Below, in pieces: positions 1-46,561 of a stretch of 46,561 bases of DNA (positions are counted from its first letter, which is position 1; every line of letters begins with the position of its first letter). Below the pieces are notes generated by a model that saw nothing but the letters and a program-made list of their open reading frames with translations, had not been told where the DNA came from and made no database searches. Where the stretch lies: assembly GCA_022710935.1 (NCBI GenBank), contig JAKLFY010000049.1, positions 1 through 46,561 of the forward strand, in the 5' to 3' direction. This DNA comes from Verrucomicrobiota bacterium. GTDB lineage: Bacteria > Verrucomicrobiota > Verrucomicrobiia > Limisphaerales > J093. The position numbers and the translations under genes were made by a program.

Positions 1-2
1 GG

Positions 3-86
3 GATGGGGCGCGTCCGCTGCGTGGATTGGGCGCGCTGGGGGAGTTGGCGACGATGCGGGATTTGCAGGTCAATGTCGTGGGGTGA
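3..86 (+). CDS. C-terminal end of an upstream gene (tentative)
   Basis: An open frame enters from the left edge and ends in TGA, giving 27 residues that finish in RDLQVNVVG. The composition (leucine, glycine and arginine rich, GC-rich third positions) looks like a real coding tail, but it is too short to assign a family. It would lie about 140 bp upstream of the porin gene on the same strand. The 87-229 gap holds no clear promoter or Pho box that I can see. Confidence 0.25.
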   Translation, partial: DGARPLRGLGALGELATMRDLQVNVVG

Positions 87-229
87 GAGAGCGGCGGTCC
101 TGAATTGGATGTTGCCCAATCGTAACCGCGCAGCCGCCTGGTCGGCACACAGCAGGGGGATTCTCATGTGCGTCTTGAAGCCCGCCAAAACGGCGGAGCT
201 GAACGGGCAACAACTCATCCGGACGCATC

Positions 230-1627
230 ATGAGACGCACAAACCTCTGCACCCAGTTGTTGGGAATCGGCGTGGCGATCGCGGGCCTGAGCCTGCCGGC
301 CGCTCGAACCCAATCATCCGACGCGCTGATCGACAAACTGGTCGAGAAGGGAATCCTGACGGTCAAGGAAGGCAACGAACTTCGCGAGGAGGCGGACAAG
401 GGATTCGGTCAGGCCTACGCGGTCAAGAGCGGCATGCCTGAGTGGGTCACGGCGCTGAAGATCAACGGCGATTTTCGGGGGCGTTTCGAGGGTTTCTACG
501 GGGACAATCCCGATTTTGTCGATCGCAACCGCTGGCGGTATCGCCTCCGGTTGGGTGTTGCGGCCAACCTGATCGAGAACCTCGAAGTCGGGGTGCGGTT
601 GGGATCGGGTGACCTGGACAACGCGTCCGGGCTGACTTCGGGCTCCGACCCGATCTCGAACAACCAGAGCCTGCAGAACAACGCCTCGAAGAAGGGGATC
701 TTCCTCGATCTGGCGTACGCGCGGTGGGCGGCGATCAATCGTCCGGATTGGACAGGCGTGCTGACGATCGGCAAGATGGAGAATCCGTTCGTGCTGTCGG
801 ATATGCTCTTCGACAACGACTATACGCCGGAAGGCGCGGCGCAGCAGATCAGTTACACATTGAACGACAGGCACGCGCTGAAGTTGAATCTGGGCGAATT
901 CGTCCTCGACGAAATCGGGTCCACGAGCTCCGATCCGTTTCTGCTCGGGAGCCAACTCCGCCTCGAATCGGTTTGGACCCCGAAGGTCGGCACCAGTGCC
1001 GGGATCGGCTTTTTGACGATCCAGAACGAGGAAAACCTCCCGAGCAGCGCGGTGCCGGACATCAATGCGGGAAACCGCCGGCATGTGCGCTACACGGGGA
1101 ATTCGGAGACATACGCGGGGCTCGACGAGCCCGAGTCTGGCTACGACACGCTGGTTGTGGACGCGGCGTTCACTTACACACTCGGGGCCTTTCCCTTCTA
1201 TGCGGGTCCGTTCCCGATCAGGGTGTTTGGGGAGTATCTCTACAACAGCGGCGCGGATGACATGAACCGGGGCTATCAGGCCGGCGTGACTTTCGGCAAG
1301 GCAGGCAAACGGCGGACTTGGGAGCTGACCTACCGCTACAAGGTGCTCGAAGGCGACGCCTGGTGGGAGGAGTTGACGGATTCTGATTTCGGGGCCTACT
1401 ACGCCAATTCGCCAGCGGTCACCGCCCCTGAGTATGCCCGGGCTCGCAGCGCCGGGTACTGGGCCGGCACCAACGCTCGAGGCCATGTGGTCAAGGCCAG
1501 TTATTCGCCGCTCGATCCCTTGACTTTGAGCATGACCTGGTTTGGCGTCGATCTGATCGAAGAATACCTGCCTGGCAGCGACAGCCACATGCACCGGCTC
1601 CAGGTGGACGCGGTTCTGAAGTTTTAA
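230..1627 (+). CDS. Putative outer-membrane porin
   Basis: A 465-residue secreted protein. Residues 1-27 form a signal peptide (basic start, hydrophobic core, small residues before the cut). Residues about 30-57 form a charged helix (DALIDKLVEKGILTVKEG...), as seen at the N-terminus of putative porins in Verrucomicrobia and Proteobacteria. The rest alternates polar and aromatic residues, as expected for a beta barrel, and the protein ends in Phe (VLKF), the usual outer-membrane C-terminal signal. Its position directly upstream of pstS suggests it lets phosphate or organophosphates cross the outer membrane, like PhoE/OprP in other bacteria; that substrate is inferred from context only. The ATG was chosen because it places the signal peptide at the start. 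A Pho-box candidate begins 5 nt after its stop codon, so the porin itself may have a separate promoter. Confidence 0.8.
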   Translation: MRRTNLCTQLLGIGVAIAGLSLPAARTQSSDALIDKLVEKGILTVKEGNELREEADKGFGQAYAVKSGMPEWVTALKINGDFRGRFEGFYGDNPDFVDRNRWRYRLRLGVAANLIENLEVGVRLGSGDLDNASGLTSGSDPISNNQSLQNNASKKGIFLDLAYARWAAINRPDWTGVLTIGKMENPFVLSDMLFDNDYTPEGAAQQISYTLNDRHALKLNLGEFVLDEIGSTSSDPFLLGSQLRLESVWTPKVGTSAGIGFLTIQNEENLPSSAVPDINAGNRRHVRYTGNSETYAGLDEPESGYDTLVVDAAFTYTLGAFPFYAGPFPIRVFGEYLYNSGADDMNRGYQAGVTFGKAGKRRTWELTYRYKVLEGDAWWEELTDSDFGAYYANSPAVTAPEYARARSAGYWAGTNARGHVVKASYSPLDPLTLSMTWFGVDLIEEYLPGSDSHMHRLQVDAVLKF

Positions 1628-1632
1628 CCTGA

Positions 1633-1650
1633 CTGTCACACAATTGACAC
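1633..1650 (+). promoter_or_regulatory. Candidate Pho box (PhoB binding site)
   Basis: CTGTCAC-ACAA-TTGACAC: two 7-bp half sites separated by 4 bp, as in the E. coli Pho box. The first half matches the consensus fully and the second matches 5 of 7. It lies 46 bp before the pstS start codon, in the gap between porin and pstS. The presence of phoB/phoR in the same gene run supports the call. Only a binding assay or conservation among relatives could prove it. Confidence 0.6.
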
Positions 1651-1696
1651 CCGCCGGCCATCCGCCTGCTGGAAGTTTCAAGGAAAAGGAAAACAA

Positions 1697-2554
1697 ATGA
1701 CGCAAACGAATCGCAGGTCCATCGCGCTCGCACTCGCGCTCGCACTGCTTGTCGGTGTCGGCCCGGCTCTGGCCGGGAATCTCACGGTCAAGGGCTCCGA
1801 CACCCTGGTGATTCTGGCCCAGAAATGGGCTGAGATGTACATGCAGCAGAATTCGAACACCAAGATCCAGGTGACCGGCGGGGGCACCGGCACCGGATTT
1901 GCCGCCCTGCAGAATCAGACGACCGATCTCTGCAACGCCTCGCGCAAGATCCGCGCCAAGGAGATCGAAGCCTGTGTGAAGGCCTTTGGCAAGCGGCCCA
2001 CCGAGTACAAAGTCGCGCTCGATGGCCTGTCGGTCTACGTCCACGAGAGCAACCCGATCGCGCAACTCAGCATCGAGGAACTTGAGGGGATCTTTACGGC
2101 CAAGATCCGGAACTGGAAGGAGATCGGCGGCAAAGACCAGCCGATCGTGCTGTACAGCCGCGAGAACAGCTCCGGCACCTACGAGTTTTTCAAAGAGCAC
2201 GTGCTCAAGGGCAAGGACTTTGCTTCGAGCGCGCAGACCCTGCAGGGCACGGCGCAGGTTCTCCAGGCCGTGGCCGGCGAGCCCAAGGGCATCGGCTACG
2301 GCGGGGCCGCCTACGGGGCGGGGGCCAAACACATCAAAGTCAGCAAGGAGAAAGGCGGGGCGGCCGTTGAACCGAGCGAAGAGACCGTGGTCGCGGGCAC
2401 CTATCCCATCTGGCGCTATCTTTACATCTATGTGAACCCGGCCCTCGACAAGGGTGAGGTCGCCGCCTACCTGAACTGGATTCGCAGCGATGCGGGACAG
2501 AACGTGGTTAAGGACATTGGGTATTTTCCCTTGCCGAAGCAGTTGCGCCAGTGA
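1697..2554 (+). CDS. pstS: Phosphate ABC transporter substrate-binding protein PstS
   Basis: A 285-residue periplasmic phosphate-binding protein of the PstSCAB importer. Residues 1-26 are a signal peptide (ALALALLVGVGPALA then G). The mature start NLTVKGSDTLVILAQKWAE and the phosphate-site segments GGGTGTGFAAL and SRENSSGTYEFF are the usual PstS landmarks. It is followed after 12 bp by pstC, so the permease, ATPase, phoU and regulators are probably cotranscribed with it. An AAGGAAAAGGA purine tract lies just upstream of the ATG. Expression is likely induced by phosphate starvation through the Pho-box candidate before it. Confidence 0.95.
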   Translation: MTQTNRRSIALALALALLVGVGPALAGNLTVKGSDTLVILAQKWAEMYMQQNSNTKIQVTGGGTGTGFAALQNQTTDLCNASRKIRAKEIEACVKAFGKRPTEYKVALDGLSVYVHESNPIAQLSIEELEGIFTAKIRNWKEIGGKDQPIVLYSRENSSGTYEFFKEHVLKGKDFASSAQTLQGTAQVLQAVAGEPKGIGYGGAAYGAGAKHIKVSKEKGGAAVEPSEETVVAGTYPIWRYLYIYVNPALDKGEVAAYLNWIRSDAGQNVVKDIGYFPLPKQLRQ

Positions 2555-2566
2555 GACTGGGGGGCG

Positions 2567-3754
2567 ATGCCACACCGTCAGCAACTGGGACGGCGGAGCG
2601 AAGGCTGGATGGGCCTTGAGCGGGGCTATCGGGCCCGGCCCGGCGAGTGGATCGCGGAGAAGCTCATCTTTCTGGTGTCGCTGACGGCGATGGTGATGAT
2701 CTTCCTGATCTTCGTATTCGTCACCCGCGAGGCGCTCCCGATTCTCCTGGGCCGGATGTCCAGCGCCGCTACGCTCGAGACCGCGGTGATTCCTCCCAGC
2801 CAGATGGACTCCCTGAGTTCCGAAGCGCTGCGGCAGTATCTGGGACTGACGCCCGCCGAGTTTGCGGGCAAGGATCGGGAGACGCTCGAACTCCTGATGG
2901 AGCTGAAGCAGGAAATCGCCGCGGAAGCACCGGAGGACAAGGATGCGACCGTGAACACGGCCGCCTGGCGCTACTTGCTGTTTCCGTACCAATGGACGGG
3001 ATACGACCACCCCGTCTACATCTGGCAGCCCGTCTCCGCGATCCACAAGTACAACATCGTCCCGCTGATTGTTGGGAGCCTAAAGACCACCCTGGTCGCG
3101 CTGCTCTTTGCCGTGCCTTTGGCCCTGGCGGCGGCCCTCTACGTATCGCAGCTCGCCTCGCCGCGGCTCAAAGAGTGGATCAAGCCCGCCATCGAGCTGC
3201 TGGCCGGCATTCCGTCGGTTGTTCTTGGCTTTTTCGGCCTGATCGTGATGGCCACATTCCTGCAAAACGTGTTCGGCTACGCCTCACGGCTGAATGCCCT
3301 TGTGGCCGGGATTGCCTTGGGCCTGGCCGCGTTGCCGGTGATCTTCTCGATCGCCGAGGACGCCCTGACCAGCGTGCCGCGCACGTACACCGAGGCCGCC
3401 CTGGCGCTGGGGTCTTCGCGGTGGCAGGCGGCCTGGCAGATCGTGCTGCCTGCCGCGGTGCCCGGCGTGTTCGCCGCGGTCGCGCTCGGCTTCGGCCGCG
3501 CGATCGGGGAGACGATGGTGGTGTTGATGGCGAGCGGCAACGCCAGCATCCTCTCCTGGAGTTTGTTCGATTCGACCCGCACCATCACGGCCACCATTGC
3601 GGCCGAACTGGCCGAGACAGTTTTTGGCGGACATCACTACCGCATTCTGTTCCTGCTGGGGGCTGTGCTTTTCGCCGTGACGTTCCTTGCGAACCTCGCC
3701 GGCGACCTGGTCATCCAGCGGCTCAAGAAGCGGCTGGAAGGCAAACGTTCGTGA
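2567..3754 (+). CDS. pstC: Phosphate ABC transporter permease PstC
   Basis: A 395-residue inner-membrane permease subunit. A first membrane helix lies at about residues 33-55. A long periplasmic insert (about 60-165, charged, with ETLELLMELKQEIAAEAPED) is followed by the conserved five-helix transport core that starts at IVPLIVGSLKTTLVALLFAVPLALAAALY. The EAA-type cytoplasmic loop is visible at EAALALGSSRWQAAWQIVLPAA. The protein is longer than E. coli PstC (about 320) because of the periplasmic insert, a variant known in several phyla. A second ATG 14 codons in (MGLERGY) is an alternative start. It pairs with PstA downstream. Confidence 0.93.
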   Translation: MPHRQQLGRRSEGWMGLERGYRARPGEWIAEKLIFLVSLTAMVMIFLIFVFVTREALPILLGRMSSAATLETAVIPPSQMDSLSSEALRQYLGLTPAEFAGKDRETLELLMELKQEIAAEAPEDKDATVNTAAWRYLLFPYQWTGYDHPVYIWQPVSAIHKYNIVPLIVGSLKTTLVALLFAVPLALAAALYVSQLASPRLKEWIKPAIELLAGIPSVVLGFFGLIVMATFLQNVFGYASRLNALVAGIALGLAALPVIFSIAEDALTSVPRTYTEAALALGSSRWQAAWQIVLPAAVPGVFAAVALGFGRAIGETMVVLMASGNASILSWSLFDSTRTITATIAAELAETVFGGHHYRILFLLGAVLFAVTFLANLAGDLVIQRLKKRLEGKRS

Positions 3755-3797
3755 GGCGCGGCGCGGCCATTTCAAATTCAGAGCACACATCGCAGAA

Positions 3798-4760
3798 TTG
3801 AACTCGAGAGCCCATGACGAGCGATCCGACTTTACGGTGAAGTCGTTCGACTGGGTGTCGTTTTTCTGCACGGGGCTGACCGGGCTGGCGACACTGTTGA
3901 TTCTGGCGATCCTGGCGGTGATCCTGGGCAACATTGCCATGCACGGCTGGCCGGCCATCTCCTGGCGCTTCGTCAGCGGGGGCACGGAGTCGGACATGTT
4001 CGACGTCACCAAGGCCGGAATATTCCCGATGATCTTCGGCACTTCGGCGCGGGTGATTCTGATGACCATCTTCGTGATTCCGGTGGGCGTCGTCACGGCG
4101 GTTTACCTGACCGAATACGCGCACACCACCTCGCCGATCACGCGCGTCATCCGCGGCGCGGTCAACAACCTGGCCGGCGTGCCCTCGATTGTGTTTGGGC
4201 TGTTTGGACTGGGATTTTTCATCGGCTTTGTGGGCGGCGGCATGGACGCGCTTTTCTATCCGGACAATCCCAGACCGCTATGGGGGAAGGCGGCCCTGAT
4301 CTGGGCGTCGATGACTCTGGCCGTGATGACCCTGCCAGTGGTCATCGTGGCCACTGAAGAGGCTTTGCGGGCCATCCCGTTGGGGCTGCGCGAAGCCAGC
4401 CTGGCGCTCGGGGCCACCAAACTGCAGACAATCGTCAAGATCGTTCTCCCCAACGCCCTGCCGGGCATCATGACGGGCGGCATTCTTGCCGTGAGCCGCG
4501 CCGCCGGCGAAGTGGCGCCGATTCTCTTCACTGGCGCGGCGTATTTCATGGCCGATTTGCCGAAGTCGCTGACCGACCAGTTCATGGACCTCGGTTACCA
4601 TGTCTTCGTCCTCTCGACACAGTCTCCCAACATCGACAAGACCCGGCCGATCCTCTATGGAACCGTGCTCGTGCTCGTGGCCTTGACCTTCGCGCTCAAC
4701 TTCGTGGCGATCCTGATCCGCGCCCGCATTCGGCGTCATTTGCGGGCGGTGCACGGCTGA
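3798..4760 (+). CDS. pstA: Phosphate ABC transporter permease PstA
   Basis: The second membrane subunit of the phosphate importer, about 320 residues. The body is clear: KSFDWVSFFCTGLTGLATLL helix, SARVILMTIFVIPVGVVTAVYLTEYA, the EAA loop REASLALGATKLQTIVKIVLPNALPG, and a terminal helix with basic tail (RARIRRHLRAVHG). There is no in-frame ATG at a sensible position. I chose TTG, which leaves a short gap after pstC. GTG at 3837 (VKSFDW...) is equally possible, and an upstream ATG would overlap pstC by about 70 bp. Cotranscribed with pstB 12 bp downstream. Confidence 0.88.
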   Translation: MNSRAHDERSDFTVKSFDWVSFFCTGLTGLATLLILAILAVILGNIAMHGWPAISWRFVSGGTESDMFDVTKAGIFPMIFGTSARVILMTIFVIPVGVVTAVYLTEYAHTTSPITRVIRGAVNNLAGVPSIVFGLFGLGFFIGFVGGGMDALFYPDNPRPLWGKAALIWASMTLAVMTLPVVIVATEEALRAIPLGLREASLALGATKLQTIVKIVLPNALPGIMTGGILAVSRAAGEVAPILFTGAAYFMADLPKSLTDQFMDLGYHVFVLSTQSPNIDKTRPILYGTVLVLVALTFALNFVAILIRARIRRHLRAVHG

Positions 4761-4772
4761 CCCCTCCTGCCT

Positions 4773-5603
4773 ATGGCGGAACACCTCACCCCAACAATCC
4801 GCGTCGCGGCGGGCCTCCGCCAGGGCGGCGACGCCGCGTCGGCGGCCGCCACGCCGCTCATCCGCATCGAGAATCTCAGCTTGTACTATGGCCGCGCCAA
4901 GGCCCTCAGCAACATCACGCTGAGCATTCCGGAGCGGTTGGTCACGGCCTTCATCGGGCCGTCCGGGTGCGGCAAGTCGACGCTGCTTCGTTGTCTGAAC
5001 CGGATGAACGATCTGATCGACAACGTGCGCATCGAAGGGCGCGTGGCCATTCACGGGCACGATCTCTATGACGCGAAGACCGACGTGATCGAGTTGCGAA
5101 AGCGGGTTGGGATGGTTTTCCAGAAATCCAATCCATTCCCGAAAAGCATTTACGAGAACATCGCCTACGGCCTGCGGCTGCGCGGGATGCGCGACCGCCG
5201 GATGCTTGATGAGACGGTCGAGCGCAGCCTGCGCCAAGCGGCCCTCTGGGACGAAGTGAAAGACCGCCTCCACGCCAGCGCGCTCGGCCTGTCCGGAGGC
5301 CAGCAGCAGCGCGTCTGCATCGCCCGCGCCATCGCCATCCAGCCGGAGATCCTCCTCATGGACGAGCCGGCGTCCGCCCTCGATCCGCTTGCCACCGCGC
5401 GAATCGAGGACCTGATTCTGGATTTGAAGAAGGAGTTCACGATCGTTATCGTCACGCACAACATGCAGCAGGCGGCCCGCATCTCGGATTCCACCGCATT
5501 CTTCTACCTGGGGGAGCTGATCGAGTTTGACGCGACCCGCCGCCTGTTCACCAACCCTGCCAGGAAACAGACTGAAGATTACGTCACCGGCCGTTTCGGC
5601 TAG
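4773..5603 (+). CDS. pstB: Phosphate ABC transporter ATPase PstB
   Basis: A 276-residue ATPase that powers phosphate import. Walker [10 protein letters not shown] is at residues 62-70, followed by the Q-loop [13 protein letters not shown], signature LSGGQQQR, Walker [15 protein letters not shown] and the H-loop [15 protein letters not shown]. The [17 protein letters not shown] segment is characteristic of PstB among ABC ATPases. About 28 extra alanine- and glycine-rich residues precede the first strand, so a later start is conceivable. The gene sits between pstA and phoU in the usual order. Confidence 0.96.
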
Positions 5604-5614
5604 AATCCTCTTGT

Positions 5615-6283
5615 ATGGAACATTTCGAACACGAGCTGTCGGTGCTCAAACAGCGGCTCCTTGTCATGGCGAGCTACGCGGAAAACGCGGTCAACCGGGC
5701 GGTCGAGGCCTTGCGGAACCGCGACGACGCCCTCGCCCAGAAGGTGAAGGAAGACGACACCGTTCTGGACGAGTTGGAGATGGAGTTGGACGAGCTGGCG
5801 ATCGGCCTTCTGGCCCAGGCCCCATTGGCTTCGGATCTCCGCCTCATCACGGTGGCGATGAAGATCACACAGAACCTCGAACGGGTGGGGGATGAGGCCA
5901 CTAAGATCGCCAAACGCACCCGCGAGTTGAACCAGGAACCGCCCCTGAAGGCCGCGTCGGCCCTCCCTCAGCTCGCCGAACGCGCCGTCCGGATGCTCCG
6001 CAACGCGCTCGACGCCTTTGTCTCGGGCAACACCGCCGCGGCCCGGGCCTTGGTCGCCGAGGACAAGGAGGTCGACGCCCTCAACAGGCAAATCCTGGCC
6101 GAGCTCGAAGCCGTCATGGCCGAGAGCCCGCAGAACATCAAGCGCTGTCTGAACCTGATGGTGGTCTCGCGCAGCCTCGAGCGGGTTGCCGACCACGCCA
6201 AGAACGTCGCGGAGGAAGCCGTCTACTTGCGCGAAGCCGTCGATATCCGGCATTCCCACCCGTCCGCTGCACCGCCCGCGTGA
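5615..6283 (+). CDS. phoU: Phosphate signalling regulator PhoU
   Basis: A 222-residue all-helical cytoplasmic protein with the two tandem PhoU repeats (about residues 15-105 and 120-205). The ERVGDEATKIAKR segment and its second-repeat counterpart RVADHAKNVAEE hold the metal-binding acidic residues of the family. PhoU links the Pst importer to the sensor kinase and shuts off signalling when phosphate is plentiful. It lies 11 bp after pstB and overlaps phoB by four bases (GTGA), so translational coupling with the response regulator is likely. Confidence 0.94.
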   Translation: MEHFEHELSVLKQRLLVMASYAENAVNRAVEALRNRDDALAQKVKEDDTVLDELEMELDELAIGLLAQAPLASDLRLITVAMKITQNLERVGDEATKIAKRTRELNQEPPLKAASALPQLAERAVRMLRNALDAFVSGNTAAARALVAEDKEVDALNRQILAELEAVMAESPQNIKRCLNLMVVSRSLERVADHAKNVAEEAVYLREAVDIRHSHPSAAPPA

Positions 6284-6972
6284 CACGTCCGATGAAAGCC
6301 AGGATTCTCGTCGTCGATGACGAGCCCGATGCTCTCGAGCTTGTCGAGTTCAACCTGCGCCAGGCCGGCCACGAGGTCACGGGCGCCGAGGACGGAGCGG
6401 AGGCGCTCGAGAAGGCCCGGGCCTCGATGCCCGACTTGATTGTGCTCGATGTCATGCTTCCCGAGATGAGCGGCATCGAGGTCTGCAAGGTTCTTCGACG
6501 TGATCCCGCGACCGCCGGCATCCCGATCATCATGCTGACGGCGAAGGCGAGCGAGATTGACCGGGTGCTGGGGCTCGAACTGGGCGCCGATGATTACGTC
6601 ACCAAGCCGTTCAGCCCGCGCGAACTGGTCCTGCGCGTCAAGAATGTCCTCCAGCGCCATCAACAGAAGGTCTCCCGGCCCGAGCGCTTCGCCTTCGGCG
6701 ACCTGGTCATCGACCGTCCCAGGCACGAAGTCCTCTGGAAGGGCAAGGCGATCGAGCTGACCGCGACGGAGTTTCGTCTGTTGACCGTTCTTGCCGAACG
6801 GGCCGGGCGGGTGCAATCCCGCGATCAACTTCTCCAGGATGTCTGGCACTACGAGAGCCTGATCGACACGCGCACCGTCGATACGCACATGCGTCGGCTG
6901 CGGGAAAAGCTCGGCCCGGCGGCCAAGCACCTCGACACCGTTCGCGGTGTCGGATATCGGTTTGTCGAATGA
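6280..6972 (+). CDS. phoB: Phosphate regulon response regulator PhoB
   Basis: A 230-residue OmpR/PhoB-class response regulator. The receiver domain has the acidic pair D13-D14, phosphoacceptor D57 (LIVLDVMLPEMSG), and K109 in TKPFSPREL. A winged-helix DNA-binding domain fills about 130-230, ending in the usual LDTVRGVGYRFVE. The GTG start overlaps the phoU stop; ATG four codons later (MKARILVV) is an alternative. It presumably binds the Pho box upstream of pstS. A 138-bp gap with a GCCCGGGCCCGGGC palindrome (7018-7031) separates it from the kinase. Confidence 0.93.
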   Translation: MTRPMKARILVVDDEPDALELVEFNLRQAGHEVTGAEDGAEALEKARASMPDLIVLDVMLPEMSGIEVCKVLRRDPATAGIPIIMLTAKASEIDRVLGLELGADDYVTKPFSPRELVLRVKNVLQRHQQKVSRPERFAFGDLVIDRPRHEVLWKGKAIELTATEFRLLTVLAERAGRVQSRDQLLQDVWHYESLIDTRTVDTHMRRLREKLGPAAKHLDTVRGVGYRFVE

Positions 6973-7110
6973 CAAACCGCGCGTTTCTGCCGCGGGACGC
7001 CCAAGCGGGCCTGCTTTGCCCGGGCCCGGGCCTTTGTGTCCTCGACCCGGCATGGGATTTCCGGGCTGGGCATGGCGCATGGGCCTGACATGACCTGAGC
7101 ATCCGGTGCT

Positions 7111-8301
7111 ATGGAAATGCCGCTGATCCTCCTTCTGACCGCGGCGCTGATTGCGACGCAGGTGTATTGGCATCGCAGGCTCGCGCGTCAGGAAGCCTGC
7201 TCGCGCGGCGAGGGCGACGCCCTGCGCCAACGCCTGGGGGAGACGGAGACGCGCGCGCGGGCCGAGCAACACGCCCTTCTGAACAGCATGGTCGACGGGG
7301 TTCTCTGGCTTGATGCGAAGGGGTGCATCCGACTCGCCAACGACGCGTGCGCCGGTCTCCTTGGCCTCGGCGGCGAGTTCGCCGGGCGCCCGTTGATCGA
7401 GGCCGTCCGCTCGCACGAGCTGGCGTCGCTGGTCGAGCGTCTGGCCCGCGAGCCTGTCGTGCGCGGCTTCGAGCTGAAGCTGCCGGGCGCCGAGGAGCGG
7501 TGGATCGCGGTCAACGCCGCCGCCCTGCGGGATGGCGACGAGGAATCGGGCGGTTTGATTCTTGTCTTTCATGACCTGACGCGTCTCAAGCAGCTCGAGC
7601 GGACCCGCCAGGAATTCGTGGCCAACGTCAGCCACGAGCTGCGCACCCCGCTCTCGTTGATCCAGGGGTTTGCGGAATCGCTGCTCGGAGGCGCCAAGGA
7701 CGATCCCGCGCTGAACGAGAAGTTTCTGCGCATCATCGACCGCAACGCGCAGCGTCTGGCCCTGCTGACTGAGGATCTGCTCACCATTTCCGAGCTCGAG
7801 GCCGGTCGCTCGCAACTGAAGATCGAGCCGGTGGATCTCCGATCCCTGGTGGGCGAGGTGTTCGAGGAATTCCAACCCCAAGCCGCCGCCAAACAGGTCG
7901 AGCTCGAGAGCGATTTGGCGCCGGTTGTCGTTTCGGCCGACCGCGGACGGCTTCACCAAGTGCTGTCGAATCTGATCGACAATGGGATCAAGTACGGGCG
8001 GGTCGGCGGGGTTGTCCGCGTGGGGGCCGATTCGGCGGCCGCGGACGAACTCGAAGTGCGTGTCGCCGACGACGGCCCCGGGCTGCCGCCCGAGGCATTG
8101 AACCGTGTCTTCGAGAGGTTCTACCGGGTCGACAAGGCGCGTTCGCGCGAGGAAGGGGGAACCGGGCTGGGGCTGTCGATTGTCAAGCACATCGTCCAGG
8201 CCCACGGCGGGCGTGTCTGGGTCGAGAGCGCTCCAGGTCGGGGCGCGACCTTCAAGTTTCTTCTACCGCGCGCGCCGATGCCGGCAGGCGGACCGGGTTG
8301 A
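7111..8301 (+). CDS. phoR: Phosphate regulon sensor histidine kinase PhoR
   Basis: A 396-residue membrane-anchored histidine kinase. One N-terminal transmembrane helix (about 3-20) is followed by a coiled linker, a PAS domain (about 55-160), a HisKA domain with the phosphorylated His at 175 (ANVSHELRTPLSL), and a HATPase domain with N box NLIDNGIKYG, G1 DDGPGLP and G2 GGTGLGLSIVKH. The lack of a large periplasmic loop fits PhoR, which senses through the Pst/PhoU complex rather than a ligand. It ends 17 bp from the convergent crtN gene. Confidence 0.9.
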   Translation: MEMPLILLLTAALIATQVYWHRRLARQEACSRGEGDALRQRLGETETRARAEQHALLNSMVDGVLWLDAKGCIRLANDACAGLLGLGGEFAGRPLIEAVRSHELASLVERLAREPVVRGFELKLPGAEERWIAVNAAALRDGDEESGGLILVFHDLTRLKQLERTRQEFVANVSHELRTPLSLIQGFAESLLGGAKDDPALNEKFLRIIDRNAQRLALLTEDLLTISELEAGRSQLKIEPVDLRSLVGEVFEEFQPQAAAKQVELESDLAPVVVSADRGRLHQVLSNLIDNGIKYGRVGGVVRVGADSAAADELEVRVADDGPGLPPEALNRVFERFYRVDKARSREEGGTGLGLSIVKHIVQAHGGRVWVESAPGRGATFKFLLPRAPMPAGGPG

Positions 8302-8318
8302 GTTCCCGGGCCCCGATC

Positions 8319-9797
8319 TCACCGCAGGTCCTGCAACAAGAGCCGCGCGCTGATGCGGGCGGATTCGAAGATGACCGGCAACCCGCTGCCCGGATGGGTT
8401 CCGCCGCCGACCAGGTACATGCGCTCGAATTCCTCGAACCGATTGCGCGGGCGCAGGTGGAGCATCTGGCCCAAGTTGTGGGCCAGGTTGAAAGTCGCCC
8501 CACGATAGACGCCGACATTCTGCTCCCAGTCGACTGGGGTCAGGATGCGCTCGAACCGGATGCGCTTCTCGATGTCAGGAAGCCCGAGCTTGGCCAGTTG
8601 CCGCAAGGCCACCCGACGATACCGGTCGCGCTCCCTGGTCCAGTCCAGGTTCGGGTGCTGATGGCTGACGGGCACGAGCAGGTAGAGCGCGCTGTGACCG
8701 GGCGGCGCCATGGTGTCGTCGATGCCGGACGGGTTCTCGACATAGAACGACGGATCGTCTGTCAGGACATGGCGCCGTTCGATGTCCTCGAGATTCTGGC
8801 GGTAGTTCTCCGCGATGTAGATGTTGTGGTGCTCGAGTTGGTCGCATCGGCCCTCGATGCCCAGGTAGAGCATGAACGTCGAGCATGAGAACCGCTTGCG
8901 CGCGATGGTCGCGTCGGTCCATCGCCGACGCAGCCGGTTCGGGACCAGCGTGGTCATTGCATGCGCGAAGTCGGCGTTCACAACGACGGCATCGGCGCGA
9001 TGCTCGCCTTGGGCCGTGCGCGCGCCGATCGCCCGCCGGCCCTCGAAGAGAATCTCCTGGACCGGCTCGCCCAGCCGGATGCGCGCGCCCAGTTCCTTGG
9101 CGACCCGCGCCATGCCGCGCGTGAGTTCGCTGCAGCCGCCGGTCGGATGCCAGATGCCGTGCTCGTATTCGAGATAGGAGAGAATCGAGAACAGGCTGGG
9201 ACACTGGAAGGGGGACATGCCCAGGTACTTGGACTGAAAGGTGAAGGCCAGTTGCAGGCGCGGATCGGCGAAGTAGCCGGCCAGTTCGGCATGCAGCGAC
9301 TTCAACGGCTTGAGGTAGGGCAGCACCGCGAGGAGGCGGGTCTGCAGGAGATCGGTCCAGCTCAGGAAAGGCGACTGCAGGCACGGGGCAAACTTCTCGA
9401 GCTTCAACCGGTTGTCGTTCATGAACCGGCGGAACTGGGGGCCGTCCGCCGGCGCCAGCTTGGCAATGGCGGCGACCATGCGCTCGACATCCGACGTGCA
9501 GACCAGTTCCCCGCCGGCGCCGAAGATGAGACGGTACTGGGGATCGAGCTTCCGCATCGGCACCTCGCGCTTCAGGTCGCGTCCGACTTCGGCGAAAATC
9601 TCCTCGAGGATCTGCGGGTAGAGGAAGAAGGTTGGGCCCAGGTCGAATCGGTACCCCTGACCTTCGATCGGCGAGGTGCGTCCCCCAACGCGCGGCTCCT
9701 TCTCGAGGATCGTGACTTCCACCCCGGCCTTGGCCAGCAGCATGGCGGTGGCGAGACCCCCCGGACCGGCTCCGACGATCAATACGCGTTGCGGCAT
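8319..9797 (-). CDS. crtN: 4,4'-diapophytoene/phytoene desaturase-like CrtN
   Basis: A 492-residue FAD-dependent carotenoid desaturase. The N-terminus has the dinucleotide fold VLIVGAGPGGLATAMLL and EKEPRVGGRT. The C-terminus carries the family FAD motif YLVGGGTHPGSGLPVIF. Internal blocks such as FQSKYLGMSPF, CSTFMLYLGIEG and HNIYIAENY match the CrtN/CrtI subfamily rather than CrtP. In S. aureus CrtN converts dehydrosqualene to diaponeurosporene in the membrane. Here it is divergent from the TPR-crtP-crtQ-crtO run, so the 140-bp gap probably holds both promoters. I chose MPQRVLIV as start; two upstream starts (9809, 9839) would add 4 or 14 non-conserved residues. A C40 phytoene desaturase role cannot be excluded, but the neighbours favour C30. 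Confidence 0.82.
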   Translation of the reverse strand: MPQRVLIVGAGPGGLATAMLLAKAGVEVTILEKEPRVGGRTSPIEGQGYRFDLGPTFFLYPQILEEIFAEVGRDLKREVPMRKLDPQYRLIFGAGGELVCTSDVERMVAAIAKLAPADGPQFRRFMNDNRLKLEKFAPCLQSPFLSWTDLLQTRLLAVLPYLKPLKSLHAELAGYFADPRLQLAFTFQSKYLGMSPFQCPSLFSILSYLEYEHGIWHPTGGCSELTRGMARVAKELGARIRLGEPVQEILFEGRRAIGARTAQGEHRADAVVVNADFAHAMTTLVPNRLRRRWTDATIARKRFSCSTFMLYLGIEGRCDQLEHHNIYIAENYRQNLEDIERRHVLTDDPSFYVENPSGIDDTMAPPGHSALYLLVPVSHQHPNLDWTRERDRYRRVALRQLAKLGLPDIEKRIRFERILTPVDWEQNVGVYRGATFNLAHNLGQMLHLRPRNRFEEFERMYLVGGGTHPGSGLPVIFESARISARLLLQDLR

Positions 9798-9937
9798 GGG
9801 CAGGTGCATAGCTGAAAAGGGCGCGCCTGACAATCCCAACCGGTAACCCGCTTGTTTGCGTCCCGTCCGTGCACGGGGGCGATGAGATTTCGCACGATGT
9901 CTGCCATGCGGGTTAGAATCCGCTTGGAGAACGGACT

Positions 9938-10738
9938 GTGGCGACGTACAAGTCGGTCCGTCCTATGCCGCGTTCGATGCCACTGATGATGCTGTGTGCT
10001 GCCCTGTTGGCGCAGGCGGATGAGCGCGCGAATCGACTGGTTGGCGCGGGGGTTGCGGAGTTCAACGCCGCCTATCAGGCCTGGGACGGCGCCCGTTTCG
10101 CGGCGGCATCCGAACTCTTTCGCCAGGCCGTCAGCCATGCGCCGGCGTCCGGCGCTGCCTTGTACTGGCTGGGGACGACCGAGTTCCATCGCATGCTGCG
10201 CCTCGAGACCGAGGTTTCGACGCGCGCCCGGAAGTCCGAAGTCGACGCCGCGCGCGAGGCAGCCCTGAGCGCGCTGACGCGGGCGGTCCAACTGGACGAA
10301 CGCCATGCGGAGAGCCATGCATTGCTCGGGACGCTGTATGGCATGAAGATCGGCGGCAGCCTGTTGCGCGCCGCGCAATACGGGCCACGGGTCCAGAAGC
10401 ACTGCAAGAAGGCTCTCGAACTGGGCGCGGACAATCCGCGCGTGCGCTACCTGATCGGCACCTGTCAGTTTCACGTCGCGAGGAGGCCCGCGGCGCGGCG
10501 CGAGGCGCTGGCGACGTTTCTGGAGGCCGAGAAGCTTTTTGTCCTCGAAGCGCGGCGGCCTGTGGGGCCGCTCGAGCCGCGGTGGGGGCGGAGCAGTTGC
10601 CTCACGTTCATCGGGCGGACCTATGAAGCACTCGGCGAGCGGGCGGAGGCTGCGGATGCCTTCCGCCGGGCGCTTGCGGAGCATCCGGCCGATCACTGGG
10701 CCAAGGAAGGTTTGGAACGCGTCACCGCCAACCCATGA
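9938..10738 (+). CDS. Secreted or anchored TPR protein in the carotenoid cluster
   Basis: A 266-residue protein of unknown function. A short hydrophobic segment (MPLMMLCAALLAQA, about residues 14-27) looks like a signal peptide or anchor. The rest is helical with TPR-like repeats: GAALYWLGTTEFHRML, HAESHALLGTLYGM, NPRVRYLIGTCQFHVA, and TFIGRTYEALGERAEAADAFRRALAEHP. GTG at this position or ATG at 9965 are the candidate starts. Its last four bases overlap the crtP start (ATGA), so the two are translationally coupled. It may act as a scaffold for the membrane carotenoid enzymes, but only the context says so; S. aureus has no such gene in its crt operon. Confidence 0.72.
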   Translation: MATYKSVRPMPRSMPLMMLCAALLAQADERANRLVGAGVAEFNAAYQAWDGARFAAASELFRQAVSHAPASGAALYWLGTTEFHRMLRLETEVSTRARKSEVDAAREAALSALTRAVQLDERHAESHALLGTLYGMKIGGSLLRAAQYGPRVQKHCKKALELGADNPRVRYLIGTCQFHVARRPAARREALATFLEAEKLFVLEARRPVGPLEPRWGRSSCLTFIGRTYEALGERAEAADAFRRALAEHPADHWAKEGLERVTANP

Positions 10739-12291
10739 AAGAACCTATGAGCAGGAAGCACGTCGCGGTCATCGGCTCCGGACTGGGGGGATTGTCGGCC
10801 GCCATTTCGCTGGCCCAGGCAGGGTACGCGGTCACCATCCACGAAAAGAACGGTCGGATTGGGGGGAAGCTCAACGTGCTCAGGGAGCGGGGCTACAGCT
10901 TCGACCTGGGCCCGTCGATTCTCACCTTGCCGCACATCTTCGAGCGGCTCTTCGAGGGCTCGGGTCGGAAGATGAGCGATTACATCCCCATCCGCCCGCT
11001 GCGCCCGCACTGGCGCAACTTCTTCGAGGACGGCACGGTGGTGGATCTGGTTCCCGAGCCGGAAGGGATGGCGGCGGAGGCCCGCAAGGTCGGCGAGGAT
11101 CCGGCCAACGTGCAGCGGTTCCTGAAGTACTCGGCTGATCTCTACGATCTCGTCAACAAGGGCTACTTCGAGCAGGGGCTCGACACATCGAAGGACTTCG
11201 CCCGGTTTTACGGGTTCTGGACGTTCGCGCAGTTCGATCTGTTGCGGACCATGCACGGCGGCGTCAAGCGGTTCCTCAAGACCCGCCATATGCAGGATGT
11301 GTTCGACTACTTCATCAAATACGTCGGGTCGTCTGCGTACCACGCGCCGGCGTTCATGAATTGCCTGCCCACCATCCAGTTTCGTTACGACCTCTGGTAC
11401 GTGGACGGCGGTCTCTATGGCATCGCGCTCGGTCTCCAGCGGCTCATGGACGAGTTGGGCGTTGTCGTTCGCCTCAACAGCGAGGTGACCGAGATCCGCG
11501 TCGGATCTGCGCCGCCGGGCGGCGCCGGACCTGCCCGGGGCGACGGACGCGCGCCGATGCGCGGCGACCGGGTCGCCGGCATTGTCACCCGGGACGGCGC
11601 CTTTCATCCGGCGGACATTGTGGTGTCGAACATGGAAGTGATCCCGGCCTACGAGACGTTGCTGCGCGAGGACGCGGCTTTTCTGCGGAGTCTCGAACGG
11701 CTCGAGCCGGCGTGCTCGGGGCTGGTGCTCGAACTCGGCCTCGACTGTCAGTACCCGCAACTCGCGCACCACAACTTCTTTTACTCCGAACATCAGCGCG
11801 CGCATTTCCACACCGTGTTCCGCAGACGGCAGTTGCCGCCCGATCCGACGATCTACCTCGTCGCAGCGTCGAAGACCGATCCGACCGTCGCGCCGCCCGG
11901 CTGCGATTGTCTCAAGATCCTGCCGCACATTCCTTACATGGACGATGCGCATCCGCTGACGCGCGAGGACTATCTGGCCTTCAAGGAGCGGGTCGTGGAC
12001 AAGCTCGAGCGGATGGGCCTGCGCGATCTGAGGAAGCATGTCGTCTTCGAGCATTGCTGGACGCCGCTCGATATCCGGGCCCAGTACTACTCGAACAAAG
12101 GATCGATCTACGGGGTGGTGAGCGATCGGTTCAAGAACCTCGCCTTCAAGGCCCCCAAGCAGAGCAGCCGTTATCCCAACCTGTTCTTCGTCGGCGGCTC
12201 GGTCAATCCCGGCGGCGGCATGCCGATGGTCGTGCTCTGCGGACAGAACGTGGCGAAACAGGTGGCGGCGTGGGATCGATCCAGCGCGTAG
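10735..12291 (+). CDS. crtP: 4,4'-diaponeurosporene oxygenase/oxidase CrtP
   Basis: A 518-residue FAD enzyme of the CrtI superfamily that oxidises the terminal methyl group of C30 carotenoids. The FAD fold VIGSGLGGLSAAISLAQAG and GRIGGKLN is at the N-terminus. Many blocks recall S. aureus CrtP closely (recalled, not aligned): FIKYVGSSAYHAPA, LWYVDGGLYG, SNMEVIPAYETLL, QYPQLAHHNFFYSE, LKILPHIPYM, LRKHVVFEH, and the C-terminal VGGSVNPGGGMPMV. These set it apart from the desaturase encoded divergently. A second ATG four codons in (MSRKHVAV) is an alternative start. A short hydrophilic insert rich in Gly, Arg and Pro (PPGGAGPARGDGRAPM) is found around residues 260-280. Confidence 0.9.
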   Translation: MKEPMSRKHVAVIGSGLGGLSAAISLAQAGYAVTIHEKNGRIGGKLNVLRERGYSFDLGPSILTLPHIFERLFEGSGRKMSDYIPIRPLRPHWRNFFEDGTVVDLVPEPEGMAAEARKVGEDPANVQRFLKYSADLYDLVNKGYFEQGLDTSKDFARFYGFWTFAQFDLLRTMHGGVKRFLKTRHMQDVFDYFIKYVGSSAYHAPAFMNCLPTIQFRYDLWYVDGGLYGIALGLQRLMDELGVVVRLNSEVTEIRVGSAPPGGAGPARGDGRAPMRGDRVAGIVTRDGAFHPADIVVSNMEVIPAYETLLREDAAFLRSLERLEPACSGLVLELGLDCQYPQLAHHNFFYSEHQRAHFHTVFRRRQLPPDPTIYLVAASKTDPTVAPPGCDCLKILPHIPYMDDAHPLTREDYLAFKERVVDKLERMGLRDLRKHVVFEHCWTPLDIRAQYYSNKGSIYGVVSDRFKNLAFKAPKQSSRYPNLFFVGGSVNPGGGMPMVVLCGQNVAKQVAAWDRSSA

Positions 12292-12299
12292 GTGCGTTC

Positions 12300-12335
12300 C
12301 GGCAGAGGCGCCGAGACGTGGCGGAGTCTCTGCCG
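12300..12335 (+). terminator. Hairpin between crtP and crtQ
   Basis: An 8-bp perfect stem (CGGCAGAG/CTCTGCCG) with a 20-nt spacer, followed by only TTT, lies 9 nt after the crtP stop. It is too weak in U to be a strong terminator. It could attenuate crtQ/crtO, protect the 3' end of crtP mRNA, or be a dispersed repeat. Confidence 0.3.
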
Positions 12336-12372
12336 TTTGCACGACTGATCGCCGGAACCTGAATCGATAAAC

Positions 12373-13416
12373 ATGGAAACAGGCATCCTGGTCGCCACCG
12401 TCCTGCTCTGGGCCCTCGGCTTTCTCCTGTTGCCGCGCCTGCGTCGACCTGTCGCGACAGGCGCGCCCGCCACAACCCAGCCGGTCAGCGTCATCGTCCC
12501 GGCCCGGAACGAGGAGCGGAACCTCCCGACACTGTTGCGGTCGCTTGCGGGGCAATCAGCAAGACCGCGGGAGATCGTTGTGGTGGACGATGGCTCGACG
12601 GACCGCACCGCGGAAATCGCGCGCCAATGGGGCGCGACGGTGATCGCTTCGCAACCGTTGCCCGACGGTTGGCGTGGCAAGACATGGGCGTGCCACCAGG
12701 GCGCCCAGGCCGCGGCGGGTCCGCTCCTTCTGTTCGTGGATGCGGACACCTGGTTCGAGCCGAACGGGCTGTCCCGGGTGCTGAGCAATTACAGCGGCGG
12801 CGCCTTGTCGGTCGGGCCGTTTCATGCCGTCCAGAAGCCCTGGGAAGACTTTTCGCTGTTCTTCAACTTCAACATGACTGTCGGGACGGTGCCCGATGGG
12901 CTTTTCGGCCAGATGCTCCTGGCGGATCTCGAGAGCTACCGGCGGGTCGGCGGACACGAGGCTGTGAAGGGGCGGATTCTCGAGAACTTCTGGCTGGCGG
13001 GGCGGTTTCGCGCCGCGGGCATTGCGGTGCGAAGCGCGACCGGGCGTGGCGCGTTTTCGTTTCGGATGTACCCGGACGGATTGGGTGAACTGATCGAAGG
13101 CTGGACCAAGGGGTTCGCGTCGGGAGCCGGGCAGACGCCACGCGGGGTGCTGTTCCTGGTAGTCGCCTGGATGATCGGTCTGGTTTTTGCGCCGATCGGC
13201 TGGGCGGCGATGGACCACGGGTTGTGGTGGGGGTCGGCCTACCTCGCTTGCGCGGCGCAGGTGGCTTGGTTCAGCCGTCACATCGGCTCGTTTCGCCGGC
13301 TGACCGCGCTGCTCTACCCGTTGCCGCTGCTCTTCTTCTTCGTTGTCTTTGCCCGGTCCGCACTGCGCTCGGGCAAACAGGTCAGTTGGAAAGGACGCCA
13401 GATCCGTGCCGATTGA
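12373..13416 (+). CDS. crtQ: 4,4'-diaponeurosporenoate glycosyltransferase CrtQ
   Basis: A 347-residue membrane-bound family 2 glycosyltransferase. An N-terminal helix (about 3-21) is followed by the GT-A fold: VIVPARNEERNL, VVVDDGSTDRTAEIA, and the DXD-type motif FVDADTWF at 122-129. The later blocks (ENFWLAGRFRAAG, FSFRMYPDGLGELIEGWTKG, ASGAGQTP) and two or three C-terminal helices ending in SWKGRQIRAD match the recalled S. aureus CrtQ, which ends in EWKGRQY. It would transfer a sugar to the carboxyl of diaponeurosporenoic acid. It overlaps crtO by 11 bp. Confidence 0.88.
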   Translation: METGILVATVLLWALGFLLLPRLRRPVATGAPATTQPVSVIVPARNEERNLPTLLRSLAGQSARPREIVVVDDGSTDRTAEIARQWGATVIASQPLPDGWRGKTWACHQGAQAAAGPLLLFVDADTWFEPNGLSRVLSNYSGGALSVGPFHAVQKPWEDFSLFFNFNMTVGTVPDGLFGQMLLADLESYRRVGGHEAVKGRILENFWLAGRFRAAGIAVRSATGRGAFSFRMYPDGLGELIEGWTKGFASGAGQTPRGVLFLVVAWMIGLVFAPIGWAAMDHGLWWGSAYLACAAQVAWFSRHIGSFRRLTALLYPLPLLFFFVVFARSALRSGKQVSWKGRQIRAD

Positions 13417-13885
13417 ACTGCCCATCGGTTGGGTGATCGTGCTGAACGTGGCCGGTTGGCCCGCGATTCAGGTCGGGCTCGCCTGGGCCTTCACCCGCAT
13501 GCCCGCGGCCTGGTTCAAACCTCGAGAGGCGCACGGATGGGAGCGGGGCGGGCGCGTCTACGAACGGGTCTTTGCCGTCAAACGCTGGAAAGACCGGTTG
13601 CCGGACGGGGCGCGCTGGTTCGGCGGCGGCTTCGCCAAGGGCACACTGCGCAGCGCCGACATCGGTCATTTGCGGCGTTTTGTGCGCGAAACATGGCGGG
13701 GAGAACTCTGTCACTGGGCGGCGCTGGCCTTCGTGCCGCTGTTCTTCCTGTGGAATCCGTGGTGGGCGGATCTCGTGATTGTGGCGTATGCCGCGGCGGC
13801 CAACCTGCCGTGCATTCTCGCGCAGCGCTACAACCGAGCCCGCTTTCAGCGAGCGCTGGCCCGGAAACCGCATGCCGGGCCGTGA
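13406..13885 (+). CDS. crtO: Glycosyl-diaponeurosporenoate acyltransferase CrtO
   Basis: A 159-residue membrane protein, close to the 165 of S. aureus CrtO. An N-terminal helix (WVIVLNVAGWPAIQVGLAWAF) precedes the family signature WERGGRVYERVFAVKRWKD, then RETWRGELCHW, FFLWNPWW, and NLPCILAQRYNRARF. The GTG start has AGGA about 10 nt upstream and overlaps the crtQ end; longer starts lie inside crtQ. In the staphyloxanthin pathway this enzyme adds a fatty acyl chain to the glucosyl carotenoid. Its presence is the strongest evidence that the cluster makes a staphyloxanthin-like end product. Confidence 0.88.
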   Translation: MPIELPIGWVIVLNVAGWPAIQVGLAWAFTRMPAAWFKPREAHGWERGGRVYERVFAVKRWKDRLPDGARWFGGGFAKGTLRSADIGHLRRFVRETWRGELCHWAALAFVPLFFLWNPWWADLVIVAYAAAANLPCILAQRYNRARFQRALARKPHAGP

Positions 13886-13916
13886 ACTCAATCAAGGCAT
13901 CGCCCGAGGCGTGTCT

Positions 13917-14387
13917 TCAACCCGCTTTTCTCTCTTTGAGAATCATGAAGAACGTGTTGGCTTCTTCGTCCTGGGGATTGACCAGGAGGCGCTGTCTCAT
14001 GCGCAGCTTCTCGATCTCGGTCACGTCCTCCTGCTCGGCCACATAGTAGATCGGTTTGCCGCGCTCGCCGTAGATGGCGTAGGAATACCAGTTCATGACG
14101 AAGGGCTCGCCATTCTTGCGGTAGTTCCAGGTCTGTCCGTGAAACACCTGGCGGTTGAGCAGCTTCTGCTTCAGCCCGGCCAGCACGGTGCGATCCGTGC
14201 GTCTGCCCTGCAGCATGCGCGGCGTCTTGCCGCTCAACTCCTCCCGCCCGTAGCCGGTCATCTTCAGCCAGGCCCGGTTGACATAGATGATGCGGGGGCC
14301 GGAGGGGGGCTCGAGTTCGGCGTCCGTGACCATGATGCCGCGCCGCAGGTTTTCGAGAACGATCAGCCAGTCGAATTTCAGTTGCAT
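13917..14387 (-). CDS. Single-domain PAS protein
   Basis: A 156-residue soluble protein that is little more than one PAS domain. DWLIVLENLRRGIMVTDAEL opens the fold, with IIYVNRAWLKMTGYGREE, GKTPRMLQGRRTD and a closing YYVAEQEDVTEIEKLR. The layout resembles short LOV domains, but the flavin-binding Cys of the LOV motif NCRFLQ is absent (TPRMLQ here), so blue-light photochemistry is unlikely. No kinase or other output domain follows, so it probably acts through a partner. The chosen start MQLKFDW drops 19 poorly conserved residues. It is immediately preceded on the mRNA by CACCTCCT, the complement of a Shine-Dalgarno, rather than by a ribosome site. Confidence 0.7.
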   Translation of the reverse strand: MQLKFDWLIVLENLRRGIMVTDAELEPPSGPRIIYVNRAWLKMTGYGREELSGKTPRMLQGRRTDRTVLAGLKQKLLNRQVFHGQTWNYRKNGEPFVMNWYSYAIYGERGKPIYYVAEQEDVTEIEKLRMRQRLLVNPQDEEANTFFMILKERKAG

Positions 14388-14456
14388 AGGAGGTGATTGC
14401 TGCACATGCAAAGGCCAGTCTGGCCCACGCATCGGCGATGGCAAGCGCGAAGCGCG

Positions 14457-14597
14457 CGGTGCGTCTGGTTGTTGTCGGTGTTCTGTCGCCCGGTGAGGGC
14501 ACCGGGCCTAAAACGGATGGAGATGGCCGGTGTAGGCCGCGTGCCCCCACGCGGCGCATACTCGATTCCCGCCGACAACCTCCAGATGCACTGCGAA
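14457..14597. repeat. Dispersed repeat family A, copy 1
   Basis: About 140 bp that recurs in inverted orientation at 23652-23790 at roughly 90% identity by eye. It carries two strong hairpins, CCCGGTG-AGGG-CACCGGG and GCCGCGTG-CCCC-CACGCGGC. It lies in the gap between the PAS gene and the small membrane-anchored gene; no separate gene is seen here. Confidence 0.85.
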
Positions 14598-14641
14598 GCG
14601 CTCTTCGAAGCCGGCCCCAGAGAGTCCTGCTCCCCCCGGTG

Positions 14642-15133
14642 TCATTCGAAGGTCGGGACATTCTCGACCTGGCGGACGCGCCAGCGCCCTTCCAACTTTG
14701 CCAGGGTAAAGCGGATCTCGACCACGTACAGTTCCGGATCACCCGACACCTGCGCCTGCGCCGTCGCTTCGATCACCGCGGAGGCCGGCCCGAGTTCGAC
14801 GGTCTGAGGATCCAGAAATCGAACGTTCACCTGGCGGGTCCGGCCTTTCGCTGCCGCGATCGTCTGAATCAGTTCCGCGCGATCGCTGACGGCGACGTCC
14901 GGAGCGCCCGGAACGGTCACCTGGATCCGGAATCCGGGTGCGAAGTGGTCAGCGACCCGATTGGCCGCCGCAAGGTCCGCGAGGGTCCTGCCCTGCGCGG
15001 GGGCGCTTACGTCCTCGGCCAGGCTTGTCAGAAGCCGGAGAATCCGCTTCTGGTCGGACGGCAGGCAGCCGCGCAGGCCGGCGAACGCGGCGCCGCCCAG
15101 TGCCAGCACGAGGAGAAGCTTGCGCCATTTCAT
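14642..15133 (-). CDS. Small membrane-anchored or lipoprotein, NTF2-like fold possible
   Basis: A 163-residue protein directly downstream of lepB (8 bp gap), beginning MKWRKLLLVLALGGAAFAG. The following LRGC could be a lipobox, making it a lipoprotein, though Arg before Gly-Cys is unusual. The remainder alternates helix and strand (RILRLLTSLAEDVSAP, VIEATAQAQVSGDPELYVVEIRFTLAKLEGRWRV), a pattern common to SnoaL/NTF2-like proteins with unknown ligands. An earlier in-frame start would overlap lepB and put the hydrophobic stretch too far inside. Function unknown; coexpression with signal peptidase may be only positional. Confidence 0.65.
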   Translation of the reverse strand: MKWRKLLLVLALGGAAFAGLRGCLPSDQKRILRLLTSLAEDVSAPAQGRTLADLAAANRVADHFAPGFRIQVTVPGAPDVAVSDRAELIQTIAAAKGRTRQVNVRFLDPQTVELGPASAVIEATAQAQVSGDPELYVVEIRFTLAKLEGRWRVRQVENVPTFE

Positions 15134-15140
15134 GACTCGG

Positions 15141-15665
15141 TTACCAGAGGGTGCTCCCGACGATGCGGCTCCGTTTGATTGCGCCACCCCAGTGCAGTTC
15201 TTTTGGCATCGTGCGATTGTCCCCCATCACGAAGTAATCCTCGGGACCCAAAGTGCGCCGCTCGATTTCCCAAGGTTCGGCCTCCCTCAGATACGGCTCA
15301 TCGAGCAACTGTCCGTTGATCCAGACCTGTCCACGCTGGACTTCGACCGACTCGCCTGGCAAGGCGATGATGCGTTTCAAGTACATGATGCTCGTGCCGG
15401 TTGTTCGGATCGCGACGATCTCGCCGCGGCGCGGCTCGCGCCACAGGTACGGAACCCGGTTGACGAGGTTGACCGAGCCGTTGCGCAGGGTCGGTTCCAT
15501 GCTGATCCCATTGACCCGGACCGGGAGGAGCACGTGCCGGAAGACCAGCCAGCATCCCACGCCCAGGAGCAGCGCGCGCACCAGGGTGACCTTGGGATTC
15601 TTTCCCACGAGCATCCGCTGCCACAGGGGGACGGAAGCGACTGGACCGGACGCCGGATCGCGCAT
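15141..15665 (-). CDS. lepB: Signal peptidase I
   Basis: A 174-residue membrane endopeptidase that cuts signal peptides from exported proteins. One membrane helix (about 27-48) precedes the catalytic domain. The nucleophile Ser55 is in NGISMEPTL, the general base Lys97 in MYLKRIIALPGE, and the MGDNR box is at 147-151. In-frame ATGs at 15677 and 15707 would lengthen the cytoplasmic tail; I chose MRDPASGP because the longer forms extend into a repeat hairpin. The length is short but normal for a single-helix type. Confidence 0.9.
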   Translation of the reverse strand: MRDPASGPVASVPLWQRMLVGKNPKVTLVRALLLGVGCWLVFRHVLLPVRVNGISMEPTLRNGSVNLVNRVPYLWREPRRGEIVAIRTTGTSIMYLKRIIALPGESVEVQRGQVWINGQLLDEPYLREAEPWEIERRTLGPEDYFVMGDNRTMPKELHWGGAIKRSRIVGSTLW

Positions 15666-15697
15666 CGCGCCTATCATACCAGAAGCCGTTCGATGAA

Positions 15698-15765
15698 GGC
15701 GAACCACGAATCACGAATGACACGAATCCGAGGGGAAAGAGGATTCGTGCGATTCGTGTGATTCG
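15698..15765. repeat. Imperfect inverted repeat (CACGAATC type)
   Basis: The left arm (15705-15729) and right arm (15741-15765) are imperfect complements built of CACGAATC-like units around an 11-nt loop. The element sits between the divergent lepB and FAH-family genes. This type of ACGAATC/GATTCGT palindrome is often scattered in genomes; here it could also separate the two promoters. Confidence 0.6.
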
Positions 15766-15827
15766 ATGCGCTGCCTGACTTTCGGCTTGCGAAGAGGCCG
15801 TGCAAATGGCTAGGCTTTGCCACTTTT

Positions 15828-16583
15828 ATGGCAGCCATTGGCCGATTTCAGAAGGGCGACGAGGTGTTTTATGCCAAGGTCGTCGACGGCGAGTTGTACC
15901 GACTGCTCGGCGACGTTTTCGGGTCTCCGTCCTTCGAGAAGAAACCGGTATCGCCCAAAGGGGTGAAGACGCTGGTGCCGGTTGTTCCCTCGAAAGTGAT
16001 CGCGGTGGGGCTGAACTATGCCGATCATGCGCGGGAGAGCGGCAAGCCGCTGCCCAAGGAGCCGCTGTTCTGGCTCAAGGCTCCGACCTCGCTCATTGCG
16101 GATGGCGCCAAGATCGAGATTCCGTTTCCGTCGCATCGGGTCGATTTCGAGGCGGAGCTGGCGATTGTGATCGGCCGGCGTGTGCGCAACGTCACGCCCG
16201 CGGCGGCGGCCCGGTACATCTTCGGCTACACGGCGGCGCAGGACATCAGCGATCGGACGATTCAGAACGCGGAAAGCCAGTGGGCGCGCTGCAAGTCGTT
16301 CGACACCTTCACTCCGGTCGGCCCGTATGTGGAAACGAAGATCGATCCGCACGATCTGACCATTCAGCTCTTTCAGAACGGGCAGTTACGGCAGAACTCG
16401 AACACCAGCCAGCTCCTCTTCAACTGCTACCGGCTCGTCAGCTTTATCTCAACCAACCTGACCCTGCTCCCTGGGGACTTGATCCTGACCGGCACGCCCA
16501 GCGGCGTGGGCCCGATCGAGTCGGGCGACCGGCTCGAGGTCCGCATCCAAGGCCTGGCCCCGCTGGTCAACACCGTCAAGTGA
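15828..16583 (+). CDS. Fumarylacetoacetate hydrolase family protein
   Basis: A 251-residue soluble FAH-superfamily enzyme. The core signature is intact: KVIAVGLNYADHARE, then VDFEAELAIVIGRRVRNV, which supplies the metal-binding glutamates. The third metal ligand is the Asp in AAQDISDRT, and the closing block is LLPGDLILTGTPSGVGP. Members hydrolyse, decarboxylate or isomerise beta-keto acids in aromatic or sugar-acid catabolism (for example HpcE-, YcgM- or lyase-type). The substrate cannot be told from sequence and no catabolic genes flank it. It lies 8 bp upstream of proS, so the two may be cotranscribed. Confidence 0.85.
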   Translation: MAAIGRFQKGDEVFYAKVVDGELYRLLGDVFGSPSFEKKPVSPKGVKTLVPVVPSKVIAVGLNYADHARESGKPLPKEPLFWLKAPTSLIADGAKIEIPFPSHRVDFEAELAIVIGRRVRNVTPAAAARYIFGYTAAQDISDRTIQNAESQWARCKSFDTFTPVGPYVETKIDPHDLTIQLFQNGQLRQNSNTSQLLFNCYRLVSFISTNLTLLPGDLILTGTPSGVGPIESGDRLEVRIQGLAPLVNTVK

Positions 16584-16591
16584 GCAGGGCC

Positions 16592-18364
16592 ATGCGCTGG
16601 ACGTCCACCTTCATCCCCACCCTCAAGGAGAATCCGGCTGACGCGGAGATTGTCTCCCATCAGTTGCTGGTTCGCGCCGGGCTGGTGCGCAAGCTCACGG
16701 GGGGGCTCTACACGTTCCTGCCGATGGGCTTGCGGGCGCTGCGCAAGATCGAGCGGATCGTGCGCGAAGAGATGAACCGGGCGGGGGCCATCGAGGTGCT
16801 CATGCCCGCGCTGCAGCCCCCGGACATCTGGCAGCAGAGCGGACGCTACGTCTCGGCGCGCGAGGTTCTTTACAAGGTGCGGGACCGGGCCAACAAGGAA
16901 TGGCTGCTCGGCCCCACGCACGAGGAGGTGATCACCACCCTTGTCGCCGGCGAGATCAGCTCCTACCGCCAACTGCCGCGCAACTTCTACCAGATTCAAA
17001 CCAAGTTCCGCGATGAAATCCGCCCGCGCTTCGGCCTGATGCGCGCCAAGGAGTTCATCATGAAGGACGCCTACAGCTTCGACGTCAGCGACGAAGCCGC
17101 GCAGGCCAGTTACCAGAAGATGTACGACGCCTACGCGCGCATTTTCCACCGCTGCGGCCTCCGGGCCATGCCGGTCGAGGCCGATACCGGGGTGATTGGA
17201 GGCAAATTCTCGCACGAGTTCATGGTCCCGGCCGAATCGGGCGAAAACGAGGTCGTCTACTGCGAATCGGGCGGGTACGCCGCGAACATCGAAAAGGCGG
17301 CCAGCCGCGGACCGCTGGTCCCAACGCCCCAAAGCAACAGCGGACCGGCGCTCGAGAAGTTCCCGACGCCGGGCGTGGTCACGATCGAGGCGCTGAGCCG
17401 GGCGCCGCACCGCGTGGCGCCCCACCAGCAGATCAAGACCCTGGTCTATGTGGTCGAGAGCAAGCTGACGCTTGTGCTTCTGCGCGGAGACGATCAGCTC
17501 AACGAGGCCAAGCTCGCCGGCGCGCTCGGCACCAACCAGCTCCGCCCGGCAACCGCCGACGAGATCGCGCCCGTGCTGGGGGCGCATCCGGGCAGCCTGG
17601 GCGCGATCGCGGACACCCTCAAAGCCGAGGCCGCCTCCCTGCCTGTGTATGCGGACGAGGCGTTGCGGGGCGCGGGGGGCATGACCACCGGCGCGAACGA
17701 GGACGGTTACCATTTTCGCCACGTCCAGATCGAGCGCGATATCCGGGTGACCCGCTGGGCGGACCTGCGCACCGTCCAGGCGGGCGAGCTGTGCGTCGCG
17801 AGCGGCCAGCCGCTCAAGGTCCGGCGCGCCATCGAGGTGGGCCACGTTTTCAAACTGGGCACCAAGTACAGCGAGAAACTCAACGCCCTGTACCTGGACG
17901 AATCGGGGACGCAACACCCGTGCGTGATGGGCTGTTACGGCATCGGCGTCACGCGCACCCTCCAGGCGGTCATCGAACAATCCCACGATAAAGACGGCAT
18001 CATCTGGCCGCTCTCCGTCGCCCCGTTCGAGGTTTGCATCACCCCGCTCAGCGTCGCGCCCGACAGCCCGGTCATGCAGTGCGCGGAGCGCATCTATGCA
18101 GCCCTCATCGAGGCCGGGATCGAGGTGATTCTTGACGACCGCGACGATCGTCCGGGGGTGAAATTCAAAGACGCCGATCTGGTGGGTTTTCCGCTCCGGG
18201 TGGCTGTGGGCGAGAAATCCCTGGCGCGGGGCGAAATCGAGCTCAAACCGCGCGGCGGCGCCGTCGCGCCGGTCAAGACCGAGTTCGCGGTTGAAGCCGT
18301 CCGGACGTGGCTCGAGACCGCGCGGGCTGACTTCAGAATCTCAAATCTCAAATCTCAGATTTGA
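16592..18364 (+). CDS. proS: Prolyl-tRNA synthetase (bacterial type)
   Basis: A 590-residue class II synthetase charging tRNA-Pro. Motif 1 region TGGLYTFLPMGLRALRKIE, motif 2 QIQTKFRDEIRPRFGLMRAKEF, and motif 3 CYGIGVTRTLQAV are all present. The roughly 180-residue insertion (about 230-410) is the editing domain of the bacterial long form, and the anticodon-binding domain closes the protein (GIEVILDDRDDRPGVKFKDADLVGFPLRV). Start MRWTSTFIPT fits the family; the frame is open far upstream but non-homologous. The last codons (SNLKSQI) are read from the left arm of an AT-rich palindrome, and the stop lies in its loop. Confidence 0.95.
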   Translation: MRWTSTFIPTLKENPADAEIVSHQLLVRAGLVRKLTGGLYTFLPMGLRALRKIERIVREEMNRAGAIEVLMPALQPPDIWQQSGRYVSAREVLYKVRDRANKEWLLGPTHEEVITTLVAGEISSYRQLPRNFYQIQTKFRDEIRPRFGLMRAKEFIMKDAYSFDVSDEAAQASYQKMYDAYARIFHRCGLRAMPVEADTGVIGGKFSHEFMVPAESGENEVVYCESGGYAANIEKAASRGPLVPTPQSNSGPALEKFPTPGVVTIEALSRAPHRVAPHQQIKTLVYVVESKLTLVLLRGDDQLNEAKLAGALGTNQLRPATADEIAPVLGAHPGSLGAIADTLKAEAASLPVYADEALRGAGGMTTGANEDGYHFRHVQIERDIRVTRWADLRTVQAGELCVASGQPLKVRRAIEVGHVFKLGTKYSEKLNALYLDESGTQHPCVMGCYGIGVTRTLQAVIEQSHDKDGIIWPLSVAPFEVCITPLSVAPDSPVMQCAERIYAALIEAGIEVILDDRDDRPGVKFKDADLVGFPLRVAVGEKSLARGEIELKPRGGAVAPVKTEFAVEAVRTWLETARADFRISNLKSQI

Positions 18365-18382
18365 AATTTGAGATTTGAGATT
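18337..18382. terminator. AT-rich palindrome overlapping the proS stop
   Basis: A perfect 17-bp inverted repeat (AATCTCAAATCTCAAAT and its complement) around a 12-nt loop that contains the proS TGA. The arms are built from repeated AAATCTC units. It can form a hairpin in the proS transcript and may act as a terminator or 3' stabiliser, but there is no clear U tract. The 18385-18508 gap that follows has no other feature I can support. Confidence 0.5.
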
Positions 18383-18508
18383 TAAGGCCGTCGGTTCACG
18401 GGAGGGCGCTGTGCGAGGAGACGCACAGTTGCCAGGGGCGATCCGGGTCAACTAGTGTTTGACAGAAAACCGGGCTCGGTTTAGCAAGAAGCAACGTCGC
18501 CCAGAGCA

Positions 18509-19399
18509 ATGACCAGAAGCCTTATGAAAACACGATGCAACCCGCGTGGCGGTTTTACGCTCATCGAACTGCTGGTGGTGATCGCGATTATCGCCATCTT
18601 GGCGGGGATGCTGCTGCCGGCCTTGTCCAAGGCCAAGACCAAGTCCCAGGGCATCTTTTGCATGAACAACGGCAAGCAGATGATGTTGTCGATCGCGCTG
18701 TACTCGCAGGACTACGACGACCTGTTGCCGCCGAACCCGGACGATGGGAACACGACCCCCGGCTACGCGTGGGTGGGCGGACAGGCGGGCAGGGGCGGCG
18801 CTCAGGAATTCAACACGGACATTCTGCGTGACCCGACGCGCTCGCTGCTTGTGCCTTACAATGGCGGATCGGTCACGCTGTACAAGTGCCCAGCCGACAA
18901 GCGAATTGGGACCTACCAGGGCAACGATGCCACTCAGCGCGGCAAGAAGGTGCCCGCGGCCCGGACGTTCGCGATGAACCAGGCGGTTGGCACGTATCCT
19001 TACGAGGCCGGATGCAGAATGTCCGTCCACGGCCCATGGCTGAACTCGACGTCCGGGGGCCATTCGCGCGGCCAACGCTGGTTCACGTATGGAAAGAACT
19101 CGGACTTTATCAATCCGGGGGCGGCCAACACGTGGGTTCTCATCGATGAGGATGCTGACAGTTTGAATGACGCCGCGTTCGCCGTGGGCTGCCTGACACC
19201 GCGATGGATCGATTGGGTGGGCACCTACCACAACATGGCTTGCGGCTTCGCATTCGCTGACAGGCATTCCGAGATCCACCGATGGCGGCAGCCGGACACC
19301 AAGGTTTACAGGGGCAACACCGCCCAGATCACGCCCAAGAATTCGTCCGATTGGCAATGGATCGCCGAACGGACCTCCGCCAGAATCCCGGGCAAGTAA
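18509..19399 (+). CDS. Prepilin-type (DUF1559-like) exported protein
   Basis: A 296-residue type II pseudopilin-like protein. After a short basic leader, [20 protein letters not shown] gives the prepilin peptidase site (after Gly) and the hydrophobic helix. [20 protein letters not shown] follows, as in the large families of Verrucomicrobia, Planctomycetes and Lentisphaerae. Near the C-terminus the processing-associated H-X9-DG motif reads [12 protein letters not shown], so the Gly is replaced by Arg. Function of the group is unknown; no secretion or pilus genes flank this copy. ATG at 18524 is an alternative start. A strong terminator follows. Confidence 0.85.
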
Positions 19400-19429
19400 C
19401 CCGACTTCCGGACAATCGCTTCCAAAGCA

Positions 19430-19467
19430 CGCCGGACGGTCCGCGGACCGCCCGGCGTTGTATTTTT
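19430..19467 (+). terminator. Rho-independent terminator after the prepilin gene
   Basis: A GC-rich stem-loop (CGCCGG..GGTCC-GC-GGACC..CCGGCG) is directly followed by TTGTATTTTT. It begins about 30 nt after the stop codon. The remaining gap to tgt holds a TGGCAAAACCGCC / GGGCGGTTTTGC pair (about 19512 and 19632) and the 76-bp repeat. Confidence 0.8.
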
Positions 19468-19646
19468 GGCGAGGCTTCGCCAGACCGAAGCGGCGGGTGA
19501 ACAACGCGTCTGGCAAAACCGCCTAAACACTATGGACCTCAGTGATTTGCACAAGCAGGAGAACGCAACTAAGTCGATAAGCGTGTGCTTGGTTTGGAAG
19601 GTGCCGTCCTCGCGTAAGTCCTTCCCTCGCAGGGCGGTTTTGCTTT

Positions 19647-19722
19647 GCTAGCGCGCATGAGTGCACCTTTCGATGACATCGGCTCCGCGTTCTTCATAAG
19701 TCGGTGAGAAACGCGCGCTAGC
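19647..19722. repeat. 76-bp TIR repeat (family B), copy 1
   Basis: The element is bounded by a perfect 10-bp terminal inverted repeat, GCTAGCGCGC / GCGCGCTAGC. A second 76-bp copy in inverse orientation is at 42865-42940 (70 of 76 identical by eye) and a diverged relative is at 36650-36720. The interior includes GATGACATCGGCTCCGCG. It ends 14 bp before the tgt start. The size and ends resemble a MITE, but I see no target-site duplication. Confidence 0.8.
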
Positions 19723-19736
19723 CGTGCTGAAAGCTT

Positions 19737-20906
19737 GTGACGAACGCCGTTTTCGGGCTTGATCGGCCCGTGTTTGAGCTCGTCCAGACCGATCCCGCTT
19801 CGAAGGCGAGGCTCGGGCGTTTGACCACCGCCCGCGGGGTGATCGACACGCCGGTGTTCATGCCGGTCGGCACCCAGGCCAGCGTGAAGGCGCTCGATCC
19901 GCGCGAACTGCGCGAGATGGGCACCCAGATCATCCTCGGCAACACCTACCACCTCAGCATCCGGCCCGGACTCGAAATCATCGAGGCCGCCGGCGGCCTG
20001 CATCGGTTCATGGCTTGGGACGGACCGATCCTGACCGACAGCGGCGGTTTCCAGGTGTTCAGCCTGGCCAAGATCCGCAAGGTCAAGGCCCATGGCGTCG
20101 AGTTCCGCTCGCATCTCGACGGCTCGCCGCTGTTCCTCGGGCCGAAGGAGGCGATGGCGATCCAGCGCGCGCTCGGCTCGGACATCGCAATGGTCTTCGA
20201 CGAATGCCCGCCGCACGACGCGCCGGCCAAGGAACAACGCCTCGCTGTCGAGCGCACCATTCGCTGGGCGCGCGAGTGCCGCGAGCAGCCGCGGTCCCCC
20301 GGGCAACTGGTCTTTGGCATCGTCCAGGGAGGCGCCAACGCGGCTTTGCGCGAGGAATGCGCCCGCGCAATCACAGCCCTGGATTTCGACGGCTACGCCA
20401 TCGGCGGGGTCAGCGTGGGCGAACCCGAGCCGGAGATGCTGCGGGCCATCGAGTTCGCCGAGCCTTTTCTTCCTTCCGGGAAGGCGCGCTACGCGATGGG
20501 CCTGGGCACCCCGGCGCAGATGGTCGAGTTGGTCGCGCGCGGTGTGGACATGTTCGACTGCGTGTTGCCGACGCGGGTGGCCCGCAACGGCACCGCGTTC
20601 ACGCGCGAAGGCACGTTCGCGATCAAGGGCGGCGCCTGCAAGGCGGAGGTGCGCCCGATTGACGAGCGCTGCGGTTGTTTCGCCTGCAGGCATTTCAGCC
20701 GGGCCTACGTCCGACATCTGCTCAACGTGAACGAGATCCTCGGTCTGCGGCTGGTCAGCATCCACAATTCGCACTTCTATCTCCACGTGATGCGCGAGAT
20801 CCGCGCCCACCTGGCCGCCGGAACGTTCGGCGATTACCGGCGCGACTTCCTCGCCCACTACGTCCCGACCCGGCGCGTGCTCGCTGCCCGCCAGACGGAG
20901 GGCTGA
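19737..20906 (+). CDS. tgt: tRNA-guanine transglycosylase (queuine/preQ1 incorporation)
   Basis: A 389-residue TIM-barrel enzyme that exchanges G34 for preQ1 in tRNAs with GUN anticodons. Landmarks are TPVFMPVGTQASVKAL, the Asp general acid/base block ILTDSGGFQVFSL, IGGVSVGEP, the nucleophile segment DMFDCVLPTRVARNG, and the zinc site CGCFACRHFSRAYVRHL with a following His. Start is GTG; there is no good ATG near the N-terminus, and the repeat element lies immediately upstream. It is followed after 7 bp by the CPBP gene and so may head an operon with it, thiL, tsaE and tsaB, a run rich in tRNA-modification genes. Confidence 0.95.
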   Translation: MTNAVFGLDRPVFELVQTDPASKARLGRLTTARGVIDTPVFMPVGTQASVKALDPRELREMGTQIILGNTYHLSIRPGLEIIEAAGGLHRFMAWDGPILTDSGGFQVFSLAKIRKVKAHGVEFRSHLDGSPLFLGPKEAMAIQRALGSDIAMVFDECPPHDAPAKEQRLAVERTIRWARECREQPRSPGQLVFGIVQGGANAALREECARAITALDFDGYAIGGVSVGEPEPEMLRAIEFAEPFLPSGKARYAMGLGTPAQMVELVARGVDMFDCVLPTRVARNGTAFTREGTFAIKGGACKAEVRPIDERCGCFACRHFSRAYVRHLLNVNEILGLRLVSIHNSHFYLHVMREIRAHLAAGTFGDYRRDFLAHYVPTRRVLAARQTEG

Positions 20907-20913
20907 CCGCTCT

Positions 20914-21627
20914 ATGCTGCCCCGCCAAGACTGGAAACTGGAGTCGGTCCTCCGCCTGCTCATGATCCTGTTTCTCGGGCTGGCCACGGTGGGGTTGGTG
21001 AGCAACCTCGCGGACCGGCTGGCCGGAGGGGAACCCGACGAGGCGCGTCAGGCCCTGGTCGGGCTGATCGGGACGATGGTGTTTCAGGTCGTGGCGCTGG
21101 GCGCCGTGGGATGGTTTGTGCGGGAGAACCGGACCACCTGGGGCGCGGCATTCGGTCTGGGGGATGGCCGGTTGGCCTGGCTGGCCCTGGTGGCCGTCGC
21201 CGCCACTGTGGCCGTGTTCCCGATCAGTTTGGCGCTGATGTGGGTGTCGCAGAAGGTGATGACGTTGCTGTCGCTCGAGGTTGTGGCGCAACCCACCGTG
21301 CAGGCACTCGAGGCCGTAACCTCGATCGGGCAGAAGCTTCTGTTTGGGGCGATGGCGGTCGTGCTGGCCCCGGTGGTCGAGGAAGTGGTGTTCCGCGGCA
21401 TTCTCTATCCGACCATCAAGGAACTTGGATACCCGCGCGCGGCTCTCTGGCTGACGGCGTTCGTCTTTGCCTTGACTCACGCCAACGCGGTGACGTTTCT
21501 GTCGTTGATGTTTTTTGCCGTGCTGTTGACGCTCTTGTACGAGCAGACCGGCTCGCTCTGGGCGCCGATTGGCGCCCATGGCCTGTTTAATCTCGCCAAT
21601 TTCACGTGGCTGCTTGCCGGAGGATGA
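20914..21627 (+). CDS. CPBP-family intramembrane metalloprotease
   Basis: A 237-residue membrane protein with about six helices. The ABI/CPBP motifs are intact: motif 1 EEVVFRGILYPTIKE (glutamates and Arg), motif 2 FVFALTHAN (His), and motif 3 HGLFNLANF (His and Asn). Such proteins are Rce1-like glutamate proteases; bacterial members are linked to bacteriocin immunity or processing, but most have unknown substrates. The stop overlaps the thiL start (ATGA), so it belongs to the tgt-thiL-tsaE-tsaB run. Confidence 0.85.
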   Translation: MLPRQDWKLESVLRLLMILFLGLATVGLVSNLADRLAGGEPDEARQALVGLIGTMVFQVVALGAVGWFVRENRTTWGAAFGLGDGRLAWLALVAVAATVAVFPISLALMWVSQKVMTLLSLEVVAQPTVQALEAVTSIGQKLLFGAMAVVLAPVVEEVVFRGILYPTIKELGYPRAALWLTAFVFALTHANAVTFLSLMFFAVLLTLLYEQTGSLWAPIGAHGLFNLANFTWLLAGG

Positions 21628-22556
21628 ACGAGTTCGAATTGATCAGGCGCCTGACGCGCGACCTGCCGCGTCCCCCTCGAGTGGTGGTCGGCGCGGGCGA
21701 TGACTGCGCGGTTCTCGACCTCGGGTTGCCGGACCGCTGGGTCCTGTTCAAGACCGACGCGGTGGTGGAGGGCGTCCACTTCGACGCGGACGCCCTGCCC
21801 GAGCAGATCGGGCACAAGGCCCTGGCCCGGTGTTTGAGCGACGTGGCTGCCATGGGCGGCGAAGCGTCGAGCGCGCTGATCACCCTTGGGCTGCCGACGG
21901 CATTCGATGTCGCCCGCATCGAAGGGGTTTACCGGGGGCTGAACGCCCTGGCCGCGCGGCATGGCGTGGCGATTGTGGGGGGTGAAACCACCACCAACCC
22001 CGATCGGCTCCTGCTCTCGGTCTCCCTGCTGGGCACGGTCGAGAAGACCCGCTGCGTCACTCGAGCCGGTGCCAAGCCCGGCGACGCCTTGTTCGTAAGC
22101 GGTGTGTTGGGCGGTTCGTTGCGGGGCCGGCACCTCTGCTTCGAGCCGCGTCTGGCCGAGGCACGCTGGCTGACCGGGCACTTCTCGGTGCATGCGATGA
22201 TCGACCTGAGCGATGGGCTGGCGGGAGACTTGCGCCATCTGCTCGAATCGAGCCAGGTCGGCGCCGAGCTGCTGGCCGCGGCGATCCCAATCAGCCGCGA
22301 GGCGAAACGCGCCGCGCGCGAACGTCCCGACGCCAAGTCCGCCTTGTCAGCCGCGCTGACCGACGGCGAGGATTTCGAGCTGCTTTTCAGCGTTCCGAGC
22401 CGTGACGCCGTGCCGCTGCTCGATGCCTGGAAAGCGCGTTTCCCCGATCTGGGGCTGGCGTGCGTCGGGAAGATCCTTGCGGAGCGCGGAGTGCGGTTGC
22501 GGGATCAACGCGGGGTGCGGCCTTTGGAAGCTCATGGCTACGTTCACTTCGCATAG
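21624..22556 (+). CDS. thiL: Thiamine-monophosphate kinase
   Basis: A 310-residue enzyme that makes thiamine diphosphate from thiamine phosphate and ATP. The N-terminal metal/ATP site GAGDDCAVLDL and LFKTDAVVEGVHF, the DVAAMGGEAS segment, GGETT, and the C-terminal DGEDFELLF are the family blocks. MNEFELIRRL was chosen as start because it couples to the CPBP stop by four bases. Its 3' end overlaps tsaE by 23 bp. Confidence 0.93.
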   Translation: MNEFELIRRLTRDLPRPPRVVVGAGDDCAVLDLGLPDRWVLFKTDAVVEGVHFDADALPEQIGHKALARCLSDVAAMGGEASSALITLGLPTAFDVARIEGVYRGLNALAARHGVAIVGGETTTNPDRLLLSVSLLGTVEKTRCVTRAGAKPGDALFVSGVLGGSLRGRHLCFEPRLAEARWLTGHFSVHAMIDLSDGLAGDLRHLLESSQVGAELLAAAIPISREAKRAARERPDAKSALSAALTDGEDFELLFSVPSRDAVPLLDAWKARFPDLGLACVGKILAERGVRLRDQRGVRPLEAHGYVHFA

Positions 22557-22986
22557 CGCGGTCGAGACCGTCAGCCTGGGGGAGGCGTGGGGACGCGAGG
22601 CGCGCCGGGGTTGGGTGATCGGGTTGTCGGGCGAACTGGGGGCGGGCAAGACTCAATTGGTGAAAGGCCTCGCGCGGGGGCTTGGCGCGATCGAGCGGGT
22701 GCATTCGCCGACGTTCACGCTCGTCAACGAGTACGACAGCGGGCGGCTGGCCTTGTTCCACCTGGATTTGTATCGGCTCGAGACGTGGGCGCAGTTCGAA
22801 AGCGCCGGTCTGGATGAATACCTTTACCAGCCGCCCGGCGTCGCCGTGATCGAGTGGGTCGATAGATGCGATGCCTGGACCGCATCGGGTCTTCTGGCGG
22901 CGCCAGGGCCGTCTTTCAGGCGTGTCTGGATCGAGACGGTTGACGATGCAAGCCGGCGGATACGTTATGAAGATACTGGCGCTTGA
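22534..22986 (+). CDS. tsaE: tRNA t6A synthesis ATPase TsaE
   Basis: A 150-residue P-loop ATPase of the threonylcarbamoyladenosine (t6A) machinery, working with TsaB and TsaD. The Walker A GELGAGKTQLVKG, SPTFTLVNEY, the FHLDLYRLE block and the aromatic VIEWVDR near the C-terminus are diagnostic. The ATG inside the end of thiL gives a normal N-terminus (MATFTSHSAVET). It overlaps tsaB by 20 bp. Confidence 0.92.
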   Translation: MATFTSHSAVETVSLGEAWGREARRGWVIGLSGELGAGKTQLVKGLARGLGAIERVHSPTFTLVNEYDSGRLALFHLDLYRLETWAQFESAGLDEYLYQPPGVAVIEWVDRCDAWTASGLLAAPGPSFRRVWIETVDDASRRIRYEDTGA

Positions 22987-23629
22987 GTTCTCGACCGGCC
23001 ATCGCACGGTGGCGGCCCTCGACACGGAGGCCCTGGACACCGCGCATGTGCCCGCCATCGAGATCGAGGAGGTCCAAGGCCGATCCGTTCGCGCCTGCGC
23101 CATGATCGAGTCCGCGCTGCGCAAGGCCGGTCTTGCGCGCGAATCCGTCGATACCGTGGCGGTTGGACTCGGGCCGGGCAGTTATGCGGGGATTCGATCC
23201 GCCATTGCATTCGCTCTCGGGTGGCACGTGGCGCGCGCCGTTCGCCTGGTCGGCATTTCGAGTGTCGAGTGTCTGGCCGCGGGGCTCGGGGCGAAGGGCG
23301 AGTCAGGGTCCGTTTTGGCCGCGGTCGACGCGCAGCGCGGCGAGTTCTACCTTGCGGGCTACGAACTCGGGCCGACGGGGTGGCGCGAGGTCGAGCCGCT
23401 GCATTTGGCCAGTGGCGAGGAACTCGAGCGGCGGGTTCGCGCAGGCGCCCGCGTTGTCGGCCCGGACATCCCGTCCGGCATCCGCGGCGTGCGGAGGGTC
23501 TATCCGGACGCGGGGATCCTTGCGCGGCTGGCGGTTGACCGCGTGGGGCTTGAGACTGGGGCGCGCCTCGAACCGATTCATTTGCGCCCGGCTCGTTTCG
23601 TCAAGGCGCCGCCGCCGCGGGCTGTGTGA
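22967..23629 (+). CDS. tsaB: tRNA t6A synthesis protein TsaB
   Basis: A 220-residue ASKHA-fold protein that scaffolds TsaD and TsaE in t6A37 formation. MKILALEFST opens the fold; the conserved VAVGLGPGSYAGIRSAIAFALG and the VDAQRGEFYLA block follow. It starts within tsaE. TsaD is not in the window, whereas the TsaC-type partner Sua5 is encoded about 22 kb away. It closes the gene run; a dispersed repeat follows. Confidence 0.92.
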   Translation: MKILALEFSTGHRTVAALDTEALDTAHVPAIEIEEVQGRSVRACAMIESALRKAGLARESVDTVAVGLGPGSYAGIRSAIAFALGWHVARAVRLVGISSVECLAAGLGAKGESGSVLAAVDAQRGEFYLAGYELGPTGWREVEPLHLASGEELERRVRAGARVVGPDIPSGIRGVRRVYPDAGILARLAVDRVGLETGARLEPIHLRPARFVKAPPPRAV

Positions 23630-23651
23630 AGCGCGGGTGAGCGGTTCGAAG

Positions 23652-23790
23652 CGCAGTGTATCTGGAGGTTGTCGGTGGGAATCGAGTTTGCGCCGCGTGG
23701 GGGCACGCGGCCTACAGCGGGAGTCTCCATCCTTTGTAGGCCCGGTGCCCTCACCGGGCGACGGAACACCGCCAACAACCCGATGCACCG
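23652..23790. repeat. Dispersed repeat family A, copy 2
   Basis: The inverted partner of the copy at 14457-14597. Hairpins are GCCGCGTG-GGGG-CACGCGGC (23692-23711) and CCCGGTG-CCCT-CACCGGG (23741-23758). It fills most of the 241-bp gap between tsaB and the isomerase-like gene and may terminate the upstream run. Confidence 0.85.
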
Positions 23791-23870
23791 TCGAAACGAC
23801 AGGCGGAAAATGTGTTGCGCGGCATGTCAAAGACCGGTATGTCTGCCGCCAACATTTAACCAATATCCTT

Positions 23871-24902
23871 ATGGCTCAACCTGTTTTTCATCCCAGCGTG
23901 GAAGGCGCCCAGCACGGCGCGAAGACCTTGGCCCAGTTCCTCGATTATGCGAAGGCATCCGGCGCGGCGGGCGCGCAGCCGTCCAACTACATGCTCGAGG
24001 ACGGCAAGAAGTTCAAGTCGGCCAAGGAGATCAAGGACACCTTTGCGTCGCGCGGGATGTCGTTGGACGGGATCTCGTGCCATTGTCCCATCTGGGTGCA
24101 CACGACGGCCTGGACCGGCAGCCCGACCGTGCGACCGTTCATACCTGCCGATGTTGCCAAGCTGGCACCGGAGAAGATCGAGAAGTGGGCGGAGGATTAC
24201 CTGTTGCGTTTCTTCGATTTGGCGTCGGAACTGAAGGTCAAGATCCTGCCGATGTTCTGGGGTGTGGCCTTTGGGTGGGAGCTGGCGACTGGCTATCCGT
24301 GGGGTTTCTGGAAGGGCGGCGACTACGACCTGCTCGAAGCGGGGAAGGAGCGATTCGTCAAGAAGACGGCGAAGATCCGCAAGAAGGCCAATGACCTCGG
24401 GCTTTATCTGGCCCATGAGATCCACCCGGGCACGGCCGCGATGTGCGCCGACGATTTCAATCTGCTTGTGTCGATCTGCGACGGCGACAAGTGTCTCACG
24501 GTGAATGCGGATCCGTCCCATTGCTGGGAGGGCGAGAGCTGGGAAACCCGCTTCCGCAAGGTGGCCAGCCGCGTTTACGCCTGCCACGTCAAGAACTACA
24601 CCATTCGCCCGAATGTCCCGCTGCGCTACATGGCGCCGAACTGGCCCGACCGCGCGATGCAGTTTGTCGACATCCCCTCCGGCGATCTGAACATGGTCCG
24701 CTACGTCGAGATGCTGATCAACATCGGCTACGCGGCGCGCTACTGCGAGATCATGGGCAAGAAGACCGCGCCGCTGATTGTCGAGGCGGAGAGCGCCTAT
24801 CGCGACATCGATGCGACCAGCGCCAACGGCATCGCCTACGTCCGGGACAACCTCTGCTTCCCGATCGCCGCCGGATCGTTCGAGGACGGCATGGGGGCTT
24901 GA
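23871..24902 (+). CDS. Sugar phosphate isomerase/epimerase-like TIM-barrel protein
   Basis: A 343-residue cytoplasmic protein of the xylose-isomerase-like (AP endonuclease family 2) barrel. Candidate metal ligands are the Glu and His in LAHEIHPGTAA, Asp and His in NADPSHCWEG, His in YACHVKNYT, and Glu in LIVEAES. The frame is open far upstream inside tsaB, but the homologous region starts at MAQPVFHPS, just after AACATTTAACCAATATCCTT. Members isomerise or epimerise sugars and inositols; the substrate is unknown. The strong terminator after it suggests it is transcribed alone. Confidence 0.8.
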   Translation: MAQPVFHPSVEGAQHGAKTLAQFLDYAKASGAAGAQPSNYMLEDGKKFKSAKEIKDTFASRGMSLDGISCHCPIWVHTTAWTGSPTVRPFIPADVAKLAPEKIEKWAEDYLLRFFDLASELKVKILPMFWGVAFGWELATGYPWGFWKGGDYDLLEAGKERFVKKTAKIRKKANDLGLYLAHEIHPGTAAMCADDFNLLVSICDGDKCLTVNADPSHCWEGESWETRFRKVASRVYACHVKNYTIRPNVPLRYMAPNWPDRAMQFVDIPSGDLNMVRYVEMLINIGYAARYCEIMGKKTAPLIVEAESAYRDIDATSANGIAYVRDNLCFPIAAGSFEDGMGA

Positions 24903-24937
24903 TCGCAAGACGTTCCAACACGCGTGCCGCAGTCAGC

Positions 24938-24976
24938 GCCCCCGCTTTCGACACGAACGCGGGGGCTTGCTGTGTT
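24938..24976 (+). terminator. Stem-loop terminator
   Basis: A perfect 8-bp GC stem GCCCCCGC / GCGGGGGC with a 13-nt loop, followed by TTGCTGTGTTT. It lies about 35 nt after the isomerase-like stop and before the transporter start. Confidence 0.65.
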
Positions 24977-25037
24977 TGGGGATGGTCCGCGCGCCCGTGT
25001 CCGCTCGTAAAGCCTGGTCCGCATATCTGACGGAGTT

Positions 25038-26720
25038 GTGACAACATCCTCGACCGACAGCCTGCCCGAGCCCGCCCCGCCGAAGCTTGGGCGGGTCTTC
25101 TGGACCCTGAACACCATCGAGATGTGGGAACGGCTGGCGTTCTACAACCTGCGCGTGATGGCCCCGATCTACATCATGCAGGCGGACAATCCCGGCGGCC
25201 TGCACCTGACGGCCGGGGACAAGGGGATCATTTACGCGTGGTGGGCGGTGTTTCAATCGTTGCTGCCAGTCGTCACCGGCGGCCTGGCTGACCGGTTCGG
25301 GTACAAGCGCACGCTGGCCTTCGCAATCAGCTTGATGCTGATCGGCTACCTGATGATGGCCGGTCTGCGCGACATCGCGTCGCTGGATCAATTGGCCGCA
25401 ATGCTCTCGGGCATCGGCCGGAGCATTGCGGACTGGAGTTTTGGCGCCTCTCTGCCAGGCCGGATGCTCGATGGCTTGACCGATTTCGTGGGCGGCGGCT
25501 TGATCGGCTCGGGGAACTACTGGGGGTTTTTCCTGAGCATCCTGACCCTGGCGACAGGAACGGCGTTCTTTAAGCCGGGGATCCAGGCCTCACTGGCGCA
25601 TCAGTTGACCCGGGAGAACTCCTCGATCGGCTGGGGCATCTTCTATTGGGTCGTGAATGTCGGGGCGTTTGTGGGCCATTTCCTGCCCTCGCTGTTCCTG
25701 CTCAAAGGCCTGTTCGGGGCGGGCGTGAACAGCCCGGAAGCCTGGCGCAACCTGTTCCTGGCTTCGGCGTTCTTTACCTCGTTCAATCTCTTGTTGCTCC
25801 TGACCTTCAAGGACGTCCCGTCCGGCGCGTCCAAGACGGAGACTGTCGGCCAGGTGCTCAAGAGGACCCTGGTCAACATCACCGAGCCGCGTTTGCTGGC
25901 GTGGATGGCGATCATGTCGTGCTTTTGGCTGATGATGTATCAGCTTTGGGATCTTCAGCCGAACTTCATCGCCGACTGGGTGGACAGCGGTCCGGTGGCC
26001 GCGGCGCTGGGTTGGCTGCCGGAGGGCTTGCGCAGGGTGGTGGTGGAACAGACGCCGCGGGGCCCGATGATCCCGCAGCAGGTGATTTTGAGCTGCAACG
26101 CCTTGTTCATCATCCTGGGCGTGGTCGGGGTCGCCTGGCTGACGCGGCGGATGCGGACGTTGTCCGCGATGTTGCTGGGCATGATCATGGCCACGCTGGG
26201 CGTGCTCATCGCGGGCTGGACGCAGAGCGCGTGGATTCTCGTGGCCGGAATTCTCTGCTTCTCGATCGGCGAGATGATGACCGGACCCAAGAAGAGCGAA
26301 TACCTCGGTCTGATCGCGCCGCCTGGCAAGAAGGGGCTTTACCTTGGCTACGTCAACATCCCGGTGGGTGTTGGCGTGTTCGCCGGCTCATGGATTGCCG
26401 GGTGGGTGTACGGGCGCTGGGGTGAAAAGGCCGTGCTCGCCCTGCGCTACCTGGCCGAGAACACACCGTTCGGCGCCGGGAAGAACTGGGATGGGCGCAT
26501 CGATCTGTTGGAACGGACGCTGGGTGTGCCGCGCACCGAAGCGATGGCCAAGCTCCAGGAGGTTACAGGCCTCGATGCGGTCGGCGCCACCCAGTTGCTT
26601 TGGACCACCTACGACCCCCACATCATCTGGATCCCGTTCGCATGCGTCGGCGTCGCCGCGGCCGTGGCGCTCTTCATCTTCGGGCGCATGGCCCGGCGCT
26701 GGAGTGACATGAACGCTTAG
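25038..26720 (+). CDS. POT/PTR2-type major facilitator transporter
   Basis: A 560-residue inner-membrane transporter with 12 or more helices. The N-terminal FWTLNTIEMWERLAFYNLRV is the E-x-x-E-R-like helix 1 signature of proton-coupled oligopeptide transporters, and GGLADRFGYKRTLA is the MFS loop 2-3 motif. FFKPGIQASLAHQLT and NVGAFVGHFLPSLF follow. An internal hydrophilic stretch (about 315-345) and a C-terminal insert (about 475-520, ENTPFGAGKNWDGRIDLLE) are longer than in E. coli DtpA. Substrate is probably small peptides or related compounds, coupled to protons; not testable from sequence. Start is GTG. Confidence 0.8.
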   Translation: MTTSSTDSLPEPAPPKLGRVFWTLNTIEMWERLAFYNLRVMAPIYIMQADNPGGLHLTAGDKGIIYAWWAVFQSLLPVVTGGLADRFGYKRTLAFAISLMLIGYLMMAGLRDIASLDQLAAMLSGIGRSIADWSFGASLPGRMLDGLTDFVGGGLIGSGNYWGFFLSILTLATGTAFFKPGIQASLAHQLTRENSSIGWGIFYWVVNVGAFVGHFLPSLFLLKGLFGAGVNSPEAWRNLFLASAFFTSFNLLLLLTFKDVPSGASKTETVGQVLKRTLVNITEPRLLAWMAIMSCFWLMMYQLWDLQPNFIADWVDSGPVAAALGWLPEGLRRVVVEQTPRGPMIPQQVILSCNALFIILGVVGVAWLTRRMRTLSAMLLGMIMATLGVLIAGWTQSAWILVAGILCFSIGEMMTGPKKSEYLGLIAPPGKKGLYLGYVNIPVGVGVFAGSWIAGWVYGRWGEKAVLALRYLAENTPFGAGKNWDGRIDLLERTLGVPRTEAMAKLQEVTGLDAVGATQLLWTTYDPHIIWIPFACVGVAAAVALFIFGRMARRWSDMNA

Positions 26721-26763
26721 CGAGGCGTGTTGCCTGTCCGAGCGATTGGGGTCCCATCCGGCC

Positions 26764-27180
26764 CTATCGCGACTGCCGCACGCGGACGGTGTAGCGCTTG
26801 GCCTGATCGTTCATCGAGGTGAAACGCACCGTCTCCTGACCATTCTCGGTCAGGATCAGGGTCTGCCACGGGGTCGAGTCGACGACATAGCCCTGGTCGT
26901 CTTTGAACTCGCAGTTCACCTGGACATCGAGGCGGCGGTTCTCCCGATTGCGGACCTGGGCGGCCACTTCCAGCCGGCCGTCGGGGAGCGTGGTCTGCTG
27001 AATCCCCGAGCATGTGACCGACCGCTGGGCGCCTTTGTCCATGAGGACGAAATTGGATCTGTTCTCGGTGTCGAATTTCGTCGTGTTGAGCGGAGGGAGC
27101 GCGCCGGTCTCGGTCTTGCAGCCGCTCAGCGCGGCGGTCAGGGCGATCAGTGCGATGGCTTTGAGCAAGCAGGGTTTCAT
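26764..27180 (-). CDS. YcfL-family lipoprotein
   Basis: A 138-residue outer-membrane or periplasmic lipoprotein. The signal sequence ends in a lipobox (LTAALSGC at about 14-21). The domain (NRSNFVLMDKGAQRSVTCSG..., RLEVAAQVRNRENRRLDVQV, WQTLILTENGQETVRFTSM) matches the DUF1425/YcfL family. In enterobacteria ycfL is next to lpoB, and the same pairing is seen here. Its start overlaps the stop of the COG3014 gene (ATGA). The role is unknown but is presumed to be linked to the LpoB partner. Confidence 0.8.
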   Translation of the reverse strand: MKPCLLKAIALIALTAALSGCKTETGALPPLNTTKFDTENRSNFVLMDKGAQRSVTCSGIQQTTLPDGRLEVAAQVRNRENRRLDVQVNCEFKDDQGYVVDSTPWQTLILTENGQETVRFTSMNDQAKRYTVRVRQSR

Positions 27181-28430
27181 AGGGTCTGTGGGTGTGTGGA
27201 TTTGTCGCTCACGTACAGGACGGTGTCCCGCGAATCGGACGCGACGGTGAACGTGATGGTCTTGGTCAGGCCCGCGATCGGGCGGCGCTCGGCATCCAGG
27301 AAATCAACCGTCGCCGTGTGCCGTCCGGGGGCGAGCTGAAACGTGGCCAAGCTCAGGTAGAGCGGCAGGCTTTCCCATGTCCGGGTGTCCGCGCGCGGCG
27401 TCGTTGCGGCGGACACCACCTTGCTGAGCACACCGGCGATCATCAAGCCGGCGCCCACCTCGTTGGCCGAGCCGCGTCCGCCCCCGGCGCCGGCGACCAT
27501 GGCCCCGCTGACGATGGCGGCGTTTCCGACGGCGTCGGTGCCGGCCTTGAACACGGCTTTGTTGCCGAGGATATGGTCCATGACCCGCCCGCCCCGCGTG
27601 GTAGCCTGGAAATTGAGATCGTCGTAGGCGCCCACATGCGCCGTGTGCGCGCCGATGCGGATCATCGCTTCGCGGGCCTGGGAATAGCCGGGCTGGAACT
27701 TGAGCTGCTCGCCGTATTGACCCGCGGCGATCTTGGCCGGCCCCTGCCCGTACTCGACAAACACCAGCACGTTGTGCGCCGGATTCGCGTCGGGCGGGAT
27801 GGCGAGCCGGCAAAACGAACGGGCGCGCGCGAGGGCATCCGAACCGTCGCCGTTCAGCTTCATCGTGGCCAACCCATCGAGGTACTCGAGCAGCACGTAA
27901 TCGCTCGCGTAACTCCGCTCCTCCGCGTCGGCATCCTGGAACTGGGCCGATCGAAAGCAGGCCCGGGCATTGTCTGGCTCGCCGTCCATCCAGTAGAGAA
28001 TGCCGCGGTAATAGTAGGCCATCACCCGTTCGTACGGTTCGCCCAGGAATGTCTTCTTGGCCTCGGCAGTGAAATACCCCCGGGCGCGACGCGACGCGGC
28101 GTCGGCGTCGAAGATCGACCCGATGCGGGCCAGGGCCTCATCAAGCTGCTGTCGGGCTTCGGGGAATTGGGCGCGGCGCATGGCCGCGGAGGCCATGCGG
28201 TACTGCCAGAGAACGCGGTCTTGGGCCGGCCCGCTCGCGAGCGCCTTCGGGCCGTCCACCGAAAGGTCGCCGGTTGGCCGGAACGCCGGTTGGGGCGACG
28301 AACATCCGGCGGCCAGGACCAGGGCTGGCCAGATCCAGAGCCCGCGAGACCAGACCGCGCGACCCTGGATTGGTCGAAGGCGCGCCGCGCAGCGGCGCCG
28401 CTTGGCGAGGCGTCGATTGTCCACTGTCAT
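27177..28430 (-). CDS. COG3014-family lipoprotein
   Basis: A protein of about 417 residues that starts with a basic region and an export segment ending in a lipobox (LVLAAGCSSP). The soluble part has TPR-like helices (MRRAQFPEARQQLDEALARIG, VMAYYYRGILYWMDGEPDNARACF), a glycine-rich segment (SGAMVAGAGGGRGSANEVG), and a beta-rich end. This fits the conserved COG3014 lipoproteins found between LpoB-like and YcfL-like genes in other phyla. An ATG 11 codons earlier (28463) is an alternative start. The three genes likely form one operon acting at the cell envelope; a specific function is unknown. Confidence 0.72.
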   Translation of the reverse strand: MTVDNRRLAKRRRCAARLRPIQGRAVWSRGLWIWPALVLAAGCSSPQPAFRPTGDLSVDGPKALASGPAQDRVLWQYRMASAAMRRAQFPEARQQLDEALARIGSIFDADAASRRARGYFTAEAKKTFLGEPYERVMAYYYRGILYWMDGEPDNARACFRSAQFQDADAEERSYASDYVLLEYLDGLATMKLNGDGSDALARARSFCRLAIPPDANPAHNVLVFVEYGQGPAKIAAGQYGEQLKFQPGYSQAREAMIRIGAHTAHVGAYDDLNFQATTRGGRVMDHILGNKAVFKAGTDAVGNAAIVSGAMVAGAGGGRGSANEVGAGLMIAGVLSKVVSAATTPRADTRTWESLPLYLSLATFQLAPGRHTATVDFLDAERRPIAGLTKTITFTVASDSRDTVLYVSDKSTHPQTL

Positions 28431-28471
28431 GACCAAAGCCTGGCGCAAACGAACTGGTGACATGCCTCGTT

Positions 28472-28500
28472 GGTCTGAGGCGGAGCCTCGCTAACGATAC
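28472..28500. repeat. 29-bp repeat with hairpin (family C), copy 1
   Basis: Identical over 29 bp to 42070-42098, with a diverged copy at 44303-44330. The core GAGGC-GGA-GCCTC can form a 5-bp hairpin. The element covers the stop codon of the LpoB-like gene, so the terminal ...YR-stop codons lie within the repeat, as they also do in the PIN toxin gene. Confidence 0.85.
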
Positions 28501-29123
28501 ACCGCGTCTTCGAGTCCTTGACGCTTGATCTCATGGTCGCCAGCCCAGACGATCGCGGTGGTGCGCGCATCGATGAGCTGGAAGCTGTAGAGGACATAGT
28601 CACTCGTGCCCTTCGATGTCCGCGTCGACAGGCCCTGGAGCTTGCCGGTCAGGAAATAGTCGGCGCCTCGGAACTCCTGGATGTTCGGATCCGACGAAGC
28701 TGTGACCTGTCCTTGCCGCTTCAAATCCCGCTCCTTCTGGAGCGCTTCCATCCGTTCCCGGGCCAGGAAGACCACCTTCCCGCCCGAGCGCGACGTCAAC
28801 TGGGTCATCATGCGGGTCAGGAAGATGTCCTTGTTGATGGGGAACCGCGTCTCGTTGATCACCGGGTCCAACACGACGTAAGGCGGCGTTGGCGCCTGGT
28901 TCATCTGGGGCAGTGCCATCATGCCCCGCGCCATTGTGTCGGCCACCGTGACGATGTCCTGCGACTCGATCCCGGTGCCCACGACAAATCCGCGCTCGTC
29001 GGCCCGCATCTCGGTGACGCCGACGCCCTTCGGGTTCTGGACGCCCGAGGAGGCGCACCCGGCGGCCAGGACGATGAGGAGGGCCGCGACCGAAGCTGTC
29101 TCAAAGTGTCTGATCAGGTTCAT
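28491..29123 (-). CDS. LpoB-like penicillin-binding protein activator
   Basis: A 210-residue lipoprotein (signal with lipobox LIVLAAGCASS at about 16-26) matching the LpoB family: RGMMALPQMNQAPTPPYVVLDPVINETRFPIN, FLTRMMTQLT, GKVVFLARERMEALQKER and ADYFLTGKLQGLSTRTS...YSFQLIDARTTAIVWAGDHEIKRQG. In E. coli LpoB reaches from the outer membrane to stimulate PBP1b. Whether that partner exists here is not visible. It lies upstream of the COG3014 and YcfL genes on the same strand, reproducing an arrangement known elsewhere. The final codons run into a dispersed repeat. Confidence 0.8.
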   Translation of the reverse strand: MNLIRHFETASVAALLIVLAAGCASSGVQNPKGVGVTEMRADERGFVVGTGIESQDIVTVADTMARGMMALPQMNQAPTPPYVVLDPVINETRFPINKDIFLTRMMTQLTSRSGGKVVFLARERMEALQKERDLKRQGQVTASSDPNIQEFRGADYFLTGKLQGLSTRTSKGTSDYVLYSFQLIDARTTAIVWAGDHEIKRQGLEDAVYR

Positions 29124-29218
29124 ACCAGCGCAATGCTCCATTGGCCAGCCCCGCGCCACCACGGTCGCCGAGCTGGGCCGAACGGATGCTATAGTGGACG
29201 CACCGGGCTCGGAATGCA

Positions 29219-29248
29219 ACACGGACAATCGGCACACGGACAATCGGC
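29219..29248 (+). repeat. Tandem 15-bp direct repeat
   Basis: ACACGGACAATCGGC occurs twice head to tail, perfectly, in the divergent gap between the LpoB-like and yqhD genes. It lies about 24 bp downstream of a TATAGT that could be a -10 box for the yqhD gene and 48 bp before its start codon. The layout would suit a regulator binding as a dimer of direct-repeat sites, but no regulator gene is nearby. Confidence 0.6.
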
Positions 29249-29295
29249 CGCTCGAAGGCTTGACCGCCGATGGACTTCCTGAAAGGAATGCGCCC

Positions 29296-30438
29296 ATGCA
29301 AAACTTCGAATTCAAGAATCCGACCGAGATCCTGTTCGGTCGCGGTATGATCGCCAAACTCGAGAGCCGGGTGCCCACCGGAGTGCCCGTGTTGCTCCTC
29401 TACGGCGGCGGCTCGATCAAACGCAACGGCGTCTATGACCAGGTCAAGGCCGCGCTCAAGAACCGCCAGGTCGTCGAGTTCGGCGGCATCGAAGCCAATC
29501 CCCTCTACGAAACCTGCCTCGAGGCGGTGAAGGCGATCCGATCCAGCCAGGTCGGTTTCATCCTCGCGGTGGGCGGCGGCTCCGTGCTCGACGCGGCCAA
29601 ATTCATCGCGGTCGCCGCGCGCTATGAAGGGGCCGATCCCTGGGAGATTCTGCGCACGCACGGCCAGGTGATCCAGGCGGCCCTGCCTCTGGGCGCGGTC
29701 CTGACCCTCCCGGCCACGGGCTCGGAGTCCAACGGCAACGCCGTGATCTCCCGCAAAGCCACGACCGAAAAGCTCGCTTTCGCCTCGATCCTGGCCTTCC
29801 CGGTCTTCTCCGTGCTCGATCCCGAGACGACCTATAGCCTCCCCCGCAAACAGGTGCGCAACGGCATCGTGGATGCGTTCATGCACGTCATGGAGCAGTA
29901 CATGACCTATCCGTCCGCCGCCCCGCTCCAGGACCGCTTTGCCGAGGCGATCCTCGAGACGCTCATCGAGGCCGGGCCGGTGACCCTGGCCGAGCCGGAG
30001 AATTACGACGCGCGCGCGGCGTTCATGTGGAGCGCGACAATGGCCCTCAACACACTCATCGGCTGCGGCGTGCCCCAGGACTGGTCGACCCACATGGTCG
30101 GCCACGAGTTGACTGCGTTTTACGGATTGGACCACGCGGAGACGCTGGCCATTGTCTTACCGGGGGTCTGGAAGCACCAGTTCGATCGCAAGAAAGCCAA
30201 GCTCGAACAGTACGGGCAGCGCGTCTGGAAGGTCAAAACCGCCGAGGACGCGATGGCCAGGACCGAGGACTTCCTCCATGCGCTGGGCATGCCCACCCGC
30301 CTGGGCGATTACAGGATCGACGCCGGCGCAGCCGCGGAGAAGGTGCGGACGCGGTTTGCCGAGCGCAAGACCAGGCTGGGCGAACACGGCGACATCGGGC
30401 CCGACGCGGCGGCTGAGATCCTGCGGTCGCGCGCCTGA
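29296..30438 (+). CDS. yqhD: Iron-containing alcohol dehydrogenase, YqhD/butanol dehydrogenase type
   Basis: A 380-residue group III dehydrogenase that reduces aldehydes with NADPH. MQNFEFKNPTEILFGRG is the usual YqhD opening. The nucleotide-binding GGGSVLDAAKFIA and LPATGSESNGNAVI follow. Metal ligands are the Asp and His of NGIVDAFMHVMEQY and the two His of MVGHELTAFYGLDHAETLAI. GAAAGGA lies 9 nt before the ATG. It is likely to act in aldehyde detoxification. It ends at a strong palindrome shared with the convergent ATPase gene. Confidence 0.9.
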   Translation: MQNFEFKNPTEILFGRGMIAKLESRVPTGVPVLLLYGGGSIKRNGVYDQVKAALKNRQVVEFGGIEANPLYETCLEAVKAIRSSQVGFILAVGGGSVLDAAKFIAVAARYEGADPWEILRTHGQVIQAALPLGAVLTLPATGSESNGNAVISRKATTEKLAFASILAFPVFSVLDPETTYSLPRKQVRNGIVDAFMHVMEQYMTYPSAAPLQDRFAEAILETLIEAGPVTLAEPENYDARAAFMWSATMALNTLIGCGVPQDWSTHMVGHELTAFYGLDHAETLAIVLPGVWKHQFDRKKAKLEQYGQRVWKVKTAEDAMARTEDFLHALGMPTRLGDYRIDAGAAAEKVRTRFAERKTRLGEHGDIGPDAAAEILRSRA

Positions 30439-30463
30439 CGGTCTGTCTGCGATCGGGTTTGAA

Positions 30464-30529
30464 ACCCGGAAATCTCACCCACGGACCGTCAGGAATGCCG
30501 CGACCGCCCCACTGGTGAGATTTCCGGGT
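30464..30529. terminator. Bidirectional palindrome between convergent genes
   Basis: A perfect 16-bp inverted repeat (ACCCGGAAATCTCACC and its complement) around a 34-nt spacer, between the stop codons of the convergent yqhD and ATPase genes. It is placed to end transcription from both sides. It contains an AAATCTC unit like the one repeated in the palindrome after proS. Confidence 0.6.
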
Positions 30530-30534
30530 GAGCG

Positions 30535-32331
30535 TCACTTCAGGTTCTCCTCGGTGTAGAGCGACAGTTCGATGAGGCGTTCGAGGATGTCGGCGGGGGG
30601 CAGCCCGGCGAAATTCTTGGCAACGAGTTCCTTGGCGAAGAGCCGGCAGATATAGCGGAGCTTCAGCGCCTTGTTGCGGGAGGCGAAGACGAAATCCCGG
30701 TGCCCGTTGTTGATCACCACCACGTTCTGGTCAGGCTGGTACCGGGAACGCCAGAGCTCGCCGGGCGCCTTCTGAAACGTGTAGCTCGGGATGCCTTGTT
30801 TGGTGGCGTCCCTGGATTGATTCTCCGGAAGAAGCGAGTCGGTGACCGTGATCAAGCCCTCAGCCGAGCATTCGATGTCCGCCTGCTTCACGGTCAGGCC
30901 CAGCCGGACCAGCCCAGGGTCCGAGGGGGCCTTGAAACTCACAATCTCGCCATCGGCGTTTTCCAGGGCACCCTCGCCTTCAACAATGACCCACCGAAAC
31001 GCAAGGTCGCGCTCGACCAAACGATTCGAGCGGTCTCTGGCAATCGCGCGAAGCCTCTTGGCGCCACCCACGGGAATGACACTCGATGCCGGTGAAATCC
31101 GGACCGAGAACAGGGGCCCCGCGTAGTCGAAGAAGTCTTTTTGGACCGGTTCGGGCTCCTCGCCCGTCAGCCCTTGAACACCGTCGTTCAACTCGATCGA
31201 GTCTCCGTCGCCTCCCGCGGGGGTTCCCGCCGCGGCCTTGGATCGCCTGGCGCCGGCCTGGCGAAGATCGAACCAGTCGTATTCCTCGGCCGGGAGGATC
31301 AGCAGGGCTTCTCGGAGCGCTTTATGGACGGAGCGCAGAACCTCGCGGCTGGTCTGTTCCTCCTCGGCCCGCTTTTGCTCCTCGATGAGGCGGAGCAGCT
31401 CGGTCTCGATCGGCCCCAGTTCCTCCGTCAACCGATGGTAGGCCTCGTCCTGGATGATGCCGCTCCGGGTTCCGGGAGTGAGGCTCAGATGCGGCGCATC
31501 GAGAATCCCCTGGAGATAACCGCTGGTCCAGGGGGGCCGGGCAAACTCGGGCAAGGCCGAGAGACTTTCGATCACCCGCGTACCCCGGCGGTACAGCCCG
31601 ACTGCGTTGGCCGGGTCCGGACGGGCCAGGTAGACCTCGACGTAAAGATCGCTCTGGGGCAGCCGGCTGACTTCGTGAAGCAGGCGCCCTTCGAATTGAC
31701 GGGGTTCGACCTTGAACTCGGCCCGCGCGGTGCGGTCGAGCACGCGGATTTCGACGCCGGAGTTTCGGATGCGGTCCCGCAGTTCCGAGGCCAGATACCA
31801 CTGGATCTTCTCGCCACTGAATTGCTTGATGCCTGACAGGATGTTTCTGATCAGGAGCTCCGTGCCCGGCTCCGGCAGCAGCAGGCGCTTCTGCGTGATG
31901 CGGTAGCCGGGATCGCCCTTCTTCATGCGCATCTGGTAGGTCCTGCCATCGGCACCGGCCGAAGTGAGGACCAGTTCCTCTCCCACCGTCCAGAAGCTCA
32001 GAAGCCCGATGCCGAACTCGCCTTGAATCCCCGGTGCGCCCTCGGCCTTGAGGCGTTTCTTGATCGAATCGCAGATGTGCGTCGCGACGTACTCGAAATC
32101 GGGCAGACCCCGATCGTTGCGCCGGATGCCTTCGCCGTCGTCTTTGATGCGCAGAAAATGGACTCCGTGTTCCTTGCCGCGAACCAGCGTGATGTGTTTG
32201 GCCCGGGCGTCGATGCTGTTTTCGACGAATTCCGCGACGGCTTTCAGCGGATTGCTCTGGGACAGTGCGATGATCCGGATCGCATTCCAGTTGTCGCCAA
32301 TCCGCAGTTTGCCGGAATCGTGGTCTTTCAT
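30535..32331 (-). CDS. GHKL (HSP90/MORC-like) ATPase with internal Ig-like segment
   Basis: A 598-residue protein with an N-terminal GHKL ATP-binding fold. N box is AEFVENSIDARA (E34, E37, N38, D41); G1 is IKDDGEGI (D64-G68); the G-rich lid is GEFGIGLLSFW (104-114). The next block continues as an HSP90/MutL/MORC transducer-like region, with LTPGTRSGIIQDEAYHRL then a charged coiled helix ending in the KRAEEEQTSREVLRSVHKAL region. An Ig-like or Big-type beta segment lies at about 407-497 (FSVRISPASSVIPVGG...). A conserved-looking C-terminal helical end follows (KALKLRYICRLFAKELVAKNF). There is no signal peptide. Standalone MORC-like ATPases are known near restriction or defence systems, but no nuclease or methylase is here. 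It lies 25 bp after the sugar importer and may be cotranscribed with it. Confidence 0.7.
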   Translation of the reverse strand: MKDHDSGKLRIGDNWNAIRIIALSQSNPLKAVAEFVENSIDARAKHITLVRGKEHGVHFLRIKDDGEGIRRNDRGLPDFEYVATHICDSIKKRLKAEGAPGIQGEFGIGLLSFWTVGEELVLTSAGADGRTYQMRMKKGDPGYRITQKRLLLPEPGTELLIRNILSGIKQFSGEKIQWYLASELRDRIRNSGVEIRVLDRTARAEFKVEPRQFEGRLLHEVSRLPQSDLYVEVYLARPDPANAVGLYRRGTRVIESLSALPEFARPPWTSGYLQGILDAPHLSLTPGTRSGIIQDEAYHRLTEELGPIETELLRLIEEQKRAEEEQTSREVLRSVHKALREALLILPAEEYDWFDLRQAGARRSKAAAGTPAGGDGDSIELNDGVQGLTGEEPEPVQKDFFDYAGPLFSVRISPASSVIPVGGAKRLRAIARDRSNRLVERDLAFRWVIVEGEGALENADGEIVSFKAPSDPGLVRLGLTVKQADIECSAEGLITVTDSLLPENQSRDATKQGIPSYTFQKAPGELWRSRYQPDQNVVVINNGHRDFVFASRNKALKLRYICRLFAKELVAKNFAGLPPADILERLIELSLYTEENLK

Positions 32332-32356
32332 CGCGCCCTGTTTGGCAAAAGGCCGC

Positions 32357-33343
32357 TCATGGTCGCGAGACGGTCTGCAGGAACTGTCCGGCGTTCGTCC
32401 GGGTCACGAGTTGAAAGGGAATAAACACTTCCTTCGCGCACGTCTCCTGCCGCGCCAGCCGGACGGCGGCCTCGACGGCTCCGCCTCCCTGGCCCTTGGC
32501 ATCCTGGAACACCGTCGCGTCCAGGCGCCCGTCCTGGACGGCCTGCAACGCGTCGGCAATGGCATCGACACTCGCCACGATCACCTTGGACTTCAGCCGC
32601 GCCTGTTCGAGGGCGATGACGGCGCCCATGCCCATTTCGTCGTTGTGAGCGAACACGGCCTCCAGCTTCTCGCCGTATGCCTGAATCCAGTTCTCCATCA
32701 GGCTCATCGCCTTGGCGCGGTCCCACTCGGCGGTCTGATCGGCCAGGAGTTTGATGTCCGGATGCCGGGCCAGCACTTCGCGCGCGCCGCGGTCGCGTTT
32801 GATCTGGGCCGCCTGGCCCATGAAGCCGTGCATCATGACGATGTTGCCCCGACCGCCCAACCGCTGAACGATGTACTCCATCGCGAGACGCGCGGATTCC
32901 TCGTCGCGCGACCCGATGAAAGCCGTGGGCGGCGTTCGTGTTTCGGAGTTGACGTTGACGATCGGGATGCCGGCGGCCAGCGCCTTCTCGACCGCCGGCG
33001 CGCTCGCTTCGACCTCGCACGGATTGAGGATGATCGCGTCCACCCGCTGCGCGATGAAGCTCTCGACCTGCTGGACCTGCCGCTCGGCGCTGCGCTGGGC
33101 GTCCGTGACGATCAGCGCGACGCCGAGTTCCCCGGCCCTGGCCAGCATGGCCTGGTGGAGCATCACGATGAACTCGTTCGAAAGATTCATCAGCGAGACG
33201 CCGATGGTCAACCGTTGAGCCGGCGCCGCACCCGCCTCCGCCGTCTTGGTGCCGGTCGGGCGACCGCATCCGGGCGCCACTGCCACGGCGACAGCCCACC
33301 CGAGAGCCAGCAGTGTCCCGCTGATCTTCGATCGCGGTTTCAT
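32357..33343 (-). CDS. Sugar ABC transporter substrate-binding protein (RbsB-like)
   Basis: A 328-residue periplasmic-binding protein 1-like lipoprotein. The signal ends in VAPGC (lipobox). The mature protein has LTIGVSLMNLSNEFIVMLHQAM, DAQRSAERQVQQVESFIAQRVDAIILNP, and AVFAHNDEMGMGAVIALEQA. These are the family blocks for ribose, inositol or related sugars. The frame is open well upstream into the permease gene; I started at MKPRSKISG, which overlaps the permease stop by four bases and gives the signal peptide. Substrate not determined. Confidence 0.85.
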   Translation of the reverse strand: MKPRSKISGTLLALGWAVAVAVAPGCGRPTGTKTAEAGAAPAQRLTIGVSLMNLSNEFIVMLHQAMLARAGELGVALIVTDAQRSAERQVQQVESFIAQRVDAIILNPCEVEASAPAVEKALAAGIPIVNVNSETRTPPTAFIGSRDEESARLAMEYIVQRLGGRGNIVMMHGFMGQAAQIKRDRGAREVLARHPDIKLLADQTAEWDRAKAMSLMENWIQAYGEKLEAVFAHNDEMGMGAVIALEQARLKSKVIVASVDAIADALQAVQDGRLDATVFQDAKGQGGGAVEAAVRLARQETCAKEVFIPFQLVTRTNAGQFLQTVSRP

Positions 33344-34278
33344 TTCGTGCTGCGTTTGTCCAGCCATACCGCCCCCACAATGATGAGCCCCTTCACGATC
33401 TGCTGGTAATAGGACGAGACGTTCAGCAGGTCGAGACCATTGTTGATCACCCCCATCAGGAGCGCGCCCAGCAGGGTGCCGCCCACTCCGCCGACACCGC
33501 CAGACAAGCTCGTCCCGCCGATGACGACCGCGGCGATGGCGTCGAGTTCGTACGCCAGACCCGCGTTCGGTTGCCCGGTCGTGATCCGCGACGCCAGGAC
33601 CACACCCGCCAACCCCGCGCAGGCGCCGCACACGGTGTAGGCAAAAAGCTTCACCCCGACCACGTTGATGCCGGAGGCGCGGGCGGCGAATTCGTTGCCC
33701 CCCACGGCATAGACGTAACGGCCCACCCGGAGATGCCTCAGACACAGATGCGACGCCAGGGCAACCGCGGCCAGAATGAGCGCCGGCACCGGAATGCCCA
33801 GCAGATCCGCACTGCCCAGCGTGGTGAACGCGCGGCTGAGATTCGAGACCGGTCTGCCCCCGCTGATCACCAGAGCCAGGCCGCGCGCCACGGTCATCAT
33901 CCCGAGCGTCACGATGAACGGCGCGACGCGTCCCCACGTGATCACGGCGCCGTTGGCCGCGCCGCACAGGGCGCCGGCCAGCACGCCGATCAGCACCGGC
34001 ACCACCACGGGATACTCGCCGGGATGGGCCCAACAGGCAGCCGCCACTCCGCTCAGCGCGACCAGTGACCCGAGCGAAAGGTCCACCCCGCCCGTGAGCA
34101 GAACATACGTCACCCCAACCGCCAGAATCCCGTTGATGGAAATCTGGCGGATGACGTTGATCAGGTTGGACACGGTCAGAAAGCCGGGCTTGGCCAGGGA
34201 CAAGGCCAGGCTGATCCCGACCAGAGCCAGCAGCAGGCCGTAGCGCGCCAGCCAGGGACGGATGTTTCGCGGGTGCAT
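33340..34278 (-). CDS. Sugar ABC transporter permease (RbsC-like)
   Basis: A 312-residue inner-membrane permease with about ten helices. NGILAVGVTYVLLTGGVDLSLGSLVALSGV and GNEFAARASGINVVGVKLFAYTVCGACAGLAGV are the typical RbsC/BPD_transp_2 blocks. A closing hydrophobic helix and basic tail follow (LDKRSTK). It lies 4 bp after the ATPase and overlaps the binding-protein gene by four bases. Confidence 0.9.
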   Translation of the reverse strand: MHPRNIRPWLARYGLLLALVGISLALSLAKPGFLTVSNLINVIRQISINGILAVGVTYVLLTGGVDLSLGSLVALSGVAAACWAHPGEYPVVVPVLIGVLAGALCGAANGAVITWGRVAPFIVTLGMMTVARGLALVISGGRPVSNLSRAFTTLGSADLLGIPVPALILAAVALASHLCLRHLRVGRYVYAVGGNEFAARASGINVVGVKLFAYTVCGACAGLAGVVLASRITTGQPNAGLAYELDAIAAVVIGGTSLSGGVGGVGGTLLGALLMGVINNGLDLLNVSSYYQQIVKGLIIVGAVWLDKRSTK

Positions 34279-34282
34279 AAGT

Positions 34283-35857
34283 CTACTCGGGCATGGCCCA
34301 GTGCAGGATCTCGGCAGGCGTCGCGCGCCGCGGGTCCAATGCGGCGCTGAGCCGTCCCTGCCGCATCACGAGAATACGGTCGCTCAGCGCCAGCACCTCG
34401 GGCAATTCGGACGAATTGAGCAGGATGGCCTTGCCCGATTGGGCCAAGCGCCGGATCAACCCGTAGATTTCGGCTTTCGCCCCGACGTCAATGCCGCGCG
34501 TCGGTTCGTCGAGGATCACGATGTCGGGGTCGGGCAGCAGCGCTTTGCCCAGGGCCACCTTCTGCTGGTTGCCCCCGCTCAGCGTGCCGGTCGATTGCTC
34601 CCGATGCGCGATCCTGACCCCAAAGTCCGCAATCAGGGCGTCCGCCACAGCCTCTTCCCGGCGACCGTTGATCCACCCGCCACGACTGCAACGGTCCAGG
34701 CCGGACAGGGTCAGATTGTGCATGACGGACATCGTGAGGACCAGGCCGTCGCGCTTGCGATCTTCCGTGAGCAGGGCGATTCCATGATCGATGGCCTGGC
34801 GAGGCGAGCGAAGGCGTACTGCAACGCCGTGCACACGCACCTCTCCGGCCTCGGCTTCGACCAATCCGAACAACGCCTGCGCCAGCTCGGTCCGGCCCGC
34901 TCCGACAAGGCCCGTCAACCCGACGATCTCGCCGCGATGCACGGCGAAGGACACGTCTGCAAATGCTCCGGCGCGGCTCAAGCCGCGGACGACCAAAGCG
35001 GCTGCATCCTCGGCAGGCCTGGCGTTGGCGGCGCGGTCAGGCTCTCCGGCGGCGCGGCCGTGTCCGCCGAAGACGCCCGCAATCCGGGGTCTGGGTTCTG
35101 CAATCTGAGGTTTCGGGGGGCCGACCATCGACTCGATCAGGCTTTGGCGGGAAAACGCTGTCACCGGACCGGTGACCACATGCCGTCCATCGCGCAGCAC
35201 CGTCACGGTGTCGGCCAACTCGAAGACCTCTTCGAGGCGATGCGAGATGTAGATGATGGCCCCCCCCTGCCGACGCAGGTCGCCCATCACCCGGAACAGC
35301 GCGCGGGTCTCGCGTTCCGAGAGTGCGGACGTCGGTTCGTCCATGATCATCACCTCCGCGCGGCAGCCGATGGCCCGGGCAATCTCGACCGCCTGCATCT
35401 CGGCCACCCCGAGTTCGCGCATCCGGCAGTCGGGAGAGACAGGGACATCCAATTGCCGCAGCAGCCGTTGCGCCTCCCGTCGCTGGGCCGCGCGGTCCAC
35501 CCAGCCGAACGGACCGCGCGTCCGCTCGCGTCCCATCAGGATGTTCTCGGCAACCGTCAGATCGAGAAACGGCATCAGTTCCTGATGGATCATCGCCACC
35601 CCCAGTTGCCGCGCCGCGTGCGGATGCCGCAATCGGACCGGGCGCCCTCGAAAGCGGATCTCGCCGTCGTCCGGCGTCTCGAGACCCGCCAGCAAGCGCA
35701 TGAAGGTGGACTTGCCCGCCCCGTTCTCGCCCACCACCGCGTGCACCTCGCCGCGGCGGAGCCGGAAAAAGACCCCGGCAAGGGCCTGCACGCCCGGGAA
35801 GGATTTCCCGAGATTTGCGACTTCCAACACAACGTCCGCTGATTCGAGCACACCCAT
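34283..35857 (-). CDS. Sugar ABC transporter ATP-binding protein (RbsA-like)
   Basis: A 524-residue protein with two fused ABC domains, as in RbsA/XylG/MglA. Domain 1 has Walker A GENGAGKST, signature LGVAEMQAVEIARAI and Walker B MIMDEPTSALSE. Domain 2 has a degenerate Walker A (GLVGAGRTEL), LSGGNQQKVALGKAL, and VILDEPTRGIDVGAKAE. The linker between the domains contains an insert (PQIAEPRPRIAGVFGGHG..., about 265-300). The frame runs on upstream through integrase remnants, so the start was set at MGVLESADVV, just before the family's EVANLGKSFPGV. The three genes form a full importer; no sugar kinase or regulator is adjacent. Confidence 0.88.
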   Translation of the reverse strand: MGVLESADVVLEVANLGKSFPGVQALAGVFFRLRRGEVHAVVGENGAGKSTFMRLLAGLETPDDGEIRFRGRPVRLRHPHAARQLGVAMIHQELMPFLDLTVAENILMGRERTRGPFGWVDRAAQRREAQRLLRQLDVPVSPDCRMRELGVAEMQAVEIARAIGCRAEVMIMDEPTSALSERETRALFRVMGDLRRQGGAIIYISHRLEEVFELADTVTVLRDGRHVVTGPVTAFSRQSLIESMVGPPKPQIAEPRPRIAGVFGGHGRAAGEPDRAANARPAEDAAALVVRGLSRAGAFADVSFAVHRGEIVGLTGLVGAGRTELAQALFGLVEAEAGEVRVHGVAVRLRSPRQAIDHGIALLTEDRKRDGLVLTMSVMHNLTLSGLDRCSRGGWINGRREEAVADALIADFGVRIAHREQSTGTLSGGNQQKVALGKALLPDPDIVILDEPTRGIDVGAKAEIYGLIRRLAQSGKAILLNSSELPEVLALSDRILVMRQGRLSAALDPRRATPAEILHWAMPE

Positions 35858-35937
35858 GCTTTGTCCGTCCACGTCCCGTCGGCGGGGGGCGCAGCGGAGT
35901 GTGTCAGAAGCCGCGGAGGAAGGGAAGGCGGGGGACG

Positions 35938-36093
35938 AGACTGTCGGAACAACAACTCCAGCAGCCGCAGAAAACCCGCCCGCTTTTCCAGCCGGAACAG
36001 CTCCTGAACATCGCCCGCGAAGCAGGAATCCAGCCACTCGCCGAAAAACTCCGGGTCGGCGCCGGCCGCCAGTCCGGCGGCCCATGCCGTCAA
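35938..36093 (-). pseudogene. Fragment of a COG1373-type (AAA/DUF4143) ATPase
   Basis: About 52 residues in a frame different from the flanking fragments: DPEFFGEWLDSCFAGDVQELF then EKRAGFLRLLELLFRQS. This matches an internal part of COG1373 ATPases (AAA plus DUF4143). Neither the N-terminal P-loop part nor the rest of the C-terminus is present. It starts 22 bp after the integrase fragment on the same strand, so two unrelated genes are joined by debris. Recognition rests on recalled family sequence. Confidence 0.5.
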
Positions 36094-36115
36094 GAGAAGA
36101 GACGCCGATTGGGAG

Positions 36116-36292
36116 ATCCGGGGCTGAGAGCAGCGCTTCGATCTCGGGGCGAATCAGGAAGTCGAGCAGCGGACGGGTCTGCCGTTTGCGCGGAATGGCC
36201 AGCACGCACTCGATGAGCGCCGCCTGTTCGGGCGCCTCCAGCGCGGCGTAATGGAAGAAGGAACGGATCGCTCTCTGCAGCGCTTGGCGACT
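36116..36292 (-). pseudogene. Tyrosine-recombinase fragment, N-terminal/core-binding part
   Basis: Residues ALQRAIRSFFHYAALEAPEQ and ECVLAIPRKRQTRPLLDFL, then RPEIEALLSAPD, match the end of the core-binding domain and start of the catalytic domain of XerC-like phage integrases such as those in RIT (recombinase-in-trio) or integrase-bearing IS elements. The catalytic part is absent after APD. The same open frame also carries a C-terminal integrase fragment 24 bp upstream, so two recombinase genes appear to have been fused by deletion. Confidence 0.65.
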
Positions 36293-36316
36293 CAGAAGGC
36301 TGATGGCCCAGGAGGG

Positions 36317-36454
36317 CCTGAAACCCACGTGGGGCGCAATGGAACGTACAAATACATGGCGGCAAGCACAGGCTGCTTGCCCCTGCCGCAGGTAACACGG
36401 GAGGGCCTTCCCCACGTCCGCGGGTAGTGGCAGACGCGCCCAACCGCGGCCCTT
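36317..36454 (-). pseudogene. Tyrosine-recombinase fragment, C-terminal part
   Basis: About 46 residues with GRGWARLPLPADVGKALPCY, then LRQGQAACACRHVFVRSIAPH, a pattern common in the catalytic half of the same recombinase class (the strand region before the final His-x-x-Arg block). The active-site Tyr portion is missing. In gene order it comes before the N-terminal fragment, as expected for two consecutive recombinase genes reduced by a deletion. Confidence 0.55.
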
Positions 36455-36533
36455 CCAGGGGGCTGGAAGCCAAATGCCTAACGGCTCGGAATCCATTGGA
36501 TGGTGTAGTCATGGCTGCCCATGATGAGCAGCC

Positions 36534-36609
36534 CCGAATTATGCCGCATCTTCAACAAGGTGCGCCGAGCAAATACAGGGGGATCAAGAGTCGATGCGGC
36601 ATAATTCGG
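36534..36609. repeat. 17-bp perfect inverted repeat near recombinase debris
   Basis: CCGAATTATGCCGCATC and its complement are separated by 42 nt. AT-rich GCCGCATAATTCGG-type arms contrast with the GC-rich surroundings. The location beside the integrase fragments suggests it is a mobile-element end or recombination site. I cannot name the element. Confidence 0.7.
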
Positions 36610-36649
36610 CATGCGGCATTACTCGCGAAGCGTGTGAAATAGCCGGATG

Positions 36650-36720
36650 AGCCCGCATTTCAGGTGAAATGTCACGGTCACCGGTCAGATGACATCAAAT
36701 GTTGGTGAGAAATGCGGGCT
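36650..36720. repeat. 71-bp TIR repeat, diverged relative of family B
   Basis: Bounded by AGCCCGCAT / ATGCGGGCT (9 bp perfect). The interior keeps GATGACATC and the end keeps TTGGTGAGAAATGCGGGCT, like the right end of the 76-bp element (TCGGTGAGAAACGCGCGCT). It lies 60 bp upstream of the DUF1080 gene, the same relative position as the other copies upstream of genes. Confidence 0.65.
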
Positions 36721-36780
36721 AAGACCCCTCGATTGCCAATTCCCGCTTGGCAAGGCCGGTCTTTTCGTCATGCTGTCGCC

Positions 36781-37410
36781 ATGAAATCGATCATTCTTGC
36801 CCTGGTTGCGACCGCGACATTCACCGCCGGCGTTCTTGCCGCCGACTCGGAAGAAGGCTTTGTTTCCCTGATGGATGGCAAGACCTTCAACGGCTGGAAA
36901 AAGGCGGTCGAGAATCCCGACACCTGGAAGGTCCAGGACGGCGCGTTCGTCGCCGCCGGGCCGCGCTGCCATCTGTTCTACGTCGGGGACGAGAAACCGT
37001 TCGTGAATTTCCACTTGAAAGCCGAGGTGATGACCGAGCCGGGCTCGAACGGCGGCATCTACTTCCACACGCAATACCAGGAACAAGATTGGCCCCGGGC
37101 CGGATTCGAGTCGCAGGTCAACGCGACCCACAGCGATTGGATCAAGACGGGCAGCCTGTACGGACTGGTGAACATCGGGCGGGCGGCGGCTCCCGACAGG
37201 CAATGGTGGACGCAGGAGATCATCGTCAAAGGGAAGTCGATCACTCTGCTGGTCAATGGCGAACGCGTCTTCGAGTACAACGAACCCGCCGGGGCGCAGG
37301 CCGGCCAGCCTTTCACCCGCAAACTGGACAAGGGCACCTTCGCCCTCCAGGCCCACGACCCGAAAAGCATCATCCGCTATCGCAACATCCGGGTGAAGCG
37401 GCTGGATTGA
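36781..37410 (+). CDS. Secreted DUF1080 (3-keto-disaccharide hydrolase-like) protein
   Basis: A 209-residue exported protein. A signal peptide (1-20, [16 protein letters not shown]) precedes a concanavalin-like domain: [80 protein letters not shown], and [22 protein letters not shown]. These blocks are the DUF1080/3-keto-glycoside hydrolase family, which is abundant in Verrucomicrobia and Planctomycetes and tied to sugar use in the periplasm. An upstream in-frame ATG exists but would bury the signal peptide. A UroD-like gene follows at 9 bp. Confidence 0.85.
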
Positions 37411-37419
37411 GCCCCGCCC

Positions 37420-38589
37420 ATGACCAGGCGAGAGACCCTGACGCCTCGAGAGCGGGTTCTCAAGGCGTTGAATCACGAGATCCCGGATCGCGTGCCGATC
37501 GATCTCGGGGGCAATCAGACCGGCATCCATCGGGACGCGTACCGCAACCTGATCGCCCACCTGGGGATCCAGGATGAGGTGCGCCTGATGGACGCCGTCC
37601 AGCAACTGGCGCAACCGTGCGAGGCCCTGCTCACCCGGTTGCGCGTCGACACGCGCTACATCGCCGCCGGGGCGGCCTCGAGCTGGAAGGGCGGCATCGT
37701 CGAGAACGAGCGCGACGGGAAGCGCTGGGCGGATCTGACAGATGAGTTCGGCGTCCGGTGGTCGATGCCCGAGGATGCGCCCTACTACATGGACATCACG
37801 CTGCATCCGCTCGCGCAGGCCACAATCAAGGATCTGCCCGGATACCCCTGGCCCAAAGGGGACGACCCGACGCGGTTTGCCGGGTTGCGCGACCGCGCGT
37901 TGGCATTGCGGCGCGACACCCCCTACGCGGTCGTGAGCGGCATCTCGGGCGTGGTCTACGAGACGTGCTGGTACCTGCGCGGACTCGAACAGTGGTTCTG
38001 CGACCTGATGACGAACACGGAGTTCTGCGCGGCCCTCATCGATCAGACGCTCCGGTTCTGGCTCGATTGGTTCCGCCTCTTCCTCGATGAAGTCGGCGAT
38101 CTGGTCGATGTGATCATGATCGGGGACGACCTGGCCGGACAAAACGGCCCCCTGTTCAGCCCGGCCCTCTATCGCCGCCTCGTGAAACCGCGCCAGAAAC
38201 AGCTCGTCCAGTACATCCGCTCGCGCACAAACGCCAGGATCTGGTATCACACCTGCGGCGCCTGCACCGAGTTCATTCCGGATATCATCGACAACGGCGC
38301 CCACATCCTGAATCCGGTCCAGATCAGCGCGCGCGGCATGGATCCGGCCGGCCTCAAACGGCGGTTTGGCGACCGGATCGTGTTTTGGGGCGGTGGGGTC
38401 GACGCGCAGCGGATCCTGCCGCGCGGGACGCCCGACGAGGTTGTGGCCGATGTCCGCCGGAATCTGGAAGCCTTCATGCCTGGAGGCGGCTACGTCTTCA
38501 ACAACGTGCACAACATCCAGGGCGAAGTGCCGCCCGAGAACGTGCTCGCGCTCTTCGACACCGCTTACGAATTCGGTTTCTACGGGTGA
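37420..38589 (+). CDS. Uroporphyrinogen decarboxylase-family protein (methyltransferase-like)
   Basis: A 389-residue URO-D fold protein. ERVLKALNHEIPDRVPIDLGG is the family opening. MIGDDLAGQNGPLFSPALYRRLVKPRQKQL is the second block. YHTCGACTEFIPDIIDNGAHILNPVQI contains a His-x-Cys arrangement like the zinc site of corrinoid-protein methyltransferases (MtaA/CmuA type). It is therefore unlikely to be the haem enzyme HemE. This subfamily is expanded in Verrucomicrobia and Lentisphaerae, often beside sugar genes, with unknown substrates. It is coupled to the DUF1080 gene. Confidence 0.78.
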   Translation: MTRRETLTPRERVLKALNHEIPDRVPIDLGGNQTGIHRDAYRNLIAHLGIQDEVRLMDAVQQLAQPCEALLTRLRVDTRYIAAGAASSWKGGIVENERDGKRWADLTDEFGVRWSMPEDAPYYMDITLHPLAQATIKDLPGYPWPKGDDPTRFAGLRDRALALRRDTPYAVVSGISGVVYETCWYLRGLEQWFCDLMTNTEFCAALIDQTLRFWLDWFRLFLDEVGDLVDVIMIGDDLAGQNGPLFSPALYRRLVKPRQKQLVQYIRSRTNARIWYHTCGACTEFIPDIIDNGAHILNPVQISARGMDPAGLKRRFGDRIVFWGGGVDAQRILPRGTPDEVVADVRRNLEAFMPGGGYVFNNVHNIQGEVPPENVLALFDTAYEFGFYG

Positions 38590-38929
38590 ACGGACTGGCG
38601 ACCCGCGCGCCGCACTCCACCCTCCTGATGACCCAGCGGGATCAAGGCCTGATCCCGGTCAGCTTCGACCGCAACTTCGCTCGCGCACCACGTCGGGATG
38701 TTCACGCGGGAAGGCGCCGGCAGCCTTGCCCCAGTCTTCCGCAGGAAGGTCGAAGTCCTGGCGCTGGCGGAATTGGTAAACGCGCGGTGAGGCTTGGAGT
38801 CCTGCCTCCGGAAGAGAAACAAATGGTTGTCTCTCTCGCCATCGCGGTTTAGAACATGTGCCGGATAGAGCAGATCAAAGACCAGAAATCCCTAACTCAT
38901 AATCATTTAGCGTAGCTTCGGCTACGGTT
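38590..38929. other. Intergenic stretch without a supported gene
   Basis: GC-rich sequence between the UroD-like gene and the palindromic element. Short open stretches exist (for example one ending in RRKVEVLALAELVNAR), but none has a family resemblance or clean start. A tRNA-Leu-like 20-mer near 38761 was examined and rejected. Confidence 0.4.
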
Positions 38930-39045
38930 CCTGTCGGAAAACCTGCGAATCTTTCGGGAGGGAACAAGACCAACGAGGCACGCGCCCAATCGGGCGCGGC
39001 TCGGCGCGTCTTGTTCCCAGGCCCTTCGCAGGTGCCTCCGACAGG
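38930..39045. repeat. 116-bp nested imperfect palindrome
   Basis: Outer arms CCTGTCGG/CCGACAGG, a middle pair CCTGCGAA/TTCGCAGG, then GGGAACAAGAC/GTCTTGTTCCC and an inner hairpin GCGCCC-AATC-GGGCGC. The whole region can fold into one long hairpin with small bulges. It could be a structured RNA, a terminator after the UroD gene, or a REP-type element. No second copy is seen in the window. Confidence 0.65.
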
Positions 39046-39244
39046 GGTGCGTTGAGTTCGCGCCCCTTGTGTTCTGTGGCTGAGGGTTCGCTGAGAAGAC
39101 GCCATGAGAAATCCAGATCAGGTTCCCACCGCTTCGCATCCCTGCATACTCGCAAACCTGCGCGCCTGGATGCTGTCCTTCAGTGCTCAGCACAACACAC
39201 GATCTTCACCGCACTCGGTGTCCGAGGAGCGGCGACAGCGGTTC

Positions 39245-41788
39245 ATGCTCGACTGGATGAGTCGGCAGGTGTGCGTGTTTCTGGCTGCCTCGGCGCTGGC
39301 CCTCCCCCGGACGGTGCGAGCCGTCGACATCATCGGGGGCCCGGTCACCAACGCCGCCAGCGGGCACATCTATTACCTTTTGGCCGAAAGCACATGGCTG
39401 GAGGCGGAGGAAGAGGCGGTCCGGCTCGGAGGCCACCTCGCCTCGATCAACAGCCAGGCCGAGCAGGATTGGATCATTCAGACGTTTAACAGCCTTGGCG
39501 GAAACACGAATCGAAACTTCCTGATCGGGCTAAACGACAGGCAAACAGAGGGCCAGTTTGTGTGGGCGAGCGGAGAACCCGTATCGTACACGAACTGGCG
39601 GCCAGGAGAACCGAATGACGCCGGAGGAGATGAGGATTGCACTGAGATTATTCTCGCGAATGCGGACGAGCTTGGGCAATGGAATGACCTTCGTGACGCT
39701 GTCTTTCAGCAGGGCGGCGGGCAAGTAACTGAACACGGGGTGGTTGAAGTCCTCCCGCGTCACGAATGGATCAAGTGGCTGGCGTCCGCGGGCGGAAACG
39801 ACCACTTCTATGCGCTGACGACAACCGTCTACACCAACTGGTTCGACGCGGAGGCAGAGGCGAGTCTCTTTGGTGGGCACTTGGTCAGCATCAGCAGCGC
39901 CGAGGAGCAGCGGTTCATTGAAGACACATTCTTCGGCGGCACAACCGCAAGCAACGTTTTCTACATCGGATTGAACGATCTCGTGAGCGAGGGGGTGTAT
40001 GTCTGGTCGAGCGGCGAGAGCTTGACGTACACCAACTGGAACAGCGGCGAGCCCAACAACGTTGGAGACGAGGATGCTGTCGTCATCAACTACCATTACA
40101 AACTGGGGCACGGCCCGCGGGGCTCGTGGAACGACACCAGCGCGTACGGCGCGTGGTATCGTGGAATAATCGAAGCGCCGACAGTGGCTAGCGTGTTCAC
40201 GAAGGTCACGGCTGGTGACATCGTAAGTGACGGCTCTGATCTCTATACACGCAGCGGAACCGCCTGGGCAGACATCAACTCCGATGGTCATCTCGATCTG
40301 TTTGTCTCTGTTTACGGTGGAAACAACCTGCTGTATCGGAACAACGGGGATGGCACGTTCACGAGGATTGTGGAAGGCAACGCAGCGAACGATTTCGCCA
40401 CCAGTCTGAGTGGTGTCTGGGGGGATTACGACAACGACGGTCGGTTGGACCTCTTCATCACGAACTTGGAGGAGAATCAGCCGAACGCGCTCTACCAGGG
40501 TGATGACACCGGCGTTTTCACGAGACAGGATGTCTGGCCCTTCAACCAGGACAAACAGCGCTCGGGTTCAGGCGCGTGGGCGGACTACGACAACGACGGC
40601 TACCTTGACATCTTTGTCTGCAACAACCAGATCGACCAGATGAACTTCCTTTACCGCAATCGCACGGACGGCACGTTTGGGAAGGTGCTCGACGATGTGA
40701 TCGTCATGGAGGTCACTCGGTCTGCATGCGCCAGTTGGTCGGACTACGACAACGACGGAGACCCAGACTTGTTTGCCAGCAGCGAAGGTGAGGGGCCGAA
40801 TCGGCTGTACCGGAACAATGGCAACGGAACCTTCACCAAGATTACGAGCGCACCCCCGGCGATGGAAGGGGGAGCCTCAGCAGGTTGCGCGTGGGCGGAC
40901 TACAATAACGACGGTCTTTCAGATTTGTTCGTGGCCAAGTTGTATGGCGAACAGAACCTGCTCTACCAGAACACTGGTCATGGAACGTTTGGCAAGATCC
41001 TCGACGGGTCAGTGGTGGCAGATTCGTGTTACTCAGTTGGCTGTGCTTGGGGTGACTACGATAATGATGGGTTTGTGGACCTGTTCGTCGCCAACTGGAG
41101 CGGGCAGGACAACTGCCTTTATCGCAACAACGGGGACGGCAGCTTCAGCAAGGTCACTTCAGGCAGTGTCTCGAACGACGGTGCCAGTTCGCGAGGTTGT
41201 GCTTGGGGGGATTGCAGCAACGATGGTTTCCTGGACCTGTTCGTCACCAACGAAGTGGGCGAGGATAATCTCTTCTATCGAGGCAACGCGAACGGGAACC
41301 GTTGGCTGAAACTGACTCTGGTTGGAACTCTGTCGAACCGTTCTGCAATCGGGGCGAAGGTTCGCCTCAGGGCACTGATAAAGGGAAAGCCTCTGTGGCA
41401 GCTGAGGGAAATATCGGGTGGGACAGGATACGGGAGCCAGGACGGTTTGCTCGCTCACTTCGGCCTCGGGGACGCAACATCGGTGGACGTCCTCCGCATC
41501 GAGTGGCCCAGCGGGATGGTTCAGGAGTTTCTTGATGTGCGGGCAAACCAGACGCTCATTATTTACGAACCACCGCGGCTCGAAATCAGAGTGATCCAGC
41601 CGTTTCGTTCTGTAGAGATGATCCTCACCAGCCGGGGCGGATTCGACTACGCCATCGAGGCCACGGAAGACTTCAGGCAATGGGCACGAATCGGCACCCT
41701 GACCAGGGTGAACGGGTCGGTGCAGTTCGTCGACCAGTCAGCGGGCCTGCATCGGCAGCGGTTTTACCGTGCCGCGATGGTGCCGTAA
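39245..41788 (+). CDS. Secreted protein with two C-type lectin domains, FG-GAP repeats and UnbV/ASPIC domain
   Basis: An 847-residue exported protein. A signal peptide ends near TVRAVD. Two CLECT domains lie at about 35-165 (WLEAEEEAVRLGGHLASIN, GEPNDAGGDEDCTEI) and 175-315 (WFDAEAEASLFGGHLVSIS, GEPNNVGDEDAV). Seven FG-GAP/VCBS-like repeats follow with calcium loops such as DYDNDGRLDLF and DINSDGHLDLF. An ASPIC/UnbV domain occupies about 680-775 (SAIGAKVRLRA, REISGGTGYGSQD, LRIEWPSGMVQEF). The last 70 residues (FDYAIEATEDFRQWARIGTL...FYRAAMVP) form the C-terminal domain common on Verrucomicrobial secreted proteins. An earlier ATG at 39104 would hide the signal peptide. Likely an extracellular carbohydrate- or surface-binding protein. 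Confidence 0.82.
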   Translation: MLDWMSRQVCVFLAASALALPRTVRAVDIIGGPVTNAASGHIYYLLAESTWLEAEEEAVRLGGHLASINSQAEQDWIIQTFNSLGGNTNRNFLIGLNDRQTEGQFVWASGEPVSYTNWRPGEPNDAGGDEDCTEIILANADELGQWNDLRDAVFQQGGGQVTEHGVVEVLPRHEWIKWLASAGGNDHFYALTTTVYTNWFDAEAEASLFGGHLVSISSAEEQRFIEDTFFGGTTASNVFYIGLNDLVSEGVYVWSSGESLTYTNWNSGEPNNVGDEDAVVINYHYKLGHGPRGSWNDTSAYGAWYRGIIEAPTVASVFTKVTAGDIVSDGSDLYTRSGTAWADINSDGHLDLFVSVYGGNNLLYRNNGDGTFTRIVEGNAANDFATSLSGVWGDYDNDGRLDLFITNLEENQPNALYQGDDTGVFTRQDVWPFNQDKQRSGSGAWADYDNDGYLDIFVCNNQIDQMNFLYRNRTDGTFGKVLDDVIVMEVTRSACASWSDYDNDGDPDLFASSEGEGPNRLYRNNGNGTFTKITSAPPAMEGGASAGCAWADYNNDGLSDLFVAKLYGEQNLLYQNTGHGTFGKILDGSVVADSCYSVGCAWGDYDNDGFVDLFVANWSGQDNCLYRNNGDGSFSKVTSGSVSNDGASSRGCAWGDCSNDGFLDLFVTNEVGEDNLFYRGNANGNRWLKLTLVGTLSNRSAIGAKVRLRALIKGKPLWQLREISGGTGYGSQDGLLAHFGLGDATSVDVLRIEWPSGMVQEFLDVRANQTLIIYEPPRLEIRVIQPFRSVEMILTSRGGFDYAIEATEDFRQWARIGTLTRVNGSVQFVDQSAGLHRQRFYRAAMVP

Positions 41789-41836
41789 GCTTCGCTGGTT
41801 TCGCGGGGTCAGATCTCTGGATTCTGGATGCAACTA

Positions 41837-42039
41837 GGGGTCACATCTTCACATTTGACAATTGGCTGCGCGTTGCGCCAATCCGGTCCTGGCGGACTCT
41901 GTTCCGTGAAATCCCGGACGATGGCAACTCGATGCTCTGGACCATCCTCAGCACACATGTCACATATGAAGATGTGACCCCGTGGAACACGCTTCCATAC
42001 ATTAGGCTGCACAAATGTCAAATATGAAGATGTGACCCC
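41837..42039. repeat. Cluster of three 24-bp GGGGTCACATCTTC repeats
   Basis: GGGGTCACATCTTCACATTTGACA at 41837-41860 is followed by two inverted near-copies at 41958-41981 and 42016-42039 (22-23 of 24 matching). The arrangement is REP/BIME-like, as found around IS200-like (RAYT) transposase genes, but no transposase is present. It fills the 300-bp gap between the lectin protein and the PIN toxin; no gene is seen here. Confidence 0.8.
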
Positions 42040-42069
42040 ATAACACTTCAGTTGTTTGCGCGCCGCCTC

Positions 42070-42098
42070 GGTCTGAGGCGGAGCCTCGCTAACGATAC
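42070..42098. repeat. 29-bp repeat with hairpin (family C), copy 2
   Basis: Identical to 28472-28500 over 29 bp. It overlaps the stop of the PIN toxin gene exactly as the first copy overlaps the LpoB-like stop. Confidence 0.85.
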
Positions 42099-42538
42099 TT
42101 CTCGGCGTTGAACCCACGGGCCAGCGCCAAGGCGTGCTGATCGCCATCGGCAGTGACGAACAGATCGGGCAGGATTTGGTCCAGCAGCGCGACGTGCAGT
42201 GTGTCGGCCGACCGCATCCTTTGCCGGACGCTGAATGCCGCGCTGAGTTCCTGGCAGGCGGCCATCGTCGCCAACCAATCCACCGAACGGCGCACAAACG
42301 GACCAGCCCGGAACAGATGCCGCCAATAGCGTCGCACCGCCTCCACCCGGCTGGGTGACGGTCCGTTGGGCTCGCGGCACATTTGGCGCAGGGCGTTGAG
42401 AGTCTCGAATTCCGCCCACGGCGTGACAAGCCATTCCTCGGCGATGTGAGCCTTGAACCAGGAGATGGCCAGGCCGTGGTGCGTCTCCCATCCCGCCAGG
42501 AACGAAACCAGGAACGAAGTGTCCGGGTAGATCGTCAC
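42089..42538 (-). CDS. vapC: PIN-domain toxin (VapC-like)
   Basis: A 149-residue PIN ribonuclease. Acidic residues of the active site are in MTIYPDTSFLVSF (D6), WAEFETLNAL (Glu), SADTLHVALL (Asp) and VTADGDQHALA (Asp). In type II modules VapC cleaves RNA (often tRNA or rRNA) and is held by the adjacent antitoxin. Start is GTG, overlapping the antitoxin stop (GTGA), so the two are coupled. The final residues ARGFNAEKYR lie at a dispersed repeat, and a second copy of this tail is found at 44321-44365. Confidence 0.88.
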   Translation of the reverse strand: MTIYPDTSFLVSFLAGWETHHGLAISWFKAHIAEEWLVTPWAEFETLNALRQMCREPNGPSPSRVEAVRRYWRHLFRAGPFVRRSVDWLATMAACQELSAAFSVRQRMRSADTLHVALLDQILPDLFVTADGDQHALALARGFNAEKYR

Positions 42539-42759
42539 GACCGCAGGTCCTCCAGGAGCGCGTCCGCATCCATCGGCGCGATGCCTTGGGCCAGGGCGGC
42601 GAGGTCCCGTTCGATCTGTCGCGCCGAAAGCCGCGGCAGTTTTTGCCGCGTGAGGACGAGGGGTGTCGGGGAGTCCTCCAACTGGACGCTTTCCCCGGGC
42701 TGCAATTGCGAGGCGAGCGCCGGACGTTTGACCAAAGATCGTTTGGTTAACTTACGCAT
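42535..42759 (-). CDS. Type II antitoxin partner of the PIN toxin
   Basis: A 74-residue protein directly upstream of, and overlapping, the toxin gene. The N-terminal half is basic (MRKLTKRSLVKRPALASQ), followed by a beta-like segment (ESVQLEDSPTPLVLTRQK) and an acidic C-terminal helix (ALLEDLRS). The Phd/AbrB-like layout suggests DNA binding at the N-terminus and toxin binding at the C-terminus; the exact family is not clear. It likely represses its own promoter, which would lie in the 42760-42860 region. Confidence 0.72.
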   Translation of the reverse strand: MRKLTKRSLVKRPALASQLQPGESVQLEDSPTPLVLTRQKLPRLSARQIERDLAALAQGIAPMDADALLEDLRS

Positions 42760-42864
42760 GTGTACAAACGTGTCCTACGCTGCTGGATTCGTCAACGTCC
42801 GTGTCCCTGAGGCATGGCGCGCGTGGTCCCAGTCGGCAGCATGCGACCGGGCCAGATGCTGGGC

Positions 42865-42940
42865 CCTAGCGCGCATTTCTGACCAACTTCTGAAGAACGC
42901 GGAGCCGATGTCATCGAAAGGTGCACTCATGCGCGCTAAC
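42865..42940. repeat. 76-bp TIR repeat (family B), copy 2
   Basis: The inverse copy of 19647-19722, with 70 of 76 positions equal by eye. Its terminal repeat is slightly decayed (CCTAGCGCGC / GCGCGCTAAC). It lies about 105 bp upstream of the antitoxin start. Confidence 0.8.
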
Positions 42941-43618
42941 CAAGCAAAACCGCGCCGGGGAGGGAGTGTATCCGCCGCGATACTCGACCGACCGAGGAAC
43001 GAAGCAGATTGCCCGGTGCCGCCCCGCCCCGCAGGGCTGGGGGGCTTTGGCTCGCTGGTCCCGCGGCCGCGCATACGCGTCAAGCTAAGGGCGGCTGAGA
43101 TGCGGACGTCGCACGAAAGTTGCTTGGGCACGGGCGCGTTCGACAGCGCGAAGCGTCTGGAGTGCGTGTGCTTGAGCACCGCTTTGCGTGGGACGTGACC
43201 GACCACCGTGCTCGAAAAGCGGCGGTAAACCGCCGCACTCTCCCGCAGGCGCGGGACTGCGCGACTTCACCGCCGATTCGACCAAGACTGCTCCCTCTGC
43301 AAGCCACGGCTTTTCAACGCCTTGGATCATTGTTGGCCCAAGGCGATCTCGAAGGCGTTCTCCTGCCACGCCAACTCGTCCCCGCCCGCCTTAAGCCGCC
43401 GCACCAGGCTCCAACGCGTGCCCGTGTGCGCGCCGGTCGGCTTCGGCTTGGGATCGGTCGATGACATGAGCCTTCTGTGGGATGCGCCAGGGCAAAAGAC
43501 GAGTTCTTTCAGGCCGGGTGAGATTCTTGAAAGACGGTGTCCGTAGAGGCTGTGCGTCCAGGCAGTACCATGCGGAAGAGAACAAACCGCAGGACACCAC
43601 TAACCACAGGCACTTGCC
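42941..43618. other. Non-coding region with REP-like hairpin
   Basis: About 680 bp without a gene I can support. It holds a strong REP-like hairpin GCGGCGG-TAAA-CCGCCGC (43219-43236), a second short palindrome CGCAGGCGCGGGACTGCG nearby, and a pair GCCTTGGATCATTGTTGGCCCAAGGC (43318-43343). Open frames on both strands look like translated repeat sequence. The end may carry the promoter of the PEP-CTERM gene. Confidence 0.5.
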
Positions 43619-44356
43619 ATGAACGAATCGACACCCAATCAATTCACGAGCTGTTTTCGGCCACGCCCGCATCCCAGGACCGAAAGGCTGCTCCTTTGTC
43701 TTGCTTTTGTCGCCAGCCTGGTTCCTGCAACTCAAGCACAAGTGATGATCGGGCCAGGGTTTAATCCCGTGTACACGTCGTCCTCCTCAGGATTGAATGC
43801 TCTATGGGGTCAGAGCTTCACCGTTCCCGCAACAGCGGCAACGTTGGATGACTTCACGATCTGGATGTACGATACTTGGGGAACCTCACCCAGATCGCTC
43901 AATCTGGACGTGAAAGACTGGGACGGTTCCGCTCCAGCGGGTCCCGCGCTTTACTCGGGAGTTCTCACCACTTCTGGCGCACTTGGGTGGAGTGAACTCG
44001 CCTACGACACCGGGCGGCTTCCAGTCACGCCAGGCGCGCAGTATGTGGCAGTCTGGGGCCCAGTGCCTTGGGATTGGGGCACGAGTCGCGGCTTGTATAC
44101 GAGCGGTTGGGTTGCCGACACTTATCCGGGCGGCGGATTGGGGTCAGACTACTACACGGGCGGCTGGAGTTACACCCCCAAAGATTTCTCGTTCACGGCC
44201 CGCTTCAGCATACCGGAGCCGGGCGCCTTCGCGATTATCGCCGGCTTGGGCTTGGCGGCTTTCGGCCCTGTGCCGCCGCGTTCGTGGTTGACCGACGAGA
44301 CAGGTCTGAGCCGCGCCTCGCTAGCGGTACCTCTCGGCGTTGAACCCGCGGGCTAG
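43619..44356 (+). CDS. PEP-CTERM exported protein, apparent frameshift in the sorting tail
   Basis: A 245-residue protein as read. A signal peptide (about 24-41, LLLCLAFVASLVPATQAQ) precedes a beta-rich domain of unknown function (SFTVPATAATLDDFTIWMYD...). The PEP-CTERM signal starts at IPEPGAFAIIAGLGLAAFG, but the expected basic end is absent: the frame continues as PVPPRSWLTDE into a toxin-gene remnant. In the +1 frame the same DNA reads ALCRRVRG-stop (to 44291), a normal Arg-rich PEP-CTERM end. One extra G around 44264 would explain this. So the intact protein probably ended at 44291. PEP-CTERM tails are cut and sorted by exosortase; no exosortase gene is here. Confidence 0.75.
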   Translation: MNESTPNQFTSCFRPRPHPRTERLLLCLAFVASLVPATQAQVMIGPGFNPVYTSSSSGLNALWGQSFTVPATAATLDDFTIWMYDTWGTSPRSLNLDVKDWDGSAPAGPALYSGVLTTSGALGWSELAYDTGRLPVTPGAQYVAVWGPVPWDWGTSRGLYTSGWVADTYPGGGLGSDYYTGGWSYTPKDFSFTARFSIPEPGAFAIIAGLGLAAFGPVPPRSWLTDETGLSRASLAVPLGVEPAG

Positions 44357-44365
44357 CGCCAAGGC
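44303..44365 (-). pseudogene. Remnant of a PIN-toxin 3' end plus family C repeat
   Basis: Minus-strand 44365-44321 reads ALALARGFNAERYR-stop, nearly the last 14 residues of the PIN toxin at 42089. It is followed by a diverged family C repeat (GGTCTGAGCCGCGCCTCGCT). The rest of a toxin gene is absent. This is either a leftover of a second toxin locus or a block copied together with the repeat. Confidence 0.75.
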
Positions 44366-44413
44366 GCATGCGAAGTCTGACCGTCCTGTGCACAGACGGG
44401 GTGTGAATGCGGG

Positions 44414-45409
44414 TTATAGCCCCGCGACCGGGGGGTGGGCCAGCAACCGCGGCGATCGAGCGAAGAACGCCTCGGCCCGTTCACGGGCCTGTTCGAGATT
44501 CGGCGCGTTGGCAATCTCCACCCGGAATCGGTGGCCGAAGGCGAAGTTGGCCGCAAAGTACTTCGTGAACATCTGGACCCGGCGCAGAGCCACCGCCGGA
44601 GGAAAATCCTCGGCCGCATAATCGCACAGCCTGCCCCACACGGCCGCATGGTCGACCTCTCGGGGCGCGCCATCCCAGGAGGCAAACAGCCACGGGCAGG
44701 CAATCGCCATGCGACCGATCATGATCCCGCACGCGGACTCGAGGCGGGGCAAGTGCGCGGCAACGGATTCGACACCGGTCAGGTCGCCGTTGGCGATCAA
44801 GGGGAGGCGCGTCAGTGTGGCCACCCACGGCAGCAGTTCGAGCCGGGCGCGCCGGCGGAACTTGTCTTCGAAGAACCGCGGATGGACGGTCAGCGCGTCA
44901 AAGCCAGCGTCTTCGAGCAGGCGCAGGCGCTCGGCGAAGCCGCTTTCCCAATCGGGGCGCCGGCGGCCCAGCCGGACCTTGGCGGTGAGCAGGCCGGGCC
45001 AGTGCCGGCGGCACTCGCGCGCCACATGGGCCAGCGCGGCGAGGTCCTCGAAAAGGCCGCTGCCGGCTTCGCAGGCGCGGATCGAGAAGGCGTCACAGGC
45101 GAGGTTCAAGTCCACCGCTTCGACCCTGTGGTCTGCGAGAACACCCAGCACCCGGTCCAGCGGGTCGCCTGCCCGCACCATGAGTTGGTAGAAGGTGAAG
45201 CCGTCCGACGGACGCCGCTTGACCCACGGCGACTCCCGGAAGTCTTCGGCGATGACCTGGCGCGCAGCCAGCATCTCCGTCCAGAGCGCGCCGCAGCCGC
45301 CCAACTCGCCCAGCAAACGGCGAAAGGCGCTGTGGGTGTAACCGGCCATGGGCGCCAGGAAACGCGCCGGCGCGAATTGCACGCCGCGGATGGTGCATTG
45401 CTCGAACAT
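44414..45409 (-). CDS. dus: tRNA-dihydrouridine synthase
   Basis: A 331-residue FMN-dependent enzyme that reduces uridines in tRNA D-loops. FLAPMAGYTHSAFRRLL is the usual opening. AVDLNLACDAFSIRACEAGSG corresponds to the catalytic-Cys block (normally NMGCP), here with ACDA in place of GCPA. AKVRLGRRRPDWE, ALTVHPR and LPLIANGDLTG follow, then GIMIGRMAIACPWLF. The Cys is kept, so activity is plausible, but the changed block marks a divergent subfamily; the DusA/B/C class cannot be fixed by eye. It starts 35 bp after the Sua5 gene and is probably cotranscribed with it. Confidence 0.87.
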   Translation of the reverse strand: MFEQCTIRGVQFAPARFLAPMAGYTHSAFRRLLGELGGCGALWTEMLAARQVIAEDFRESPWVKRRPSDGFTFYQLMVRAGDPLDRVLGVLADHRVEAVDLNLACDAFSIRACEAGSGLFEDLAALAHVARECRRHWPGLLTAKVRLGRRRPDWESGFAERLRLLEDAGFDALTVHPRFFEDKFRRRARLELLPWVATLTRLPLIANGDLTGVESVAAHLPRLESACGIMIGRMAIACPWLFASWDGAPREVDHAAVWGRLCDYAAEDFPPAVALRRVQMFTKYFAANFAFGHRFRVEIANAPNLEQARERAEAFFARSPRLLAHPPVAGL

Positions 45410-45444
45410 GGAGAATCCTCCGGCATTCCCTGGTCAGCACGGCC

Positions 45445-46561
45445 TCAAGACGGACGCAAACCGGCGCTCTGATCGCGGGATATCCGGCGCTGTGCAGGAC
45501 GGGGGGCTGACGCCCGGCGCAGGCGGTCGGCGATGCCCTCCCACGGCGGGTCATTCGGCACCGCCTCGATCACAATGCCCGCCCCGCCCTGCTGGTCGCA
45601 TCGGTGGAGTTCCGTGTAGAGCGCCTGGGCGCAGCCCTCGGGGTGGCGGGGAATCACGCCCACGCCCCCCCAGCCGGCGCGCCCGGGGATGTTCGTGTGC
45701 GCGAGGATCTGGACCGCGCGCCAAGCCCAGCCGAGCCGCCTGACCTGTCGGCGCAGATCCGCCTCATCGTTCCACTCGAGCACGGCGAGCGGCGTACGCG
45801 GCGCGTAATGGCGCGCCAATTGCCCCGGGCTGCGGCGCGGCGCGCGGGCGACCGGTTCTCCGCCCTCGGTTTGATCGACGCGGATCTCGGCTCCGGCAAT
45901 CCCCAGGACCGCCATCAAGGCGTCGCGATGGATCATTCCCGACCGCAGCACCCGAGGCGGCTGAACAGTCAGATCGACAACCGTCGACTCGATTCCCACC
46001 TGGGCCGGCCCGCCATCCACAATCAGCGGGATCCGGCCTCCCAGGCTCGCCAGGACGTGCTCGGCACGAGTCGGCGAAAGCGCGGTCGACCGATTCGCGC
46101 TGGGAGCCGCCAGAGGAAAACCGCACTTGAGGATTACCGACCGGATGAGGGTGTGCCGAGGACAACGGACGCCGACGGTCACGCCTCCTCCCGTGACAAT
46201 ATCCGGGATGGTGCGGGCCTTGGGCAGGACGAGAGTCAGAGGTCCGGGCCAGAATGCCCGGGCCAGGCGCTGGGCCGCGCGCGGCCAGGAGGCCACACAC
46301 CGCCGCGCCATCGCCACATTGGCCACGTGCACTATGATGGGATTGTGCGCCGGGCGGCCTTTGGCCGCAAAGAGACGGGCCACGGCCTGTGTATCGCGGG
46401 CGTTCGCGGCCAAGCCGTAAACGGTCTCGGTCGGCAAGGCGACGATCTCGCCGGCGCGAAGCAGGGCGCAAGCGCGATCAACCGCAACCGCGGACGACTC
46501 GGCGGTGTGCGCCGCAAGGATCTCGGTGTCGAAACGCAGCGCCCGGCGTCTGACGGATCGC
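45445..46561 (-). CDS. sua5: L-threonylcarbamoyladenylate synthase, long Sua5 type (5' end beyond window)
   Basis: At least 371 residues, open to the right edge. RAGEIVALPTETVYGLAANA is the YrdC/Sua5 start of the catalytic fold; KGRPAHNPIIVHV, PGPLTLVLPKA, VGVRCPRH, FPLAAPSANRS and ESTVVDL follow. The C-terminal Sua5 domain is present (SPGQLARHYAPRTPLAVLE...), making it the long form. It makes the threonylcarbamoyl-AMP used by TsaBDE for t6A37. No in-frame ATG, GTG or TTG lies before the catalytic motif, so the true start is probably outside the window. A TTG inside the motif (LPTETVYG) is too late. Confidence 0.92.
   Translation of the reverse strand, partial: RSVRRRALRFDTEILAAHTAESSAVAVDRACALLRAGEIVALPTETVYGLAANARDTQAVARLFAAKGRPAHNPIIVHVANVAMARRCVASWPRAAQRLARAFWPGPLTLVLPKARTIPDIVTGGGVTVGVRCPRHTLIRSVILKCGFPLAAPSANRSTALSPTRAEHVLASLGGRIPLIVDGGPAQVGIESTVVDLTVQPPRVLRSGMIHRDALMAVLGIAGAEIRVDQTEGGEPVARAPRRSPGQLARHYAPRTPLAVLEWNDEADLRRQVRRLGWAWRAVQILAHTNIPGRAGWGGVGVIPRHPEGCAQALYTELHRCDQQGGAGIVIEAVPNDPPWEGIADRLRRASAPRPAQRRISRDQSAGLRPS

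Follow-up and report, generated by a model that had tools for sequence, protein, structure and literature searches.

Introduction

A GHKL ATPase domain coupled to an S5-type domain is an engine common to HSP90, MutL, topoisomerase II and the MORC/paraMORC proteins, and GHKL-S5 clamps are found among chaperones, in mismatch repair, among topoisomerases and MORC silencers, and in several defense systems. Among the closest described proteins are the paraMORC families of Iyer, Abhiman and Aravind (2008; PMC2292703). GHKL-S5 proteins that carry C-terminal extensions of their own have been linked there to restriction-modification, and some of these proteins lack conserved neighbors; the signature motif of the MORC S5 domain, GhXhhpXXRhl, comes from the same source (PMC2292703). 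A second point of reference is VcSduA, a GHKL-nuclease fusion of Shedu type I-D with a proven role in defense (PMC12137116).

Here we analyze a gene that joins such an engine to an Ig-like domain, found in a stretch of Verrucomicrobiota DNA of 46,561 nucleotides (the window; contig JAKLFY010000049.1). The gene is a member of a coherent family without a name, for which the searched libraries and open papers gave no description. It behaves as a mobile, dispensable gene that is under purifying selection while present, and it has spread off the species tree. At roughly even odds (a probability of about 0.5) we read its product as a paraMORC-like, ATP-gated dimeric GHKL-S5 clamp that has spread as a solitary accessory gene. 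Conserved, mobile, standing alone and partnerless, with an intracellular Ig domain, the family would be a compact system for asking what a lone clamp does.

Results

The gene and its product

The features of the gene are collected in Table 1. The plus-strand reading of 30535-32331 is interrupted by stops, and comparison of the window gene with the copy from the same genus gave a dN/dS of 0.11. The first-pass annotation had placed at this locus a rare intracellular fusion of a GHKL ATPase with an Ig-like domain, which might be an undescribed single-gene defense or chromatin-like factor. The locus is real and well beyond chance, with an intact ORF of 598 aa and full-length relatives under selection (see below), and the fusion itself is upheld as unusual; the predicted lack of a signal peptide also agrees with the N terminus, which is hydrophilic (MKDHDSGKLRIGDNWN).

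The sole Pfam match in the window protein is its N-terminal ATP site (HATPase_c_3 on residues 30-131, E 1.1e-10, 42.1 bits vs a cut-off of 25), which was found in 31 of 34 family members. The NCBIfam library gave weak matches to MutL and HSP90, both far under their cut-offs (37.6 bits vs 180 for the MutL equivalog), and no equivalog above cut-off, while the PADLOC 2023 models gave no match up to E 1. No paper on a GHKL-Ig protein was found in the open literature; as most subscription papers lay outside that search, this negative is weak evidence of novelty.

Table 1. Features of the GHKL-S5-Ig gene and protein, in window coordinates.
Feature	Coordinates	Strand	Residues and remarks
GHKL-S5-Ig ATPase gene	30535..32331	minus	598 codons + stop; ATG start; single unbroken frame
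N-terminal GHKL (Bergerat) ATPase domain	31762..32331	minus	residues 1-190; Pfam HATPase_c_3; HSP90 N-domain fold
N box EFVENSIDA	32206..32232	minus	residues 34-42; 29/29 near-full-length members
G1 motif DDGEGI	32125..32142	minus	residues 64-69; 29/29 near-full-length members
G2 motif / ATP lid QGEFGIGLLSF	31993..32025	minus	residues 103-113; invariant
S5-type middle (transducer) domain and long helix	31297..31761	minus	residues 191-345; hhalign to HSP90 and MutL; model on HSP90 N+M
Loop LTPGTRSGIIQD with Arg289	31447..31482	minus	residues 284-295; candidate catalytic (gamma-phosphate) arginine, role inferred
Acidic variable linker	31117..31296	minus	residues 346-405; predicted disordered; pLDDT 26-42 across 341-400
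Ig-like (Big_2-type) beta sandwich	30835..31116	minus	residues 406-499; two models and PDB matches
Basic conserved C-terminal domain	30538..30834	minus	residues 500-598; strands, then three helices; pLDDT 43-80
Invariant C-terminal motif	30694..30711	minus	residues 541-546: N541, H544, R545, D546; alignments A1 and A3

The family

A scan with one genome per species yielded 43 family loci with identities of 53-96%, the majority being full length. Their bins are labeled Verrucomicrobiota, Kiritimatiellota, Beta-, Gamma- and Alphaproteobacteria, Acidobacteriota and, once, Bacteroidota; all named members come from metagenome-assembled genomes, so these phylum labels carry some bin error (loci L029 and L062, discussed below, are an example) and are unsafe on short contigs. 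The complete members all share the GHKL-S5-Ig-helical architecture. An alignment of 34 members has a mean column identity of 65% and about 80 invariant positions, which begin at the ATP site and continue into the C-terminal domain. Mean pairwise identity is highest in the GHKL domain (70%), followed by the C-terminal domain (64%), S5 (58%), the Ig domain (52%) and the linker (42%); the value for the C-terminal domain accords with the conserved helical tail proposed from the window alone. In five pairs dN/dS was 0.05-0.14, which is strong purifying selection. These identities and low ratios indicate that the architecture is old and has been retained, and is no accident of a single genome.

The ATP site and the S5 domain

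The N, G1 and G2 motifs, which had been read as intact in the window protein, are so in 29 of 29 near-full-length members, and the same holds for G3 (GT, residues 156-157). Within the N box, the roles known from the GHKL family predict that Asn38 coordinates Mg-ATP and that Glu34 is catalytic. These motifs and the Bergerat fold are the features of the GHKL superfamily, and the S5-type transducer that follows, which was recognized in profile alignments and in the model, is that of a two-domain GHKL-S5 ATPase. The first-pass annotation was correct in its GHKL and Ig parts and did not name this middle domain (about residues 191-345) between them.

The engine has two near relatives. In a Foldseek search the model of residues 12-325 was best matched by the N and middle (N+M) domains of HSP90 (E 2e-12), and VIA-align superposed 273 residues on them with a Z of 16.2 and an rmsd of 10.6 A, which we read as a different hinge between both domains; the GHKL domain alone fits the HSP90 N-domain over 163-178 residues at 2.4-3.4 A (Z about 16). 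The profile comparisons spanned GHKL and S5 in both cases, hhalign reaching HSP90 over residues 31-345 (E 2e-9) and MutL over residues 25-359 (E 5e-11). Since both alignments run through the two domains, sequence cannot decide between HSP90 and MutL, and kinship with HSP90 only was dropped as an interpretation of the profiles once a fairer MutL profile had given an equal length and a better E-value. By sequence, then, the engine is equally near MutL and HSP90, and the fold search puts HSP90 first. A profile of the middle domain (A4) had no significant match in the PDB. Arg289, which is invariant in the 34-member alignment, lies in a loop that falls near the HSP90 sequence PLNISRE in the hhalign register, and it is this register, not a measurement, that makes it a candidate equivalent of the arginine in the HSP90 catalytic loop.

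The linker, the Ig-like domain and the C-terminal domain

Two AlphaFold2 models were available, one of the whole protein (mean pLDDT 70, pTM 0.43) and a second of residues 396-598 with 39 relatives. The former passes from the GHKL and S5 domains along a helix that extends to residue 345, through a disordered linker (mean net charge -8.9 across members) and a seven-strand sandwich, to a less certain C-terminal part. The sandwich is found in both models at residues 409-497, with a pLDDT of 77-91 in the first (residues 411-490) and 84-96 in the second, and it superposes on bacterial Ig-like domains with a Z of 10-11 and an rmsd of about 2 A over 83-93 residues; its matches are the Big_2 modules 7quz and 7r3t, Ig domains of galactosidase and S-layer proteins, and LigA (8gyr). 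The Ig-like segment that had been proposed at 407-497 was thus recovered by structure prediction, and the models rule out the possibility, raised at the time, that it might not form a beta sandwich. Searches with the named Ig, PKD and Big Pfam profiles did not place it, just two members reaching PKD (best E 0.021).

With a net charge that averages +3.6 across the family, the C-terminal domain is basic; it has no Pfam or PADLOC match to a nuclease, its fold being modeled with moderate confidence. By eye, its succession of strand, INxxH and three helices, with INxxH...LF... in that order, resembles the C-terminal domain of HSP90; the hhalign E-value is 0.6 and there is no pairwise significance, so that the likeness is a visual one without statistical support.

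These likenesses bear on two explanations of what the protein does. It may, tentatively, be a chaperone or assembly factor of the HSP90 kind that serves one specific client, the Ig domain binding either that client or a co-factor. The top structural match, the position of the Arg289 loop and the C-terminal layout all point in this direction, as does the distribution of HtpG itself, since PF00183 (HSP90/HtpG) was found in 0 of the 14 genomes of the window's bacterial family (G000-G013) vs 87 of the 115 genomes that were sampled across the phylum. However, genomes of that family without the gene are also without HtpG, so that there is no pattern of replacement, and PF00183 at E 0.1 matches none of the 34 members; the insignificant C-terminal similarity and the equal nearness of MutL by profile also argue against a chaperone. 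The second explanation, an auxiliary MutL-like factor in DNA repair or DNA topology that works with housekeeping nucleases encoded elsewhere, we consider unlikely. MutL is the best relative of the N-terminal domain both by single sequence and by profile, the charge of the C-terminal domain would suit such a role, and one adjacent co-directional gene (G178) encodes a DEDD exonuclease, but the MutL score is far from the cut-off, no nuclease or MutL domain was recognized in the C terminus, the host genome has a MutL of its own (L002), and the distribution of the family is patchy.

Distribution, transfer and decay

Full-length copies occur in 4 of the 14 genomes of the window's bacterial family, with no others among 58 relatives, and 288 Verrucomicrobiota genomes hold three intact copies and one relic. 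In the tree, the sister group of the window clade consists mainly of betaproteobacterial copies (support 100/99), and the window clade stands apart from the other members of its phylum; a single Verrucomicrobiota clade was rejected by the AU test with all rows (p 0.0105) and also with rows chosen for larger contigs (p 0.003), a set in which the window's same-genus contig measures 10.9 kb. The Acidobacteriota are split as well (AU p 1.6e-7). We do not take this split as proof, because the gene order at L029 is that of the betaproteobacterial bin L062: at these two loci, labeled Acidobacteriaceae and Betaproteobacteria, respectively, the family gene is followed by an identical order of downstream genes, so that contamination of one bin or the other is probable.

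Decay has taken several forms. Locus L059 has lost the C-terminal half of the gene and L063 has an internal deletion, while the relic in G116 (L068 1498-3217) retains the 3' end only, in two frames, and directly adjoins a RecQ-like helicase ORF. In G001 a second, decayed copy (L135 6143-6313, G001:C159) is a 57-codon fragment, abrupt at both sides, with the intact copy elsewhere in the genome. Loci L053 and L056 carry frameshifts that may stem from sequencing error.

The vehicle of transfer was sought in several ways. Plasmid, phage and viral-contig collections contained no full-length copy, and the PHROGs match was confined to the GHKL part. An integron gene cassette was rejected, as an attC-like pair was present in 0 of 39 downstream regions (chance expectation 0.44). 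The empty-site comparison gave one scattered shared gene and no clean empty site; none was obtained for the window locus, where the neighboring alcohol dehydrogenase gene was confined to the same genus among ten genomes searched.

Two further observations concern other sequences of the window and its relatives. A dispersed repeat (window 14450-14535 and 23718-23790), about 80 nt long and with a GC-rich hairpin at its core, is REP- or MITE-like and has at least 40 copies in its own genome (40 listed of 190 candidates); it is present in G001 too. A xylose-isomerase-like gene (L023 10439-11269; G000:C13:14282-15106; G009:C132:5348-6169) has 93% identity between genera, yet the flanking DNA is not shared, which gives it the look of a mobile gene.

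Gene neighborhoods

The window gene starts 25 nt past the stop codon of a co-directional gene for the periplasmic binding protein of an upstream ribose-type importer (Peripla_BP_4, BPD_transp_2, ABC_tran), and the order is kept on the same-genus contig. That the gene is an accessory functionally tied to this importer is nevertheless very improbable, because the order is lost outside the genus, where the neighbors are wholly different: nuoG-like, mscS-like, acrB-like, GGDEF-EAL, btuF-like, aldo-keto reductase and sigma-54 activator genes among others. Each Pfam family in a scan of 118 near neighbors was present in at most three, and when all flanking ORFs were clustered, sharing between loci other than sisters was confined to SNF2 helicases and some generic pairs. 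Homologs consistently placed in housekeeping operons, which would have spoken against the earlier proposal, were not seen, the neighbors varying clade by clade, and the lack of a nuclease partner noted at the window locus extends to the family, in that no nuclease, methylase, restriction operon or other partner gene recurs across the surveyed neighborhoods.

SNF2 helicases adjoin the family gene only at L030 and within a single clade of Alphaproteobacteria. A DpdE, Zorya or DISARM partner was rejected at these loci, as the SNF2 neighbors match the DpdE and ZorD models as generic helicases, far under the NCBIfam equivalog cut-offs. Some toxin-antitoxin genes, two integrases and, at a greater distance, a Tn3 transposase were also found near family genes. 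On a Saprospiraceae-labeled contig an ORF for a tyrosine recombinase (phage integrase family) follows the family gene after 13 nt (L033 3543-4358).

Is the gene then a single-gene defense against phages or plasmids, in which the clamp would sense or entrap foreign DNA, or the Ig/C-terminal part would sense a phage protein, and ATP-driven closure would block replication? We regard this as possible, and the family as a candidate of this kind. The patchy, horizontal and decaying distribution fits an accessory gene and leaves room for defense; GHKL-S5 proteins have been linked to restriction-modification (PMC2292703) and VcSduA is a proven case (PMC12137116); and toxin-antitoxin, SNF2 helicase, integrase or transposase genes lie near some copies. 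Against it, PADLOC gave no match, no nuclease, methylase or helicase partner recurs, and no enzymatic effector domain was recognized. Moreover, every folded domain is strongly conserved and slow-evolving, with no hypervariable recognition region or other arms-race signature seen, unlike in many defense proteins. As the family has no fixed neighbors, a single-gene defense candidate like this would be missed by co-localization screens.

Discussion

A working model

The paraMORC-like clamp that we favor would, by analogy with its relatives, operate as follows. The soluble GHKL-S5 protein would dimerize, and binding of ATP in the GHKL domain would close the N-terminal domains of the two subunits together, with Arg289 of S5 completing the active site, after which ATP hydrolysis would reopen the clamp. 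The flexible acidic linker would tether the Ig-like domain and the basic helical C-terminal domain, and these two may supply partner binding and constitutive dimerization, although the moderate confidence of the C-terminal model makes its part in dimerization a guess. The client of the clamp could be DNA or protein. For the purpose of such a clamp, we give a paraMORC-like role against foreign DNA or phage about one third, HSP90-like assembly or chaperoning of one client somewhat less, and other roles the rest. A bolder proposal, which we think doubtful, is that the family represents a class of bacterial immunity or genome-guarding ATPases that is new, moves by horizontal transfer and consists of a single gene, in which an HSP90/MutL-type clamp would act without a nuclease partner on a target recognized by its intracellular Ig domain.

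Comparison with known systems

The ATPase had been assigned to an HSP90/MORC type, and of this assignment the HSP90-like half stands and the MORC half does not. The S5 signature motif of MORC proteins is absent from all 34 members, for which reason we reject membership in MORC, and the MORC-type neighborhood of SFII helicase, nuclease or methylase genes was not found either, the SNF2 helicases described above being the sole approach to it; a search of the phylum with the Morc6_S5 domain was uninformative, as it matched nothing, controls included. With HSP90/HtpG the family shares the fold of the N and middle domains and a conserved arginine near the corresponding catalytic loop, but it has an Ig domain and a disordered acidic linker and does not significantly match the C-terminal domain of HSP90. 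MutL/MLH is the closest GHKL protein by sequence, with a profile alignment over GHKL and S5, whereas no MutL C-terminal dimerization/endonuclease domain was recognized in the window family, which has the distribution of a solitary accessory gene.

The Big_2-type domains 7quz, 7r3t and 8gyr (LigA) have the same fold as residues 409-497, but they are extracellular modules of surface proteins or carbohydrate enzymes, whereas the Ig domain of the window protein is fused to an ATPase without a signal peptide. VcSduA of Shedu type I-D is likewise one bacterial protein that unites a GHKL ATPase with a clamp-like middle domain (PMC12137116); it ends in a Shedu nuclease, and the window protein ends in an Ig sandwich and a helical domain in which no nuclease was recognized.

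Where paraMORC proteins carry a nuclease or TIR domain, the window family has an Ig-like domain and a helical C terminus, and a restriction-modification neighborhood is lacking, in a comparison made with paraMORC1-5 by description only. The general description of a paraMORC nonetheless applies to the family: an N-terminal GHKL domain with intact motifs and an S5 domain without the MORC motif, followed by a conserved C-terminal extension of its own, in a patchy and laterally mobile gene that, like some members of paraMORC3, stands alone without conserved neighbors.
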